Positions 1 to 64,000 of a stretch of 64,000 nucleotides of DNA are shown piece by piece. Numbering within the stretch: the first letter of the stretch is position 1; each line of letters begins with the position of its first letter. A model generated the notes under the pieces. The model saw nothing but the letters and a program-made list of their open reading frames with translations, did no database searches and was not told the origin of the DNA. A program made the translations under genes and the position numbers. The DNA is from Pseudozobellia thermophila (lineage in GTDB: Bacteria; Bacteroidota; Bacteroidia; Flavobacteriales; Flavobacteriaceae). Location of the stretch: positions 7,790 through 71,789 of the forward strand of contig NZ_FQYU01000005.1 of assembly GCF_900141855.1 (NCBI RefSeq), given 5' to 3'.

Positions 1-10
1 AAAAAAGGTA

Positions 11-39
11 GGGCGGCGGCCTCGACCGCCCGGTTTTTT
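11..39 (+). terminator. Intrinsic terminator at left edge
   Basis: The 6-bp GC stem GGGCGG (11-16) / CCGCCC (26-31) is followed by a T run at 34-39. An A run at 1-6 mirrors the T run, so it could work in both directions. It probably ends a gene left of the window. No coding sequence is convincing between here and the end of the TonB-like gene at 465. Confidence 0.55.
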
Positions 40-464
40 ACGGGCCGGAGGTATCATCGACCATCACGTAAATATATGCAACTTTCTTATCCCGCCCTAA
101 AATATAAAAAAATAGACAACCCTCTGTATTTCAAGCAGCCGACGGCAACTTTTAATTGTTTATTTTGTATATCAATTTATGCTCAAGTCAAAATTTGATA
201 TACAAAATGATTAATATCGTGGTTCGGGTCCATCTTGCCCTTTAAAAACCAGGCTACAAGCAGGCCGTATACGGGCAAGTGGATCCTTGCCAAAAGGGGG
301 GTACCCAAAAACTGTCGGTTACCGCTTCGCCAAGGCCAAAAAAAATATGGGAACTTCGCTTCCCGCCTTGGGCGACATAAAATAAGGGGAAGTCCGTTTG
401 GCGTTTTCAACAAACCAAGTAGGGCCGACCGTCGCCGAAAAGGGCGTCCAAGATGGCCCTCGCC
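40..464. other. Non-coding stretch with a 14-bp inverted repeat
   Basis: No believable gene is present; the open frames here lack family resemblance and run antisense to each other. The one clear structure is the perfect inverted repeat ATTTTGTATATCAA (162-175) / TTGATATACAAAAT (195-208) with a 19-nt spacer. It is AT-rich and has no T tail, so it looks more like a protein-binding site or a weak hairpin than a terminator. Confidence 0.5.
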
Positions 465-1175
465 TTATTCAAGCCTAAAGTTGATGGGAATGCTGAAAGG
501 TACCCGCACCGCCGTGTTGCGTTGTCTGCCAGGTGTCATTCGGGGTAGCTTTTCAATAATGCGCCGTGCCTCGGCTTCCAACGATTTGTCGGGGCCACGC
601 AACCGGATGTTGCCGATACTGCCGTCTTTTTGAATGACGAACATCACGCTTACCCGACCTTCGATGCCCAATTCTTGTGCGATTTCAGGATACCTGAAAT
701 TCTTGCCGATGTGCCGGCCCATCATCTTTTGAAAGCATGCGCGTTTGTCCTCGGCGGTCTTTTCCTTTTCGCATCCGGGAAAAACGGGGACTTCCTCGAT
801 CATGATAAAGGGGACTTCCTCGGGTTCTTCCATCTCCAGGGCCTCTACGTCGCCTACCTCAAGAATTTTTTCCTCTTGGTCCGTTTCCGTTGCTGCGATC
901 TCGCTTTCGATGCGCTCTTCCTCGTCGTCGATGATCTCGATAATGGGGGGTGCCTGTACCGGTGGGGGCGGAGGTGTTTTGTACGGTATGGTAAGGGGCA
1001 CCTCTTCGGCCAGCGGGTCTTCTACGTTCATCGAGATGTCGTAATCGAGGCCCCTGTCATAGGTTTTCCATTCGAGGGCAACAAGGGTAAGCAGCATTAC
1101 GAATAGCAGGCCCAGTACAAAATAAAGGCCCCGGTTTCGGTTCAGGTCCGACATGCGATTCTTTTTCGGTTCCAT
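465..1175 (-). CDS. TonB-like energy transducer (TonB C-terminal domain)
   Basis: 236 aa with the layout of a TonB-family protein: short cytoplasmic N-terminus, one membrane helix at about 18-36, a proline-rich stretch at 68-77, a long acidic linker at 83-130, and a C-terminal TonB domain at about 155-235 containing YPEIAQELGIEGRVSVMFVI. The VFPGCE motif (131-136) and a second Cys (147) are seen in many Bacteroidota members. By family knowledge it links proton-motive force at the inner membrane to outer-membrane receptors; the receptor genes at 4154 and 19825 are possible partners, but that is inference. A start at residue 8 is also possible. It appears to be a single gene with no obvious operon partner. 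Confidence 0.88.
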   Translation of the reverse strand: MEPKKNRMSDLNRNRGLYFVLGLLFVMLLTLVALEWKTYDRGLDYDISMNVEDPLAEEVPLTIPYKTPPPPPVQAPPIIEIIDDEEERIESEIAATETDQEEKILEVGDVEALEMEEPEEVPFIMIEEVPVFPGCEKEKTAEDKRACFQKMMGRHIGKNFRYPEIAQELGIEGRVSVMFVIQKDGSIGNIRLRGPDKSLEAEARRIIEKLPRMTPGRQRNTAVRVPFSIPINFRLE

Positions 1176-1414
1176 ATCAAAGGGTTTAAGGGTTAACTTG
1201 CCGTAAAGCTAGGGCGATGGCCTTTTGATAAAAAGGGGCAATGAGCCAACCGGTGCCTTGGGTGAGTGAACCGGCCGCGGGGCTTTGATCAGGTCGGGAC
1301 TTTGAACAAGGGGAAGGCCCTGGCCAGAATTTGAAAAATGTATTTATCTTCGAATTGCGATATTTGTCGAAGCCCCAACGATACGGCAGGCCAAATATTC
1401 GGTAATTTTAAGGT

Positions 1415-2419
1415 ATGACATGGTTCGGTAAGAAAGACAAACTGCAGATTATTGCTTTTCAAGGCTATGGTACCGACTCCCATTTTTACGCAAGGGGCCG
1501 TGCCCTGGAAGACGAAGGAATAGACCTGGCCCAAAAGGGAATTTTTAACCTGGTATTGAATACGTACAAACGTTTTGAAACCGATGAGGTACGCCATACC
1601 CCCGTAACCATTACCTTGCCCGATGGTAGGACCGTTCAGGGAAAAACGGACAATTCGGGCTATTACAAACTAGAGGGCCAGTGCAATAACTTGCGCGAAT
1701 TGACCAATGGCGAGGGCTGGCTCAATTTCGAAATTTCGTTTAGCGACCCCGGCTTAAAACGCGATGTGCTTTATCAGAACCGTTTTCCGGGAGAGATGCT
1801 TATACCGTCTTCAAAGGCCAAATTCGGTGTTATCAGCGATATAGACGATACCATTCTGCACACCGGTGTGGTATCTTCGTTAAAGTGGAAGGTTATTTTT
1901 AATACGGTTTTTAAAACGGCGGATAAGCGTACCCCCCTGGCCGGGGCGGCAGAATTTTACCAATTGTTGCATCGGGGCCGGTTGGGTAATGAGGCCAACC
2001 CCTTGTTTTACGTTAGCCATAGCCCGTGGAACCTTTACCGCTACCTCGAAATGTTCCTGCAAAAGAACAACTTTCCCAAAGGCCCTATTCTTTTGCGAAG
2101 TTTTCCGCTTTTCGGAAAATGGAAATCGCCCAAGGAAAAGCCGCAGAAGCAAAAGGAAATATTGAATATTTTAAAGACCTACCCGGGGCTAAGGTTTATC
2201 TTGATCGGAGATAGTGGTGAATACGATGCCGATATCTACAAAGAAATCGCCCAACAGCACCCCCAGGCCATATTGGCCATCTATTTGAGAAGCGTTGCGC
2301 ACAAAAAAAAGATGCAGAGGGTAAAGTCGGTCTTTAAAGATTACGACACTACCCCCGTGCTATTGGTAGAAAGTACCGAACAGGCCATAGAACACGCCAA
2401 AAAAAACGGGTTTATCTGA
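1415..2419 (+). CDS. App1-family phosphatase-like protein (DUF2183)
   Basis: 334 aa. The core motif DIDDTILHTG begins at residue 142, with SHSPW at 201-205 and GDSGEYD at 265-271. These are the HAD-like signature pieces of the DUF2183/App1 catalytic domain, named after yeast phosphatidate phosphatase APP1. The N-terminal 130 residues form a beta-rich domain usual for the bacterial members. No signal peptide is visible, so it is likely cytoplasmic. The bacterial substrate is not established. A 7-bp hairpin (2405-2411 with 2419-2425) overlaps the stop codon and may help end transcription toward the convergent kinase gene. Confidence 0.85.
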   Translation: MTWFGKKDKLQIIAFQGYGTDSHFYARGRALEDEGIDLAQKGIFNLVLNTYKRFETDEVRHTPVTITLPDGRTVQGKTDNSGYYKLEGQCNNLRELTNGEGWLNFEISFSDPGLKRDVLYQNRFPGEMLIPSSKAKFGVISDIDDTILHTGVVSSLKWKVIFNTVFKTADKRTPLAGAAEFYQLLHRGRLGNEANPLFYVSHSPWNLYRYLEMFLQKNNFPKGPILLRSFPLFGKWKSPKEKPQKQKEILNILKTYPGLRFILIGDSGEYDADIYKEIAQQHPQAILAIYLRSVAHKKKMQRVKSVFKDYDTTPVLLVESTEQAIEHAKKNGFI

Positions 2420-2463
2420 CCCGTTCTTAAATGATAAGGACTTGTTTTGAACGTTTGTCCCCC

Positions 2464-3078
2464 CTAAAAAAGTCCGTTGATCTGGGCGTCGATCTTGTTG
2501 ATCACCGAGCCCAGGTCTTCGGGGTTGTCAACAAAATCGAGTTCGTCTACATTGATTACGAGCAGGTTGCCCTTTTTATAGCCGTGGATCCAAGCCTCGT
2601 AGCGTTCGTTAAGGCGGCTCAGGTAATCGATGGAAATACTGTTTTCGTATTCACGGCCCCGTTTGTGGATCTGTTTGACCAGATTGGGTATCGAACTGCG
2701 AAGGTAAATAAGCAGATCGGGCGGCTGTACCAAGCTTTCCATGAGCTCGAACAGGCTCTCGTAATTGCTGAAATCCCTATTCGTCATAAGGCCCATGGCG
2801 TGCAGGTTGGGCGCGAAAATGTAGGCGTCTTCGTAAATGGTGCGGTCTTGTATAATGTTCTTGCCGCTTTCCCTGATCTTAAGGATCTGGCGATAGCGGT
2901 GGTTCAGAAAGTAGATCTGAAGGTTAAAGCTCCATCGCTCCATTTGATTGTAAAAATCATCGAGATAAGGGTTGTCTACAACGTCCTCGAAATTGGCCTC
3001 CCACTTGTAATGTTTTGCCAATAGCCTAGTTAGTGTGGTTTTTCCGGCACCGATATTCCCGGCAACTGCAATGTGCAT
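2464..3078 (-). CDS. Deoxynucleoside kinase family protein
   Basis: 204 aa P-loop kinase. Walker A is GNIGAGKTT (7-15), DNPYLDDFY is at 35-43, and the catalytic DRT-type motif is at 78-80, all typical of the deoxyadenosine/deoxyguanosine kinase family. By family it phosphorylates salvaged deoxynucleosides to dNMPs in the cytoplasm; the preferred base cannot be read from the sequence. Length fits the bacterial family. It is convergent with the App1-like gene (44 bp between the ends) and divergent from the GLPGLI gene. Confidence 0.9.
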   Translation of the reverse strand: MHIAVAGNIGAGKTTLTRLLAKHYKWEANFEDVVDNPYLDDFYNQMERWSFNLQIYFLNHRYRQILKIRESGKNIIQDRTIYEDAYIFAPNLHAMGLMTNRDFSNYESLFELMESLVQPPDLLIYLRSSIPNLVKQIHKRGREYENSISIDYLSRLNERYEAWIHGYKKGNLLVINVDELDFVDNPEDLGSVINKIDAQINGLF

Positions 3079-3249
3079 AAGGTGTGTCTAATTTTATGGT
3101 TGTGTTTTCTCTAAAGGAAATACGAAGATACAAGATACAAAGGATATCGGGTAAGCAAAAAAAACTTGGGAATTTAAATTTTATTTGCAGGGCGTATTAA
3201 ACCCTGGGCGATTTAACGAGTCGAAGAGGGGTAATATGATACTTAAGGT

Positions 3250-4101
3250 ATGGGAAATTCGATTGTTTTCACTTTGTTCGCCGTCCTATTCGTGATCAAT
3301 GGGCAGGCCCAGGATTTTCAAGGAAAGGCGATTTACCAAAGCAAGACCCAGGTAAATATGGATTTTGGCAACCGCCAGATTCCCGAAGACCGGAAAAAGG
3401 AGATTTTGGAACGTATGAAAAAGGCCAATGAAAGGGTCTATGAGCTCAACTTCAATCAAACGGAGTCGTTGTACACCGAAGAAGAGCGCCTGGAGCAACC
3501 GAGTGGTCAAGGTGGGGGAGGCCGTGGGCCTCGCTTTGGGGCCTTGACCGGGTCGGAGGGGCCCTACTATAAGAATATAAAAGAGCGGAGGTATTTGGTG
3601 AAAAACGATCTCTACGGTAAAATTTTCCTCGTTGATGACAGCCTCGAGACGCTCGATTGGAAATTGGGGGACGAGACCAAGCAAATAGGCAACTATACGG
3701 CTTTTAAGGCTACGGCGACCAAGACGATCAAGCGGCCCAACATGAGGGCCATATTCCGAAGAAGGGGTGGGGACGATGCCAATGAGGCCAAGAAAGAAGA
3801 GGAGTTTATTATCAAGGAGGTCGAAGTGGTGGCTTGGTATACGCCCGAGATTCCCGTCAACCAAGGGCCTTCGTCCTATTGGGGCCTACCGGGGCTCATC
3901 CTTGCCGTAAGCGATGATATTACGACGATCGTTTGTTCGCAGATTACGCTGAATCCTTCGGAAAAGGTAGAGATCAAGCCCCCGGGCAAAGGCAAAAGGG
4001 TAACCCAGGCCGAATACGACCAAATAGCGCAAGAGAAGACCAAGGAGATGCGCGAGAACTTCAGGAACAGAAGGGGCGGAGGCCGTAACGGCAGGTCGTA
4101 A
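3250..4101 (+). CDS. GLPGLI family protein
   Basis: 283 aa with an N-terminal signal peptide (about 1-20, ending NGQA) and the family-defining motif GLPGLI at 212-217. A Gly/Arg-rich insert lies at 85-95 and a basic, Gly-rich tail at the C-terminus. The function of the family is unknown. In Bacteroidota these genes often sit just before a TonB-dependent outer-membrane receptor, as here (gap 52 nt), so a joint role in the envelope is likely. The signal peptide supports the chosen start. Confidence 0.88.
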   Translation: MGNSIVFTLFAVLFVINGQAQDFQGKAIYQSKTQVNMDFGNRQIPEDRKKEILERMKKANERVYELNFNQTESLYTEEERLEQPSGQGGGGRGPRFGALTGSEGPYYKNIKERRYLVKNDLYGKIFLVDDSLETLDWKLGDETKQIGNYTAFKATATKTIKRPNMRAIFRRRGGDDANEAKKEEEFIIKEVEVVAWYTPEIPVNQGPSSYWGLPGLILAVSDDITTIVCSQITLNPSEKVEIKPPGKGKRVTQAEYDQIAQEKTKEMRENFRNRRGGGRNGRS

Positions 4102-4153
4102 CCGCCACGAAGCGCTTAATCAAAAATGAATTTTCCTTCAATTTAGAATCAGA

Positions 4154-6832
4154 ATGAGAAATGTATTGTTGTTTGCCATGTTCCTGATGGTCGTGGTAGC
4201 CGGTCGGGCACAGGAAATAACCCTTTCCGGTACGGTCAAGGATAGTTTGGGCACGGGGGTCGACATGGCCAATGTCATAGCCATTAACGCCGCGACAAAG
4301 GGCCTCGAATCGTACGGCATTACCAACCACGCCGGCCAGTACAAGCTCAAGCTCAAGTCGGGCCAGCAATACAACGTCAAGGTAAGCTACCTGGGGCTCA
4401 AGACCGAGTCGTTCACCTTTACGGCGGGCGAGACCGACGCGACAAAGGATATCGTCATGCAAGAGCAGGCCGCCGAATTGGACGAGGTGGAGGTAACCTA
4501 CGAAATGCCCGTTTCGGTTAAGGGCGATACCATCGTCTACAATACCGATTCCTTTGTATCGGGCACCGAAAAAAAATTGAAGGACGTACTCGAAAACCTA
4601 CCGGGGGTCGAGGTAAACGACGATGGACAGGTAGAGGTTGAGGGAAAAACGGTCTCCAAGGTGATGGTCGAGGGCAAGGATTTTTTCGACGGCGATTCGA
4701 AATTGGCCGTAGAGAACATACCGGCAAACGCCCTCGACAAGGTCGAGGTACTTAAAAACTACAACGAAGTCTCGCAAATGAAAGGACTGACCAACGACGA
4801 CGACAATGTGGCCCTCAATATCAAACTCAAACAGGGAAAAAAGAATTTCTGGTTCGGCGAGCTGACAGCGGGTTTCGGGCCCGATGAAAGGTATTTGGCG
4901 CACCCGAAATTGTTTTATTATAGTCCCAAGTACAGTATCAATATCATAACGGACCTTAACAATATTGGCGAGGTGCCCTTTACCAGAAGCGATTATCGAA
5001 ATTTTACGGGCGGTTTCCGGAACCTTAATTCGAGGGGCGGCAGTTCGATCAATACGGGCGCCGACGCACTGGGGCTTACCACCGCCCAAAACAACAGGGC
5101 CAACGATATCGATACGAAGTTTGCCGCGGCCAATTTCAGTTATGCCCCCACCGAATCGCTCGACCTAAGTGGTTTTGGGGTGTATTCGTACACCGGTACG
5201 CTCATGAAATCGCAGAGAAATACGGCGTACATCGCCAGTAACGACACCGAAGAGGCAACGACCGACACCGATCAGACCGTCCATTTGGGGTTGGCCAAGT
5301 TGAGTGCAAGGTACAAGCCCGATGCCGATTTACAGGTCGATTACGATGTGCTGCTCAAACAGTCGGACGATAACGAGCGGGTAAACGTACTTTCCGTATC
5401 CGACATTACCGACGAGATTGAGGAGAACAAAAGTCAAAAGCCCCTATCGGTCAACCAAAACTTCAATCTTTACTACACCCTCGACGAAAAAAACATTTTT
5501 GCCGTAGAGGCACAGCACCTGTATCAAGACGAAGATCCGTTTTATGAAGCCATACGAAGCGAGTTCGCCTTTACCGATATCTTTCCCGTGGACGAAAGCC
5601 AAGGGGAGTACAATATGAACCAGGTCAAGAACGTGGTGACCAACAAAGTGGATGCCAAGGTCGATTACTATTACGTACTGGGGGCAAAGAGCAATTTGAA
5701 TTTTACCCTGGGCACCACCCAGAGCCATCAAAATTTTTATTCGGGAATTTTCCAGATCTTGGACAATGGCGATGTTCTCGATATGGAGGGGGGCGAATAC
5801 GGCAACGAGGTCACCTTTAACGTGTCAGACCTCTATTTGGGGTTCCATTACAAGGTGATATCGGGTATTTTTACCTTCAACCCGGGGGTTACCCTACACC
5901 GGTATAACGTAAAGAACGAGCAGTTGGGCAGTGTGGTGGAGGACAAGCTCACCTCCCTCTTGCCCGATGTCTACATCAATGCGCAATTGAAAAAATCGGA
6001 GAACATCCGGTTCAATTACCAGGTGACGCGTTCTTTTACCGATGTAAGCAATTTTGCCGAAGGCTACGTGCTCAACAACTACAATTCGGTGTACAGTGGA
6101 AATAGGGACCTGGAAAGTGCCCTCAACCATAACCTCTCATTGAACTTCTTTAGTTTCAATATGTTCAATTTTACGAACATATTTGCCAATATCGCCTATA
6201 CCAAACGAATCGATGCCCTCAAGGGCAGTACGGATATCATAGGGATCAATAGGGTCGGTACGACCATCAACTCCAATTTCGAGGACGAGTCCCTGTCGGC
6301 CAATGGAAGGTACGAGCGTACCTTTGGCAAGATAAAGGGTTCCGTACGGGGCAACGTGGCCTGGTCTACGACCAATAACCTGGTCGACGGCGAGCGGCGT
6401 ACCTCCGACGCCTTTACCCAAAATTATACCGGAGCCCTCTCTACCAACTTTCAGAACGCCCCTAATTTGGAATTGGGCTATAGGTATACCGTTAACAAGT
6501 ACGACAACGGGGGGCTGGCGACGACGTATTATACCAAGAGGCCCTATGCCCGTTTCGATACGGCCTTCCTAAAGAACTTTATTTTTACCCTGGATTACGA
6601 CTTCTATAGCTATACCGATAAGGCCGATACGATCGACAATACCTATAGCTTCTTGGAGTCGAACCTGACCTACCAAAAAAAGGACAGCCGCTGGGAATTC
6701 GGGGTCAAGGGTACGAACCTTTTGAATACGACGACCCTAAACCGCGATAGCACGAACGATTTTTACTTTACGACCCAATCGTACTACGTGCAGCCCCGTT
6801 ATGTTCTGTTCTCCATAAAATACGATATCTAG
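4154..6832 (+). CDS. TonB-dependent receptor with carboxypeptidase-like domain
   Basis: 892 aa outer-membrane protein. Signal peptide 1-20 (ends GRAQ), a carboxypeptidase-D regulatory-like fold at about 22-105, a plug-like region at about 115-205 and a long beta-barrel rich in alternating aromatic strands up to a C-terminal strand ending YDI. It belongs to the outer-membrane beta-barrel group that accompanies GLPGLI proteins rather than to the SusC type. The substrate is unknown. It follows the GLPGLI gene closely on the same strand and probably shares its transcript. Confidence 0.88.
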   Translation: MRNVLLFAMFLMVVVAGRAQEITLSGTVKDSLGTGVDMANVIAINAATKGLESYGITNHAGQYKLKLKSGQQYNVKVSYLGLKTESFTFTAGETDATKDIVMQEQAAELDEVEVTYEMPVSVKGDTIVYNTDSFVSGTEKKLKDVLENLPGVEVNDDGQVEVEGKTVSKVMVEGKDFFDGDSKLAVENIPANALDKVEVLKNYNEVSQMKGLTNDDDNVALNIKLKQGKKNFWFGELTAGFGPDERYLAHPKLFYYSPKYSINIITDLNNIGEVPFTRSDYRNFTGGFRNLNSRGGSSINTGADALGLTTAQNNRANDIDTKFAAANFSYAPTESLDLSGFGVYSYTGTLMKSQRNTAYIASNDTEEATTDTDQTVHLGLAKLSARYKPDADLQVDYDVLLKQSDDNERVNVLSVSDITDEIEENKSQKPLSVNQNFNLYYTLDEKNIFAVEAQHLYQDEDPFYEAIRSEFAFTDIFPVDESQGEYNMNQVKNVVTNKVDAKVDYYYVLGAKSNLNFTLGTTQSHQNFYSGIFQILDNGDVLDMEGGEYGNEVTFNVSDLYLGFHYKVISGIFTFNPGVTLHRYNVKNEQLGSVVEDKLTSLLPDVYINAQLKKSENIRFNYQVTRSFTDVSNFAEGYVLNNYNSVYSGNRDLESALNHNLSLNFFSFNMFNFTNIFANIAYTKRIDALKGSTDIIGINRVGTTINSNFEDESLSANGRYERTFGKIKGSVRGNVAWSTTNNLVDGERRTSDAFTQNYTGALSTNFQNAPNLELGYRYTVNKYDNGGLATTYYTKRPYARFDTAFLKNFIFTLDYDFYSYTDKADTIDNTYSFLESNLTYQKKDSRWEFGVKGTNLLNTTTLNRDSTNDFYFTTQSYYVQPRYVLFSIKYDI

Positions 6833-6894
6833 GCGCACGGGCCGGTGGGGCAATCGACCCGCCCGGTCATTTTGCAAATAAAAGGGGCCAAGTC

Positions 6895-6924
6895 TTTTGG
6901 TTAGCACATATTTTTATACTTTTG
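6895..6924 (+). promoter_or_regulatory. Bacteroidota-type promoter for metK leader
   Basis: TTTTG at 6895-6899 and TACTTTTG at 6917-6924 match the -33 (TTTG) and -7 (TAnnTTTG) elements of the Bacteroidota primary sigma factor, 17 nt apart. The predicted start near 6930 would begin the transcript just before the SAM-responsive leader at 6943. Confidence 0.65.
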
Positions 6925-6942
6925 CATCCTATTATAAAACCA

Positions 6943-7040
6943 GGAGGAAGGATTTGACTGATTGCAACCTCTAGTCCTTGTAAGGTAGTTTCAATTTTAC
7001 GACTACCGACAAGGTGCCAAAAAAATGCTAAAGCAGTTGA
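6943..7040 (+). ncRNA. SAM-II/SAM-V-like riboswitch in metK leader
   Basis: The loop sequence GATTTGACTGATTGCAAC (6951-6968) and the downstream AAAAATGCTAAAGC (7021-7034) resemble the two conserved blocks of the SAM-II/SAM-V fold. P1 can form from GGAGG (6943-6947) and CCTCT (6968-6972). A pseudoknot can form between TTGACTG (6954-6960) and CAGTTGA (7034-7040), 7 pairs including two G-U. Between the blocks sits an inserted hairpin (CCTTGT/ACAAGG at 6976-6981/7009-7014 stacked on GGTAGT/ACTACC at 6984-6989/7002-7007), which is unusual for the compact class. Its place before the SAM synthetase gene supports SAM feedback. The match is from memory of the family and was not scored against a covariance model. 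Confidence 0.7.
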
Positions 7041-7060
7041 TTGTGGACCTCTTCCATATC

Positions 7061-7107
7061 ATACTTCTTTAGGGCCGTTTTCAAATCCTTAGTAAATAAA
7101 GAAGTAT
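7061..7107 (+). promoter_or_regulatory. Start-codon-adjacent hairpin of metK
   Basis: ATACTTCTTT (7061-7070) is perfectly complementary to AAAGAAGTAT (7098-7107), a 10-bp stem that ends one base before the metK ATG at 7109. It would cover the ribosome landing site. It lies 21 nt past the predicted pseudoknot and is a likely translational switch for the SAM-sensing leader. Confidence 0.55.
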
Positions 7108-7108
7108 T

Positions 7109-8365
7109 ATGTCGTACCTTTTTACATCAGAGTCGGTTAGCGAAGGACATCCCGATAAGGTGGCCGATCAGATCAGCGATGCGCTTTTAGACCATTTTTT
7201 GGCCTTTGATCCCGATAGTAAAGTAGCTTGTGAAACCTTGGTGACCACCGGGCAGGTCGTACTTGCGGGAGAGGTCAGGAGCGATACCTATTTGGATGTT
7301 CAGCAAATAGCCAGGGAGGTGATCAACAAAATCGGGTACACCAAGGGCGAATATCAATTTAGCGGCGATTCGTGCGGTGTTATTTCATTGATCCACGAAC
7401 AATCGCAAGAGATCAACCAAGGGGTCGATCGCGGCAAGAAGGAGGAACAAGGTGCGGGAGACCAAGGTATGATGTTCGGTTACGCGACCAACGAGACCGA
7501 AAACTATATGCCCCTGGCCCTTGATATTTCGCATAAGATACTTCAGGTATTGGCCGACTTGCGCAGGGAGGGTACCGAAATCGATTATTTGAGGCCCGAT
7601 GCCAAGGCCCAGGTTACGATCGAGTACTCCGATGAGAACGTACCGGTGCGTATCGATACCATTGTGGTCTCTACCCAGCACGACCCCTTTGATGCCGATG
7701 ACGACAAGATGTTGGCCCAGATCAAAAAGGATGTCGTCGGGATCCTGATTCCCAAGGTCAAGGCCCAGTTGCCCGAAAAGATCCAGGCCTTGTTCGACGA
7801 CGATATCACGTACCATATCAACCCTACCGGAAAATTTGTTATCGGCGGGCCCCATGGCGATACGGGATTGACCGGAAGAAAGATCATCGTTGATACCTAC
7901 GGGGGCAAGGGTGCCCATGGCGGTGGGGCCTTTAGCGGAAAGGACCCTAGCAAGGTAGACCGAAGTGCCGCCTATGCCGCGCGCCATGTGGCCAAGAACC
8001 TGGTGGCCGCCGGGGTGGCCGATGAGGTATTGGTACAGGTAAGCTATGCCATTGGGGTGGTTGAGCCCACCTCGATATTTATCGATACCTACGGTACGGC
8101 CAAGGTCGATTTGACCGATGGCGAGATCGCCCGACGGGTGCGGGAACTGTTCGATATGAGGCCCTTCGCCATCGAAGAGCGGTTAAAGCTAAGAAACCCC
8201 ATTTACCTTGAGTCGGCCGCATACGGCCATATGGGAAAAACGCCCCAAGTGGTAAAAAAGGTTTATGAGTCGCCCTACAACGGAAGGGTTGAAAAAGAGG
8301 TGGAGCTCTTTACCTGGGAAAAGTTGGATCGGGTAGATGAGGTGAAAAAGGCCTTCAAACTATAA
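7109..8365 (+). CDS. metK: S-adenosylmethionine synthetase
   Basis: 418 aa; catalyses ATP + methionine to SAM in the cytoplasm. Signature motifs are intact: GHPDK (13-17), [12 protein letters not shown] (115-126), and the Gly-rich GGGAFSGKD near residue 275. Length is slightly above the usual 380-400. The gene stands alone behind its own promoter and a SAM-binding-type leader RNA, so product feedback is likely. Downstream genes make homocysteine precursors, which matches its role as the last step of the pathway encoded here. Confidence 0.97.
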
Positions 8366-8404
8366 ATTTTTAATAAAATAAGGGGAATTTAATTTTTCCG
8401 TATA

Positions 8405-8412
8405 TATATTTG
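8405..8412 (+). promoter_or_regulatory. -7 element of metY operon
   Basis: TATATTTG matches TAnnTTTG. A start near 8418 would lead into the SAM-I aptamer at 8444. No clear -33 element is seen. Confidence 0.5.
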
Positions 8413-8443
8413 CTGTTCCAAAAGTTCAAACACGTATTGAATA

Positions 8444-8563
8444 GTTATCAAGAAAGGTGGAGGGAATAGACCCTTTGAAGCCTTAGCAACCCTTTGTCCG
8501 ATCAAATTGTCCGGGCGGAGAAGGTGCTACGTTCTATCCCAATGGCATATTGGGGCAGATAAC
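8444..8563 (+). ncRNA. SAM-I riboswitch (S-box) before metY
   Basis: P1 is GTTATC (8444-8449) / GATAAC (8558-8563). Between them are the S-box core segments AAGAAAGGTGGAGGGA, AGACCCTTTGAAGCC and TTAGCAACCCTT, followed by the GGTGCTA and CTATCCC segments before the closing helix. It senses SAM and should lower expression of metY and the genes after it. The switching part lies in 8564-8690: GCGTT at 8625-8629 could pair with AACGC straddling the 3' edge of P1, and T-rich tracts follow, but no single clean terminator stands out. Confidence 0.93.
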
Positions 8564-8690
8564 GCAACAGATTACTTCCGTAATTTTTCGCTTTCTTATA
8601 ACTTTTTGATAAAACCTAACTGCAGCGTTGGCAGTGTGGCGTTTGGATTTTTTAATGTATTTTTTTGTAAACATTTAAAAATCAGTTACC

Positions 8691-9968
8691 ATGAGTGATC
8701 ACAAATTTTCGACCAATGCATTGCATGCCGGCCATGATCCCGCCGAAACGGGAGGAACCAGGGCGGTGCCCATTTATCAAACGTCATCGTACGTGTTCAA
8801 CGATACCGACCATGCGGCCAACCTCTTTTCCTTGGCTGAACTTGGGTTTATCTATACCCGTTTGAACAACCCTACCAACGAGATCCTACAAAAAAGACTG
8901 GCCGCCGTCGAAGGCGGGATAGGGGCGGTCGTATTTTCATCGGGGGCCGCCGCCATTTCGACCGGGCTGATGACCTTGTTGAAGGCCGGCGACCATATCG
9001 TAGCTTCGAGTAGCCTTTACGGAGGTACGTTCAACCTGTTGAACGTAACGCTTCCCCGATTGGGGATCACCACCACATTTGTCGATGCGTCGGACCCTGC
9101 CAATTTCGAAAAGGCGGTACAGGACAATACCCGTGCCTTCTTTGTCGAATCTTTGGGCAACCCCAAACTTGATGTGCTCGACCTAAAGGCGATATCGGAA
9201 AAGGCAAAGGCGGCACAGGTGCCGTTTATCGTCGACAATACCGTGGCCACGCCCGCACTGTTGAACCCGATTGAGCACGGGGCGAATATCGTGATCCACT
9301 CCCTGACCAAGTACATTGGCGGGCAGGGTACCTCTTTGGGCGGTGCCATTATCGATGCCGGTACCTTTAACTGGGCCAACGGAAAATTCCCTGAATTTAC
9401 CGAGCCATCGGCCGGTTATCACGGTTTGGTCTATCACGAGGCCCTAGGTGCCGCTTCGTATACCTTTAAACTCATTTTGGAAGGATTGCGCGATTTCGGA
9501 GGAGCCTTGAGTCCGTTCAATGCCTTTCAGATCATTCAGGGCCTTGAGACCTTGGACGTTCGCGTAAAACAGCATAGTGCCAACGCCCTGGCCCTGGCAA
9601 CTTGGCTGGAAGGCCGGGAAGAGGTGGCCTGGGTAAACTATCCCGGTCTGAAGAGCAGCAAATACTACGACCTGGCACAACAGTACATGCCCAAAGGGCA
9701 GAGCGGTCTGGTAACCTTTGGGGTAAAAGGCGGTTTTGAGGCGGCCAAGAAAGTTACCGATGCCGCCAAAATATTCTCGCTGCTGGCCAATATCGGCGAT
9801 ACCAAGTCCTTGATTATCCACCCGGCAAGTACGACCCATCAACAGTTGAACGAAGCGCAACAGGCGGCCGCGGGCGTAAGCCAAGACCTGATCCGCCTGT
9901 CCGTTGGTCTCGAAGATATAGACGATCTGAAGGCCGATTTGGAAAATGCCTTCGCCTCCTTAAAGTAA
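8691..9968 (+). CDS. metY: O-acetylhomoserine sulfhydrylase
   Basis: 425 aa PLP enzyme of the Cys/Met metabolism family. It adds sulfide to O-acetylhomoserine to give homocysteine. The PLP lysine is in HSLTKYIGG (K207), SSGAAAISTG is at 83-92, and length and the TSSYVF segment (31-36) fit the MetY group. It is the first gene after the SAM-I riboswitch and heads a transcript with the MetX-ThrA fusion and the MetZ-like gene. The sulfide it needs would come from the sulfate reduction operon at 26-33 kb. Confidence 0.94.
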   Translation: MSDHKFSTNALHAGHDPAETGGTRAVPIYQTSSYVFNDTDHAANLFSLAELGFIYTRLNNPTNEILQKRLAAVEGGIGAVVFSSGAAAISTGLMTLLKAGDHIVASSSLYGGTFNLLNVTLPRLGITTTFVDASDPANFEKAVQDNTRAFFVESLGNPKLDVLDLKAISEKAKAAQVPFIVDNTVATPALLNPIEHGANIVIHSLTKYIGGQGTSLGGAIIDAGTFNWANGKFPEFTEPSAGYHGLVYHEALGAASYTFKLILEGLRDFGGALSPFNAFQIIQGLETLDVRVKQHSANALALATWLEGREEVAWVNYPGLKSSKYYDLAQQYMPKGQSGLVTFGVKGGFEAAKKVTDAAKIFSLLANIGDTKSLIIHPASTTHQQLNEAQQAAAGVSQDLIRLSVGLEDIDDLKADLENAFASLK

Positions 9969-9987
9969 AATTGGAATAAATGCTAAT

Positions 9988-10017
9988 AGGGCCCGCTCCC
10001 TTCTTGGGTTCGGGCCT
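9988..10017 (+). other. Intergenic hairpin between metY and the fusion gene
   Basis: AGGGCCCG (9988-9995, one bulged G) pairs with CGGGCCT (10011-10017), with an inner CCC/GGG (9998-10000/10006-10008). No T tail follows. It may tune downstream expression or mRNA decay. If real, it argues that the fusion gene starts at 10031 and not at the upstream in-frame ATG at 9980. Confidence 0.4.
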
Positions 10018-10030
10018 AATTGAACCACGT

Positions 10031-13000
10031 ATGCTTCATCATCTTAAATTAAAGAATTATACCACCCTGGGCAACGTAACCCAGGACATTGAGCTTTCGT
10101 ACCAGCTGTTCGGCCAAGAACTGCACAGCGCCCCTATTGTATTGGTCAACCATGCACTAACCGGTAACTCCAATGTAACCGGTGACGGCGGTTGGTGGTC
10201 TGCGCTCATAGGCGAAGGCAAATGCATAGACACCAGGAAGTATACCATTTTGTCGTTCAACATTCCCGGAAACGGCTATGACAAGTTCATTATAGAAAAC
10301 TACAAGGATTTTGTGGCGGGCGATATCGCCCGTATCTTTCTATGGGGCCTCGAACAGCTGCAGATTAAAAAATTGTATGCCATTATCGGCGGCTCCCTGG
10401 GTGGGGGTATCGCTTGGGAAATGGCGGCCCTCGACCCCAAGATTACCGAACACCTGATTCCCGTGGCGTCGGACTGGAAGTCTACCGATTGGTTGATCGC
10501 CAATTGCCAGATCCAAGAGCAGTTTTTGGTCAATTCGAAAAAACCCGTTCACGATGCCCGTATGCACGCCATGTTGTGCTACCGTACGCCGGAGTCGTTC
10601 AAGGAACGCTTTAAACGGAGTACCAACGAGGAACTCCAGGTCTTTAACGTAGAAAGTTGGTTGATGCACCACGGCGAAAAACTGCAAGAGCGCTTTCAGT
10701 TGTCGGCCTATAAGCTGATGAACCAGCTATTGAAGACCATCGATATTATGCGCGACGGCGACAAAAACTTTATCGAGCTTCAGAACAGCGATATGAACAT
10801 CCATATCGTCGGGGTAGATTCGGATCTGTTCTTTACCGCCAAGGAAAACAAGGAAACCTTTAAGCAACTGGCACAGGCGCAGAGCAACGTAACCTATGGC
10901 GAGGTGCACAGCCTGCACGGCCACGATGCCTTTTTGATCGAATTCGATCAGATGGAGCAACTCTTACTGCCCATATTTAGTCAAAACGGAAAGTCGAAAC
11001 GTTTAAAGGTATTGAAGTTCGGGGGAAAGTCGCTGGCCAATGGCGAAGGCTTGGGCAGGGTACTCGACATAGTTGCCCGCAAGGTGAACGAAGGCGAGAA
11101 CATTGCCGTGATCCTTTCGGCCCGTGGCAAGGCCACCGACCGGATCGAGGAGCTCTTGGACAAGGCCGCTTCGGGTAAGAACTACTACAAGGATTTTGAG
11201 GAGTTCGAAAAATACCAAAGGCATACCTTTAAAAACGTGAACCTGTCCGCAGAGTTCAAGGAGTTGGCCAAATTGCTCGAAGGGGTTTCCCTATTGGGCG
11301 ATTACAGCCCGAAAATTAAGGACCAGGCCCTGGCTTTTGGCGAACTCATTTCTGCCAAACTGGTGAGCAAACTATTGATAGGGCGAGGGGTATCGGCCGA
11401 ATTTGTCGATTCGCGTAAGTTGCTGAAGACCGACTCCAATTTTGGCGATGCCTCGGTCGACGAGGCCCGGTCAAAGGAAAATATCCTTAGGCATTTTGCG
11501 CACTTAGACCACGACACGGTGCCCGTTATTACCGGGTTTATCGCATCGAACGAACAAGGGGAGACCACCACCTTGGGCCGAAATGGAAGCAATTATTCGG
11601 CAGCCCTTTTTGCCAATTTTCTAAATGCGGACGAGCTTCAGAACTATACCCATGTCGACGGTATTTTTACGGCCAACCCCGATTTGGTGCCCGATGCCAG
11701 GCGAATAGCCAACCTTTCGTACGGCGAGGCGAATGAGCTGGCCAATTTTGGTGCCACCATATTGCACGCCAAGACCATCATCCCGCTTATCGAAAAGAAC
11801 ATTCCCCTGCGTATTCTTAACACCTTCAACGACGATAACGAGGGTACCCTGATCAGCGCCAAGACCACTAAGGGGGGCATAAAATCCCTGTCGGTCATTG
11901 AAAACGTTTCCCTGATCAACTTGGAGGGGAGGGGACTCCTCGGCAAGGTGGGTATAGACGCACGGATTTTCAGGGCGCTCGAACAGAACAACATCAGTGT
12001 GAGCATCGTTTCACAAGGCTCGTCGGAGCGCGGTATCGGCCTGGTGGTCGATTCCGACAAGGCCTTTAGGGCCAAGAAGGCCCTCGATGCCGAATTTGCC
12101 GGCGATTACCGATCCAAAGACATCAATATGATCACCGTACTCGATGAGGTATCGGTCATATCGGTGGTAGGGCAGGACCTAAGCACCTTCCACAAGCCCT
12201 TCAATGCCTTGATCAAAAACCAGATCGTTCCCTTGTTGTTCAATAACACGGTTTCGGGAAAGAACGTAAGCCTAGTGGTCAAAAAATCGGACCTGCACAA
12301 GGCGCTTAACGTGATGCACGGACAGATATTCGGCATCAGCAAGAAGGTGAACCTGGCCATTTTCGGCCACGGCAACGTGGGAGGAACCTTGATCGGACAG
12401 ATCCTGCGCTCGAAGAAGACCATCGAAGAACGAAAGGGCATCGACCTGAACGTATTTGCGGTTGCCAACTCAAGGCAGTTGCTGTTGGAGAAGAAGGGAA
12501 TTTCGAAAAACTGGAAAAAGGCCCTGGAGGAAAAGGGCGAGGCCTATAGCTATCGAAAGGTTATCGACTACGCCAAAAAGCATCATTTGGAAAACCTGAT
12601 CGCCGTCGACAATACCGCCAACGAGGATTTTGTCGCCCATTATTTTGAGTTGGTGGAAAACGGTTTCGACCTCGTGTCTTCCAACAAAATAGCGAACACG
12701 CTCAGGTTCGATTTTTACAAGCTGCTGCGCGAGGAATTGGCCAAACACCAAAAACAATACCTGTATGAAACCAATGTGGGGGCGGGCCTTCCCCTGATAG
12801 ATACGATAAAGCTATTGCACCTTTCAGGCGAGAACATCACCCGGATCAAAGGAGTGTTTTCGGGGTCGCTCAGCTATATCTTCAATACCTTTTCCGAAGC
12901 GGACCAACCTTTTTCGGCCATTTTAAGGGAGGCGATGAAGAAGGGCTATACCGAGCCTGATGCCAGGGAAGACCTCTCGGGCAACGATGTGGGCAGAAAA

Positions 13001-13417
13001 CTGTTGATCTTAGCCAGGGAACTCGATCTGGGCAACGAGTTTTCCGATATCGAGATCGATAACCTGATTCCCGAGGAATTGCGGGAAGGAACGGTCGACG
13101 ATTTTCTGGGACGACTTGATGTCTTGGACGAAAAGTTCAAGCAGATCAAAACAAACCAAAAGCCCGGTCACGTGCTGAGGTATGTGGGCGATCTGCACGG
13201 CGACCTTCAAAAGGAGAAAGGTATTTTGGAAGTTAAATTGATCTCGGTGCCCAAGGAAAGTGCTTTGGGCCAAGTAAAAGGGTCCGATTCCATTATCGAA
13301 ATTTATACCGAATCCTATGGAGAAAACCCATTGGTGATCCAAGGTGCAGGGGCCGGTGCGGCGGTAACCGCCCGCGGAGTGTTCGGCGATATTTTGAGAA
13401 TAGCCGAGAAGGGATAG
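10031..13417 (+). CDS. thrA: Fusion: MetX-like acyltransferase + aspartokinase + homoserine dehydrogenase
   Basis: 1128 aa from this start. Residues 1-320 are an alpha/beta-hydrolase like homoserine O-acetyltransferase, with HALTG (41-45), nucleophile S122 in GGSLGGG, D265 and H298 in GHDAFL. Residues 325-770 are an aspartokinase (KFGGKS at 329-334) with ACT-like regulatory repeats near 620-765. Residues 773-1125 are homoserine dehydrogenase with the NAD(P) motif FGHGNVGG near 778. Together they cover phosphorylation of aspartate, reduction to homoserine and its acetylation, feeding MetY. The MetX part is short and lacks the usual GGCxGSTGP segment after the WW motif. The invariant Thr of KFGGTS is Lys here. 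An in-frame ATG at 9980 exists, but its extra 17 residues come from a hairpin. SAM-I control through read-through is likely. Confidence 0.93.
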   Translation: MLHHLKLKNYTTLGNVTQDIELSYQLFGQELHSAPIVLVNHALTGNSNVTGDGGWWSALIGEGKCIDTRKYTILSFNIPGNGYDKFIIENYKDFVAGDIARIFLWGLEQLQIKKLYAIIGGSLGGGIAWEMAALDPKITEHLIPVASDWKSTDWLIANCQIQEQFLVNSKKPVHDARMHAMLCYRTPESFKERFKRSTNEELQVFNVESWLMHHGEKLQERFQLSAYKLMNQLLKTIDIMRDGDKNFIELQNSDMNIHIVGVDSDLFFTAKENKETFKQLAQAQSNVTYGEVHSLHGHDAFLIEFDQMEQLLLPIFSQNGKSKRLKVLKFGGKSLANGEGLGRVLDIVARKVNEGENIAVILSARGKATDRIEELLDKAASGKNYYKDFEEFEKYQRHTFKNVNLSAEFKELAKLLEGVSLLGDYSPKIKDQALAFGELISAKLVSKLLIGRGVSAEFVDSRKLLKTDSNFGDASVDEARSKENILRHFAHLDHDTVPVITGFIASNEQGETTTLGRNGSNYSAALFANFLNADELQNYTHVDGIFTANPDLVPDARRIANLSYGEANELANFGATILHAKTIIPLIEKNIPLRILNTFNDDNEGTLISAKTTKGGIKSLSVIENVSLINLEGRGLLGKVGIDARIFRALEQNNISVSIVSQGSSERGIGLVVDSDKAFRAKKALDAEFAGDYRSKDINMITVLDEVSVISVVGQDLSTFHKPFNALIKNQIVPLLFNNTVSGKNVSLVVKKSDLHKALNVMHGQIFGISKKVNLAIFGHGNVGGTLIGQILRSKKTIEERKGIDLNVFAVANSRQLLLEKKGISKNWKKALEEKGEAYSYRKVIDYAKKHHLENLIAVDNTANEDFVAHYFELVENGFDLVSSNKIANTLRFDFYKLLREELAKHQKQYLYETNVGAGLPLIDTIKLLHLSGENITRIKGVFSGSLSYIFNTFSEADQPFSAILREAMKKGYTEPDAREDLSGNDVGRKLLILARELDLGNEFSDIEIDNLIPEELREGTVDDFLGRLDVLDEKFKQIKTNQKPGHVLRYVGDLHGDLQKEKGILEVKLISVPKESALGQVKGSDSIIEIYTESYGENPLVIQGAGAGAAVTARGVFGDILRIAEKG

Positions 13418-13459
13418 TCAATAGAAGAAGCGGCCGTTAGGTCGATAATAACAAATACA

Positions 13460-14623
13460 ATGAACCGAAAATTTGAAACAAACGCTATACGTACGCAATT
13501 AAAGAGGTCCGATAACCTGGAACATTCGGTACCCATGTATGTCACCTCCAGTTTTGTGTTCGAGGATGCCGAGGATATGAGGGCCTCTTTCGCCGAGGAG
13601 AAGGAACGCAACGTGTATTCGCGCTATTCGAATCCGAATACCTCCGAATTTGTTGAAAAGGTCTGCCAGATGGAAGTTGCCGAGGCAGGGTTTGCCTTTG
13701 CATCGGGTATGGCGGCGGTATTCTCGACATTGGCCGCCCTTCTGGACAGTGGCGACCACGTATTGTCGGCACGGAGCATTTTTGGGTCTACCCATTCCTT
13801 GTTCACCAACTTCTTTCCGAAGTGGAACATCGACCACACCTATTTTAAGATCGATGACCTAGACGGGATAGAGGCCTTGGTTACCCCGAAGACCAAAATT
13901 ATTTATGCGGAGTCCCCTACCAATCCGGGTGTCGATATCCTCGATCTGGAGGCCCTGGGAAAGATAGCCAAAAAACACAATTTGATCTTGGTGGTCGACA
14001 ATTGTTTTGCTTCGCCCTATTTGCAACAGCCGATCAAGTTCGGGGCGGATCTGGTCATCCACTCCGGAACGAAACTAATGGACGGGCAAGGGCGTGTGCT
14101 GGCCGGTATTACCGTTGGAAAAAGGGAATTGGTCGACAAGGTGTACCGTTTTTCCCGGATTACCGGGCCGGCATTGTCTCCCTTTAACGCCTGGGTACTT
14201 TCAAAAAGCTTGGAAACCTTGGCCGTTCGGGTCGACCGCCACTGCGACAACGCCCTGAAGTTGGCCGAGTTTTTGGAAAGCAACGATAAGGTAAACTGGG
14301 TAAAATATCCATTCCTAAAATCGCATCCCCAGTATACAATCGCCAAAAAGCAGATGAAGGCAGGTGGCTGCGTGGTCGCCTTTGAGGTAAAGGGCGGATT
14401 GGAAGCCGGTCAAAAGTTTTTCAATTCCATCAAAATGCTATCCTTGTCGGCCAATTTGGGCGATTCGCGAAGTATCGTTACGCATCCGGCGTCGACGACC
14501 CATAGCAAGCTATCGGTCGCGGAACGGGCGGAAACCGGAATATCTGACGGTATGGTACGGGTTTCGGTCGGATTGGAGCATATCGACGACATTATCGCCG
14601 ATATTTCGCAGGCCTTGGGTTAA
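13460..14623 (+). CDS. MetZ-like O-succinyl/acetylhomoserine sulfhydrylase or cystathionine gamma-synthase
   Basis: 387 aa PLP enzyme of the Cys/Met metabolism family. The PLP lysine is K205 in HSGTKLMDGQGR, and the SRYSNPN segment (54-60) is typical. The GTKLMDGQGR stretch is closest to MetZ-type enzymes. It would make homocysteine or cystathionine from an activated homoserine. It lies 42 nt after the fusion gene on the same strand and is probably the last gene of the SAM-I-controlled transcript. Having both MetY and a MetZ-like enzyme suggests two sulfur donors or two acyl substrates; sequence alone cannot decide. Confidence 0.87.
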   Translation: MNRKFETNAIRTQLKRSDNLEHSVPMYVTSSFVFEDAEDMRASFAEEKERNVYSRYSNPNTSEFVEKVCQMEVAEAGFAFASGMAAVFSTLAALLDSGDHVLSARSIFGSTHSLFTNFFPKWNIDHTYFKIDDLDGIEALVTPKTKIIYAESPTNPGVDILDLEALGKIAKKHNLILVVDNCFASPYLQQPIKFGADLVIHSGTKLMDGQGRVLAGITVGKRELVDKVYRFSRITGPALSPFNAWVLSKSLETLAVRVDRHCDNALKLAEFLESNDKVNWVKYPFLKSHPQYTIAKKQMKAGGCVVAFEVKGGLEAGQKFFNSIKMLSLSANLGDSRSIVTHPASTTHSKLSVAERAETGISDGMVRVSVGLEHIDDIIADISQALG

Positions 14624-14732
14624 GGGGAGGCCAGGGCCAATACCCTTAGGGTGCCCAGAACGACGGTCGGGATAAACCCAGGGCAATTGCCCTTTGTTTT
14701 CAAGTGTCCCTGATAGGGGCCGACCCTGAACG

Positions 14733-15440
14733 CTATTCTATTTTGAATTCAAAGACAGGTGATCGGGAACTGGACCCATTTTTATCTTTGGTAATTACGC
14801 TCCAGTAATAAACTGTTCCGCTTTTCAAGGCTATCCCCTTTATGCTGGTATTACTTGTATTCGCGAGAAACTGGCTCGGGGGATTGTTGGTGTCGAGATA
14901 CAGGTCGTACGAAGCAATATCGTCATCGACATCGCTCCCCTTCCAACTTAAGGTTACAGGGGAAGGTACGCTGGAGCCCATGGAGGGGGCGGTTATATCG
15001 GCCGGAAAGGGGGCGTAGTTATCCTCACCTTCACCCGAACTGTAAAACTTCCAGGTTTCGCTGCTGGCCTTGGTAGGGCTTTGGTTCGAGTTTGAAATTA
15101 CGCTCCAAGAATAGGGGGTATTCCTTAAAATGGTCAAGGCAATCGAAGTGTCCGAGGTTTGGTGTTCGCTTACCTCATCGGTTGCCAGGTTTTTTAAGAC
15201 CAATATGTAATTGTCGGTATGGGCAGAGGGCTCCCATTCAAACCTAACCCGGGTTTGGGTAGGGGAGATGACGTCTCCTTGGTAACAGGCTTCGTCCTTT
15301 TTCGGAAAGAGCAACACCGAACTTTTCGGTGCGGGGGCTTCCCCCGGGAGGGGCTCTCCATCGCTATCCCCATTACTACAGCCCAATAATAGGGCGCTCA
15401 AGATAAGAAAGCAGGGTTTTGCAAGGCTATTGGCGGTCAT
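14733..15440 (-). CDS. Lipoprotein with two fibronectin III-like domains
   Basis: 235 aa. A lipobox (LLLGC) puts the lipidated Cys at residue 21, so the mature protein starts CSNGDSDGE, an acidic run common in Bacteroidota surface lipoproteins. Two beta-sandwich repeats follow, each with the TxYxWSVI pattern (near 111-116 and 206-211) seen in fibronectin III-like modules. Its start overlaps the stop of the beta-helix gene by 4 bp (15437-15440), so the two are co-translated. A role in binding or presenting the same polysaccharide is possible but not shown. Confidence 0.8.
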   Translation of the reverse strand: MTANSLAKPCFLILSALLLGCSNGDSDGEPLPGEAPAPKSSVLLFPKKDEACYQGDVISPTQTRVRFEWEPSAHTDNYILVLKNLATDEVSEHQTSDTSIALTILRNTPYSWSVISNSNQSPTKASSETWKFYSSGEGEDNYAPFPADITAPSMGSSVPSPVTLSWKGSDVDDDIASYDLYLDTNNPPSQFLANTSNTSIKGIALKSGTVYYWSVITKDKNGSSSRSPVFEFKIE

Positions 15441-18178
15441 TGCTTGATGATTTTGGCTTGTGAGTTGATGTTGTCCGAACTTATCTTAAGAAAATACATT
15501 CCAGAACTTAGGTGTCCGACATCGAGTGCAAGCGTTTTGTCGTTTATGGTTTCGGTCTTGTTTACGACTACCTTTCCGGTGGAGGAAATTAACCAAAGGG
15601 AGACCATAGATTGGATAGGTCTTGGGAAGGCTATGGTCAACTGGTTTTCTACCTCATTGGGGAAAACGGTAATGTGGTCCGATACATCGATCGTTTTTTC
15701 GAACCTTCCTTGGCAATTTTTATCGGTGTACACCGAAAGCTCGTTCGGTCCTTCGGAGAGATCTAAGGTAATCTGGCTTGAATCGGTGGTCGTGGTCTTT
15801 CCGTTGAGGTTTATATTGTAATGGGTACTGCCGTCCAAGTTTAGGGTCACTTGTTTTTTGGTGTTGTCGATTGTCGATGAGACGGTTAGTCCTTCAGGTT
15901 CCTTTATCGATACCTCATAGCATTGTTCAAAGTCGGCATCGGCCGCAGTGCTGATGCAAAGGGTGTAATTTCCGGCGGCCAAACCGGTGAAGGAAGTTCC
16001 GGAGGTAAAGTCCTTTTCTGCCCCGGTCTCCATGATTCTTCCCTTAAACTGAAGGGATGGCGCTGCGGATGTAATGGAGATGATACCGTCATCGTTGGTA
16101 CTGCACGATTCATCTGTTCCTTTTACCCTGAAATTGTCTGCGGGCAGGCTGAATATTTGACATCCTTTGGTATTCACCGTGGCCCCTAGGGGTGTATTGG
16201 GGCATTGGTCGTCCGCGTTGCCGACCCCGTCGGCATCGGTGTCATTGGGATCGAATGCGATACAGTTTTCTCCCGGAAGTCCGTAGCAACCTAGGCTCGT
16301 AGGTCCGAATTTGGGCTCCCAGGTAATGCCGGTATCCCAAGAATCGCCACCATGTTCGTAGGCACCGATATCGGGTTTGTCGCCACTAAACCCATCTGTG
16401 ATTCCGGGTATTTCCCGCCCTTGGTCGATAGGGGAAGTACCCGGTTTTAGTTTGAAATCGCCATTGTCGGCACCGACAAAAACATCTGCGGTAACCACTA
16501 AATTATGCTGTTTGTCGGATTGAGGTTCCCAATTCGGATCGCTTCCGAGGTTGTTCCAGACCCGAACGTTCGAGAACGAGGTTCCTTCTTTGTGCCATGC
16601 CCCCATAACCTCGGAACCGTTCCATAAAGTGTTGTTGAAAATATCGATATCGGTGCCGTTCCAGTTGATCTGTACGCTCGTCCATTCGGTATTCGAAACG
16701 ACGTTGTGGTGCACCACAAATCCCGCGGCATTGTTGTCCAAATAGATTCCTGCGGCTTTATATTTGCTTCCTCCAGAAGCGGTATCGTGGAACCAATTGT
16801 GGTGGATTTCGGTGGTGTACTGCGGACCTACCGTATAGAAAAGGGCGCAATCGTCGGCTATAAGGTTGCTTTGGGAAACGTCGTTATAGGAAAACTCATT
16901 GTCGGAACCGTTGTATTGAATGGCGTCCCTACCTCCCCTGAAGACGGTATTGTTCTTGACCAGGGTATGGTTAATGCCCCTTACGACAAGGGGGGCGTCG
17001 TAAAAACCCAGGAAATTGCAATCGTGGATGTAGTTGTCGATGATTTGGTGGTCGTTGCCCCTTACGACCAGGCCGGCACCGGCGTTGAAGGCGATCTCGC
17101 ATTTTTCGATCCTGTTGTTCGATCCCTGTACATGTATATTGGCCTTGTTGGTTCGCGAGCTATCGGTAATCCCTTGGGTATGGTTTCCATATAGGGAAGT
17201 TACCCCGTAAAGTACGTTGTGGGTTGTTAGGCTGTTCGGGTTGGTGCCCCACCACGTTGAGCTGTCCTCCATATTGATGCTTCCTCCAAAAACCGCAAGA
17301 TTGCGTATTTCAATGTACTGTTTGTCCTTAAGGTTGATCGTTTCCAAACGACGTCTCATTTTTACCTGGCCATCTTCCGGGGCCTTGCCGTTGGGCAGCT
17401 GTACGTAAAGCGTCTGGGTCGACTCTTCGTAGTACCACTCGTTTTGGTAGTCTAGGGCCTCCTTTGCCCCTTCTAGATAAAAGTCGCCTAGATCTGCCGG
17501 GGCGTGAAATGTTCTGACCCATGTTTCATTGGCAGTGGTGGTCAGGTCGAAGTTTACCCTGCCGGAAGAACTACCGGTTATGGTCCTTTTCCAGGCCAAC
17601 CAACCGCTGCCGGGCTTGTCGCCGTAAAACCAGACCGCCCCGCCGCTCCAGTCAATTCCGGGAATCGATGCTTCCGTCAAATAGGCGCCGTTGACAACAT
17701 CGCCATTGCTGCCCCCCGTATTTCTCAAGGTTCCAAGGGCAAAGGGATCGGCGTCCGTTTTGTTGGGCCATCTGGCGAGATCCAAGGCCGTTTCGTCGTG
17801 CATTACAAAGTTTTCCTGTCCCAAAGAGGGAAAGGGCACGGTCGTCTTGTATATGGAACCGCCATCGTGGGTCCAACCCGATAGGGCTTCCATGGCCGAG
17901 ATGACCACTTTTTCACCGGGATACGACTGGAAAACGATGGGCTGGCCCGGACTCCCGGAATTCAAAGGGGCCAAAGTTTCTTCATAAGTGCCTTCCCTAA
18001 TAAAGACGACATCACCGGCGACCGCTACACTGGCCGCTTTCGCAATGGTCAAATAGGGTAGCTCCAACGTACCGGGGTTGTTGTCATCCCCGTTCTTGGC
18101 AACGTAGATGTCCCTGGCAAATGAACCAGTGGCCACTAAGCAAATAAGGGCCAAAAGATAGTTCTGTTTTAGTGACAT
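15437..18178 (-). CDS. Secreted right-handed beta-helix protein with T9SS sorting domain
   Basis: 913 aa from the start at MSLKQNYLLA. Signal peptide about 1-21 (ends SFARD). The next ~600 residues show DUF1565 and beta-helix features: AKNGDDNNPGTLELPYLTI, then repeated N-x-[IV]-x-x-N-x-[IV] rungs, as in polysaccharide lyases and related enzymes. A thrombospondin type 3 segment (DPNDTDADGVGNADDQCP) follows, and the last ~75 residues (from VFPNEVENQL) are a type A T9SS C-terminal domain. It is thus exported and released or anchored at the surface. Catalysis is not proven. A longer frame up to 18259 is open, but the promoter at 18215-18246 lies inside it. Confidence 0.85.
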   Translation of the reverse strand: MSLKQNYLLALICLVATGSFARDIYVAKNGDDNNPGTLELPYLTIAKAASVAVAGDVVFIREGTYEETLAPLNSGSPGQPIVFQSYPGEKVVISAMEALSGWTHDGGSIYKTTVPFPSLGQENFVMHDETALDLARWPNKTDADPFALGTLRNTGGSNGDVVNGAYLTEASIPGIDWSGGAVWFYGDKPGSGWLAWKRTITGSSSGRVNFDLTTTANETWVRTFHAPADLGDFYLEGAKEALDYQNEWYYEESTQTLYVQLPNGKAPEDGQVKMRRRLETINLKDKQYIEIRNLAVFGGSINMEDSSTWWGTNPNSLTTHNVLYGVTSLYGNHTQGITDSSRTNKANIHVQGSNNRIEKCEIAFNAGAGLVVRGNDHQIIDNYIHDCNFLGFYDAPLVVRGINHTLVKNNTVFRGGRDAIQYNGSDNEFSYNDVSQSNLIADDCALFYTVGPQYTTEIHHNWFHDTASGGSKYKAAGIYLDNNAAGFVVHHNVVSNTEWTSVQINWNGTDIDIFNNTLWNGSEVMGAWHKEGTSFSNVRVWNNLGSDPNWEPQSDKQHNLVVTADVFVGADNGDFKLKPGTSPIDQGREIPGITDGFSGDKPDIGAYEHGGDSWDTGITWEPKFGPTSLGCYGLPGENCIAFDPNDTDADGVGNADDQCPNTPLGATVNTKGCQIFSLPADNFRVKGTDESCSTNDDGIISITSAAPSLQFKGRIMETGAEKDFTSGTSFTGLAAGNYTLCISTAADADFEQCYEVSIKEPEGLTVSSTIDNTKKQVTLNLDGSTHYNINLNGKTTTTDSSQITLDLSEGPNELSVYTDKNCQGRFEKTIDVSDHITVFPNEVENQLTIAFPRPIQSMVSLWLISSTGKVVVNKTETINDKTLALDVGHLSSGMYFLKISSDNINSQAKIIKQ

Positions 18179-18214
18179 GGTAATGGGTTTAGGTTTTCGA
18201 ATTATTCTTTGACC

Positions 18215-18246
18215 CAAATCTATTCGAATGGCAGGTTGCCTCAAAA
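18215..18246 (-). promoter_or_regulatory. Promoter of the beta-helix gene
   Basis: Read on the minus strand, TTTTG (18246-18242) and TAGATTTG (18222-18215) are 19 nt apart and match the Bacteroidota consensus. Transcription would begin near 18208, about 30 nt before the ATG at 18178. Confidence 0.6.
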
Positions 18247-18422
18247 GGCAAATGATCAAATGGCTGCAACAAATGGTTAACTATCAACGTTGTGTACCGT
18301 TTTTTTTAAGTGTTTTTCGCCTTCGTTCTGGCCCATTGTCGACCTAAAACGGTACAGGGACGGGCGTAATGATCGAGGTGGTTTTTGACCTTTTCAAAGG
18401 CAGAACTGTAAGGTTGGAGGGA

Positions 18423-18461
18423 AAACAAAAAAAGCTTCCCGAAGGAAGCTTTTTTTGTTTT
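18423..18461 (-). terminator. Strong bidirectional terminator
   Basis: AAACAAAAAAAGCTTCC, a CGAA loop, then the exact complement gives a 17-bp stem flanked by A and T runs on both sides. It works in either direction. On the minus strand it lies 24 nt after the stop of the decayed frame, as expected for that gene's original terminator. Confidence 0.8.
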
Positions 18462-18485
18462 AATGGGTTTTCTTTTACAGGAAAC

Positions 18486-18795
18486 TTAATCCTCGATCTC
18501 TTTGCCAACGGCAAAAGGTTACAGCGATTCGTTTATAAGGTTCTTTGTAACATGGTTGATACAATTGCTCAAGGTCTTTCTCGTCGATATTGCCTCTGGT
18601 CTCGCTTAGCTTCTTGGTGATGTTTGTCAATACGTTCGGTCTTTCGTCGTCCAGCGGTCTCTCTTTTCTAACGGCTTTAGAATGGAAGACGGAATTCGCT
18701 GGTATTTGTTTTGTTTACAGGGGTAAAGGTTGGGTAATGCCATGCTTTTCAAAAGAAGCTATTGCCGAACTGCGGTTATTGGGGGGGTGAATTGA
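18486..18795 (-). pseudogene. Probable decayed gene, family unknown
   Basis: Read on the minus strand, one frame gives protein-like sequence (SSAIASFEKHGITQPLPL, a TAA stop, then TKQIPANSVFHSKAVRKERP and NVLTNITKKLSETRGNIDEK). A second frame then carries VTKNLINESL, a TAA, and PFAVGKEIED ending at TAA 18486-18488. The pattern is one gene with two internal stops and a frameshift, followed by a terminator. No family is recognised. The evidence is coding look and position only. Confidence 0.35.
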
Positions 18796-18922
18796 AAATA
18801 AAAAGGTGTCGCACTATCGGGGTGGAAGCTTTTGTTTCTTTGGTCGATATCGAAAGGGTTTTGTGGTTTTTAGTCGGGCAGGGCCACTGTTTACTCGTCT
18901 CAATTTTTCCTATATTTACCCC

Positions 18923-19333
18923 ATGCTCTCTAAAAAGACCAAATACGGACTAAAGGCGCTGACCTACCTGGCATCGCAAAAGGAGAAGGCCCCGGTACAG
19001 ATTTCCGAGATCGCCAAATGTGAGAACATCTCCCAAAAGTTCTTGGAGAGCATACTCCTGTCGTTGCGCAAAAGTGGTTTCTTGGGCTCTAAAAAAGGAA
19101 AGGGCGGGGGGTATTACCTTATAAAGGACCCCAAGGATATCTTGATGACCGATGTGATGCGCATTCTTGAGGGGCCGATCGCCATGGTGCCCTGTGTAAG
19201 TTTGAATTTCTACGAAAAATGTACCGACTGCCCCGATGAGAGTACCTGTTCGGTCAACAAACTGATGCTCAAGGTTCGGGATGCCAACCTGGAGGTGTAC
19301 CGCAACAATACCTTGGCCGACCTGCTGATTTGA
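18923..19333 (+). CDS. Rrf2-family transcriptional regulator
   Basis: 136 aa. The N-terminal winged helix (KYGLKALTYLA, then ISQKFLESILLSLRKSGFLGS and the GGYYL wing) is typical of Rrf2 proteins. Cys residues at 91, 100, 103 and 109 may bind an Fe-S cluster, with spacing unlike the C-x5-C-x5-C of IscR. The frame is open upstream to 18806, but the Rrf2 consensus starts at MLSKKTKYGL. TATATTTA at 18911-18918 is a likely -7 element only 4 nt before the ATG, so the mRNA may have almost no leader. Rrf2 proteins control Fe-S or cysteine metabolism; the palindromes before the sulfate operon are candidate targets. Confidence 0.9.
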   Translation: MLSKKTKYGLKALTYLASQKEKAPVQISEIAKCENISQKFLESILLSLRKSGFLGSKKGKGGGYYLIKDPKDILMTDVMRILEGPIAMVPCVSLNFYEKCTDCPDESTCSVNKLMLKVRDANLEVYRNNTLADLLI

Positions 19334-19824
19334 CCCTCCCCTCGATTTTATCGAATATCTTTCCTTGTGCCGGGATAGGCGTACGGCTTAAGGAACGTAC
19401 CCCCCCCCTGCCGGTAGGTAGGCAAAACAACCCAATAGGCCATGGCCTTTATTGCTTGGAATGGCCTTTGGCCAATAGGCAAACCTAGCGCCACCCCTCT
19501 TCTTATTCCATTGTTTTGGGGCGCTGCGGGCAACTATGCCCTGCTTGCCTCCCTTAGGCGCTTCGGCTGTGGGAGTCCACCGGTCAACGAAGGATTTTTT
19601 CTCGTGGCATTACTTCCATCTTACGCTTTACGTCTTTTTTCGGGAATCAATATTGAAATAAAAGTGCAGTAAAAATTTTGGGTTGGGAAAAAATACCCTG
19701 CCGTTTTATTCATTTGATAATAATTCAATAATATTCAGATTTTAGTTTAAAAAAAATCTTAAAATCAGTTAATTCGTTGTGAATATTTGAATGAAAAAGC
19801 GAAAATCACTCAAACTATTAGAAA
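19334..19824. other. Gene-free stretch before the SusC gene
   Basis: The first 300 nt are GC-rich without a credible frame. From 19660 the sequence becomes AT-rich and probably holds the SusC promoter (TTTG at 19713-19716 with a poor -7 TATTCAG some 20 nt on). No riboswitch or repeat was recognised. Confidence 0.5.
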
Positions 19825-22800
19825 ATGATCAATAAGTACAAACAAACAACAGTTTTGCTATTGCTGTTCATGTTCAATGTTGCATGGGGGCAGGAAGGGG
19901 TTATTTCAGGAACGGTAATCGATCAAAACGGCCTCCCGTTGCCCGGGGTAAATATTCTCGTTCAGGGCACGACCCGTGGTACACAGACCGATTTCGACGG
20001 AAAATATACCATTGCGGCCGATGAGGGACAAACATTGATTTTTACTTATCTAGGTCTTAAAGACCATACGGTTTTAATCGAAGGCCAATCTGTAGTGGAG
20101 GTGATGATGGAAGAGGATTCGCAGGCACTGGAAGAGGTGGTGGTCACGGCCCTGGGAATCAAAAGGGAGAAAAAAAGCCTGGGATATGCCCAGCAAAGTA
20201 TCGATGGTGGAAATATCGTAATGGCCAAGGAAACCGATATTAGTCAAGGTTTGGCCGGTAAAATCGCCGGGGTGCAATTGGTGGGTTCGCCGAGTTCTAC
20301 CTTTGAGGCATCCAACATTAGGCTTCGGGGCGAAGTGGGGGCGCTGTATATTGTCGATGGTGTCAAGTTGACCTCGCCCGTAGGCATCAATATGGAGGAT
20401 GTGGCCGATATATCGGTATTGAAGGGAATAGCCGGAACCGCTCTTTATGGCCCGGAGGCCCGAAACGGTGCGGTCATCATAACGACCAAGAGCGCCAAGC
20501 CCGGGGAGTCCAAGATTACGGTCGATATTGCTTCTTCCATTTCCCAACTTTACCTCTTGCCCGAATATCAAGACGAATACGGTGGTGGGTATACCCAGGA
20601 ATTTTCGGTGCTCAATGGTCAATACATCCCGAATTACTCGGCGGACGAATCGTGGGGCCCTAGACTTGACGGTACCTTGGTACGCCATTGGGACAGCTGG
20701 ATCGAAGGCGATCCCGAATACGGGAAGCTCAGGCCTTGGTCGCCCAGTCCCAACAGCGTGCGCGATTTTTTCAATACCGGGGTAACGTCCAACGTAACCT
20801 TGGGTTTCTTAAAGGGCGGGGAGGACTACAGCATCAAAACCACCATCAATCATATTAATTCTACCCTCATCATTCCCAATAACGAGCGCAGGCAGACGAC
20901 GATTTCGATGAAGGGCGATTACAACCTTACCGAAAAACTGAAGTTTATGGGGACCTTCAACTACCAATACCGCTATACCTTCAACAACCCGCAACAACGG
21001 GGGTATGCCGGTAATTTCAACGAATGGTGGCAGCGGCAGTTGGATATGGACCGCCTCAAAAATTACGAGCGTAACGGTCAGATTGTCTCCTGGAACATGA
21101 GGTCTTACGATAACCCGACCCCGCTTTATTGGGACTCGCCCTATTTCGAGGTTTACGAAAACATCAACAACGAAACCCGAAATGCCGTATACGGCAGCAT
21201 TGGCTTATCGTACGATTTTAGCGATAAGGTAAAGGCCTTGGTAGATATAAGAAGGACCTTCGACCTGACCAATTTCGACGATCGAACCGGATGGGGCGGT
21301 CTCTCATTGCCCTGGTTCAAGGAACAGACCGAGCAGAATAGCTTTACCGAGGCCTATACCCAGCTGAGTTACAACGACTCCTTTGGTGACTTTGACCTGG
21401 TTTCGAGTGTTGGGGGGCAGGTTAACCAAAGAAAGTACAAGTGGCTTAAAAACGAATCGGTCGGGGGACTTCAGATCCCGGGTTATTATAGTATAGATAC
21501 TTCGGTGGATACCCCCAACTACGAACGCGATAGTAGCCACGAAAAGCTTAACTCCCTGTTCGCCACACTATCCGTCGGATTTAAGAATATGGCCTATATA
21601 GACGGCTCTTTTAGGAGGGACTGGGGGTCTACGGCCACGCCCGACGATAACACCCTAAATACCTATGGGCTAACGGGTAGTTTTATTTTTAGCGAGTTGA
21701 TGAAGGGGGTTGGTTTTTTAAGCTTTGGTAAAATTAGGGCGGGTATCGCCCAGGCTCCGAGCTTCCCCGACGTTTATCAGTTGCAAGACTCGTATACCGT
21801 ATCCAATCCCTATGGCTCAAATGTAACGCTCAGTGTTCCCGAAACCTTGGCCAACCCATTTTTACGGGGCGGGGTAAGGGAGGAGAAGGAAATAGGTGCC
21901 GAACTTAAATTTTTCCAAAACCGATTTGGTTTGGACTTCACCTATTTTCAAAGAGACGACAAGGATCTGCCGACGGCCCTGACCTTAACGGGCACAACCG
22001 GATATGCCGAAACCGTGGGGAATGGATCCGTGATAGAGACCAAGGGGTGGGAACTGGCCCTGAACGTTTCTCCCTTCCGTACCGACGATTTCTCATGGGA
22101 TGTCAACTTCAATATTTCAAACTTTGACAAAAAAGTCGTCAAGATCAACGATTTGGTATCTTCCGTTCAGGTAGCCACCGGTCGTACCGCCAGTCTGGTG
22201 CACGATGCCAACGACGACTGGGGCAATATCTACGGCTACGATTTGGTGACCAACGAAGAGGGGGCGCCCTTGATCAATAGTAACGGACTGCCGGTTTACA
22301 CCGACAACTATGTTAAGGTGGGCAATATTCAGGCCGACTTCAACGGTGGGTTGGTCAATTTTTTCCGCTATAAGAATTTTGACATGAGTTTCTCAATAGA
22401 CTTCCAAGGTGGTGGGGAATTCTATGCGGTAACCCCACAACTCTTGGCCTACTCCGGTATTGGCGATTTTACCGTGGGCGACAACGAGCTCGGAAATCCC
22501 TTGCGAGACCCCGTTTTGGACAGCCAAGGCAATGAGGTCAACCAAGTCTTGGCCCAAAATGCGAGTCCGGGTTCGGGCGGGGTACTGGTAGAGGGGGTCG
22601 ATAGCGAGACCGGGAGCCCGGTGTCTTACTATACCAGTGCCTACAGTTATTTTAAGATAAAGAACCGGAAGGCCGGTGAGTGGATCTACGATGCGAGTTA
22701 TGTAAAACTGCGTCAATTGTCGCTTGGGTACCGCCTGCCCCAAAAGTTGATAGAGAAAACATTCTTGGACGCGGTATCCATCAACCTCTATGCCAATAAT

Positions 22801-22947
22801 CTTTGGTTGATTTATTCCAATATCGACGGAATAGACCCTTCCGAAATTGAATCGTACAACAGTACCGACGACGATATTAGGTGGACCGAGGCGGCACAGG
22901 ACCCCAATCAAAGAACGTATGGACTTGGTGTAAAACTATCTTTTTAA
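19825..22947 (+). CDS. SusC/RagA-type TonB-linked outer-membrane protein
   Basis: 1040 aa. Signal peptide about 1-22, a carboxypeptidase-like domain at 26-105 (VISGTVIDQNGLPLPGVNI, TDFDGKYTI), a TonB box-like stretch (LEEVVVTALGIKREKKSLGYA) and a plug with LRGEVGALYIVDG and NGAVIITTK, then a 22-strand-type barrel with a C-terminal strand ending in F. It imports oligomers across the outer membrane with its SusD partner, encoded 12 nt downstream. The following gene is an M19 dipeptidase and no glycosidase is adjacent, so peptides are a plausible substrate; that is inference. Confidence 0.94.
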   Translation: MINKYKQTTVLLLLFMFNVAWGQEGVISGTVIDQNGLPLPGVNILVQGTTRGTQTDFDGKYTIAADEGQTLIFTYLGLKDHTVLIEGQSVVEVMMEEDSQALEEVVVTALGIKREKKSLGYAQQSIDGGNIVMAKETDISQGLAGKIAGVQLVGSPSSTFEASNIRLRGEVGALYIVDGVKLTSPVGINMEDVADISVLKGIAGTALYGPEARNGAVIITTKSAKPGESKITVDIASSISQLYLLPEYQDEYGGGYTQEFSVLNGQYIPNYSADESWGPRLDGTLVRHWDSWIEGDPEYGKLRPWSPSPNSVRDFFNTGVTSNVTLGFLKGGEDYSIKTTINHINSTLIIPNNERRQTTISMKGDYNLTEKLKFMGTFNYQYRYTFNNPQQRGYAGNFNEWWQRQLDMDRLKNYERNGQIVSWNMRSYDNPTPLYWDSPYFEVYENINNETRNAVYGSIGLSYDFSDKVKALVDIRRTFDLTNFDDRTGWGGLSLPWFKEQTEQNSFTEAYTQLSYNDSFGDFDLVSSVGGQVNQRKYKWLKNESVGGLQIPGYYSIDTSVDTPNYERDSSHEKLNSLFATLSVGFKNMAYIDGSFRRDWGSTATPDDNTLNTYGLTGSFIFSELMKGVGFLSFGKIRAGIAQAPSFPDVYQLQDSYTVSNPYGSNVTLSVPETLANPFLRGGVREEKEIGAELKFFQNRFGLDFTYFQRDDKDLPTALTLTGTTGYAETVGNGSVIETKGWELALNVSPFRTDDFSWDVNFNISNFDKKVVKINDLVSSVQVATGRTASLVHDANDDWGNIYGYDLVTNEEGAPLINSNGLPVYTDNYVKVGNIQADFNGGLVNFFRYKNFDMSFSIDFQGGGEFYAVTPQLLAYSGIGDFTVGDNELGNPLRDPVLDSQGNEVNQVLAQNASPGSGGVLVEGVDSETGSPVSYYTSAYSYFKIKNRKAGEWIYDASYVKLRQLSLGYRLPQKLIEKTFLDAVSINLYANNLWLIYSNIDGIDPSEIESYNSTDDDIRWTEAAQDPNQRTYGLGVKLSF

Positions 22948-22959
22948 CACGAATTAAAA

Positions 22960-24432
22960 ATGAAAAGGGATATCATGAAAAAATATATTGGCAAAATTTC
23001 TTTTACAGTAGGGGTGTTGTTCCTTTCCGCTTGTGATACTGTGGATTTTGGGGAAACCAACGTAGACCCCGATGCAACATCGAAGGTGGTAAGTAGTGGA
23101 CTCTTAACCTATGCGCAACGCTATGTTGGCGATGCGGTTACCGATTATATGGGCCTTTTGTATACCCAACAGATTTCGCAAATTACCTATACCGATGGCT
23201 CTAGGTACGGTACCTTGAGTTTTGATTCGGATTACCTTTACCAGAATCCCTTGGTAAACTTAATGGCCATCGTCGATGTAAACTCGGATGAGGCCACGGC
23301 TTCCCTTCAAACCGTCTACGGTTCAAATGCCAATCAAATAGCGGTAGCTAAGATCCTCATGGCCTATTTTTACCAACAGATTACGGATCGTTGGGGTATG
23401 ATGCCGTATACCGAGGCCCTTTCGGGGGTTGAAAATACCTATCCCGTATTTGATACCCAAGAGGCCATCTACGACGGACTCTTCAATGATTTGGATGAGG
23501 CCCTGGCCCTGATAGATGGCGGAAATGGCCCAACGGGCGACATTATCTTTGACGGTGACATGGAGCGCTGGAAAAAATTTGCGAACACCCTAAAAATGAT
23601 CATGGCCCTTAGGTTGTCGAACGTGTATCCCGAGCCTAACGGGTATGCGGCGACAAAGTTCATAGAGGCGATGCCCGGGGCAATAGCGTCATCGGAAGAA
23701 ACAATATATTACCCCTTTTTAAGCGATGACAATAACGATAATCCGTGGCAAGATAGGTTCCAGACACGTGAAGATTATGCCGTTAGCGATGTGATGATCG
23801 ATCGCCTGTTGGCCGACAACGATCCGCGTATTTCGGTCTACGCCGAATATACAAGGTCTTCGGTCTCTTTGGAAGCCCCTGAATATGTAGGGATGCCCTA
23901 CGGTTTGCCGAACTCGGAGTGGTTGGCGGCAGACGTGTCCTTTATAGCGAGTGATGTGATCTACAACGGTTCGTCGCCAGGCCATATCTTTACCTACTCG
24001 CAAGTGGCATTCTCTTTGGCCGAGGCTGTTGAACTGGGATGGATTTCGGGGAGTGCGAGCGACTATTACGAAAAGGGGATAGAGGCCTCCTTCGAATTGT
24101 GGGGGGCGGATAATGTCGATGGGTATCTTGCCGATAACCCCTTGAGTCTTGACCCCATGACCGCCATGCAGCAGATTGCGGAAGAAAAATGGAAGGCACT
24201 TTATTTACAGGGATGGGAATCTTGGAGCGAATGGAGACGTCTAGGCTACCCCGAACTTGAACCGGCAACCCAGCCCCTGAACGGCGATGCAGTGCCGGTA
24301 AGGCAGGGCTACGACAACGATTACCCGACGAACAATACCGAAAATTACAATGCGGCGGTGAGCCTTCAAGGTCCCGATAACTTGGGCACCAACCTATGGT
24401 GGGACGTACCCCATCCGATTACCAATAAATAA
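22960..24432 (+). CDS. SusD/RagB-family surface lipoprotein
   Basis: 490 aa. The lipobox FLSAC puts the lipidated Cys at residue 25. The second in-frame Met (22975) may be the real start, leaving a shorter signal peptide. The helical TPR-like body, QIAVAKILMAYFYQQITDRWG near 127-147 and the C-terminal EKWKALYLQGWESWSEWRR are marks of the SusD-like substrate-binding lipoprotein group. It forms a lid on the SusC barrel. It is co-directional with and close to both SusC and the dipeptidase gene. Confidence 0.93.
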   Translation: MKRDIMKKYIGKISFTVGVLFLSACDTVDFGETNVDPDATSKVVSSGLLTYAQRYVGDAVTDYMGLLYTQQISQITYTDGSRYGTLSFDSDYLYQNPLVNLMAIVDVNSDEATASLQTVYGSNANQIAVAKILMAYFYQQITDRWGMMPYTEALSGVENTYPVFDTQEAIYDGLFNDLDEALALIDGGNGPTGDIIFDGDMERWKKFANTLKMIMALRLSNVYPEPNGYAATKFIEAMPGAIASSEETIYYPFLSDDNNDNPWQDRFQTREDYAVSDVMIDRLLADNDPRISVYAEYTRSSVSLEAPEYVGMPYGLPNSEWLAADVSFIASDVIYNGSSPGHIFTYSQVAFSLAEAVELGWISGSASDYYEKGIEASFELWGADNVDGYLADNPLSLDPMTAMQQIAEEKWKALYLQGWESWSEWRRLGYPELEPATQPLNGDAVPVRQGYDNDYPTNNTENYNAAVSLQGPDNLGTNLWWDVPHPITNK

Positions 24433-24487
24433 GCATTAACTTTAATAGGTAAGAACGAAATAAGAATTATATAGAAACCCTGAAATT

Positions 24488-25801
24488 ATGAAACAACTTA
24501 CCGCATTCTTGGCATTGATGTTTTTGGCGGGCTGCGCTGAATCTCCCAAACAAAAACCCGAGGCCGATCCCGACGAATTGGCCCGACAAATTCACGATAA
24601 GGTATTGACAATAGATACCCATTGCGATATCAATGTCGACAATTTTACCGATAGTGTTAACTATACGCAACGGCTTGGCACACAGGTAAACTTGCCGAAA
24701 ATGGAAGAAGGGGGGCTCGACGTCGTATGGTTTATCGTGTACACCGGGCAGGATACCCTGAGTGAAGAAGGTTATGCGAAAGCCCGTAAGAATGCAATGG
24801 CCAAGTTTGAGGCTATACATAGGCTGTGCGAGGAGTTTGCCCCGGACCGTATCGGTTTGGCCACGAGTTCGGATGAGGTTAGGGAAATTGCGGCCAGTGG
24901 AAGAAAGGTGGCCATGATAGGGGTGGAGAACGCTTATCCCATTGGTGAGGATTTAAGTGAAATCCAAAGGTACTACGATATGGGCGCCCGGTACATATCG
25001 CTTTCGCACAACGGGCATAGCCAGTTTTGCGATTCCAATACCGGGGAGAAAGACGATGTGTGGCTCCATAACGGTCTTAGCGAACTGGGCAGGGAGGCAG
25101 TGGCCGAAATGAACCGCGTAGGTATCATGATCGACGTGTCCCATCCGGGCAAGGAATCGATGCGGCAAATGATAGAACTTTCAAAAGCCCCTATCATCGC
25201 TTCCCATTCCTCGGCCAGGGCGCTCTGCGACCACAGCCGAAACCTCGATGACGAACAGTTGCAGTGGATGAAGGAAAACGGGGGCGTTGTCCAGACCGTG
25301 GCCTTTAGTTCGTATGTCAATACCGAAAAAGACAAGATACGGTCAGAGTATCTATCGACCATACAAAAAGAGGTGGCCGATAGCCTGGGAATTACGTGGT
25401 ACGAGCGTTCCGAATTGCGCAGTCTTCCCGACGACAAGCGAAAGGACTTTTTTAAGAACTATCGCAAGGTTAGAAGTTTGGCCGATTCGATCGCCAACGG
25501 GAGAGCCGATGCCCCTACAGGCGTTACCGTTGCCGATTTTGTAGACCATATTGATTACATGGTCGAAAAAATTGGCATAGACCATGTTGGTATCAGCTCC
25601 GACTTCGATGGGGGCGGAGGTATTACCGGATGGCAAGATGCTTCCGAAACCTTGAATGTTACCAAGGAATTGGTGAAGAGGGGGTATACCGAGGAAGAAA
25701 TTGCCAAACTATGGGGGGGCAACCTATTACGGGTAATGGACGAGGTTCAGGCAGTGGCCAAGGACATTCAAGCCTCCGAAAAGTCACCCGCTGGCGCATG
25801 A
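24488..25801 (+). CDS. Membrane dipeptidase (peptidase M19), lipoprotein
   Basis: 437 aa. Lipobox FLAGC with Cys at 16, so the enzyme is lipid-anchored. Zinc-site motifs of the renal-dipeptidase family are present: DTHCD (43-47, HxD), GVENAYPIG (about 141-149), SHNGH, DVSHPG and SHSSARALC, and ISSDFDGGGG near the C-terminus. It cleaves dipeptides, including D-residue forms in some homologues. It directly follows a SusC/SusD pair, which suggests uptake and trimming of small peptides at the envelope. Confidence 0.92.
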   Translation: MKQLTAFLALMFLAGCAESPKQKPEADPDELARQIHDKVLTIDTHCDINVDNFTDSVNYTQRLGTQVNLPKMEEGGLDVVWFIVYTGQDTLSEEGYAKARKNAMAKFEAIHRLCEEFAPDRIGLATSSDEVREIAASGRKVAMIGVENAYPIGEDLSEIQRYYDMGARYISLSHNGHSQFCDSNTGEKDDVWLHNGLSELGREAVAEMNRVGIMIDVSHPGKESMRQMIELSKAPIIASHSSARALCDHSRNLDDEQLQWMKENGGVVQTVAFSSYVNTEKDKIRSEYLSTIQKEVADSLGITWYERSELRSLPDDKRKDFFKNYRKVRSLADSIANGRADAPTGVTVADFVDHIDYMVEKIGIDHVGISSDFDGGGGITGWQDASETLNVTKELVKRGYTEEEIAKLWGGNLLRVMDEVQAVAKDIQASEKSPAGA

Positions 25802-26049
25802 TAGCGGTCCTGCTGACATGTATTCTGGATTGAAAATGGTCGACTTCGACCGGGGGTTTCGCCATTGGTTTGCTATGAAACATCCCCATAACCCGATGTA
25901 ATTTTCGCACCAAGACCGGCCTGTATGCCGTCATGCCTGCCGGTCAATGGTGCCATACCATTACATGCGGGCCCGATCGCTCCCAAGGGTGGGGCCATAG
26001 GGCTGTGTACGTGATAAATCTGTAAACATTCCCCTGTTTTGTTATTAAT

Positions 26050-26070
26050 CTACTAAATCTATAGGGTAAT
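26050..26070 (+). promoter_or_regulatory. Candidate operator, copy 1
   Basis: CTACTAAATCTATAGGG followed by TAAT. It is exactly 80 bp upstream of copy 2 and shares its CTAyTAAATywATAGGGTAAT pattern. Binding by an Rrf2-type regulator is inferred. Confidence 0.5.
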
Positions 26071-26115
26071 TGTAAATTCTTTGGGTTTGCTACGTCTTGG
26101 TTTGAAAAAAAATTC

Positions 26116-26123
26116 TATTTTTG
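26116..26123 (+). promoter_or_regulatory. -7 element of the sulfate operon
   Basis: TATTTTTG fits TAnnTTTG; TTGG at 26097-26100 could be the -33 element, 15-16 nt upstream. Transcription would start near 26129, within or beside operator copy 2. Confidence 0.5.
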
Positions 26124-26129
26124 CTTACT

Positions 26130-26150
26130 CTATTAAATTAATAGGGTAAT
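26130..26150 (+). promoter_or_regulatory. Candidate operator, copy 2 (palindrome over the start site)
   Basis: CTATTAAATTAATAG (26130-26144) is a perfect 5-bp dyad (CTATT/AATAG) with a 5-bp centre, followed by GGTAAT. Lying just after the -7 element, it is well placed for repression. Confidence 0.6.
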
Positions 26151-26167
26151 AGATTTTAGAAAAAACC

Positions 26168-26431
26168 ATGATTGTAGATCAATTGATATTAGATAAAAAG
26201 GCTTCCAAGAAAAAGTTTTCGGAGGACAAAAAGTCGGAAAGGCCCATCCGAAGTGTGGCCAAAGCGGTAAGCTGGCGGGTAATCGGCACTTTGGATACCC
26301 TCCTTATTTCCTATATACTAACCGGTGAGGTTGCCATAGCCGCCTCTATTGCCTCGATAGATTTCGTAACCAAAATGTTCCTTTATTTCGTTCACGAACG
26401 GGTTTGGAACAAGATCGGCTGGGGCAAATAA
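26168..26431 (+). CDS. DUF2061 membrane protein
   Basis: 87 aa. After a basic, soluble first 30 residues comes SWRVIGTLDTLLISYILTG (about 37-55), the hallmark of DUF2061, and a second hydrophobic segment (about 57-77) ending FVHERVWNKIGWG. It is therefore a two-helix inner-membrane protein. Function is unknown. As the first gene of the sulfate assimilation transcript, 11 nt before cysH, it may have a membrane role linked to sulfate or sulfite; this is inference from context. Confidence 0.88.
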   Translation: MIVDQLILDKKASKKKFSEDKKSERPIRSVAKAVSWRVIGTLDTLLISYILTGEVAIAASIASIDFVTKMFLYFVHERVWNKIGWGK

Positions 26432-26442
26432 ATTCGTTAAAT

Positions 26443-27069
26443 ATGGCTTTTTCAGAAGAGACAATACAGCAACTAAATAAAAAATTCGAGGGAGCGCAAC
26501 CTTCCGAGATAATCACTTGGGCTATCGACAATGCCGAAAGACCTGTGCTTACCACCAATTTTAGGCCTTACGAGGTAAATATTCTCCATGCGGTATCGCA
26601 GGTAAAAGGCGATATTCCCGTCATTTGGTGCGATACGGGTTACAATACCCCCAATACCTACAAGCACGCCGAAGACCTGATCCAACGGCTAAAGCTGAAC
26701 ATCGATCTATACGTGCCCCGTCAGACCAGTGCGCACCGCGACGTGGTAATGGGTATTCCGCAAGTTGACGATCCCAGGCATGCCGAGTTTACCGAGCAGG
26801 TAAAATTGGAGCCTTTTAGAAGGGCGATGGCCGTGCATAAGCCCGACGTGTGGTTTACCAACCTTAGAAAGGGGCAGACCGCTTTGCGCGATTCGTTGAA
26901 CGTGCTGAGTCTGGGCAAGGACGGGGTGCTTAAAGTGAGCCCCTTCTACCATTGGGGCGATGCCGAATTGGACGCCTATCTGGCCGAACACGATTTGCCC
27001 AACGAACACAAATATTTTGATCCGACCAAAGTGTTGGAAAACCGCGAATGCGGCTTACATACCCAATAA
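26443..27069 (+). CDS. cysH: Phosphoadenylylsulfate (PAPS) reductase
   Basis: 208 aa. It reduces activated sulfate to sulfite with thioredoxin. The catalytic Cys is in the C-terminal ECGLH motif (C203), and CDTGY is at 63-67. The paired cysteines that bind Fe-S in APS reductases are absent; the segment WFTNLRKGQTALRDSL resembles E. coli CysH instead, so PAPS is the likely substrate. The frame is open 13 codons upstream into the DUF2061 gene, but the start at MAFSEETI leaves an 11-nt gap and fits the family. No APS kinase is found in the operon. Confidence 0.9.
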   Translation: MAFSEETIQQLNKKFEGAQPSEIITWAIDNAERPVLTTNFRPYEVNILHAVSQVKGDIPVIWCDTGYNTPNTYKHAEDLIQRLKLNIDLYVPRQTSAHRDVVMGIPQVDDPRHAEFTEQVKLEPFRRAMAVHKPDVWFTNLRKGQTALRDSLNVLSLGKDGVLKVSPFYHWGDAELDAYLAEHDLPNEHKYFDPTKVLENRECGLHTQ

Positions 27070-27119
27070 AAAGACAATGTAAATAGGCAGATGCCCATGC
27101 ACTGCGGAATTTAAATTAT

Positions 27120-28019
27120 ATGACAGATACATCGCATATTAACGCCCTTGAAAACGAGGCCATCTATATTTTACGGGAGGTGGCCGCCCAATTCGAGCGT
27201 CCGGTATTATTGTTTTCCGGAGGAAAAGATTCCATAACCTTGGTGCGGTTGGCGCAAAAGGCCTTTTGGCCGGCGAAGATACCCTTCCCCCTGATGCATA
27301 TCGATACGGGGCACAACTTTCCCGAAACCATTGAGTTTAGGGATAAGCTGGTGAAGGATCTGGGGCTTGAGCTTATCGTAAGAAAGGTTCAGGACTCCAT
27401 CGACCAGGGCAAGGTAAAGGAAGAGACCGGTAGGTATAGCAGTAGAAACTCCTTGCAGACAACCACCTTGTTGGATGCGATCGAGGAGTTCAAGTTCGAT
27501 GCCTGTATCGGTGGAGCCCGACGCGACGAGGAAAAGGCCCGCGCCAAAGAACGTATTTTTTCGGTACGTGACGATTTTGGCCAGTGGGACGAGCGCAACC
27601 AGCGCCCCGAACTGTTCGATATGTTGAACGGGCAGATCGAACTGGGCCAGAACGTCCGGGTGTTTCCGATCTCCAACTGGACGGAGCTCGATGTTTGGTC
27701 CTATATCAAGGAAGAACAAATTGAGATTCCCTCTATTTACTTTGCCCACAAACGAAAGGTATTCTTGAGGGACGGCCTGATCTGGTCGCACTCCGAGTAT
27801 GTATACCAGGAAGAGGACGAAGAGGTGTTGGAGCGCATGGTCAGGTTCAGGACCGTTGGCGATATGAGCTGTACGGCGGCAGTCTTCTCCAACGCTACCG
27901 ATATCGAATCGGTAGTCGAAGAGATCAAAGACTCGACCATATCGGAACGAGGTGCGCGTATCGACGATAAACGCTCCGAGGCCGCCATGGAGAAAAGAAA
28001 ACAACAGGGATACTTTTAA
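27120..28019 (+). CDS. cysD: Sulfate adenylyltransferase subunit 2
   Basis: 299 aa. ATP pyrophosphatase-type domain with SGGKDS at 33-38 and the usual C-terminus (SEAAMEKRKQQGYF). With CysN it forms APS from sulfate and ATP. The gene sits 50 nt after cysH and 41 nt before cysN. Length fits the family (about 300 aa). Confidence 0.96.
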   Translation: MTDTSHINALENEAIYILREVAAQFERPVLLFSGGKDSITLVRLAQKAFWPAKIPFPLMHIDTGHNFPETIEFRDKLVKDLGLELIVRKVQDSIDQGKVKEETGRYSSRNSLQTTTLLDAIEEFKFDACIGGARRDEEKARAKERIFSVRDDFGQWDERNQRPELFDMLNGQIELGQNVRVFPISNWTELDVWSYIKEEQIEIPSIYFAHKRKVFLRDGLIWSHSEYVYQEEDEEVLERMVRFRTVGDMSCTAAVFSNATDIESVVEEIKDSTISERGARIDDKRSEAAMEKRKQQGYF

Positions 28020-28060
28020 GAAGCGTCGCATATCGACGAAGAACGAACTTACAGCATAAA

Positions 28061-29308
28061 ATGGAAGTACTAAAAATTGCAACCGCAGGAAGTGTAGACG
28101 ACGGAAAAAGTACCTTGATCGGTAGAATTCTGTACGATACCAAATCGTTGACCAGCGATAAGTTGGAGGCCATAGAAAAGACCAGTAAAAGCAAGGGATA
28201 CGACTACCTCGACTTTTCATTGGCAACCGACGGCCTAGTGGCCGAACGCGAGCAGGGCATCACCATAGATGTGGCTCATATCTATTTTTCAACCGACAAG
28301 AAAAGTTACATCATCGCCGATACCCCTGGCCACGTAGAATACACGCGTAACATGGTTACCGGGGCGTCTACCTCCCAGGCGGCCATCATTTTGATCGATG
28401 CCCGAAAAGGGGTGATCGAACAGACCAACAGGCATTTTTTTATCAACAACCTGTTGCGGATCAAAGACGTGGTCGTGGCGATCAATAAAATGGATTTGGT
28501 CGATTACTCCGAAGAGACCTATAACAAGATCAAGGCCGATTTTGAACAACTCATGGCCAAACGCGATTACCAAGACCAGAAAATCACCTTTATTCCCGTA
28601 AGTGCGCTTAAGGGCGATAATGTGGTGAACAAGTCCGATAAAACCCCTTGGTATACAGGTCCGGCCCTGTTGGAGCACTTCGAGGCCTTGGATCGAAAGG
28701 ATGTTTACAATGTGGGAACCCCGCGGTTTCCGGTTCAGTACGTCATCCGACCTAAAACCGAGGAGCATCACGATTTCCGTGGTTTCGCCGGAAAAGTCTA
28801 TGGCGGGGAGCTAAGTGTGGGCGACGAGGTGGTGGCACTTCCGTCACAGACCCGCTCAAGGATCAAGGAAATCTATTTTTACGATAAAAAATATCAAACC
28901 GCCGCACGGCGTTCGTCGGTAACCATTACCCTAGAAGACGAGATCAACCTGAGTAGGGGCGATATGTTGGTCAAGGCAGGGGATCTGCCGACAATCGACA
29001 AGCAGTTTACCGCGACCGTATCGTGGATGGACTCCGATAAAATGACACCCGGAAAAAAATACGTCGTACAGCACGGCGTGAACAAGGTGTTGGCCAAGGT
29101 CGATAACATACACCATAAGATCAACCCCGATTATTCGGGTATCGAAACTGAGGTCGACGGTCTGGGCATGAACGATATCGCCCAGGTGAGCTTTAAGTTG
29201 AACAAGCCTATCTTTTACGATAAGTTCAAAGACCACCGCACCAACGGTTCGTTTATCTTGATCGATACCCAAACCAACAATACGGTCGGCGCAGGGTTCA
29301 TCAGCTAA
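28061..29308 (+). CDS. cysN: Sulfate adenylyltransferase subunit 1 (GTPase)
   Basis: 415 aa elongation-factor-like GTPase that drives APS synthesis by CysD. G1 is GSVDDGKST (10-18), G3 is DTPGH (87-91) and G4 is NKMD near 142. It ends after the beta-barrel domains; there is no C-terminal CysC (APS kinase) domain as in CysNC fusions, so PAPS formation must be done elsewhere. Confidence 0.96.
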   Translation: MEVLKIATAGSVDDGKSTLIGRILYDTKSLTSDKLEAIEKTSKSKGYDYLDFSLATDGLVAEREQGITIDVAHIYFSTDKKSYIIADTPGHVEYTRNMVTGASTSQAAIILIDARKGVIEQTNRHFFINNLLRIKDVVVAINKMDLVDYSEETYNKIKADFEQLMAKRDYQDQKITFIPVSALKGDNVVNKSDKTPWYTGPALLEHFEALDRKDVYNVGTPRFPVQYVIRPKTEEHHDFRGFAGKVYGGELSVGDEVVALPSQTRSRIKEIYFYDKKYQTAARRSSVTITLEDEINLSRGDMLVKAGDLPTIDKQFTATVSWMDSDKMTPGKKYVVQHGVNKVLAKVDNIHHKINPDYSGIETEVDGLGMNDIAQVSFKLNKPIFYDKFKDHRTNGSFILIDTQTNNTVGAGFIS

Positions 29309-29354
29309 AGGAAGACTAGGAAAAAAGGAACCGCACTTAGCGTTGTCTTATTAT

Positions 29355-29370
29355 CTATTAAATCTATAGG
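29355..29370 (+). promoter_or_regulatory. Candidate operator, copy 3
   Basis: CTATTAAATCTATAGG lies 58 nt before the sulfite reductase ATG and matches the two copies at 26 kb. It suggests an internal promoter under the same regulator; no clear TAnnTTTG element was found beside it. Confidence 0.5.
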
Positions 29371-29427
29371 AAAAATATAATAAAATACTCGGAGGTAGTT
29401 GTCCGGAGTTTGAAAACAAGAAGAAAC

Positions 29428-31518
29428 ATGCAGAGTTTTAGAACCGAAATAGAGAATCCCGTTGTTGAAAAGGACATCCTCGAGCTGGAAAGGAAAATCA
29501 GGCTTTTTCAAGAAGGAAAGGTCGACGAGGAAAAATTCCGAAGCCTTCGTTTGGCCAGGGGAGTGTATGGCCAGCGTCAACAAGGGGTGCAGATGATCCG
29601 TATCAAACTGCCCTACGGAAAGGTAACTTCAAAGCAGTTGAAGCGTATCTGTGACGTTTCCGACGAGTATTCGACCGGCCGTTTGCACATAACCACCCGG
29701 CAGGACATCCAGATCCATTATGTCGACCTGAACCGGACTCCCGAGCTTTGGGCCGAACTTGAAAAGGACGACGTAACGTTGCGCGAAGCCTGTGGTAATA
29801 CCGTACGGAACGTAACCGCCAGTGAAACCGCCGGCATCGATGTAGACGAGCCTTTTGATGTTTCGCCCTATGCCCATGCCCTTTTTCAGTATTTTTTGCG
29901 TAACCCGATCAGTCAAGAGATGGGACGTAAGTTCAAGGTGTCCTTTTCGGCGAGCGACGCCGATACCGGACTTTCCTATATGCACGACCTGGGCTTTATC
30001 GCCAAACTTAAGGATGGGGTAAGGGGCTTTAAGGTAATGTTGGGCGGTGGACTGGGTTCACAACCGCGGCATGCCGATGTGCTTTTTGATTTTTTGGAGA
30101 GCGATAAGATCATTCCATTGATGGATGGGGTCGTTCGCGTCTTCGACAGATACGGCGAACGAAAGAGTAGGGCCAAGGCACGTATGAAGTTCTTGATAAA
30201 GGATATCGGCCTTGACGGATTCAAGGCCTTGTTGGCCGAGGAACAAAAAGCCGTTCCTTACCAGTCGTATCCTATCGATGCGGAAGCCTATCCCAAGGTT
30301 GAGGTGGCCCAAGTGGAAGTGCCCCAAGTTGAGATAGCGGATAAAAATGCTTTCGAGGCATGGAAATCGACCAACCTTGTCCCGCAAAAGCAGCAAGGCT
30401 TTGTGGCCATAGGAATCAAGGTGCTCCTGGGCGATTGGTATACCGACAAAGCCAGGAAATTGGCCGATTTGGTAAGCGAGTACGCCGCGGGCGAAATTCG
30501 TCTGTCGTTGCGCCAAAATATTTTAATCCCCTACGTTAGGGAAGGGTTGCTGCCTTTCTTTTACCAAGAACTTTCCAACTTGGGCTTTACCGAAGCAGGC
30601 TATAACAAGGCATTGGATATTACGGCATGCCCAGGTACCGATACCTGTAATTTGGGTATTGCGAGCAGTACGGGAATTGCCGAAGAATTGGAGCGGGTTA
30701 TCAGAACCGAATATCCGCACTATATCGCCAATGATGATGTGACCATAAAGATCAGTGGGTGCATGAACGCCTGTGGCCAACACAATATGGCCCATATCGG
30801 TTTTCAGGGAATGAGCGTTAGAACCAAGGACAAGTTGGTGGCCCCGGCCCTGCAGGTACTGTTGGGCGGAAGCAACGACGGTAACGGAAACGGGCGTTTT
30901 GCCGATAAGGTGGTGAAAATACCCAGTAAACGCGGTCCCCAGGCCCTTCGTTTGATCCTCGACGATTATGAGGCCAACGGAAAGGGTAAATCGTATGCCG
31001 ATTACTACCAAGAAAAGGGACAAATGTATTTCTATGACTTTTTGACCCCCCTTTCCGATGTAAGTAACCTGAGTCCCGAAGATTTTATTGACTGGGGCAA
31101 TAGCGAGCGTTACGAGAAGGCCATCGGTATCGGTGAGTGTGCCGGTGTGGTCATCGACTTGATCGCTACCCTGCTTTTTGAGAGCGAGGAAAAAATACAG
31201 AATGCCAAAGAAGCCTTGGAAGCCGGAAAATGGGCGGCCAGTATCTACTATTCGTATACTTCGATGGTAAATTCGGCCAAGGCGCTATTGACCGCCGAAA
31301 AGGCCAAGGTAAATACCCATGCGGGCATCATCAAGGACTTTGACGCCAAATTTGTCGCGTCGGGCCGAATAGACCTGGGCCGCGGATTTGAGGAGCTTGC
31401 GCTGCAACTGAATAAGAACGAGCCCACCGAAGCTTTTGCTAAAAGCTATTTGGAGGATGCACGGCACTTTTTACAGACCGTGGAGGCGTATAGAAAACAA
31501 GAATTGGCCGAGGCGTAA
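29428..31518 (+). CDS. Sulfite (nitrite/sulfite-type) reductase with C-terminal HEPN-like domain
   Basis: 696 aa from MQSFRTEIENP. It has two ferredoxin-like/siroheme repeats; the four Cys for 4Fe-4S and siroheme are in ACPGTDTC (about 400-407) and SGCMNACG (about 441-448). It reduces sulfite to sulfide, probably with ferredoxin. Residues ~580-690 (KIQNAKEALEAGKWAASIYY onward) are an extra helical domain that looks HEPN-like and is not needed for catalysis. Six codons upstream an alternative ATG exists (29410). A copy of the operator lies in the 119-nt gap from cysN, so it may be transcribed separately too. Confidence 0.92.
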   Translation: MQSFRTEIENPVVEKDILELERKIRLFQEGKVDEEKFRSLRLARGVYGQRQQGVQMIRIKLPYGKVTSKQLKRICDVSDEYSTGRLHITTRQDIQIHYVDLNRTPELWAELEKDDVTLREACGNTVRNVTASETAGIDVDEPFDVSPYAHALFQYFLRNPISQEMGRKFKVSFSASDADTGLSYMHDLGFIAKLKDGVRGFKVMLGGGLGSQPRHADVLFDFLESDKIIPLMDGVVRVFDRYGERKSRAKARMKFLIKDIGLDGFKALLAEEQKAVPYQSYPIDAEAYPKVEVAQVEVPQVEIADKNAFEAWKSTNLVPQKQQGFVAIGIKVLLGDWYTDKARKLADLVSEYAAGEIRLSLRQNILIPYVREGLLPFFYQELSNLGFTEAGYNKALDITACPGTDTCNLGIASSTGIAEELERVIRTEYPHYIANDDVTIKISGCMNACGQHNMAHIGFQGMSVRTKDKLVAPALQVLLGGSNDGNGNGRFADKVVKIPSKRGPQALRLILDDYEANGKGKSYADYYQEKGQMYFYDFLTPLSDVSNLSPEDFIDWGNSERYEKAIGIGECAGVVIDLIATLLFESEEKIQNAKEALEAGKWAASIYYSYTSMVNSAKALLTAEKAKVNTHAGIIKDFDAKFVASGRIDLGRGFEELALQLNKNEPTEAFAKSYLEDARHFLQTVEAYRKQELAEA

Positions 31519-31524
31519 CCGAGA

Positions 31525-32337
31525 ATGGAAGACCAAAAAAGGAAATATAACGATTTTAGGTTCGAGACCGGTACAGCTGCCAACCGTGGACGGTTGACGG
31601 TGATCGGTGCCGGTCCGGGCGATGTGGAGTTGATTACCCTCAAGGGAATCAAGGCCCTCGAATCGGCCGATGTGGTTCTGTACGACGCCTTGGTCGATAC
31701 GGAACTGTTGCAATATGCACCCAATGCGGAACAGATTTTTGTAGGGAAGCGAAAGGGCTGTTATGCCTATCAACAGGAACAGATCAATCAGCTCATTGTC
31801 GACAGGGCAACTTCCGGCAATCATGTGGTACGCTTAAAGGGAGGGGATCCCTTTGTCTTTGGCCGAGGGGCCGAAGAGATGGAATATGCGGCCCAATTCG
31901 GTATCGAGATCGGAATGGTGCCAGGTGTCTCGTCGTGCCTATCGGTTCCTGCCTCGCAGCACATACCCGTCACCAAAAGGGGGGCAACGGAGAGCTTTTG
32001 GGTAATTACGGGTACGACCAAAGAGCATAGACTGTCCGATGATGTGGCCTTGGCAGCCAAAAGTAAGGCTACGGTGGTCATTTTAATGGGAATGTCCAAA
32101 CTAAGCCAAATAGTGGCGCTCTTTAAGGCCGAGGGAAAATCGAAAACCCCTGTCGCCATTATCCAGAACGGTACTAGAAAGGACGAAAAAATAGGAGTGG
32201 GTACCGTGGAATCGATCGAGGAGGTGGCCGCTCAAAAGGAATTGGCGAATCCGGCGATTATAATCATCGGGGAAGTAGTGGGGCACAGGGCCCGCATTAT
32301 GGAGCTTGTCAAAAATCATGAATTAGAGTTAAGTTAA
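31525..32337 (+). CDS. cobA: Uroporphyrinogen-III C-methyltransferase
   Basis: 270 aa. SUMT family: VIGAGPGDVELITLKG at 26-41 and the VRLKGGDPFVFGRG motif near 103. It uses SAM to make precorrin-2, the first step to siroheme for the sulfite reductase encoded 6 nt upstream. The first ~22 residues are an unusual hydrophilic extension. The oxidase/ferrochelatase step (CysG N-terminal type) is not encoded next to it. Confidence 0.95.
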   Translation: MEDQKRKYNDFRFETGTAANRGRLTVIGAGPGDVELITLKGIKALESADVVLYDALVDTELLQYAPNAEQIFVGKRKGCYAYQQEQINQLIVDRATSGNHVVRLKGGDPFVFGRGAEEMEYAAQFGIEIGMVPGVSSCLSVPASQHIPVTKRGATESFWVITGTTKEHRLSDDVALAAKSKATVVILMGMSKLSQIVALFKAEGKSKTPVAIIQNGTRKDEKIGVGTVESIEEVAAQKELANPAIIIIGEVVGHRARIMELVKNHELELS

Positions 32338-32342
32338 GCGAT

Positions 32343-33404
32343 ATGATAAAAACAGATGTTTTAATAATTGGTGCGGGTCCGACAGGCTTGTTTACAGTGT
32401 TCGAAGCGGGCTTGCTAAAGCTGAAGTGCCATTTGATAGATGCCTTGCCACAGCCCGGTGGGCAGTGTTCGGAAATCTATCCCAAGAAGCCGATCTACGA
32501 TATTCCGGCCTTTCCGGAAATTTTGGCGGGTACCTTGGTAGACAACCTTATGGAACAAATTAAACCTTTCGAACCCGGTTTTACCCTGGGGGAAAGGGCG
32601 GAGACCTTGGACAAGCTCGATGACGGTTCCTTTGTAGTGACCACCAATAAGGGCACCGAACACCACGCACCCGTTGTGGTTATCGCGGGAGGATTGGGTT
32701 CCTTTGAACCTAGAAAACCACCTATTTCCAACATAGTCGATTTTGAAGACAAGGGAGTGGCCTACATGGTCAAAGATCCCGAGGTGTATCGCAACAAGAA
32801 GGTGGTCATCGCAGGAGGTGGCGACTCGGCCCTTGACTGGGCGATTTTCTTGACCGATGTAGCCTCCGAAGTTTCCTTGGTCCACCGTAGAAAGGAATTC
32901 AGAGGGGCCCTCGATTCCGTTGAAAAGGCACGGGAGTTGGCCAAATTGGGCAAGATCAAGCTGTACACCGAGGCCGAGGTGAAAAAACTGTATGGCGACG
33001 AGCATCTCGAGGCCGTGGTCGTTAAGCACAACGATCCCGAAAAGGGCGAAACCTATGTTGAGGTCGATCACTTTATCCCGCTGTTCGGACTTTCGCCCAA
33101 ATTGGGGCCGATAGGCGATTGGGGGCTTGAAATAGAACGCAATGCCATTAAGGTCAACAACGCAAAGGATTACCAGACCAACATACCCGGTGTCTTTGCC
33201 ATTGGCGATGTCAATACCTATGAAGGAAAATTGAAACTGATCCTGTCCGGCTTTCACGAGGCGGCCGTCATGTGCCAATACGCCTACCAGATCATCAACC
33301 CCGACAAGCGTTATGTGATGAAATATACCACGGTCGGAGGGGTGACCGGATTCGATGGGTCTAAAAAAGAAGCCAAGAAAGAGGTCGTACAGAGCATCTC
33401 TTAA
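32343..33404 (+). CDS. Ferredoxin-NADP reductase, thioredoxin reductase-like
   Basis: 353 aa flavoprotein. The FAD motif GAGPTGLF is at 10-17 and the NADP motif IAGGGDSALDWA begins near 156. There is no CxxC redox pair as in true thioredoxin reductase, and the extended C-terminus (KYTTVGGVTGFDGS) fits bacterial type 2 FNR. It probably supplies electrons through ferredoxin to the sulfite reductase. It begins 5 nt after cobA and closes the sulfate operon. Confidence 0.88.
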   Translation: MIKTDVLIIGAGPTGLFTVFEAGLLKLKCHLIDALPQPGGQCSEIYPKKPIYDIPAFPEILAGTLVDNLMEQIKPFEPGFTLGERAETLDKLDDGSFVVTTNKGTEHHAPVVVIAGGLGSFEPRKPPISNIVDFEDKGVAYMVKDPEVYRNKKVVIAGGGDSALDWAIFLTDVASEVSLVHRRKEFRGALDSVEKARELAKLGKIKLYTEAEVKKLYGDEHLEAVVVKHNDPEKGETYVEVDHFIPLFGLSPKLGPIGDWGLEIERNAIKVNNAKDYQTNIPGVFAIGDVNTYEGKLKLILSGFHEAAVMCQYAYQIINPDKRYVMKYTTVGGVTGFDGSKKEAKKEVVQSIS

Positions 33405-33807
33405 TACTCGGCCGTATACGAATTTTGATAGTAGTGCCATAACCTTCCGACAGCCACGGCCTCGGAAGGTTTGTACTACGGAAAAAAAGTCGGGGTTTAC
33501 TTGTTTTTGGTAAAGCCTTGACGTTACTTTGCAACCGTTCATTTATACACTGTAATCGTTATCAAGAAAGGTGGAGGGACTAGACCCATTGAAGCCTTGG
33601 CAACCCTTTTCTCATAAAGAAGGTGCTACATTCTATCCCAATTTTGTTGGGGCAGATAACAAAGAGCGGCAATTCTTGTCCGTTTATATATTCCCTTACT
33701 TGATATTGATTTTTTGTTACAGCGCAGCGCCATCGCGAGCGAGAACAGGCTCGTGCGGGTGGCAAATAGAAAGGCTTTTAGGCCATAAGTGAGAATAGAG
33801 CATACCG
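33405..33807. other. Leader region of the metH operon
   Basis: It holds the SAM-I aptamer at 33558-33660 and TTACTTTG (33523-33530) as a possible -7 element upstream. 33661-33807 should hold the switching part; CGCGAGC (33734-33740) can pair with GCTCGTG (33749-33755), but a clear T-tailed terminator was not seen. No gene is supported. Confidence 0.5.
33558..33660 (+). ncRNA. SAM-I riboswitch (S-box) before metH
   Basis: P1 is GTTATC (33558-33563) / GATAAC (33655-33660). The core segments AAGAAAGGTGGAGGGA, AGACCCATTGAAGCC, TTGGCAACCC, AAGGTGCTACATTCTATCCC and GGGGCAGA closely match the copy before metY. It should repress the split metH genes, and perhaps metF, when SAM is high. Confidence 0.93.
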
Positions 33808-34809
33808 ATGAAAGATATACGCGAAATATTAAAGGAAAGGATTTTGGTTTTGGATGGCGCCATGGGCACCATGTTACAGCGCTACAAGTTTACCGAGGCC
33901 GATTTCAGGGGAGAGCGGTTCAAAGATTGGCCACATCCCCTTCAGGGCAACAACGATTTGTTGTCGCTGACCCAGCCCGAGGCGATTGCCGAGGTGCACC
34001 GAAAGTACCTCGAGGCCGGGGCCGACCTTATAGAGACCAATACCTTTTCGGGTACGACCATTGCCATGGCCGATTACCATATGGAAGACCTGGTTTATGA
34101 GCTCAACTACGAATCGGCCAAAATCGCCAAAAAAGTGGCTGCCGAGTTTACCGAAAAAGAGCCCGAAAAACCGAGGTTCGTAGTCGGAAGTATCGGCCCT
34201 ACCAATAAAACGGCAAGTATGTCTCCCGATGTGAACGACCCAGGTTTTCGAGCCATCTCCTTTGAAGAATTGAGGGTCGCCTACAAACAGCAGGTAGAGG
34301 CCTTGCTCGACGGCGGGTCGGATATCCTTATGGTAGAGACCATTTTCGATACGCTGAACGCCAAGGCCGCTCTTTTTGCCATTGAGGAAGTGAAGGAAGA
34401 GCGAAACATAGACCCGCCGATCATGGTCAGCGGTACGATTACCGATGCCTCGGGCAGGACCCTTTCGGGACAAACGGCCGAAGCTTTCTTGATTTCCATA
34501 TCGCATATACCTGTTTTTTCGGTAGGTTTCAATTGTGCCCTTGGGGCCAATCAGTTGGTCCCCCATTTGGAGGTGTTGGCGTCAAAGACCGGTCATGCCG
34601 TCTCGGCACACCCGAACGCGGGTCTCCCGAACGCCTTCGGCGAATACGACGAGACGCCCGAACAAATGGCGGCGCAGATCAAAGAGTATGTGGAGAAGGG
34701 CCTGGTGAACATTGTTGGGGGCTGTTGCGGTACCACGCCCGAGCATATCACCGCCATAGCCCAACTGGTGGAAAAGTACGATCCCAGAACGGTTTCGACA
34801 GCGCAATAG
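33808..34809 (+). CDS. metH: Methionine synthase, homocysteine-binding part
   Basis: 333 aa. This is the N-terminal module of cobalamin-dependent methionine synthase, with the start motif [14 protein letters not shown] (about 15-28) and zinc ligands C243 (GFNCALG) and C306/C307 ([10 protein letters not shown]). It binds and activates homocysteine. The rest of MetH is a separate gene 18 nt downstream, an arrangement common in Bacteroidota. Expression is under the SAM-I leader. Confidence 0.94.
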
Positions 34810-34827
34810 TAATTTACCGTATTGACA

Positions 34828-37548
34828 ATGACAACAAATAATACCAACATACCGCCGGCGAAAGGACAGGAACGGTTTCTGACCCTCTCGGGTCTCGAGC
34901 CCCTTGTGGTAACTCCCGATTCCAATTTCATCAACGTGGGGGAGCGTACCAATGTGGCCGGTTCTAGAAAATTCCTGCGCCTGATCAAGGAGGAAAAATT
35001 CGAGGAGGCCCTCGATGTGGCCCGCGAACAGGTCGAAGGGGGAGCCCAGATTATCGATATCAATATGGATGACGGCCTGATCGATGGAAAGGAGGCCATG
35101 GTCAAATTCTTGAACCTGGTCATTGCCGAACCCGATATTGCCCGGGTACCGATCATGATCGATAGCTCGAAGTGGGATATTATCGAGGCGGGCCTACAAG
35201 TGGTTCAGGGTAAATCGGTCGTGAACTCGATCAGCCTAAAGGAAGGAAAGGACGAATTCGTGCACCATGCCAAACTGATCAAGCGATACGGTGCTGCGGT
35301 AATCGTGATGGCCTTTGATGAGGTCGGCCAAGCCGATACCTACGACAGGCGTATCGAAATCTGCAAGCGCTCCTACGATATTCTGGTAAACGAGGTGGGT
35401 TTTCCACCCGAAGACATCATTTTCGACCTTAACATCTTTCCCGTGGCCACGGGTATGGAAGAGCACAGGCGCAACGCCTTGGACTTTATCGAAGCGACCA
35501 AATGGGTCCGCGAAAACCTGCCCTATGCCAGCGTAAGCGGCGGGGTAAGTAATGTGTCCTTCTCCTTTCGGGGAAACAACCCCGTACGGGAGGCCATGCA
35601 TTCCGTATTTCTGTACCATGCCATCAAGGCGGGCATGAACATGGGCATTGTTAACCCAAGTATGCTGGAGGTCTACGACGATATTCCCAAAGACCTTTTG
35701 GAAATGGTCGAAGACGTTATTCTCGATCGAAGGGACGATGCCACCGAGCGCCTGCTCGAGTTTGCCGATTCGGTCGTGGGCAAGGCCAAGGAAAACAAGG
35801 TCGACCTTTCGTGGCGCGAAGAGCCCTTGCAAGACCGCATTACCCGGGCATTGGTAAAGGGGATCGATCAATTTATCATTGAAGATGTCGAAGAGGCCCG
35901 CCAGGCATCGAACAAACCCATTGAGGTGATCGAAGGGCATTTGATGATCGGTATGAACGTGGTGGGCGACCTGTTCGGAAGCGGTAAAATGTTCCTGCCC
36001 CAGGTGGTGAAATCGGCGCGGGTCATGAAAAAGGCCGTGGCCTACCTCTTGCCCTATATCGAGGAGGAAAAGCTCTTGAATCCTCAAGTGGGCGACGAAA
36101 AGGGCAACGGAAAAATACTCATGGCCACCGTTAAGGGCGATGTACACGATATCGGAAAGAACATCGTAAGCGTCGTCCTGGCGTGTAACAATTACGAGAT
36201 CGTAGACCTGGGCGTTATGGTACCGCCCGAAAAGATCATCGAAACCGCCATTGAGGAAAAGGTGGATGTCATCGGACTGAGCGGCCTGATTACCCCGTCG
36301 TTGGACGAGATGGTACACTTGGCCAAGGAAATGGAACGCAAGAACTTTAAGATTCCCCTGTTGATCGGGGGTGCCACCACGAGCAAGGCGCACACCGCCG
36401 TAAAAATCGACCCGAAATACAGCGAGGCCGTAGTGCACGTAAACGATGCCTCAAGGGCCGTAACCGTGGTGGGCGACCTGCTGCAAAAGGAAACATCGGC
36501 GGCCTATAAAAAATCGATAAAGGAAGACTACGATGCGTTCAGGGAGAAGTTTTTGAACCGGTCCCAGCACAAGACGTACAAAACCCTGGCCGAGGCCCGA
36601 AAGAACAAGTTTCAAATCGATTGGGGGAAGGCGGAAATCGTAAGACCCAAAAAAATGGGGATCCAGGTAATCGAGGATGTCGATTTAAGGGAGTTGCTGC
36701 CCTATGTCGATTGGACCCCGTTCTTTAGGAGCTGGGAGCTGCACGGCCGCTATCCCGATATATTGAAGGACGAGGTGGTGGGCGAACAGGCTACCGAACT
36801 TTTTGCCGACGTGCAAAATATGCTCAACGACGTACTGGCCAACAAGAAGTTAAGGGGCAAGGGGGTCTTCGGACTCTTTCCGGCGAATACCTTGGACAAT
36901 GACGACGACATAGAGGTTGAAGTAGGGCATGAAAAGTTTATCTTCAGGACCCTGCGCCAGCAGTTGCAGCGGAGGGAGGGCGTGCCCGATTACGCCCTGG
37001 CCGATTTTATCGCGCCCAAGACCAGCGGAAAGGAAGACTATATCGGCTGTTTTTGCGTGACCACGGGATTCGGTACCGAAGAAATGGCCGGGAAATACAG
37101 AAAGGACCTCGACGATTATAACTCGATCATGATCAAGGCCCTTTCCGACCGCTTGGCCGAGGCCTTTGCCGAATACCTTCATAAAAAGGTAAGGACGGAA
37201 TATTGGGGCTATGCCGCCGACGAGAACTTGGACAACGAGGCCTTGATCGAGGAAAAGTACAAGGGCATACGGCCCGCCCCGGGCTACCCCGCCTGTCCGG
37301 ATCACTTGGAAAAGCTGACCATTTGGGAGGTCTTGAAGGTAGAGGAGCGGATCGGGGTGAAACTGACCGACAGCCTGGCCATGTGGCCCGCCTCATCGGT
37401 GTCGGGCTATTATTTCGGCAATGCCGGGGCCCGCTATTTCGGCCTCGGGAAAATTAAGGAAGACCAAGTGCGCGATTTTGCACAAAGAAAAGGCATGGAT
37501 TACGCGGAGGCGGCCAAATGGCTGGCCCCCAATATAGCGGACGATTGA
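34828..37548 (+). CDS. metH: Methionine synthase, folate/B12/activation part
   Basis: 906 aa. Domains in order: methyl-THF (pterin) binding from about 30 ([16 protein letters not shown]), the helical cap, the B12 domain with DVHDIG (438-443, lower cobalt ligand H440) and [13 protein letters not shown], then the SAM-dependent reactivation domain with [12 protein letters not shown] near 816. With the preceding protein it methylates homocysteine. An in-frame TTG lies two codons earlier, but the ATG is preferred. No B12 riboswitch is seen here. Confidence 0.95.
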
Positions 37549-37731
37549 GCAAGGCGCGAAGGGGCGTTCTTAAAAATGGCTGGCCAAGGGGCCCGCGTTA
37601 GGGATTGAGGCGGTATCTTTTGAGCGAAGCTCGAAAATAAAGCCGAAAGCCCGACCGGCCTGCGAAGTAGGGCGGTAACGCCCCGTGTAGATAAAATAAA
37701 ATTGTTTTGGGTATAGATATATTGAAAGTAA

Positions 37732-38685
37732 ATGAAAATAACCGACCATATTAAGAAAGCAAAAGGGAAAACCTTGTTTTCCTTTGAGATCATTCCGCCT
37801 GTCAAGGGGAAGAACATACAGGAATTGTACGACAATATCGATCCGTTGATGGAGTTTGACCCTCCGTTCATTGATGTGACCACTTCGAGGGAAGAGTATG
37901 TCTATATCGATCGGGACGGACTCTTGGACAAGAAATTGACCCGGATGCGCCCGGGTACGGTGGGCATCTGCGCCTCGATCAAGCACAAGTACGATGTGGA
38001 TACGGTGCCCCATGTGCTCTGTGGCGGTTTTACCAAGGAGGAAACGGAGTATTTGCTGGTCGACTGCCACTACTTGGGCATCGACAATGTTATGGCCCTG
38101 CGTGGGGATGCCATGCGCGAGGAAAAATACTTTAAGCCGACCCAAGGCGGACATAGTTACGCCGTCGACCTGGTAAGGCAAATACAGGACCTGAATTGCG
38201 GCAACTACCTGCACGACACGGTCGAGACCGATAACTGCGCCGATTTTTGCATCGGGGTGGCGGGCTACCCTGAAAAACACTTGGAGGCCCCTTCGCTGAA
38301 ATCGGACCTGAAGCGCTTAAAGGAAAAGGTCGATGCCGGGGCCGACTACGTGGTGACCCAGATGTTCTTCGACAACCAAAAGTATTTCGAGTTTGTCGAC
38401 GCCGCCAAGGCCATGGGGATCGATGTGCCGATCATACCGGGAATAAAGCCCATTGCGGTAAAAAGGCACCTTCAGTTGCTGCCCCAGGTTTTTAGGATCG
38501 ACCTGCCCCAAGACCTTGTCGATGCCGTCGATGCCTGCGCGACGAACAAGGAAGTGCGCCAGGTGGGCGTAGAATGGTGCATTCAGCAATCGAAGGAGCT
38601 AAAGGACGCCGGTGTGCCCGTATTGCACTATTATTCGATGGGCAAGTCGGACAATATTAGGGCTATTGCCGAAAAGGTGTTTTAA
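37732..38685 (+). CDS. metF: Methylenetetrahydrofolate reductase
   Basis: 317 aa flavoprotein. FSFEIIPP (16-23), MALRGD near 122 and TQMFFDN near 203 are standard MTHFR motifs. It makes 5-methyl-THF for MetH. It lies 183 nt after metH; GC-rich short hairpins fill the gap (around 37672-37684), so it may be read by leak-through or by its own promoter. Confidence 0.95.
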   Translation: MKITDHIKKAKGKTLFSFEIIPPVKGKNIQELYDNIDPLMEFDPPFIDVTTSREEYVYIDRDGLLDKKLTRMRPGTVGICASIKHKYDVDTVPHVLCGGFTKEETEYLLVDCHYLGIDNVMALRGDAMREEKYFKPTQGGHSYAVDLVRQIQDLNCGNYLHDTVETDNCADFCIGVAGYPEKHLEAPSLKSDLKRLKEKVDAGADYVVTQMFFDNQKYFEFVDAAKAMGIDVPIIPGIKPIAVKRHLQLLPQVFRIDLPQDLVDAVDACATNKEVRQVGVEWCIQQSKELKDAGVPVLHYYSMGKSDNIRAIAEKVF

Positions 38686-38721
38686 TGGCGGGTTTGCGCA
38701 TGGCCCAAAAAGGAAGAAGCA

Positions 38722-38752
38722 GCGGCCCGTTTTGGGCCGCCTACCATTTTTT
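38722..38752 (+). terminator. Terminator after metF
   Basis: GCGGCCC (38722-38728) / GGGCCGC (38734-38740) forms a 7-bp stem with a 5-nt loop, and a T run at 38747-38752 follows after 6 nt. Confidence 0.6.
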
Positions 38753-38786
38753 AGGCAGCGGGGCTTTCTATTTCGAAGGAGGTACT

Positions 38787-38794
38787 TACCTTTG
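38787..38794 (+). promoter_or_regulatory. -7 element directly before the acyloxyacyl hydrolase gene
   Basis: TACCTTTG fits TAnnTTTG and lies 6 nt before the ATG at 38801. Transcription from here would give a leaderless or nearly leaderless mRNA. Confidence 0.5.
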
Positions 38795-38800
38795 CCTGCC

Positions 38801-39895
38801 ATGAACCTGAGGTTATTTCTGCTTTTGTTTTTTTCGGCGTATTGTGTTTTCTCGCAAGAGGGCAAAAGCGCCCATAGCTACAGTTTTGACGCCAGTGCGT
38901 TTTATGGGTCCATCATTTTGCACAACCCCGATATATCGCATTTGATTGCCGAACACCCCACAGGGGTGGTCTTGGGCTACAACCGAAAGACCTTCGGTTC
39001 GGAAGATTGGCAGCAATGGTACAACTACCCCGATTTGGGGGCCTCCTTTATCTATCAAAATTCACATAACGGGACGCTCGGCGATAATTACGGTCTGTAC
39101 GCCCATTTCAATTTTTATTTTCTGAGGAGGAACCTCCAATTGCGTATCGGGCAAGGGGTATCCTATGCGACCAATCCCTACGACAGGGATGTTAATTTTA
39201 GGAACAATGCCTATGGGTCGCGTTTGTTGAGCTCTACCTTTTTGATGTTCAATTACCACAAAGAGCAGATTTATAAAAATTTGGGGCTTAAGCTCGGCCT
39301 TATGCTCGTCCATTATTCAAATGCCAATGTTAAGGCGCCCAATACCTCGACCAACACCTTGGCCCTTAATGCCGGTGTGGTCTATACCCTCGATGGAGGC
39401 CCAACGGAATTTATAACAGGGGAGAAGGTACAGGTTACCGAGCCCGTCAGGTTCAATCTTGTTTTTCGGGGAGGAGTGAACGAAAGCGATAACATCGGCC
39501 ACGGTCAATACCCTTTTTATATCTTTTCGGCCTATGCGGACAAACGCTTGGGGAGAAAGAGCGCCCTGCAGTTGGGAACCGACGTGTTCTTCAGCAATTT
39601 TTTAAAGGAGCTGATTCGCTACCAGTCCATTTCCTTTCCCGAGAACAACATCGATGCCGATACCGATTACAAACGTACGGGCATTTTTATAGGCCATGAG
39701 CTCTTTATCAACAGACTGTCCGTAGAGACGCAATTGGGCTATTATGTGTACTACCCTTACGATTTTGAGGGTAGGGTATACAACCGTTTTAGCTTAAAAC
39801 GCTATTTTGGGGATAGGGTTTTTGGTGTTGTAAGCTTAAAATCACACGGTGCCGCCGCAGAGGCGGTCGAATTCGGAATAGGGGTGCGCTTATGA
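38801..39895 (+). CDS. Acyloxyacyl hydrolase (PagL-like lipid A deacylase)
   Basis: 364 aa from [19 protein letters not shown], a clear signal peptide; the frame is open upstream but the extra residues are basic and non-conserved. The H-x-S-N-A motif of PagL-type enzymes is present (H171, S173, N174, A175), followed by PN. It is predicted to be an outer-membrane beta-barrel that trims an acyl chain from lipid A. Its last 4 bases overlap the start of the DUF2807 gene. The long N-terminal region before the motif exceeds the small proteobacterial PagL. Confidence 0.85.
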
Positions 39896-40725
39896 AATAT
39901 CGACAGGTAAAATTGAGGAAGCAAGACAACAACTTAGGCAATGCCGCCAAGTATAGTCCCCTTTGGTCGGGTAGGTCGCTGGCGACCGCTGTATTGGGGG
40001 CGTTTTTGATCCTTGTTGCGTGCAATAATGAATCGGCGCCCGATTGCCTGCAAAATTCGGGGAACCTGCTTCGGGAGGAAGTTGTGGTTGCCGACTTTGA
40101 CAAAATTACCGTTTTCGAGAACGTATCGTTGGTGGTAAAACAGGGCGATGTGCAAAAGGTGGAAATAGAGACCGGTGAATTTCTTAGGGACGAGGTGAGT
40201 GCCGTGGTCGAAGACGGGCGTTTGCTGTTGCGCGATACCAACGATTGCAACTATTTTAGGGACTACGGCCTGACCACGGTCTACGTAACCGCGCCGAATA
40301 TTTCGGAAATCAGGAGCAGTACGGGGTTAAGTATCGAGAGCGACGGGGTCTTGTCTTACGATAAGCTTGCCTTGATATCGGAAAGTTTTATTAACCCCGA
40401 ATCGGAAACCACCGATGGGGAGTTCGACCTACAGGTGGCTTCGGGGAGTTTAAGTGTGTTGGTCAATGGTATAGCCTATTTTAAGCTGGGCGGAAATGTG
40501 ACGGACCTTAGCCTGAACATCGCTGCAGGCGATTCCAGGATCGAGGCCGGGGAGCTGTTGGCCCAAAACATTACCCTTAACCATCGGGGATCGAACGACA
40601 TGTTCGTAAACCCTCGGGTGTCGATCCGGGGCACCATTCGCGGTACGGGCGATGTGATCGCCAAAAACAGGCCCGATGTGGTCGAAGTCGAAGAAATCTA
40701 CAAGGGGCGGCTGCTGTTTGAATAA
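39892..40725 (+). CDS. DUF2807 (head GIN domain) lipoprotein
   Basis: 277 aa. The signal sequence is preceded by an unusually long basic region; lipobox LVAC gives Cys at 44. The DUF2807 body starts near 65 ([20 protein letters not shown]) and shows repeated short beta turns up to the C-terminus. Function is unknown; many Bacteroidota have several copies. It overlaps the previous gene by 4 bp and is probably co-translated. Confidence 0.85.
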
Positions 40726-40768
40726 GGTCCGATATCTTTACGGGATAGAAGGCCGAGAATAGATCCGT

Positions 40769-41881
40769 ATGAACCCGATTCAAAAATACCTTAACCACCT
40801 TTTTGCCAAGAAAAGGGTAATGGGCGAAAGTAAAGAGCTGAAGGGAATGGCCTTGGCAGATGACCTGTTGTTGGGGCTGGTGAATGAAAAAAGGGTGCCG
40901 GGGCTCGCCATTACCGTATTGAAAAAGGGGCAGGTGTTCTACCAAAAGGGATATGGCCATGCCGAAATGGAAACAAAGGTCAGGGTCGATCCCAAGTATA
41001 GCGTTTTTAGGATCGCCAGTGTATCGAAACCCATATCGGCGACGGCATTGGGGGTAATGGTCGAGGATGGGATAATTGACCTCGATGCCTCTTTTTACGA
41101 TTACGTGCCCTATTACCCCCGAAAGAAATGGGATTTTACCATCCGTCAGTTGGCCGGCCATACCGCAGGTATCCGTGGGTACCAAGGAATGGAATACGGC
41201 CTTGACCAAGCCTATTCGATAAAAGAGGGTACGGTGCTGTTCGAGAACGACGACCTCTTGTTCGAACCTGGTACCGGATACCTGTACAACAGTTTTGATT
41301 GGGTCTTGGTCTCCTTGGCCATGCAGGAGGCCAGCGGCATGGCATTCGAGACCTATGTGGAAGAACGGGTGCTGAAGCCTTTGGGCATGCGGCACACCTT
41401 TGCACCGAACAGGGAAAATAGTATTGATAGGTACTTCGAAGAAGCAAAACGCGAGCAACCCAAATTGAACAGGACCCACTACTATTCAAAGAACAGGTCG
41501 GGTTTTAGGGATGCCTTACGGGTTAACAACCACTATAAGTTGGCCGGGGGCGGCTACCTCTCTACCTCCGCCGATATCGCCCGATTGGGGCAGGCCTATC
41601 TCGAAGGTAGCATACTGTCGAAAAACACCAGGGGGCAGTTTCTATCGGCCCAAAGCGTCAACGGAAAATCTACTTATTACGGCTTGGGCTGGGAGGTTAG
41701 CATTGATGCCAAGGGCAGGCCTTATTACGGGCATGTGGGCAATGGCGTGGGCGGGTATTCCAACTTCTATGTCTATCCCGACCAAGGGATGGTCTTTTCG
41801 ATTCTGATCAATTGTACCGACCCCAAGGTACAGGACGAGCTGAACGCCGTGGTCGATGCCTTGATCATGGCGACCGATTGA
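40769..41881 (+). CDS. Serine hydrolase, beta-lactamase (class C) family
   Basis: 370 aa. The SxxK motif is S84-V-S-K87, a YLYNSFDW segment supplies the Tyr, and the third motif is GHVGNG (H322). No signal peptide is evident, so it may be cytoplasmic, although the first residues could hide an unusual export signal. These enzymes act as esterases, peptidases or carboxypeptidases. The substrate is unknown, and true beta-lactam resistance is not implied. Confidence 0.87.
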   Translation: MNPIQKYLNHLFAKKRVMGESKELKGMALADDLLLGLVNEKRVPGLAITVLKKGQVFYQKGYGHAEMETKVRVDPKYSVFRIASVSKPISATALGVMVEDGIIDLDASFYDYVPYYPRKKWDFTIRQLAGHTAGIRGYQGMEYGLDQAYSIKEGTVLFENDDLLFEPGTGYLYNSFDWVLVSLAMQEASGMAFETYVEERVLKPLGMRHTFAPNRENSIDRYFEEAKREQPKLNRTHYYSKNRSGFRDALRVNNHYKLAGGGYLSTSADIARLGQAYLEGSILSKNTRGQFLSAQSVNGKSTYYGLGWEVSIDAKGRPYYGHVGNGVGGYSNFYVYPDQGMVFSILINCTDPKVQDELNAVVDALIMATD

Positions 41882-41989
41882 GCACGGGCCTCGTAAATGT
41901 GTGTTCCTTTAAACTTAAAAGTAACCGAAACGATTTTTGGGCAGGTTTGTTTAGCCGGTATTGACTAACTTTAAACAAAAGACAGAGCC

Positions 41990-42460
41990 ATGAAAAGGAT
42001 ACGACTGATTATACTCTCCCTGACAATGTTAACGGCCTTTGGCCAGGGTGCGATGGCCCAAGAGATTACCTCTTTTCAAGGGATGTGGGGCCCCGAGTTT
42101 TACCAAGACAAGGAAAAATTGACCTGGAAGGAAATCGACAAAATTATGTCAGACAGCCAAGTGTCGCAATTACACTGGCAGAAATCGAAGAAAAGCCTTT
42201 TGGCCGGTATGGGCGTGGCCGCCCTTAACTTCGGATCGGGAATTTGGTTTATCGTCAACGAGGCGGATCACAAACCGGTCACGGGACCCGTAATCGCCTT
42301 TGCCGCTACGGGCTTGGTGGGTTCGGTCTTCTACCATTGCGCGTTGAAGAACAAGAAGCAGGCCATTTTAAATTACAACGAGAGCCTCGAAAAAGAAACT
42401 TCGTTTCGATTGGTGCCGACCTCCAACGAAAACGGTGTAGGACTGGCCTTAAAGTTTTAG
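41990..42460 (+). CDS. Small secreted or membrane protein of unknown function
   Basis: 156 aa. Signal peptide about 1-24 (ends GAMAQ). Two hydrophobic segments (about 70-86 and 95-116) could span the membrane. No family was recognised. It converges on gldA, with only 4 bp between the two stop codons. Confidence 0.75.
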   Translation: MKRIRLIILSLTMLTAFGQGAMAQEITSFQGMWGPEFYQDKEKLTWKEIDKIMSDSQVSQLHWQKSKKSLLAGMGVAALNFGSGIWFIVNEADHKPVTGPVIAFAATGLVGSVFYHCALKNKKQAILNYNESLEKETSFRLVPTSNENGVGLALKF

Positions 42461-42464
42461 GAAA

Positions 42465-43376
42465 CTACTGTGCCTGGCTTGCTTTGGAGGTCAACTCTGA
42501 AAACAAACTTTCCAGGTTTTTGTTCTTTCTGCTCAGCTGAAGGGTTTTGAGATTGTTGTCGTGGGCAAAATCGAAGACCGATGGACGCATGTCGGTAGAG
42601 GTGCCAAAGGTAATCTCATATACAAAGCCACCTGAGTTCTTAACGTGCTTAACATGGGGCAGGCCTTGTAAAAAGGCTTCTTCTACCCGGTAATCGAACT
42701 CCACCTCGATGATCTGCTCGTCTTCTTCCCGTAAATCGTCCATTCGCTTGTCGGCAACCAAAACCCCTTGGTTGATGATCAATACCCGATCACAAACGGC
42801 CTCTACCTCCTTCATGATGTGGGTAGAAAGCAAAATGGTCTTTTCCTTGCCGATTTCCTTGATCAACCTGCGTATTTCCACCAATTGGTTGGGGTCGAGG
42901 CCCGTGGTGGGCTCATCGAGGATCAGCACATCGGGGTCGTGCAATATGGCGGCCGCAAGTCCGACCCGCTGCCGGTACCCTTTGGAGAGCTGACCGATTT
43001 TTTTATGGGCCTCGGGAGACAATCCCGTCTTTTCTATAACCTCCTCGATTCTTTTTTTGTCCGTATGGTAAACATCGGCATTGAACGCAAGGTATTCCTT
43101 AACGTACATCTCCAGGTAAAGCGGATTGTGCTCGGGCAGATACCCAATGCTCTTTTGAACCTCCTTTTTCTGTGTCGACACGTCAAAGCTATTTACCAAG
43201 GCTTTACCTTCATCGGCCTGATGGTAGGTGGTCAAGATTTTCATCATGGTAGATTTTCCGGCCCCGTTCGGCCCCAGAAAACCCACGATTTCACCTTTTT
43301 TAAGTTCGAATGAAATATCGGATAGGGCTTTTTGTATACCGAAGGTCTTTGAAATGTTCTTGACGACTATTGACAT
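42465..43376 (-). CDS. gldA: Gliding-motility ABC transporter ATPase
   Basis: 303 aa ABC ATPase. Walker A GPNGAGKST (35-43), signature LSKGY (130-134) and Walker B LILDEP (151-156) are intact. The C-terminal ~80 residues, with FGTSTDMRPSVFDFAHDNNL, match the GldA branch. With GldF and GldG (not in this window) it forms an ABC exporter needed for gliding in some flavobacteria. It is encoded alone, divergent from the aromatic cluster. Confidence 0.9.
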   Translation of the reverse strand: MSIVVKNISKTFGIQKALSDISFELKKGEIVGFLGPNGAGKSTMMKILTTYHQADEGKALVNSFDVSTQKKEVQKSIGYLPEHNPLYLEMYVKEYLAFNADVYHTDKKRIEEVIEKTGLSPEAHKKIGQLSKGYRQRVGLAAAILHDPDVLILDEPTTGLDPNQLVEIRRLIKEIGKEKTILLSTHIMKEVEAVCDRVLIINQGVLVADKRMDDLREEDEQIIEVEFDYRVEEAFLQGLPHVKHVKNSGGFVYEITFGTSTDMRPSVFDFAHDNNLKTLQLSRKNKNLESLFSELTSKASQAQ

Positions 43377-43525
43377 GCATTTTGGGATTTAAGTAGGTTC
43401 GGTTACCGGGTTTTAGCTAAAAAAGTACGGCTGTGGGTATCACCTAGCCAGTTCAAAAATAGGCAATATCTCCAGTAAATTATAAAGGGTTTAAAATTTT
43501 GGGGCAAAAAAATAAGGTTAGACAA

Positions 43526-43555
43526 TTTGATTTTTAAATATAATTGTTACTTTAG
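43526..43555 (+). promoter_or_regulatory. Promoter of the pheA attenuator transcript
   Basis: TTTG (43526-43529) and TACTTTAG (43548-43555, one mismatch to TAnnTTTG) are 18 nt apart. Transcription would begin near 43562, just before the leader peptide. Confidence 0.5.
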
Positions 43556-43573
43556 CCGAAGTTTAAGTGTACA

Positions 43574-43645
43574 ATGTCAAACCAATATTTCTTTAACGGT
43601 TTTTATTTCTACTTCTTTTTTAAAAGAGGTATGGGACCGTTATAG
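43574..43645 (+). CDS. Phe/Tyr-rich leader peptide of pheA
   Basis: A 23-codon frame starting MSNQYFFNGFYFYFFFKR and ending at TAG 43643-43645. Ten of residues 5-16 are Phe (7) or Tyr (3), which is far from chance for such a short frame. It lies directly after a promoter and before a terminator, ahead of prephenate dehydratase. Slow reading at these codons, when charged tRNA-Phe or tRNA-Tyr is scarce, would set the RNA fold. Too short for normal gene calling. Confidence 0.85.
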   Translation: MSNQYFFNGFYFYFFFKRGMGPL

Positions 43646-43700
43646 AATATTGAAGCCAAGATATTATGTAAAAGTCCCGTGAAAAACGGGACTTTTTTTT
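43594..43700 (+). promoter_or_regulatory. Transcription attenuator with alternative hairpins
   Basis: Hairpin 1:2 is TAACGGT (43594-43600) / ACCGTTA (43636-43642), enclosing the Phe/Tyr codons. Hairpin 2:3 is ATGGGAC (43631-43637) / GTCCCGT (43674-43680). Hairpin 3:4 is the terminator AAAGTCCCGT (43671-43680) / ACGGGACTTT (43686-43695) with a T run to 43700. Segments 1:2 and 2:3 share bases, and 2:3 and 3:4 share bases, as in classical amino-acid attenuators. Confidence 0.82.
43671..43700 (+). terminator. Terminator of the pheA attenuator
   Basis: A 10-bp perfect stem with a 5-nt loop and eight T residues. It ends 30 nt before the pheA ATG. Confidence 0.85.
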
Positions 43701-43730
43701 GTTTAAAGAATATAGATTTTTAATTAAACC

Positions 43731-44558
43731 ATGAATTTGAAAATAGCCATACAGGGAATCAAAGGCTCTAATCACCACCAAGTAGCCAAAGAGTACTTTG
43801 AAGACGATAGTCAATTGGTAGAGTGTATGTCTTTCGATTTTCTTGTAGATAGGCTGTTGGATAAAACCGCCGATGTGGGGGTTATGGCAATCGAAAACTC
43901 GATTGCGGGCTCGATTATCCCTAATTATGCCTTGGTATACCACAATAACCTGCATATAATCGGGGAACATTACTTGAACATCAACCATAACTTAATGGTC
44001 TTGAAAGGGCAGGGAATCGAAGATATAGAGGAGGTAAGGTCGCACCCCATGGCCTTGCTGCAATGCAAGGAGTTTTTTAAGGACTATCCTCAAATTAAAA
44101 TGGTGGAAGATGTAGATACGGCCGAGACCGCCAAGTGCATTCAAGAGCAAAAATTAAAGAACGTGGCGGCCATCGCCCCGAGGGTTGCCGCCGAACTTTA
44201 TGATTTGAACATCGTAGCGCCGGAGATTCAGACCATTAAAAATAATGCAACCCGCTTTATCATTGTAAAGACTAAAAACAAAGAGCTGCCCAAGTCGGAA
44301 ATCAACAAGGCTTCGGTACGGTTTGTTACCGGCCATAAGCGTGGAAGCTTGGCCGCTGTGCTTAACGTGATGAGTGATTGCCGATTGAATTTAACAAAAA
44401 TACAGTCACTGCCCATAATCGAGACCCCTTGGAAGTATGCCTTCTTTGTCGATGTCACTTTTGAGGAATATGAATATTTTGAGAAGTCGAAATCGCTTTT
44501 GAACATCATGGCAGAGGATTTCAAGGTTTTGGGCGAATATAAAAATGCCAGGATATGA
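43731..44558 (+). CDS. pheA: Prephenate dehydratase
   Basis: 275 aa. It converts prephenate to phenylpyruvate. IENSIAGS (54-61) and the catalytic TRF motif (174-176) are present. The C-terminal ACT domain (about 193-270) has TKIQSLP where Phe-sensitive enzymes have TKIESRP, so feedback by Phe may differ. There is no chorismate mutase domain; that activity is on the DAHP synthase. It overlaps the aminotransferase start by 4 bp. Control by a Phe/Tyr leader attenuator is likely. Confidence 0.94.
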   Translation: MNLKIAIQGIKGSNHHQVAKEYFEDDSQLVECMSFDFLVDRLLDKTADVGVMAIENSIAGSIIPNYALVYHNNLHIIGEHYLNINHNLMVLKGQGIEDIEEVRSHPMALLQCKEFFKDYPQIKMVEDVDTAETAKCIQEQKLKNVAAIAPRVAAELYDLNIVAPEIQTIKNNATRFIIVKTKNKELPKSEINKASVRFVTGHKRGSLAAVLNVMSDCRLNLTKIQSLPIIETPWKYAFFVDVTFEEYEYFEKSKSLLNIMAEDFKVLGEYKNARI

Positions 44559-45703
44559 TACATACGGCAAATCGTTTACATACGGTAGAAGAATATTACT
44601 TCTCTAAAAAGCTTAGGGAGGTACGCGGACTTATGGCCCAGGGCCGGCCCATTATCAATATGGGTATCGGGAGTCCTGATCTGGCCCCGTCCAAGGAAAT
44701 TATAGAAAGCATACAGAATGCGGTATGGGAAGAGGGCGCGCACCAGTACCAGAGCTATCAAGGCCTGCCCGAATTGCGCGAGGCCATTGCAGGCTTCTAC
44801 CGCGATAAATTTCGGGTGGATGCCGATCCCGTCAACGAAATTTTACCCTTAATGGGGTCTAAGGAAGGTATTATGCACATCAGTATGGCCTTTTTGAACG
44901 AAGGGGATGTCGCACTTGTTCCGAACCCCGGTTACCCGACCTATACCTCGGTAACCAAGTTGGTAGGTGCGGAAGTAAAATACTATAACCTCAATGCCGA
45001 AGGCGGATGGTTTCCCGATATCGATGCCCTTCGCCAGAGCGACCTGTCGAATGTAAAAATCATGTGGGTATGCTATCCGCATATGCCAACGGGGGCTACG
45101 GCAAGTTTGTCGCAGTTCGAAGAGCTCGTGGCCTTTGCCAAGGAAAAGGATATTCTTTTGGTGAACGACAACCCGTACAGCTTCGTGCTCAACGATGCGC
45201 CGTCGAGCATTTTGGCCGTTGAAGGGGCAAAGGACGTGGCCCTTGAACTGAATTCATTGAGCAAGACCTTTAATATGGCCGGGTGGCGCGTAGGTATGGT
45301 CTTGGGAAGTGCCGAGCACATCAATGCCGTTCTTAAGGTGAAGAGCAATATGGATTCGGGAATGTTCTATGGCATCCAAAAGGGGGCGATTACCGCCTTG
45401 AAGAGCGATAAGGCTTGGTTCGATTCGCTAAAAGAGGTGTATGGATCTCGAAGAAATTTGATCTTCGAGCTGGCCGATAAGTTAAACTGTACCTACGATA
45501 GAAAAGCGGTAGGTATGTTCGTGTGGGCCAAGTTGCCACAGGGAAGCAAGGGTGCCGAGGATTTTATAGATGAGGTATTGTACGACAAGAATATATTCAT
45601 CACCCCCGGAACCATTTTCGGTAGTAACGGAGAGGGGTATATACGCTTCTCGCTTTGTGTGGCGGAAGATAAGATTAAGGAAGCAATAAGTCGATTTGAA
45701 TAA
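44555..45703 (+). CDS. Class I/II aminotransferase, probably aromatic
   Basis: 382 aa PLP enzyme with K237 in SLSKTFNMAGWRVG and the NDNPY motif near 205. Context between pheA and tyrA points to transamination of phenylpyruvate and hydroxyphenylpyruvate to Phe and Tyr. The sequence alone would also allow aspartate- or LL-DAP-type substrates. A 4-bp overlap with pheA and an 18-nt gap to tyrA show an operon. Confidence 0.9.
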   Translation: MIHTANRLHTVEEYYFSKKLREVRGLMAQGRPIINMGIGSPDLAPSKEIIESIQNAVWEEGAHQYQSYQGLPELREAIAGFYRDKFRVDADPVNEILPLMGSKEGIMHISMAFLNEGDVALVPNPGYPTYTSVTKLVGAEVKYYNLNAEGGWFPDIDALRQSDLSNVKIMWVCYPHMPTGATASLSQFEELVAFAKEKDILLVNDNPYSFVLNDAPSSILAVEGAKDVALELNSLSKTFNMAGWRVGMVLGSAEHINAVLKVKSNMDSGMFYGIQKGAITALKSDKAWFDSLKEVYGSRRNLIFELADKLNCTYDRKAVGMFVWAKLPQGSKGAEDFIDEVLYDKNIFITPGTIFGSNGEGYIRFSLCVAEDKIKEAISRFE

Positions 45704-45721
45704 AGGAGAAGTCTAGGTATT

Positions 45722-46585
45722 ATGAACGTATTCGTTGTAGGTGTTGGTTTGATCGGGGGGTCTTTTGCAAAGGACATTAGGCGTTTGCGGCCCCATACCA
45801 CCCTGTTTGGTATTGATGTGAACGAAGATCATTTAGACCAAGCCTTGGAGCTTGGCCTTATAGATAAGAAGGCCGGTTACGACCGATTGGGGGAAGCCGA
45901 TATGGTTATCGTGACCATTCCCGTAGATGTTATGGTCGAACAACTTCCCAAAATTCTCGATCTCGTAAACGACGACTGCCTGGTCTTCGACGGCGGCTCG
46001 ACCAAGAGCTTGATCTGTAAGGTGGTGGAAAACCATGGGAAGAGGCGGAACTTTTTGGCGGCACACCCCATTGCGGGAACCGAGTTTTCGGGCCCTTCGG
46101 CCGCAATCGAAAATTTGTATGAGGGCAAGACCAATATTATTTGCGAGGTCGAAAAAACGGCCTTTAAACTCCAGGAAAGGGCCTTGGAGCTTTTTCGGGA
46201 AATGGGGATGCGTATCCGGTATATGAATCCGAAGGCACACGACAAGCACATTGCCTATGTGTCGCATTTGTCACACATCAGCTCATTTATGTTGGGAAAG
46301 ACGGTTATCGATAAAGAGAAGAACGAACGTGATATTTTTGACATGGCGGGAAGTGGTTTTGAGAGTACCGTAAGGCTGGCCAAGAGTTCGCCGGCCATGT
46401 GGACCCCCATTTTTAGGCACAACAAGGAAAATGTCGTGGAGACCCTCGAAGAGTATATCCAAAACCTTCAAGAATTTATGGAGTTGTTGAAGAACGATGA
46501 TTACGAGGGGATCTATAAGGAAATGAACGATACCAACAAGATCAGGGAAATTTTGAACGGAATACCCTTGAACAATAAGCAATGA
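45722..46585 (+). CDS. tyrA: Prephenate dehydrogenase
   Basis: 287 aa. NAD(P)-binding VGVGLIGGSFAKD at 6-18, HPIAGTEFSGP near 115-125 and a helical dimerisation domain after 170. It makes 4-hydroxyphenylpyruvate for Tyr. There is no ACT domain. The last residues (NNKQ) are encoded by the first unit of a short repeat that continues into the downstream gap. Confidence 0.93.
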   Translation: MNVFVVGVGLIGGSFAKDIRRLRPHTTLFGIDVNEDHLDQALELGLIDKKAGYDRLGEADMVIVTIPVDVMVEQLPKILDLVNDDCLVFDGGSTKSLICKVVENHGKRRNFLAAHPIAGTEFSGPSAAIENLYEGKTNIICEVEKTAFKLQERALELFREMGMRIRYMNPKAHDKHIAYVSHLSHISSFMLGKTVIDKEKNERDIFDMAGSGFESTVRLAKSSPAMWTPIFRHNKENVVETLEEYIQNLQEFMELLKNDDYEGIYKEMNDTNKIREILNGIPLNNKQ

Positions 46586-46646
46586 ACAATAAGCAATTAG
46601 CAATGAACAATTAGCAATTAGCAATTAACAATTATCAATAATAAAT
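46571..46646 (+). repeat. Imperfect tandem repeat of AACAATWAGCAAT
   Basis: Four related units start at 46571, 46585, 46606 and 46627, each beginning AACAAT and built from AGCAAT blocks, giving 14-21 nt units. The first unit holds the tyrA stop codon. The array is AT-rich and probably arose by slippage. Confidence 0.8.
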
Positions 46647-46745
46647 AGTAACAGTAGGAAAATATAAAGTCAAAAAGGATAAGGAGAAGAGCTCTGAGCA
46701 TTTTTTAGTAACCTTTCTGTCTTTTATCGCAGAAAAATCGAAACA

Positions 46746-47828
46746 ATGGAAAACAACAAAGAAATGAGAAAATGGTTGGATGACCTAGGCTTGGATCATC
46801 CATTGGTCATTGCCGGGCCATGTAGTGCGGAGACCGAAGAGCAGGTATTGGGCATTGCCCATAGTTTGAAAGATACCGATGTAAATTACTACCGCGCCGG
46901 TATTTGGAAACCCCGTACCCGACCCGGGAACTTTGAAGGGGTAGGGGCCTTGGGCCTTAAATGGCTGCAACGCGTCAAGGAGGAAACCGGAATGAGGACG
47001 GCTACCGAAGTGGCCAACAGGGCCCATGTCGAATTGGCCCTTGAGCACGATGTCGACCTATTGTGGATCGGTGCCCGGTCTACGGTGAGCCCCTTTATCG
47101 TTCAGGAAATCGCCGATGCCCTCGAAGGAACCGATAAGGTGGTCTTGATCAAAAACCCGGTGAATCCGGATCTATCGTTGTGGTTGGGTGCCGTTGAGCG
47201 TTTGGCCACCGCCAATATCAAAAACCTTGGGGTGATCCATAGAGGGTTCTCTACCTATGCCAAGACCAAATACCGCAACATACCCGAATGGCAGTTGGCC
47301 ATTGACCTGCAGACCCGTTTTCCCGATTTGCCCATCATCAACGATCCATCGCACATCACCGGTAAGCGCGATATGATTTTCGATGTGTCGCAAACCGCGT
47401 TGGACCTTAATTTCGACGGGTTGATGATCGAAACGCACCACGATCCCGACAATGCGTGGAGCGACGCCGCCCAGCAGGTAACCCCTGACAGCCTGGTGCA
47501 GATCATGAGGGATTTGAGAATAAGAAAGGAAAGCGACAGCGAGGCCGAGTACAATTCCAAATTGAACAACTTGCGGGCACAGATCGATATACTCGATGGC
47601 CAGTTGATCGAGACCATGGGCAAACGGATGAAGATTTCCGATAGCATTGGGGCCCTTAAAAAGGAAAAGAACGTGGCCGTACTCCAATCGAACAGATGGA
47701 ACCAGATTTTGGGAGCCATGATCTTGGAAGGCGAATCACAAGGGCTCAGCGAAGAGTTTGTGTTGAAAGTGTTCAAGGCGATACACCAAGAATCGATCAA
47801 CCACCAAGAGAAAATTATCAAAGGATAA
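46746..47828 (+). CDS. DAHP synthase with C-terminal chorismate mutase
   Basis: 360 aa fusion. Residues 1-255 are a DAHP/KDO8P synthase-type barrel (IAGPCSAE at 22-29, then YYRAGIWKPRTRPGNFEG, INDPSHITGKR, IETHHDP). Residues ~265-355 are an AroQ chorismate mutase (LRAQIDILDGQLIETMGKRM). It starts the shikimate pathway and also makes prephenate for PheA and TyrA. A gap of 160 nt with repeats and a possible promoter separates it from tyrA. Confidence 0.94.
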   Translation: MENNKEMRKWLDDLGLDHPLVIAGPCSAETEEQVLGIAHSLKDTDVNYYRAGIWKPRTRPGNFEGVGALGLKWLQRVKEETGMRTATEVANRAHVELALEHDVDLLWIGARSTVSPFIVQEIADALEGTDKVVLIKNPVNPDLSLWLGAVERLATANIKNLGVIHRGFSTYAKTKYRNIPEWQLAIDLQTRFPDLPIINDPSHITGKRDMIFDVSQTALDLNFDGLMIETHHDPDNAWSDAAQQVTPDSLVQIMRDLRIRKESDSEAEYNSKLNNLRAQIDILDGQLIETMGKRMKISDSIGALKKEKNVAVLQSNRWNQILGAMILEGESQGLSEEFVLKVFKAIHQESINHQEKIIKG

Positions 47829-47857
47829 TCGACTCGCGGACTCTTGTATTATACCGA

Positions 47858-47903
47858 AGAAGCGATCTGGCGGGGAACAGCCCTACCAGATCGCTTCTTT
47901 TTG
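47858..47903 (+). terminator. Terminator of the aromatic cluster
   Basis: A perfect 14-bp stem AAGAAGCGATCTGG (47858-47871) / CCAGATCGCTTCTT (47887-47900) followed by more T residues. The A-rich other side lets it also serve the opposite strand gene. Confidence 0.88.
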
Positions 47904-47926
47904 ATTGTGACGGTAAAAAGGAGGGA

Positions 47927-48370
47927 TCAATCCCTCCTAAATACATAGCGGGTTATAAAGATACCCTGTCCGTCATTTTGGCCCGCATCGGCCTCAACCG
48001 CACTGGTGACAAACACTAGCTCCCAGCCCTCTGCGGCCATGTCGGTAAGTTTTGACGAGATGACCGCATCGTTCGCCGCAATGTTCTGAAAGCGTATGCC
48101 GGCGATGTTGTAAAAGTTCAAGAGCTTGGTTTCCTCGAAGTTTTTGACGCGTATCTCCCCGCGTTTCGACTTGTTGCGGGTGTTGTCGTCCTCCGTTTGC
48201 TCAGAGGTGAACTCCTCGTAATTCTTGTCTTCGCGCGCGTCGATTATCCTCGACCTTCCCATACCACTGGGTACGATCGATTCGACGCTGGTTATCACTT
48301 TAAATTGTTGGGCCTCTGATTGGCCAAGGGCCGCAAGGGCCAAGACGGTGGTTAAAAGGATGTTTTTCAT
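47927..48370 (-). CDS. Small secreted protein with DUF4177-like segment
   Basis: 148 aa from MKNILLTTVLALAALGQSEAQ, a signal peptide; the frame is open to 48466 but the upstream part is basic and not protein-like. LTDMAAEGWELVFVTSAV near the C-terminus resembles the core of DUF4177 proteins. The middle is charged (TSEQTEDDNTRNKSKRGE). Function is unknown. It faces the aromatic cluster terminator and is divergent from rsgA. Confidence 0.75.
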   Translation of the reverse strand: MKNILLTTVLALAALGQSEAQQFKVITSVESIVPSGMGRSRIIDAREDKNYEEFTSEQTEDDNTRNKSKRGEIRVKNFEETKLLNFYNIAGIRFQNIAANDAVISSKLTDMAAEGWELVFVTSAVEADAGQNDGQGIFITRYVFRRD

Positions 48371-48537
48371 TTTTAAATATGGGATTAAAATTTGCATTAA
48401 AGACAATCGGCGACCCGAGGGGTTGCCTCGTTTTTTGGGGTGTCGCGTTTTTCGGGGGGCATTCATGGGCAGTCCCGTAACCTTATAAGTCGCTTTATAT
48501 AAAAGTATTGCTTTTCTTTGTAGCCTAAATGAAGTAA

Positions 48538-49491
48538 ATGTTAGGAACCGTATACAAATCTACTGGCAGTTGGTACACCGTTAAGGCGCAAAATGGTGGG
48601 TTTTATGAGTGCCGAATAAAAGGTAAGTTTCGCATACGGGGCATTAAAAGCACCAACCCCATTGCCGTTGGCGATCAAGTGGAATTTGATGTGGAGAAAG
48701 TGGGCGACGATGCGGTCGGCGTTATCCACGAAATAAGGGACCGTGCGAATTACATCGTTCGCAAGTCGGTCAACCTTTCGAAACAGACCCATATTATTGC
48801 GGCGAACCTCGATCAGGTCTTTCTTTTGGTCACCTTGAACAACCCCACTACCTACACCATTTTTATTGACCGCTTTTTGGCAACGGCGGAGGCATACGAA
48901 GTACCGGTGGTCTTGTTGTTCAACAAAATCGATACCTATAACGAAGAGGAATTGGCAGAGATAAAATACCTGGCCGCCCTCTATCGCAAGGTAGGCTATA
49001 CCTGTATCGGCATTTCGGCCAAGACGGGCAAGAACGTGGATAAGGTGAAAGAACTGATGACAGGTAAGACCAGCATGTTTGCCGGGCATTCGGGGGCGGG
49101 GAAATCTACCTTGGTCAATGCCCTTGAACCCCAGCTGCAGTTGAAGACGGCCGAAATATCGGAACAGCATTTGCAAGGACAGCACACCACTACCTTTGCC
49201 GAAATGTACGATTTGGGTTTTGGTGCGAGGATTATCGATACCCCGGGAATCAAGGGTTTCGGTATCGTTGATATGGAGAAGGAGGAAATCGGGGATTACT
49301 TTCCCGAATTTTTTGCCCTAAAGGGAGATTGCAAGTTCAACAACTGCCTGCATATCGACGAACCCAAATGCGCGGTCAAGGAGGCTTTGGAGAAGGAAGA
49401 GGTCGCATGGAGCAGGTACCGGAGTTACGTACAGATGGTAACCGGTGATGAAGATAACTATAGGGTCGACATTCACGATAACAAAAAATAA
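48538..49491 (+). CDS. rsgA: Ribosome small-subunit-dependent GTPase A
   Basis: 317 aa circularly permuted GTPase acting in late 30S assembly. OB-fold N-terminus, G4 NKID near 127, G1 GHSGAGKST near 183, G3 DTPGIKGF near 236, and a C-terminal zinc knuckle (C-x-x-x-x-C-x-H-x5-C in GDCKFNNCLHIDEPKC). Length is standard. It starts the housekeeping series rsgA-dtd. Confidence 0.96.
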   Translation: MLGTVYKSTGSWYTVKAQNGGFYECRIKGKFRIRGIKSTNPIAVGDQVEFDVEKVGDDAVGVIHEIRDRANYIVRKSVNLSKQTHIIAANLDQVFLLVTLNNPTTYTIFIDRFLATAEAYEVPVVLLFNKIDTYNEEELAEIKYLAALYRKVGYTCIGISAKTGKNVDKVKELMTGKTSMFAGHSGAGKSTLVNALEPQLQLKTAEISEQHLQGQHTTTFAEMYDLGFGARIIDTPGIKGFGIVDMEKEEIGDYFPEFFALKGDCKFNNCLHIDEPKCAVKEALEKEEVAWSRYRSYVQMVTGDEDNYRVDIHDNKK

Positions 49492-49517
49492 TTCATCTTT
49501 TTCGACAACAGTATCAT

Positions 49518-49970
49518 ATGCGCGCAGTAATTCAACGGGTGGCGAGGGCCAGCGTAACGGTAGATGGAAAAAAAATCTCGGAAATAGAAAAGGGACTTCT
49601 GATACTTCTGGGTATAGAAGAGGCCGATGGCCAGGAGGACATCAAATGGCTGTCTCGAAAGATATGCAACCTGAGGATATTCAACGATGCCCAAGGGGTG
49701 ATGAACGAATCGTTGATCGATATCGATGGTGGGGCCATTGTCGTCAGCCAGTTTACCCTTCATGCCTCGACCAAAAAGGGCAATCGTCCCTCGTATATCA
49801 AGGCCGCCAAACCCGACGTGGCCGTACCCCTTTACGAAGGCTTCGTACAACAGATCGAGGCCGATCTGGGCAAAAAAGTGGGAACCGGTATTTTCGGGGC
49901 CGATATGAAAGTCGACTTGTTGAACGATGGGCCGGTGACCATTGTCTTCGATACAAAGAACAAAGAATAA
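49518..49970 (+). CDS. dtd: D-aminoacyl-tRNA deacylase
   Basis: 150 aa. It removes D-amino acids from tRNA. The two active-site motifs are intact: SQFTL (77-81) and the C-terminal NDGPVT (136-141). It follows rsgA by 26 nt on the same strand. Confidence 0.96.
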   Translation: MRAVIQRVARASVTVDGKKISEIEKGLLILLGIEEADGQEDIKWLSRKICNLRIFNDAQGVMNESLIDIDGGAIVVSQFTLHASTKKGNRPSYIKAAKPDVAVPLYEGFVQQIEADLGKKVGTGIFGADMKVDLLNDGPVTIVFDTKNKE

Positions 49971-50052
49971 GGGCATTTTGTCGAAAATTTATGGAATTAT
50001 GTAGGAAAAATAGGTGTTTTGTTGTTGACCAAAGACCAACCATACCACATCA

Positions 50053-51963
50053 ATGCGCTTATTTTTCTTACTTCTCTTGTTATTCAACGTACTAGGTGCT
50101 ATCTCACAAGACCCGAATTACAGTTCACTTTTATTGGATGGAAGTTTGACCAGGAATGCCGACGCGGTAATTCGACAGGATGAGATGGTCGTAGACCTCC
50201 TTTCCCAAAAAAGTATGGTCATCAAGCGAAAGAAGGTCGTCACCGTATTAAATGAATCGGGTGATAAATACGCCGTGGCCTTTGTAGGATACGACAATGG
50301 GCGTAGGGTGAAAAATATTGAGGCACGGGTATACAATGCTGCCGGCGACCAAATCGAAAGGATTAGGGAAAAAAACTTTAAGGATGTAAGTGCCGTGGAT
50401 GGCGGCACGCTTTATTCCGATTCCCGAGTGAAATACTACCCCTATACCCCCATTAACTATCCCTATACCTTGGAATTTACCTATGAGGTATCAACCAAGA
50501 ATACGGGCGAACTGCCGGCGTCTTGGCAATTTTTGGAAGATTTTAGGGTGAGTACCGAGAACAGTTCCATCAAAATCAATTTCGCAACACCCGATTTAAA
50601 GCCTTTGACGAAGGAAATCAACCTAGAAGGTGTCGAAATCTTTAAAGAGGAAAACAATAACAGTATCCTGTTCCAGGCCAAAAATGTGGAAGCGATCAAG
50701 GAAGAGGGGATGTGCCCTTCCTTTTTTAAGTTGGTGCCGCAGATACGGATCAGGCCGGTCAATTTCCACTATGAAGGTTACGATGCAACCATTAACGACT
50801 GGAACGATCTGGGCGTTTGGATGTCGGACAACCTGTTACGCGGAAGGGATGAACTTCCCGTAGCGACCGTATCAAAGGTGAAAAAATTGGTCGATGGGGT
50901 AGAGGATGACCTGGAAAAAGCCAAGATTATTTACAAATACGTACAGGAGAATACACGCTATATCAGTGTTCAGGTGGGTATAGGCGGTATGCGGCCCATA
51001 AGCGCAATCGATGTAGACCGTGTTAAGTACGGAGATTGCAAGGGGCTTTCAAACTACACTAAGGCCCTTTTGAAAGCAGTGGGGGTAGAAGCCTATTACG
51101 TGCATGTCGAAGCGGGCAGGGAGCAGGTGGATTTCGATGAGGAATTTGCCGATCTGGCCCAAGGTAACCACGTTATCTTGGCCATCCCCTATAAGGGTCG
51201 CTATTATTGGATCGACTGTACTTCGTCGGTGCATCCTTTCGGATTTGTCGGCGACTTTACCGACAACAGAAAGGCCTTTGTCATCAAGCCCGATGGGGGC
51301 GAGATCGTTTCGACACCGGCATATCTTGACGAACAGAACTATCAACTGACCAAGGCATCGTACAGGTTACAGGTCGACGGGAGTATAGAGGGAGATGTGA
51401 GGATCGATACCTATGGGATTCAATACGACGATCGATTTACCTTGGCCGAGCGGTCGGACGATAAGGTGAAGGAGCACTATAAAGACTATTGGAATTACGT
51501 CAATAATCTGACCATAGGTTCCTATCGATTTGAAAACGACCAAGACCAAGTGCATTTTACAGAACACTTGTCCGTTGACGCCGCCCATTATGCTTCCAAA
51601 AGTGGGGATAGGTTGATCTTCGCCGCCAATGCCTTCAATAAGTACGGTTTCGTTCCTGTCCGCTATAGGAACCGTCGGCTTCCCTTTGAAATACAACGGG
51701 GCTTTATGGACGAAGATGAAATAACCATCGGTATTCCCGAAGGATATGCCATCGAGGCCATGCCCGAGTCCATTTCAATCGAAAACAAGTACGGTAGGTA
51801 TGACCTTGCCTTTGAGCTACTTGACGGAAGCATAAGGCTTAAAAGAAAACTGCTGGTCAAATCGGGTATGTATCCCAATACCGAGTACGACCGGTTTCGA
51901 GATTTTTTAAAGAACGTTTCAAAATATGACAACGCCAAAGTAGTAGTAAAACCCATGTTATGA
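50053..51963 (+). CDS. DUF3857 protein with transglutaminase-like domain
   Basis: 636 aa. Signal peptide about 1-18 (ends GAISQ). DUF3857 spans about 40-225, then a transglutaminase-like core with an intact triad: C329 in GDCKGLSNY, H373 in GNHVIL, D388 in IDCTSS. A DUF3858-like beta domain ends the protein. Exported; the biological role in Bacteroidota is unknown, but peptide or cell-wall processing is plausible. Its stop overlaps the next DUF3857 gene by 4 bp. Confidence 0.88.
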   Translation: MRLFFLLLLLFNVLGAISQDPNYSSLLLDGSLTRNADAVIRQDEMVVDLLSQKSMVIKRKKVVTVLNESGDKYAVAFVGYDNGRRVKNIEARVYNAAGDQIERIREKNFKDVSAVDGGTLYSDSRVKYYPYTPINYPYTLEFTYEVSTKNTGELPASWQFLEDFRVSTENSSIKINFATPDLKPLTKEINLEGVEIFKEENNNSILFQAKNVEAIKEEGMCPSFFKLVPQIRIRPVNFHYEGYDATINDWNDLGVWMSDNLLRGRDELPVATVSKVKKLVDGVEDDLEKAKIIYKYVQENTRYISVQVGIGGMRPISAIDVDRVKYGDCKGLSNYTKALLKAVGVEAYYVHVEAGREQVDFDEEFADLAQGNHVILAIPYKGRYYWIDCTSSVHPFGFVGDFTDNRKAFVIKPDGGEIVSTPAYLDEQNYQLTKASYRLQVDGSIEGDVRIDTYGIQYDDRFTLAERSDDKVKEHYKDYWNYVNNLTIGSYRFENDQDQVHFTEHLSVDAAHYASKSGDRLIFAANAFNKYGFVPVRYRNRRLPFEIQRGFMDEDEITIGIPEGYAIEAMPESISIENKYGRYDLAFELLDGSIRLKRKLLVKSGMYPNTEYDRFRDFLKNVSKYDNAKVVVKPML

Positions 51964-53945
51964 CACGAATCAAGAATATACTGTCGGTAATCCCCTTGTT
52001 TTTAATTGCAGTCTTACAGGCCCAGGAAGTAGAGTTCGGGGAAATAAGCAAAGAGGAACTGCTGGAAGAAAAATACGAGCTTGACCCCGATGCCGAGGCA
52101 GCGGTGCTTTATAGGAGCCAGAATACCTACCTGCAATCCAGTGGCGGCGGGGCCAGGCTCATTACAGAGGTGCACGAACGCATAAAACTGTATTCGAAAA
52201 ACGGCTTCGGGCACGCCACGGAAACGATCCACCTGTACAAGGGAAAATCGGCACGCGAAACGGTCGGTAAGATCAAGGCGTTTACCTACAACTTGGTAAA
52301 CGATAAGGTCGTAAAGTCGGAACTTGACAAGGACCAGATTTTTGAAAACGAGTATAGCTATAGCTACGATCAGGTAAAGTTTACCATGCCCAATGTAAAG
52401 GAGGGGTCGGTCATTGAATTTATGTATAGGATAAATTCACCGTTCATTTGGAACATCGACGAGTTTCGCTTTCAACGCGATATTCCCATCAAACGTTTGG
52501 AAGCCGAGTTAAGAACTCCCGAGGGGTTTAATTTTAAGCAGACCCACAAGGGCTTTATATTCTTTACGCCCAGTACCGAAAAAAAAATGGACAATCGTCT
52601 GGGTATGGATGTGGTCGTAACCCGATTCGACCTAAAGGATATTCCGGCCCTGAAGGCCGAAAGTTATGTCGACAATATCGACAATTATCGCTCAGGGGCC
52701 CTGTTCGAACTTGTCTCTGTCGATATTCCAGGAACGGTTTACAAAAGTTATTCCCAAAGTTGGGGAGACGTGGCAAAGACCATAGGAAGTTCGAGCGATT
52801 ACAAGAACGAATTGGACAAGACCCGCTCCTTTAAAAATGAACTCGACCCCTTGTTGCAGGGCAAAACGAATCAATTGGAAATCTTAAAACTGCTTTTTAA
52901 GTATGTAAAGGAGCAGATTACGTGGAACGGGGTCGATGGAAAATCCTTTCAGAACGGTATAAAGACCACACTCAAGGAAAAAAAGGGTAATGTGGCCGAT
53001 ATCAACCTCCTTTTGGTCGCTATGCTCAGGTATGCGGGTATAAAGGCCAATCCGGTAATATTGAGCACCAAGGACAACGCCATTCCCCTTTTTCCTACAC
53101 TGGACCGGTTGAACTATGTCATAGCCCATGCCACGATCAACGGCAAGGATTATTATATGGATGCTACCGAAGAGTTCAGCGACGTCAACCTATTGCCCAT
53201 CAGGGACTATAACTGGGGCGGCCTATTGGTCGATAACCCCAATAAGGTGTGGAAGCACATCGGCCGTATCGCCCCCAAAAAGGCCGACAACATGCATTTG
53301 CTCAAGGTGGTTGTCGGTGCGGATGGCACCATTGAGGGAAGCTACCAATCTAGATTGACCCATCATTCCGCATATCAATTCCGCGAAAGATATAAGGAGA
53401 AAGAAGAAGATGAGTTCTTGAATGACCTCGAGCGTAAACTTTCGAATATCGAAATTTCCGGATACGAGGTAAAAAATGCGGCTGGCTATGAAGGGAATGT
53501 TACCGAATCCTTTACATACGAAATGGAAAACGGCGCCGATATCATAAACGATAAGATCTACTTTTATCCCTTGGCCTTTTTAAGGAAGGAGGAAAACCCT
53601 TTTAAACTCGAAAAGCGCGAATATCCGATCGATTACGGGTTTCCTTTTCAAGACCGGTATATGGTCGAAATTACCCTGCCCGAAGGGTATGTGGTAGAAT
53701 CGCTTCCCAAGAACATTGTGATGAACCTACCCGACAATTTGGGGAAGTATAAATACGTGATCCGGCATATGGGCAATAAAATCCAATTATCCACGATCTT
53801 CGATATAAATAGTGAAATCATTTCGGCGGTCAACTATTTGGACCTTAAGGAATATTACAATCAAGTTATCATAAAGGGATTGGAACAAGTGGTTCTGGCA
53901 AAGGCGGCCAATGGTCGGGACACCGGCTCAACGGGAAACAAATGA
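51960..53945 (+). CDS. DUF3857 protein, transglutaminase-like without catalytic Cys
   Basis: 661 aa paralogue-like neighbour with the same layout: signal peptide (about 1-21, ends VLQAQ), DUF3857, transglutaminase-like core, C-terminal beta domain. Where the first protein has GDCKGLS this one has KGNVADINL, so the nucleophile is missing. The His region (IAHATI) and the Asp (MDATEE) are partly kept. It may be a non-catalytic partner. The 3' end from 53715 is duplicated in decayed form at 59250-59441. Confidence 0.86.
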   Translation: MTRIKNILSVIPLFLIAVLQAQEVEFGEISKEELLEEKYELDPDAEAAVLYRSQNTYLQSSGGGARLITEVHERIKLYSKNGFGHATETIHLYKGKSARETVGKIKAFTYNLVNDKVVKSELDKDQIFENEYSYSYDQVKFTMPNVKEGSVIEFMYRINSPFIWNIDEFRFQRDIPIKRLEAELRTPEGFNFKQTHKGFIFFTPSTEKKMDNRLGMDVVVTRFDLKDIPALKAESYVDNIDNYRSGALFELVSVDIPGTVYKSYSQSWGDVAKTIGSSSDYKNELDKTRSFKNELDPLLQGKTNQLEILKLLFKYVKEQITWNGVDGKSFQNGIKTTLKEKKGNVADINLLLVAMLRYAGIKANPVILSTKDNAIPLFPTLDRLNYVIAHATINGKDYYMDATEEFSDVNLLPIRDYNWGGLLVDNPNKVWKHIGRIAPKKADNMHLLKVVVGADGTIEGSYQSRLTHHSAYQFRERYKEKEEDEFLNDLERKLSNIEISGYEVKNAAGYEGNVTESFTYEMENGADIINDKIYFYPLAFLRKEENPFKLEKREYPIDYGFPFQDRYMVEITLPEGYVVESLPKNIVMNLPDNLGKYKYVIRHMGNKIQLSTIFDINSEIISAVNYLDLKEYYNQVIIKGLEQVVLAKAANGRDTGSTGNK

Positions 53946-54047
53946 TCGCTGACCATCCCGAAAACGCTACCATTTAAGAGGGGCGGTATTTGTCCGGGAT
54001 ATAGGTGCAACTTCAACATGTGTTCCAAGGACAGGTCAAATCCTTTC

Positions 54048-54230
54048 TTAAACTCTAGACCTGCTTGCCCTGGCTTCCGCTTCTCTTTTTCGGGAATCGG
54101 TTATGCCCAAGGCCTGGTGGTTTTTAGCAAGGGCAATTATAATGGGGTGATACGCTCCTTGGGGCCTATCCTCCCCAAATACCTCATTTGACTTTATGTG
54201 GCCCCGTTGCCGATGACGGCTAATGGTTTC
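54048..54230 (-). pseudogene. Possible 3' remnant of an unidentified gene
   Basis: Directly after the hydrolase gene, the minus strand is open for about 60 codons and reads as protein (SNEVFGEDRPQGAYHP, then IALAKNHQALGITDSRKREA), ending TAA at 54050-54048. No start codon is present; it begins after a TGA inside the upstream gene's end. It may be the tail of a lost fourth island gene. No family was recognised, and chance cannot be excluded. Confidence 0.35.
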
Positions 54231-56676
54231 TCATTAGCCAAATTTCGGCTACTTGGGACCCTCGCTCACCTTCACCGCAAGTCCATTTGAACAGGACTTT
54301 TCCATCGGCGACCGCCTCTTGTGGTACACTGAATTCATAAATGGGCTTTTCGCCTGTCTTGATAAAATCGTGGACGGGGATCTCGTCGGCCACCATTCTT
54401 ATTTTGGAAGGGAAGCGCCCCGTATAGGCGACCCTTATGGTGTACGAACCCTTGGGGTCTAGCCGGTCATAAACGATTTCGAGGGGCTGGTCGTAAAGGG
54501 TGGTAACTTGTTGCATCCATGCCATGGGCGAAGCTTGCCCCTCAAAGCCTATGGCGGTTATTTCGTGTACCCATTCCTCTCCTTTGAGGCCAATGCCAAA
54601 ACTGATGCGCGGGGAGGCCAGATTGCCTGGGTCCGCTTCACGGGGGACATCCGATTTTATTCTCGCCCAACTTTTTGGAGACCCAAAATTGTCATAGAAT
54701 CCGCCAGGTCCCGGATCTGTTCTTCGCAGCATCCGGTCGATCTCTTTCAACCTGGTATCTTCGCGGTCATAGGCTTCGATGGCCCTAAGTTTGTCGTTCA
54801 TCCACATGGCATCGTTCAGGGGCAGGTCGATATTATCGATGAAATTGCCGCGTCCGGCGGCCGCATTGTGCTTGTTAACCGTTAATTGTGCCCCAATGCT
54901 TTTAAACAAGGAATCGGCCAAGGCAAAACAGCGCTCCCTTAATTCGGGATAGACAGGTTCGGTAACGGCTTTGCGCAATATTTTCCGGGCCTCGCCGATT
55001 GCGGCCAAGGAACCTATGTCCTTGGCTTGGGCCAAGGTTTCGCGTGCAGCCTGCTCCAATTCGGTTTCGTAGATCAACCTTCTATAGGTATAGGCGTCAA
55101 AATAGGCACGTATAAGGCCCATTTGAAAGCGGGGATTGGCCATAACCTCTTCGGGGGCATTCGCCTCCATGGCCTGCCATTGGTGCAATGTGCGCATAAC
55201 GCCGTCGTTTACCAATAACGGACCTTGGATATTTCGCTCCAGATCAATGATCCCTTGGGCGACCGCTTCGGTATAATCGGGACCGATAAAATACCGGGCA
55301 TAATCCCGCAATGTTTCGATGACCGGGGTGTCGGGGTCCCAATCTTGGTCACTCCACACAAACTTGTTGACATCGTCGTTGGTTCCCTCGGAATAGCTTA
55401 TGCTTCCCTGGGCATATTCGTCAAGGGCATTGTGGATCATTTTCTCGTCGGTAGGCCTGGGATTGATGCATTCCCGCCCAAGGGTGATGGCATAGGCCAA
55501 ATCCCATTTGGGAATTGGGTATTGACTGCTTAAACTATGGGTAATATCGGGATATCTTCTTATCGGAATCGTAGGATGGATCAATTTCCTGATTTCTTGT
55601 AGAGGTGTTTTGATCCACGGCCCGAAAACGACACCCCCCAACCAATCGGGTTCTTTGTTGACGTTCTTGTAGAAGGCATCGAACCATTTTTTTGTGGGTC
55701 TGAAAACCTGGGGCGAAACCCAAATTTTTGCTTCAGGATGGTATTGGCGTAACACGTTTGACACTTTTTGCAGCCATTCGAACAGTTCGTCGGGTTCCAA
55801 TTCGCCTGGATCGCCGCCGGGAACGAACAGGGCATCCAATTTGGGCAAGGCCTTAAAAACCGTATGCCGTTCCTTGAGTTCCTTTTGTATGGAATCTTTA
55901 TGTGAATAGTCTTGGCCCATATTGGGGTACCACATCCATACATCCATACCATAGGATTGGCCTATTCTTGATTGCTCCGCTATCATGTCGATGGGCGGAA
56001 CCTTCATATGCACGCTCGTAGGGTCGTCGTCGGTTCTCGGAGGTACGATTTCGATGCTATTGGCTCCGAAAATGGCCAGGTCTCGAATATAATCGTCAAA
56101 CTGTTTTGGCGAAAATGCATCGTAGGCATTGGTTTTTGGCCTATATCCCAATTGGTGGCCCCGAATCGGGTACCTAGGGGTCGAGGCCATGTTTAGGTCG
56201 ACGGGCACTTTTATGCTCCCTTTTCGCAGGATCATTTTACGCAATACTTTTCCGATACCGTACAATACGCCACGGGCATCGTGCCCGACTACCAAAACGG
56301 TATTGGTTTCGGGCGCAACGGCAATTTTATAGCCTTCCCTTCCGATATCGGGCAGGTTCGAAATGGTTTTTCTATATTCCAATGGAAATGGGGCCAATTG
56401 CCCCTCGATACCAATGGCTATGATGGGACCTTGCCCTTTGGGCCATGTATGGCTTGTGCCCAGCTTGATCTGGCTTCTTTTGTACACTTCTTCCTGTAAG
56501 ACTTCGACCGATTTTTTGATTAGCTTGTCTTTTTTCTCGAAATGGATAATTCGGGAACCGCTGACATCGATGGTTTGCGAATGGCCTCCGTAGGCGGCCA
56601 TCACGAATAAACAGATGCCCATAACGAACGGGTTCAAAAAACGGATCTTGTTACACGTTGTTTTCATTCGATACAA
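54220..56676 (-). CDS. Secreted glycoside hydrolase-like protein (alpha-glucuronidase/GH20-type N-domain)
   Basis: 818 aa. Signal peptide near 10-33; MKTTCN at residue 4 may be the true start. Residues ~40-160 look like the GH20b/GH67 N-terminal fold (VVGHDARGVLYGIGKVLRK near 129-147), followed by a TIM-barrel-like region from about 170 (RGHQLGYRPKTNAYD, GANSIEIVPPRTDDDP, WMWYPNMGQDYS) and a C-terminal beta domain. The exact family and substrate are not clear. It is the last gene of a minus-strand trio with a sialidase-like protein and an HpaI-type aldolase. Confidence 0.72.
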   Translation of the reverse strand: MYRMKTTCNKIRFLNPFVMGICLFVMAAYGGHSQTIDVSGSRIIHFEKKDKLIKKSVEVLQEEVYKRSQIKLGTSHTWPKGQGPIIAIGIEGQLAPFPLEYRKTISNLPDIGREGYKIAVAPETNTVLVVGHDARGVLYGIGKVLRKMILRKGSIKVPVDLNMASTPRYPIRGHQLGYRPKTNAYDAFSPKQFDDYIRDLAIFGANSIEIVPPRTDDDPTSVHMKVPPIDMIAEQSRIGQSYGMDVWMWYPNMGQDYSHKDSIQKELKERHTVFKALPKLDALFVPGGDPGELEPDELFEWLQKVSNVLRQYHPEAKIWVSPQVFRPTKKWFDAFYKNVNKEPDWLGGVVFGPWIKTPLQEIRKLIHPTIPIRRYPDITHSLSSQYPIPKWDLAYAITLGRECINPRPTDEKMIHNALDEYAQGSISYSEGTNDDVNKFVWSDQDWDPDTPVIETLRDYARYFIGPDYTEAVAQGIIDLERNIQGPLLVNDGVMRTLHQWQAMEANAPEEVMANPRFQMGLIRAYFDAYTYRRLIYETELEQAARETLAQAKDIGSLAAIGEARKILRKAVTEPVYPELRERCFALADSLFKSIGAQLTVNKHNAAAGRGNFIDNIDLPLNDAMWMNDKLRAIEAYDREDTRLKEIDRMLRRTDPGPGGFYDNFGSPKSWARIKSDVPREADPGNLASPRISFGIGLKGEEWVHEITAIGFEGQASPMAWMQQVTTLYDQPLEIVYDRLDPKGSYTIRVAYTGRFPSKIRMVADEIPVHDFIKTGEKPIYEFSVPQEAVADGKVLFKWTCGEGERGSQVAEIWLMRNH

Positions 56677-56707
56677 TTGTATAGGAGGGTTAGGGAGGTT
56701 TTGCAGG

Positions 56708-57523
56708 TTATATGGCCAAACCGGGGTTTTCGGCCTGGATGATTGTATCGCCGGCAGCTGTCTTTATCAGTGCCAGGTCTTCCCTTAGCTTTTGTCCAAA
56801 GAGAAACATATCCGAACTGTGCAGTACGATATTGGCTCCTTCGCCTATCCATTTGATCTGGCGATCGGGGCCCGCAGGGAAGTGGATTCCTGCGGCAAGG
56901 CCTTTGTTCCGTGCCTTCTGTATTACGTTCTTTACCGTTTTTTCAAAATCGGGGTGATCGTATTGTTCGGGAAGCCCCATATTTATGGAGAGGTCATGGG
57001 GTCCGACGATAATGCCGTCCAATCCTTCGACTTGTAGGAGGTCGTCCAGGGCATCAACCGCCACGGTACTCTCTATATTTATAAGGCACAGGCTTCCCCT
57101 GTTAAAATTTTCGATGTAGGCCTTGAGTTCGGGCTTTAAGGTTTCGTCCCCATTAATGACATTCTGTAGGCGTACTCCCTTAAGGGGGCGGTATTTCGTG
57201 GCCCCGACCATTTGCCTTACCTGGGCCACGCTCTCGATATAGGGGGCGAGGACGGCCATGGCCCCGGCATCTTTGACCATACAGGCTGTATATGGATCCG
57301 GACTTGGGATCCTGACGATGGGGGTGATGTTCCGGGCATTGTATACTTGGCAAAGAAAGGTAAGTTCGGTTCGGTCCATGGGAATATGTTCCGTATCCAA
57401 AAAAACAAAATCCAGGCCCGCCGTCTCAACAACCTTGGACCAAATAGGGGAAGTGGAAAGAATACAGGTTCCGTAGACCGTGGCACCGTTCTTTAATTTT
57501 TGTGAAAGGCTATCTGTCATCAT
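56708..57523 (-). CDS. HpcH/HpaI-family aldolase
   Basis: 271 aa class II aldolase of the HpaI type. FLDTEH (41-46) holds the catalytic His46; R71 in RIPSPD binds the keto acid; E151 (INIEST) and D177 (GPHDLS) bind the metal. Such enzymes split 2-keto-3-deoxy acids to pyruvate and an aldehyde. Next to two secreted sugar-active proteins, a sugar-acid substrate is likely. It is 31 nt upstream of the hydrolase gene in the same transcript. Confidence 0.88.
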   Translation of the reverse strand: MMTDSLSQKLKNGATVYGTCILSTSPIWSKVVETAGLDFVFLDTEHIPMDRTELTFLCQVYNARNITPIVRIPSPDPYTACMVKDAGAMAVLAPYIESVAQVRQMVGATKYRPLKGVRLQNVINGDETLKPELKAYIENFNRGSLCLINIESTVAVDALDDLLQVEGLDGIIVGPHDLSINMGLPEQYDHPDFEKTVKNVIQKARNKGLAAGIHFPAGPDRQIKWIGEGANIVLHSSDMFLFGQKLREDLALIKTAAGDTIIQAENPGLAI

Positions 57524-57724
57524 TCTTAGGGTTTTTGTAAAATGGATATGAACTTAATTTTTTGTTTTTAGGGGATGAAACCGAATTATGGCCGCTTTGC
57601 TCCCAAATGCTTGAAGGAACCTTATAAAATTCCGTCCTTCGATTCGATCAACGGTGAATTCGGTAAGTAAAAAACAGACTTTTGTTTGTGGTGGCTATAG
57701 GCCTACCGGAAACACTGTTGCTCT

Positions 57725-58918
57725 TTAGTTGCCGTCAATCGCATCGGGGTCCCAAATCGTACATCCTATATAGCGTTCAGGGCTTTCGTTGTCTTGAAAA
57801 TAATAGACTGTGGCCACCTTGCCATCGGTACGTTGTACACTTCTTACGTACCCGATGTCGCGACCTGACCCATCGTTTCTCAAAACAATTTCATTCCCCC
57901 AGGTCCGACCCCGGTCATGACTTATTTTTGCCCGGATTCCGTAGGGTTTTGCCCGGTAGCCATAAGTCAGGCACAGTCGGCCGTCATGTAATTTTATAAG
58001 GCTCGGGGGGTTCCCTTCGCCAAGGTCTTCGACCGGTCGGCCGAGGTATTCCCAACTCTGGGCATTGTCTTTACTGAGCCAAGAGTCTATGTAGCGACTG
58101 TTTTTTCTCTCTTTGGGGGTCAATTCGTTCCAATCGGTCGATTCTTCCCTTACGCGGGAGGTCAATAGTAATTCGGTATCGGACAAGCGGACGGTCGAGG
58201 GCATTATCCTGAACCCTTTTTCGGGTTCTTCCCCGACCCATGAAACCAACTGCCACGACATACCCCCATCATCGGTCCTGGCCACAAATACCCGGCCTTC
58301 CTGATTGTTCGTTTTGGCGGCCGTCAAGAATGCCATGCAACTATCGCTGTCTTCGATCATGTAGTCGATACGGGCGGCGATTTTATCGTTTCCATCTACC
58401 TCTAGGCCATAGGGGCCCTTCCAAGTGTGTCCCTTGTCATACGAATAGTAAAAGATAGATGGCCCCGAGTTCATGTCGAGCATCCAAAATTTCAAAACAA
58501 AGCCCGGCCGTGAAAAATCCATGGGCTCCTTAAGTTGGGCGATCGGCCTCATACCCTCCGGGTCGGGCTCGGTACCGTGCAACGAGGCTCCCCGTGCTAT
58601 CATGATACCCTTTTTGGAAGGGTCTTCGATACGCCACGTCTCGCCTCCATCGAGGGAGCGGGCAAACATGTGTTCCTCCGGTCTTTCCCTATCGATATTG
58701 TGGAGCTCAGGGCCCAGGTCCTTGTGGTATCCCCTGGCAAAACCAACTAAAATTTCATCGCCCCACTGCCAAATGCCATTATTGGCAGGCCATCCCGCAA
58801 ACCGTCCTTTTTCATGATATACCTTGACGTGCTCGATGTTGTTTTCATTGGGGCCCTTGCAGGAAACCTGTAAAACGGCAACGAATAGCAGGGGCAAAAA
58901 TGAAGGTATATGTCTCAT
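57725..58918 (-). CDS. Sialidase-like (BNR/Asp-box) lipoprotein
   Basis: 397 aa. Lipobox LQVSC with Cys at 20. Five Asp-box-type motifs at about 88-95, 159-166, 215-222, 282-289 and 333-340 (SLDGGETW, SYDKGHTW, TDDGGMSW, SKDNAQSW, SHDRGRTW) show a six-bladed beta-propeller. The conserved Arg triad of true sialidases is not obvious, so another exo-glycosidase activity is possible. It is the first gene of the minus-strand island, 201 nt before the aldolase gene. Confidence 0.85.
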   Translation of the reverse strand: MRHIPSFLPLLFVAVLQVSCKGPNENNIEHVKVYHEKGRFAGWPANNGIWQWGDEILVGFARGYHKDLGPELHNIDRERPEEHMFARSLDGGETWRIEDPSKKGIMIARGASLHGTEPDPEGMRPIAQLKEPMDFSRPGFVLKFWMLDMNSGPSIFYYSYDKGHTWKGPYGLEVDGNDKIAARIDYMIEDSDSCMAFLTAAKTNNQEGRVFVARTDDGGMSWQLVSWVGEEPEKGFRIMPSTVRLSDTELLLTSRVREESTDWNELTPKERKNSRYIDSWLSKDNAQSWEYLGRPVEDLGEGNPPSLIKLHDGRLCLTYGYRAKPYGIRAKISHDRGRTWGNEIVLRNDGSGRDIGYVRSVQRTDGKVATVYYFQDNESPERYIGCTIWDPDAIDGN

Positions 58919-59445
58919 CTTATTTGAGGTATTATAAAAAAACTGATAAAATTTTACATCAACTTGTGGCAGATTAACAGCCTTTTCTTAACTCTCTATG
59001 GTATCCATATATTAACCCAAGGACCAAGACCCACCACTAATTTCAACGGGGTTTCGATGGCCCCGACAGGGCGATTTCCCCATAAAGGAAAAGTGGGGTT
59101 GTCCTCGTCTAAAAGTGCTGTGCCAATATATAATTATAATTTTTGGCCAAAGGTTAATATATGATATGTTCGGCACAAAATTTTTGCAATCAGGCTCCGG
59201 GCAAGGGGACCGACTGCCTTTCCAAGGGCGAAGTTTTGATGGTATGGGTATGGTAATGAACCTACCCGACAATTTTTTGTAAATACAATTATGTAATCGG
59301 GATACCGCCCATAAAATCCAATTATCCGTTATCTTTGAAATAAATAAATCGATCGATTTGAAAATCGACTATTGAGATTTTAAGGAATAGTACAATCAAG
59401 TTATACCAATGGGCCCGGAATAGGTGGTCCTGGCAAAGAAAACCC
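58919..59445. other. Island boundary: gap with a decayed gene fragment
   Basis: 58919-59249 holds the presumed promoter region of the minus-strand island and no recognised gene. 59250-59441 is a DUF3857 pseudogene fragment, listed separately. No terminal repeats or integrase were seen. Confidence 0.6.
59250..59441 (+). pseudogene. Decayed copy of the DUF3857 gene 3' end
   Basis: The 64 codons align without gaps to 53715-53906 of the gene at 51960. Shared runs include ATGAACCTACCCGACAATTT, ATAAAATCCAATTATCC and TACAATCAAGTTAT. Translated, MNLPDN, HKIQLSVIFEIN, YNQVI and VVLAK match NLPDN, NKIQLSTIFDIN, YNQVI and VVLAK. Four in-frame stops (TAA, TGA, TAG, TAG) show it is dead. It ends 4 nt before the MazG-like gene. 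Confidence 0.9.
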
Positions 59446-59772
59446 ATGAGCATAAAAAAGGCACAACAAGACGTAGACGATTGGATAAACACCCACGGGG
59501 TGCGTTATTTCAACGAACTGACCAATATGGCCCAACTGACCGAGGAAGTAGGGGAAGTGGCCCGGATCATAGCGCGCAGGTACGGCGAGCAAAGTGAAAA
59601 GGAATCGGATAAAAAAAAGGACCTGGGCGAAGAATTGGCCGATGTCCTCTTCGTTACCCTTTGTTTGGCCAACCAAACCGGAGTCGACCTACAGGAGGCC
59701 TTTGATAGGAAATTGGAGTTGAAGACCCGTCGCGACCACGATCGCCACCACAACAACGAAAAGCTGAAATAA
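59446..59772 (+). CDS. MazG-like nucleotide pyrophosphohydrolase
   Basis: 108 aa all-alpha NTP-PPase. The metal-binding pattern is EEVGE (33-37) and EELAD (62-66), as in MazG-like house-cleaning enzymes that hydrolyse non-canonical NTPs to NMPs. Length fits the single-domain form. Its upstream flank is the decayed DUF3857 fragment, so its original upstream neighbour was probably a DUF3857 gene. Confidence 0.9.
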   Translation: MSIKKAQQDVDDWINTHGVRYFNELTNMAQLTEEVGEVARIIARRYGEQSEKESDKKKDLGEELADVLFVTLCLANQTGVDLQEAFDRKLELKTRRDHDRHHNNEKLK

Positions 59773-59867
59773 TGGTATATTTGCCGCTTTAATCGACGTC
59801 GCCGATTTTATGAGGTTCTTTTTCCTCACCAATTTGCGGACCTAACCCCTTAAACGACCAAATACTT

Positions 59868-61100
59868 TTGAAACTACACCTATCAGCCCCACCGGAAAAC
59901 TTGTTGAATTCAAAAATTCAGATTACGGGCTCCAAGAGCGAGACCAACCGTTCTTTGTTGTTACAGGCCCTGTACCCGAATATTAGAATCGAGAATATTT
60001 CGAATTCGGATGATGCCGAGGTAATGCAAAAGGGGCTGAAGGTGGCCCAAGGTACCGTCGATATTCACCATGCCGGAACGGCCATGCGCTTTCTAACGGG
60101 CTATTTTGCCTCGCAGGAAAACAAGGAGGTTGTGTTGACCGGGTCTAAACGGATGACCGAAAGACCGGTCAAGGTATTGGTAGAGGCCCTTCGCGAACTA
60201 GGGGCCGATATAGCCTATGAAAAGGAAGAGGGGTATCCGCCGATACGGATAAAGGGTAAAAGGATAAGTAACAGCAAGGTGAGCTTACCGGCCAATATAA
60301 GCAGTCAGTACATCTCTTCCTTGCTGTTGATGGCCCCCAGCCTGGAAAACGGACTGGAGTTGCAGTTGGTGGGAAAGATTACCTCGGTGCCCTATATAAA
60401 AATGACCTTGGCCCTGCTCTCCCAGATCGGGGTCGACAATTCCTTTGAAGGCAATACGATCAGGGTTCTTCCCAAGGCCTCGGTCGATGATGTTACCTTG
60501 GTCGTGGAGTCCGATTGGAGCTCGGCCTCCTATTTTTACAGTATTGTGGCCCTTGCCGACATAGGGTCTGCCATTACCTTGTCCTCTTATAAAAAAGACA
60601 GTTTGCAGGGTGATAGCGTGTTGGCCAAAATTTATAGGGAACTTGGGGTTGAAACGAGCTTTGAGGGCAATTCGATAAGGCTGGTAAAGACAGGCGGCCC
60701 CCAATCCGATAACCTTGACGTAGATTTGGCCGATGCGCCCGATATTGCCCAAACCATTGCGGTTACCTGCTTTGGTATGGGAATGGGGTGTCGTTTGACA
60801 GGCCTGCACACCCTTAAGATAAAGGAAACCGATCGCTTGGAAGCCCTGAATACCGAACTCTCCAAACTCGGGGCCCCGATTTCGGTAAGTGATAAGGACC
60901 TGACCCTATTGCCTTCAAACAAGATAAACAAGGATGTGGCCATAGATACGTATAACGATCATCGCATGGCCATGGCTTTTGCCCCCTTGGCCTTGAAAAC
61001 CGATCTGTACATAAACGATGCGGAGGTGGTTTCAAAATCGTATCCCGATTTTTGGGGCGACCTGGCGAAACTTCGCTTCCTTGTCGAGGAGATGGAATAG
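59868..61100 (+). CDS. aroA: 3-phosphoshikimate 1-carboxyvinyltransferase
   Basis: 410 aa EPSP synthase of the shikimate pathway. Substrate motifs: GSKSETNRSLLLQAL (19-33), HAGTAMRFLTGYFA near 68, IKETDR near 321 and DHRMAMAFAP near 365. The start is TTG; no in-frame ATG lies between the previous stop and this point, and the product begins with the expected KLHLS. It is about 11 kb from the DAHP synthase gene. Confidence 0.94.
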   Translation: MKLHLSAPPENLLNSKIQITGSKSETNRSLLLQALYPNIRIENISNSDDAEVMQKGLKVAQGTVDIHHAGTAMRFLTGYFASQENKEVVLTGSKRMTERPVKVLVEALRELGADIAYEKEEGYPPIRIKGKRISNSKVSLPANISSQYISSLLLMAPSLENGLELQLVGKITSVPYIKMTLALLSQIGVDNSFEGNTIRVLPKASVDDVTLVVESDWSSASYFYSIVALADIGSAITLSSYKKDSLQGDSVLAKIYRELGVETSFEGNSIRLVKTGGPQSDNLDVDLADAPDIAQTIAVTCFGMGMGCRLTGLHTLKIKETDRLEALNTELSKLGAPISVSDKDLTLLPSNKINKDVAIDTYNDHRMAMAFAPLALKTDLYINDAEVVSKSYPDFWGDLAKLRFLVEEME

Positions 61101-61200
61101 GGGCCTGGGGGCAGATAGTTCTTTTATTCGCGTAAATAGGGGGTACGAGTGGGGTTTTCGGGCCTTTGGCCCCAAACATGGAATATAATCATCGATTTAC

Positions 61201-61232
61201 TTGACAACCCCTGTTCGCACATCGTATATTTG
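61201..61232 (+). promoter_or_regulatory. Promoter of the queA leader
   Basis: TTGACA (61201-61206) and TATATTTG (61225-61232) are 18 nt apart, a strong Bacteroidota-type promoter. Transcription would start near 61238, about 110 nt before queA. Confidence 0.65.
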
Positions 61233-61280
61233 CAGCCGCAAAACCTTTAACCAAATTCTTAATGGCATAGGCCTGTCTAA

Positions 61281-61309
61281 AGTCTCCGCATGTCGGGGCT
61301 ATTTTTTTT
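61281..61309 (+). terminator. Terminator-like hairpin inside the queA leader
   Basis: AGTCTCCG (61281-61288, T bulged) pairs with CGGGGCT (61294-61300), and eight T follow at 61302-61309. It lies after the queA promoter and 42 nt before the ATG, so it could attenuate queA, or end aroA transcripts. Confidence 0.55.
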
Positions 61310-61350
61310 GGCCGACTGCTTATTTGGGATAAATAACACGTAAACGCAAC

Positions 61351-62400
61351 ATGAAATTATCACACTTCAATTTCGAGCTTCCTGACAATTTGTTGGCCGA
61401 GTATCCTGCTGAGAACAGGGACGAATCGAAACTAATGGTCATTCACCGCGAAACGGGAAAAATCGAGCACAAAATGTTCAAAGACCTCATTGACTATTTC
61501 GATGAAGGCGATGTCATGGTGTTGAACAACACCAAGGTCTTTCCGGCACGGCTTTATGGGAACAAAGAGAAGACCGGGGCCCGTATAGAAGTGTTCTTGC
61601 TGAGGGAGCTCAACGAAGAGCAGCGCCTTTGGGATGTGTTGGTCGATCCGGCACGTAAGATCAGGATCGGGAACAAATTGTATTTCGGCGAAGATGAGAC
61701 CCTAGTGGCCGAGGTTATCGACAATACGACATCACGGGGAAGAACCCTTCGTTTTTTATACGACGGGTCGTATCTCGATTTTAGAAGAAAGCTCAGGGAA
61801 CTGGGCCAGACCCCCTTGCCCAAGTACATCAAAAGGGAAGTGGAACCCGAAGACGAAGAGCGTTACCAAACCATTTACGCCAAATACGAAGGTGCGGTTG
61901 CCGCACCGACAGCGGGACTTCACTTTAGTAAGCATCTGCTAAAAAGGTTGGAAATCAAAGGTGTCGATTTTGCCGAGGTTACCCTTCACGTAGGTTTGGG
62001 GACCTTTAATCCCGTTGAGGTAGAAGACCTTTCAAAGCATAAGATGGACAGTGAGGAATTGGTCATTGACGAAAAGGCGACCCAAATCGTTAACAATGCC
62101 AAAAAGAACAAAAGGAAGGTATGTGCCGTTGGTACTACGGTCATGAGAGGGCTTGAAAGTGCGGTTTCGTCGGAGCATACTTTGAACACTTTCGAAGGGT
62201 GGACCAACAAGTTCATTTTCCCTCCCTACGATTTTAGCATAGCGAATTGCATGATTACCAATTTCCATTTGCCTAAATCGACACTCTTGATGATGGTTTC
62301 GGCCTTTATGGGACACGATTTGATGAAAAAGGCGTACAAAGAAGCGATTTTGGAGCAGTATAAGTTCTATTCGTACGGCGATGCCATGTTGATCATATAA
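61351..62400 (+). CDS. queA: SAM:tRNA ribosyltransferase-isomerase
   Basis: 349 aa. It moves the ribosyl part of SAM to preQ1 in tRNA to give epoxyqueuosine. Motifs [21 protein letters not shown] near 187 and [11 protein letters not shown] near 261 are intact. It has its own promoter and a leader with a terminator-like hairpin, and a terminator follows the gene. Confidence 0.95.
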
Positions 62401-62463
62401 TCATAACAATACGATTGCCTAAAAATTCCCTTTTTTCGGAATTTGACGGTAGCAACCCAAAAG

Positions 62464-62503
62464 CCCTTCTTTATCCTCCTTTGACAATAGAGAAGGGTTT
62501 TTT
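62464..62503 (+). terminator. Terminator after queA
   Basis: CCCTTCT (62464-62470) / AGAAGGG (62491-62497) with a T run to 62503. The TTGACA in its loop (62481-62486) and the TATACTTAG after it may act as the rlmN promoter. Confidence 0.65.
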
Positions 62504-62517
62504 ATACTTAGGACCTT

Positions 62518-63558
62518 GTGGAAACGAAAAAGAAAGACATACGGGCACTCACCAAGGAACAGCTGCGCGATTTCTTTGTGGCCCATGGCGACAAGGCATT
62601 TCGGGGCAACCAGGTCTACGAATGGCTGTGGCAGAAGTCTGCCCATTCCTTTGAGGGGATGACCAATCTTTCGAAGGCCACAAGGGAAATGTTGGAAGCC
62701 AACTTTGTGATCAACCATATTCGGGTCGATCAAATGCAGCGCAGTAGCGACGGCACCATAAAAAATGCCGTAAGACTCCACGACGGTCTAGTGGTCGAAT
62801 CGGTCCTTATACCTACAAGTTCCCGTACCACGGCCTGTGTTTCGAGCCAAGTGGGCTGTAGCTTGGATTGCCGTTTCTGTGCCACTGCACGCCTTAAGCG
62901 CATGCGCAACCTGAACCCCGATGAGATCTATGACCAGGTGGTGGCCATAGACAATGAAAGCAGGCTGTACTTTGACAGGCCCTTGAGCAATATTGTTTTT
63001 ATGGGGATGGGCGAACCCCTGATGAATTACAACAATGTTTTAAAGGCCATAGAGAAAATTACCTCTCCTGAAGGCCTGGCCATGTCGCCGAAACGTATTA
63101 CGGTCTCCACTTCGGGCGTTCCGAAAATGATTCGGAAAATGGCCGATGACGGGGTGAAGTTCAAGTTGGCCGTGTCCCTGCATTCCGCAATCGATGAAAT
63201 ACGGACCACCATCATGCCCTTCAACGCTACCTTCACCTTGGCCGACTTGCGCGAAGCCTTGCAGTATTGGTACGACAAGACCAAGAGCAGGATTACCTAC
63301 GAGTATGTGGTTTGGAAGGGAATTAACGATACGCAGAAAGATGTCGATGCCTTGGTGCGCTTTTGCCGCTTCGCCCCTTCGAAGGTAAACCTTATAGAGT
63401 ACAACCCTATCGATGATGGCGAGTTTCTTCAGGCCCCCGATTCGGCCATCGATAGGTATGTCGATACCCTGGAGCGAAACGGAATAACCGTTACGGTAAG
63501 ACGCTCGCGGGGCAAGGATATCGATGCGGCCTGTGGCCAATTGGCGAACAAACAATAG
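62518..63558 (+). CDS. rlmN: 23S rRNA/tRNA adenine-C2 methyltransferase
   Basis: 346 aa radical SAM enzyme. CxxxCxxC is C114/C118/C121; the methyl-carrying and partner cysteines correspond to C339 near the C-terminus and probably C107. The start is GTG and the next in-frame Met is 47 codons later, inside the fold. It lies 117 nt after queA. Confidence 0.95.
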   Translation: METKKKDIRALTKEQLRDFFVAHGDKAFRGNQVYEWLWQKSAHSFEGMTNLSKATREMLEANFVINHIRVDQMQRSSDGTIKNAVRLHDGLVVESVLIPTSSRTTACVSSQVGCSLDCRFCATARLKRMRNLNPDEIYDQVVAIDNESRLYFDRPLSNIVFMGMGEPLMNYNNVLKAIEKITSPEGLAMSPKRITVSTSGVPKMIRKMADDGVKFKLAVSLHSAIDEIRTTIMPFNATFTLADLREALQYWYDKTKSRITYEYVVWKGINDTQKDVDALVRFCRFAPSKVNLIEYNPIDDGEFLQAPDSAIDRYVDTLERNGITVTVRRSRGKDIDAACGQLANKQ

Positions 63559-63694
63559 TTTCCTTTCCCATATAGCCTAAAAACCGGTGCCCTGATAAAT
63601 AGATTTTCCATTCGTCGGCCAGAACGGTCAACTGCAAACTATTTTCCCTAAATTTACCCCTTCGCGAAACCATTGTGCGAATAAACCGAACTGC

Positions 63695-64000
63695 TTGAAG
63701 ATCGTAGCTCAAATAAAGGACCCGGTAAATAAGGAAATGGAACTTTTTGAAACGAAGTTCCGGGAGGCTATGTCCTCCAAAGTGGCCCTGTTGAACCGCA
63801 TTACCTATTACATCGTTAACCGAAAGGGCAAACAAATGAGGCCCATGTTCGTTTTTTTGACGGCCAAGCTCTTGAGCAACGGCGAGGTCAACGAACGTAC
63901 CTATCGGGGCGCCTCGGTCATCGAATTGATACACACCGCCACCTTGGTGCACGACGATGTGGTCGACGAAAGCAGTAAACGGCGTGGCTTTTTCTCCATC
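63695..64000 (+). CDS. Polyprenyl diphosphate synthase, 5' part
   Basis: 102 codons are visible before the window ends. The start is TTG at 63695 (KIVAQIKDPVNKEMELFE); an internal ATG at 63737 is less likely because homologues begin MKIVxQIK. The first Asp-rich motif is HDDVVDE near 90-96, preceded by GKQMRPMFVFL. It makes long-chain prenyl diphosphates for quinones or lipid carriers. TAAATTTA (63649-63656) may be its -7 element. Confidence 0.9.
   Translation, partial: MKIVAQIKDPVNKEMELFETKFREAMSSKVALLNRITYYIVNRKGKQMRPMFVFLTAKLLSNGEVNERTYRGASVIELIHTATLVHDDVVDESSKRRGFFSI

Follow-up and report, generated by a model that had tools for sequence, protein, structure and literature searches.

The leader of enterobacterial pheA combines a Phe-rich leader ORF, a terminator and an alternative antiterminator ahead of the prephenate dehydratase gene, and the attenuators of trp, his, ilv and thr operons follow the same logic with other control codons. 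The curated Rfam family of pheA leaders (RF01859, Phe_leader) is, as far as is known, proteobacterial. In ribosome-mediated attenuation the first ribosome must match the pace of RNA polymerase, and Bacteroidia ribosomes hardly use Shine-Dalgarno sequences; transcription-translation coupling in Bacteroidia is, to our knowledge, an open question. The attenuation survey that Lopatovskaya and co-workers made in 2010 may have included Bacteroidetes. The accepted range of attenuation was still narrow in 2010 (PMC2965389), and a map of B. thetaiotaomicron drew attention to short ORFs that resemble leader peptides (PMC7366714). The F. psychrophilum transcriptome (2021, PMC9723704) gave strong indications that amino-acid operons are under leader-peptide attenuation, with a conserved 5' structured element at pheA and hisG in F. 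psychrophilum and other Flavobacteriaceae. The latter element is shared with the locus described here in gene and in bacterial family; the main-text passages on it do not give leader codons, antiterminator covariation, Trp codons, a class-wide range or tandem copies (PMC9723704).

In the window, a stretch of 64,000 nucleotides from Pseudozobellia thermophila, a leader of this type lies behind a predicted Bacteroidetes-type promoter and ahead of an operon that makes the amino acids whose codons it carries (Table 1). All four enzymes of the operon were confirmed by Pfam/NCBIfam, with pheA as the first gene, and together they represent the Phe branch, the Tyr branch and the entry step, which also feeds Trp. 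Ten of the 23 leader codons encode Phe (seven) or Tyr (three), all of them within residues 5-16. An ORF with 10 Phe or Tyr in 12 codons appeared in none of 5000 dinucleotide shuffles, and none of the other ATG ORFs of 10-40 codons on both strands of the window has even seven; the leader ORF is far beyond chance. The leader RNA folds far better than its shuffles (z = -5.6). Its terminator, a 10-11-bp stem of segments 3 and 4 with a T8 tract, ends 30 nt 5' of the prephenate dehydratase gene, and the 3:4 hairpin forms in every folding of the window leader. Pairing of the segment 2 core with 43672-43680 forms an antiterminator (2:3) that is mutually exclusive with both 3:4 and hairpin 1:2. Of the three hairpins, the latter shows the weakest conservation, with a probability of 0.89 in the window and an overall mean of 0.74 versus 0.54 when segment 1 is shuffled, a modest gain. 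The initial annotation had listed a promoter, the 23-codon frame with its seven Phe and three Tyr, mutually exclusive hairpins 1:2 and 2:3 and a 10-bp terminator with T8 just before pheA, and had read them as a ribosome-sensing attenuator like those of enterobacterial pheA and trp operons. Each element was recovered, the predicted transcript start (about 43560) falling 2 bases from the 43562 given there, and conservation of the leader frame and terminator supports the reading.

Table 1. Features of the pheA leader and operon in the window.
Feature	Coordinates	Strand	Basis or remark
-33 element TTTG, Bacteroidetes-type promoter	43526..43529	+	Sequence; TTG at the same distance in 72 of 106 relatives
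-7 element TACTTTAG	43548..43555	+	TAnnTTnG 5' of leader ATG in 99 of 106 relatives
Leader peptide ORF, encoding MSNQYFFNGFYFYFFFKRGMGPL	43574..43645	+	23 codons; stop codon 43643-43645; without Shine-Dalgarno sequence
Segment 1	43583..43618	+	Pairs with segment 2 if ribosome-free
Core control codons Phe-Tyr-Phe-Tyr-Phe-Phe-Phe	43601..43621	+	Sequence
Hairpin 1:2	43594-43603 with 43633-43642; 43610-43618 with 43623-43631	+	Folding of full leader
Segment 2 core ATGGGACC	43631..43638	+	Antiterminator 5' arm; overlaps leader codons 20-22
Segment 3 AAAAGTCCCGT	43670..43680	+	Common to antiterminator and terminator
Segment 4 ACGGGACTTTT	43686..43696	+	Terminator 3' arm
T8 tract of intrinsic terminator	43693..43700	+	Sequence
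pheA, prephenate dehydratase with ACT domain	43731..44558	+	PF00800, 9.4e-57
Class I/II aminotransferase	44555..45703	+	PF00155; 4-nt overlap with pheA
Prephenate dehydrogenase (tyrA-type)	45722..46585	+	PF02153/PF20463; PRK08507 over cut-off
DAHP synthase fused to chorismate mutase	46746..47828	+	PF00793 and PF01817

The window leader works like RF01859 but is outside the curated family: the model matches it over its full length at 36.1 bits (E = 5e-4) and its relatives at 30-32 bits, and neither the window nor the relatives reach the gathering cut-off of 55 bits. Other weak Rfam matches (AgrB, PyrR, Thr_leader and others) were rejected as chance-level or resting on the shared terminator. In contrast to the enterobacterial pheA leader, Tyr codons and, in the class, Trp codons are mixed in, the ORF has no Shine-Dalgarno sequence, and the operon adds tyrA and DAHP synthase; convergence and descent from a common ancestor are equally likely sources of the resemblance. 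The mechanism is classical, and the present work contributes the codon content, the covariation, the range, Trp, initiation without a Shine-Dalgarno sequence, and the tandem forms.

Judged by sequence, this operon has the same device in front of it in most of the Bacteroidia sampled. The closest named genomes by PheA are those of Pricia and Zobellia (85-86% identity), and an aromatic leader with terminator is present at 27 of the 30 best-matching pheA loci (all except L017, L022 and L026), at 79 of 79 named Flavobacteriaceae loci (a count that excludes one further locus beginning inside pheA), and at 11 of the 14 loci taken from farther out in the same family and order. The leader ORF also occurs in 14 of 14 further Flavobacteriaceae and in 15 of 17 representatives of other families of the class, 12 of which have a script-called terminator; one copy (L072) starts with GTG. 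No leader was found at other-class PheA genes outside this PheA clade (L099-L103, L188-L196, L201-L203), and all four other-class genomes with a Bacteroidia-type PheA have one (L184-L187, from G124, G190, G212 and G072), the sampled members of their own families possessing a different PheA without a leader. On the PheA tree, the distribution of the leader takes 3 changes, versus 10.3 expected from shuffled labels. The simplest reading would be that the leader arose once, long ago and along with the operon, that it was lost twice, and that it was transferred jointly with the operon, perhaps between classes. A comparison of leader frames among relatives had been proposed as a check in the initial annotation, along with the suggestion that such control evolved or persists in flavobacteria; the frame is conserved, nearly always with a terminator, and the suggestion can be sharpened, in that the control appears to be old in the class and to track one PheA clade.

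Read in the frame of the leader, the core codons of 36 lineages comprise 186 Phe, 119 Tyr and 19 Trp; the other two frames of the same DNA give 87 and 87 Phe, 11 and 18 Tyr, and 0 and 7 Trp. Tyr and Trp are enriched only in frame, and the Trp count is 10-fold that of shuffles (1.9). These counts bear on the possibility that a T-box, a metabolite riboswitch or a protein-bound attenuator drives the terminator, the ORF being a by-product of U-rich RNA: Phe codons arise naturally from such RNA, but the off-frames lose Tyr and Trp, no T-box or riboswitch was matched in Rfam (the T-box family model had no match in the window at E up to 5), and no sequence or structure is conserved besides the ORF, the antiterminator and the terminator, so that this explanation is very improbable. 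Trp codons occur in half of the 36 lineages at varying positions. Leader residue 7 is Trp (YFWNG) in most leaders of the Maribacter/Muricauda group, F or Y in Pricia and Zobellia, and Phe in the window, whose leader reads Phe and Tyr codons only. The free interchange of F, Y and W at this one place is not what would be expected of a functional small hydrophobic peptide with an incidental terminator behind it; the ORF is kept in nearly every relative, as such a peptide might be, but its length (17-39 aa) and its non-aromatic residues vary, and its C-terminal codons track RNA pairing (KRGMGPL versus SKRNETLYV), which leaves a peptide function scarcely credible. Since half of the lineages have Trp codons, attenuators of this class probably respond to Phe, Tyr and Trp alike, and general sensing of aromatic amino acids fits an operon that includes DAHP synthase. 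The earlier remark that mixed Phe and Tyr codons suit an operon making both amino acids stands for the window leader, whereas for the class it has to be widened to mixed aromatic codons, Trp being enriched as well.

Segments 2, 3 and 4 change jointly among the relatives: the clade of the window has GGGAC/GTCCC/GGGAC, and elsewhere the triplets are GAGAC/GTCTC/GAGAC, AGGAC/GTCCT/AGGAC, GAGGC/GCCTC/GAGGC, AGAGG/CCTCT/AGAGG, GAGCGGTC/GACCGCTC/GAGCGGTC and others. Duplex energies were compared between each lineage's own partners and the partners of other lineages, in a set of 36 lineages that has 35 distinct versions of segment 3. Own pairs average -10.9 kcal/mol versus -7.3 kcal/mol for 2:3, and -15.0 kcal/mol versus -8.0 kcal/mol for 3:4; in a permutation that ignores shared ancestry, none of 20,000 rearrangements equalled the own pairs of either kind, among the 36 lineages or among 27 loci. 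Segment 2 was placed too late for L031, L078 and L095 in the 36-lineage comparison, which weakens the result rather than strengthening it. Ancestry alone is an unlikely cause of the covariation, since so many distinct triplets occur. Segment 3 has to fit segment 2 as well as segment 4, and the three-way covariation of the two mutually exclusive structures, antiterminator 2:3 and terminator 3:4, therefore provides direct evidence, of a comparative kind, that both alternative structures are evolutionarily maintained. Compensatory changes are present in the terminator across relatives, and RNAalifold on a MAFFT alignment recovered the terminator alone; that alignment puts segment 2 one column out of register from clade to clade, which is why 2:3 was assessed by duplex energies. 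A mere terminator for upstream transcription, with the pheA promoter behind it, would account for the presence of a terminator but is hardly worth considering, since its arm co-varies with leader segment 2, a promoter-like element precedes the leader and does not follow it, and the terminator serves no upstream gene, gldA being on the minus strand and the nearest upstream gene on the plus strand ending 1.1 kb away.

The position of the control codons agrees with regulation by a stalled ribosome. The distance from the last aromatic codon to segment 2 is 8-12 nt in 27 of 27 loci, and such constant spacing is what ribosome-stalling control requires. If the ribosome footprint is assumed to reach about 10 nt beyond the codon at which it stalls, stalling at almost any of the aromatic codons frees segment 2, and the probability of 2:3 averages 0.84 with segment 4 still unmade; under the same assumption, a ribosome at the stop codon covers segment 2 and the probability of 3:4 is 0.95.

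The -33 and -7 elements of the window match the Bacteroidetes promoter type, the consensus of which is TANNTTTG (PMC6847099). An SD-like core precedes only 4 of 106 leaders, and 77% of the leaders have A at -3, 67% at -6 and 63% at -12, a Kozak-like arrangement; A at these three positions promotes initiation in F. johnsoniae (PMC6847099). The leader of the window itself has A at -3 only, with none at -6 or -12. The combination of rare SD sequences and Kozak-like A residues in the 106 leaders is the pattern of translated F. johnsoniae genes, and this initiation context supports translation of the leaders as a class.

From what the sequence shows, namely the leader ORF, alternative pairings that evolve jointly, the geometry, the position and the operon content, it is highly probable that pheA is controlled by classical ribosome-mediated transcription attenuation; translation of the leader ORF, stalling, coupling and changed read-through are the steps that we infer. 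As RNA polymerase transcribes the leader, a ribosome would initiate at the SD-less ATG (43574). When charged tRNA-Phe or tRNA-Tyr is scarce (or tRNA-Trp, in half of the lineages), the ribosome would stall in the aromatic run and mask segment 1, leaving segment 2 free to pair with segment 3, so that the terminator would be blocked and transcription would read through into pheA, the aminotransferase gene, tyrA and the DAHP synthase gene. When the tRNAs are charged, a ribosome at the stop codon would mask segment 2 and the 3:4 terminator would form; with no ribosome, hairpin 1:2 would sequester segment 2 and transcription would stop too.

The covariation strongly supports control of this kind in the greater part of another Gram-negative class, the second. 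Attenuation requires coupling, and the conserved leaders would therefore be a natural reporter that makes coupling in Bacteroidia directly testable. A broader proposal, which we give about an even chance, is that the leader is a class-wide, SD-independent sensor of all three aromatic amino acids guarding the common aromatic pathway by way of the DAHP synthase in the operon, that its origin is independent of the enterobacterial pheA attenuator, that it travels with the operon between classes, that some lineages have multiplied it into tandem attenuators of two or three steps, and that it implies tight transcription-translation coupling in Bacteroidia.

At two loci a tandem pair of aromatic leader ORFs precedes pheA, with a terminator-like hairpin after each ORF (L197:739-1003 and L198:808-1100), and the second leader of L197 includes a Trp codon. 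Three tandem leader-plus-terminator units precede pheA in a genome from another family of the order (G059, L062:1621-2050), although this triple is known from one genome, 83% complete, and could be an assembly effect. The PheA of L062 ends after approximately 185 residues and seems to be without the ACT (feedback) domain. Tandem leader-ORF attenuators are found in Salmonella mgtCBR, where they read different signals, ATP and proline (PMC3641672); mgtCBR resembles L197 and L198 in having two leader ORFs in one leader (three in L062), but the tandem units of these three loci all have aromatic codons.

Further leaders in the genome of the window were sought at hisG, trpE, ilvD and thrA. Those of hisG (MKNRNTHHHHFYTGSQAR, with HHHH; L054), trpE (MNGINTNTWWWNNSRQIS, with WWW; L060) and ilvD (MIAKYTKVVVDLVISGGK, a Val leader with VVVDLVI; L056) are each followed by a terminator hairpin, which suggests that attenuation is a general strategy in this genome. 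A candidate thrA leader (MSNIDRNRIFTPFQNGFTATTGTITPLG, with FTATTGTIT; L057:1066-1152), before a second aspartate kinase/homoserine dehydrogenase, has no clear terminator and is not claimed. Elsewhere in the window, a single frame (9980-12811 and on; L058:770-3601) encodes a homoserine O-acetyltransferase (MetX) part followed by aspartate kinase/homoserine dehydrogenase, a fusion of three activities.
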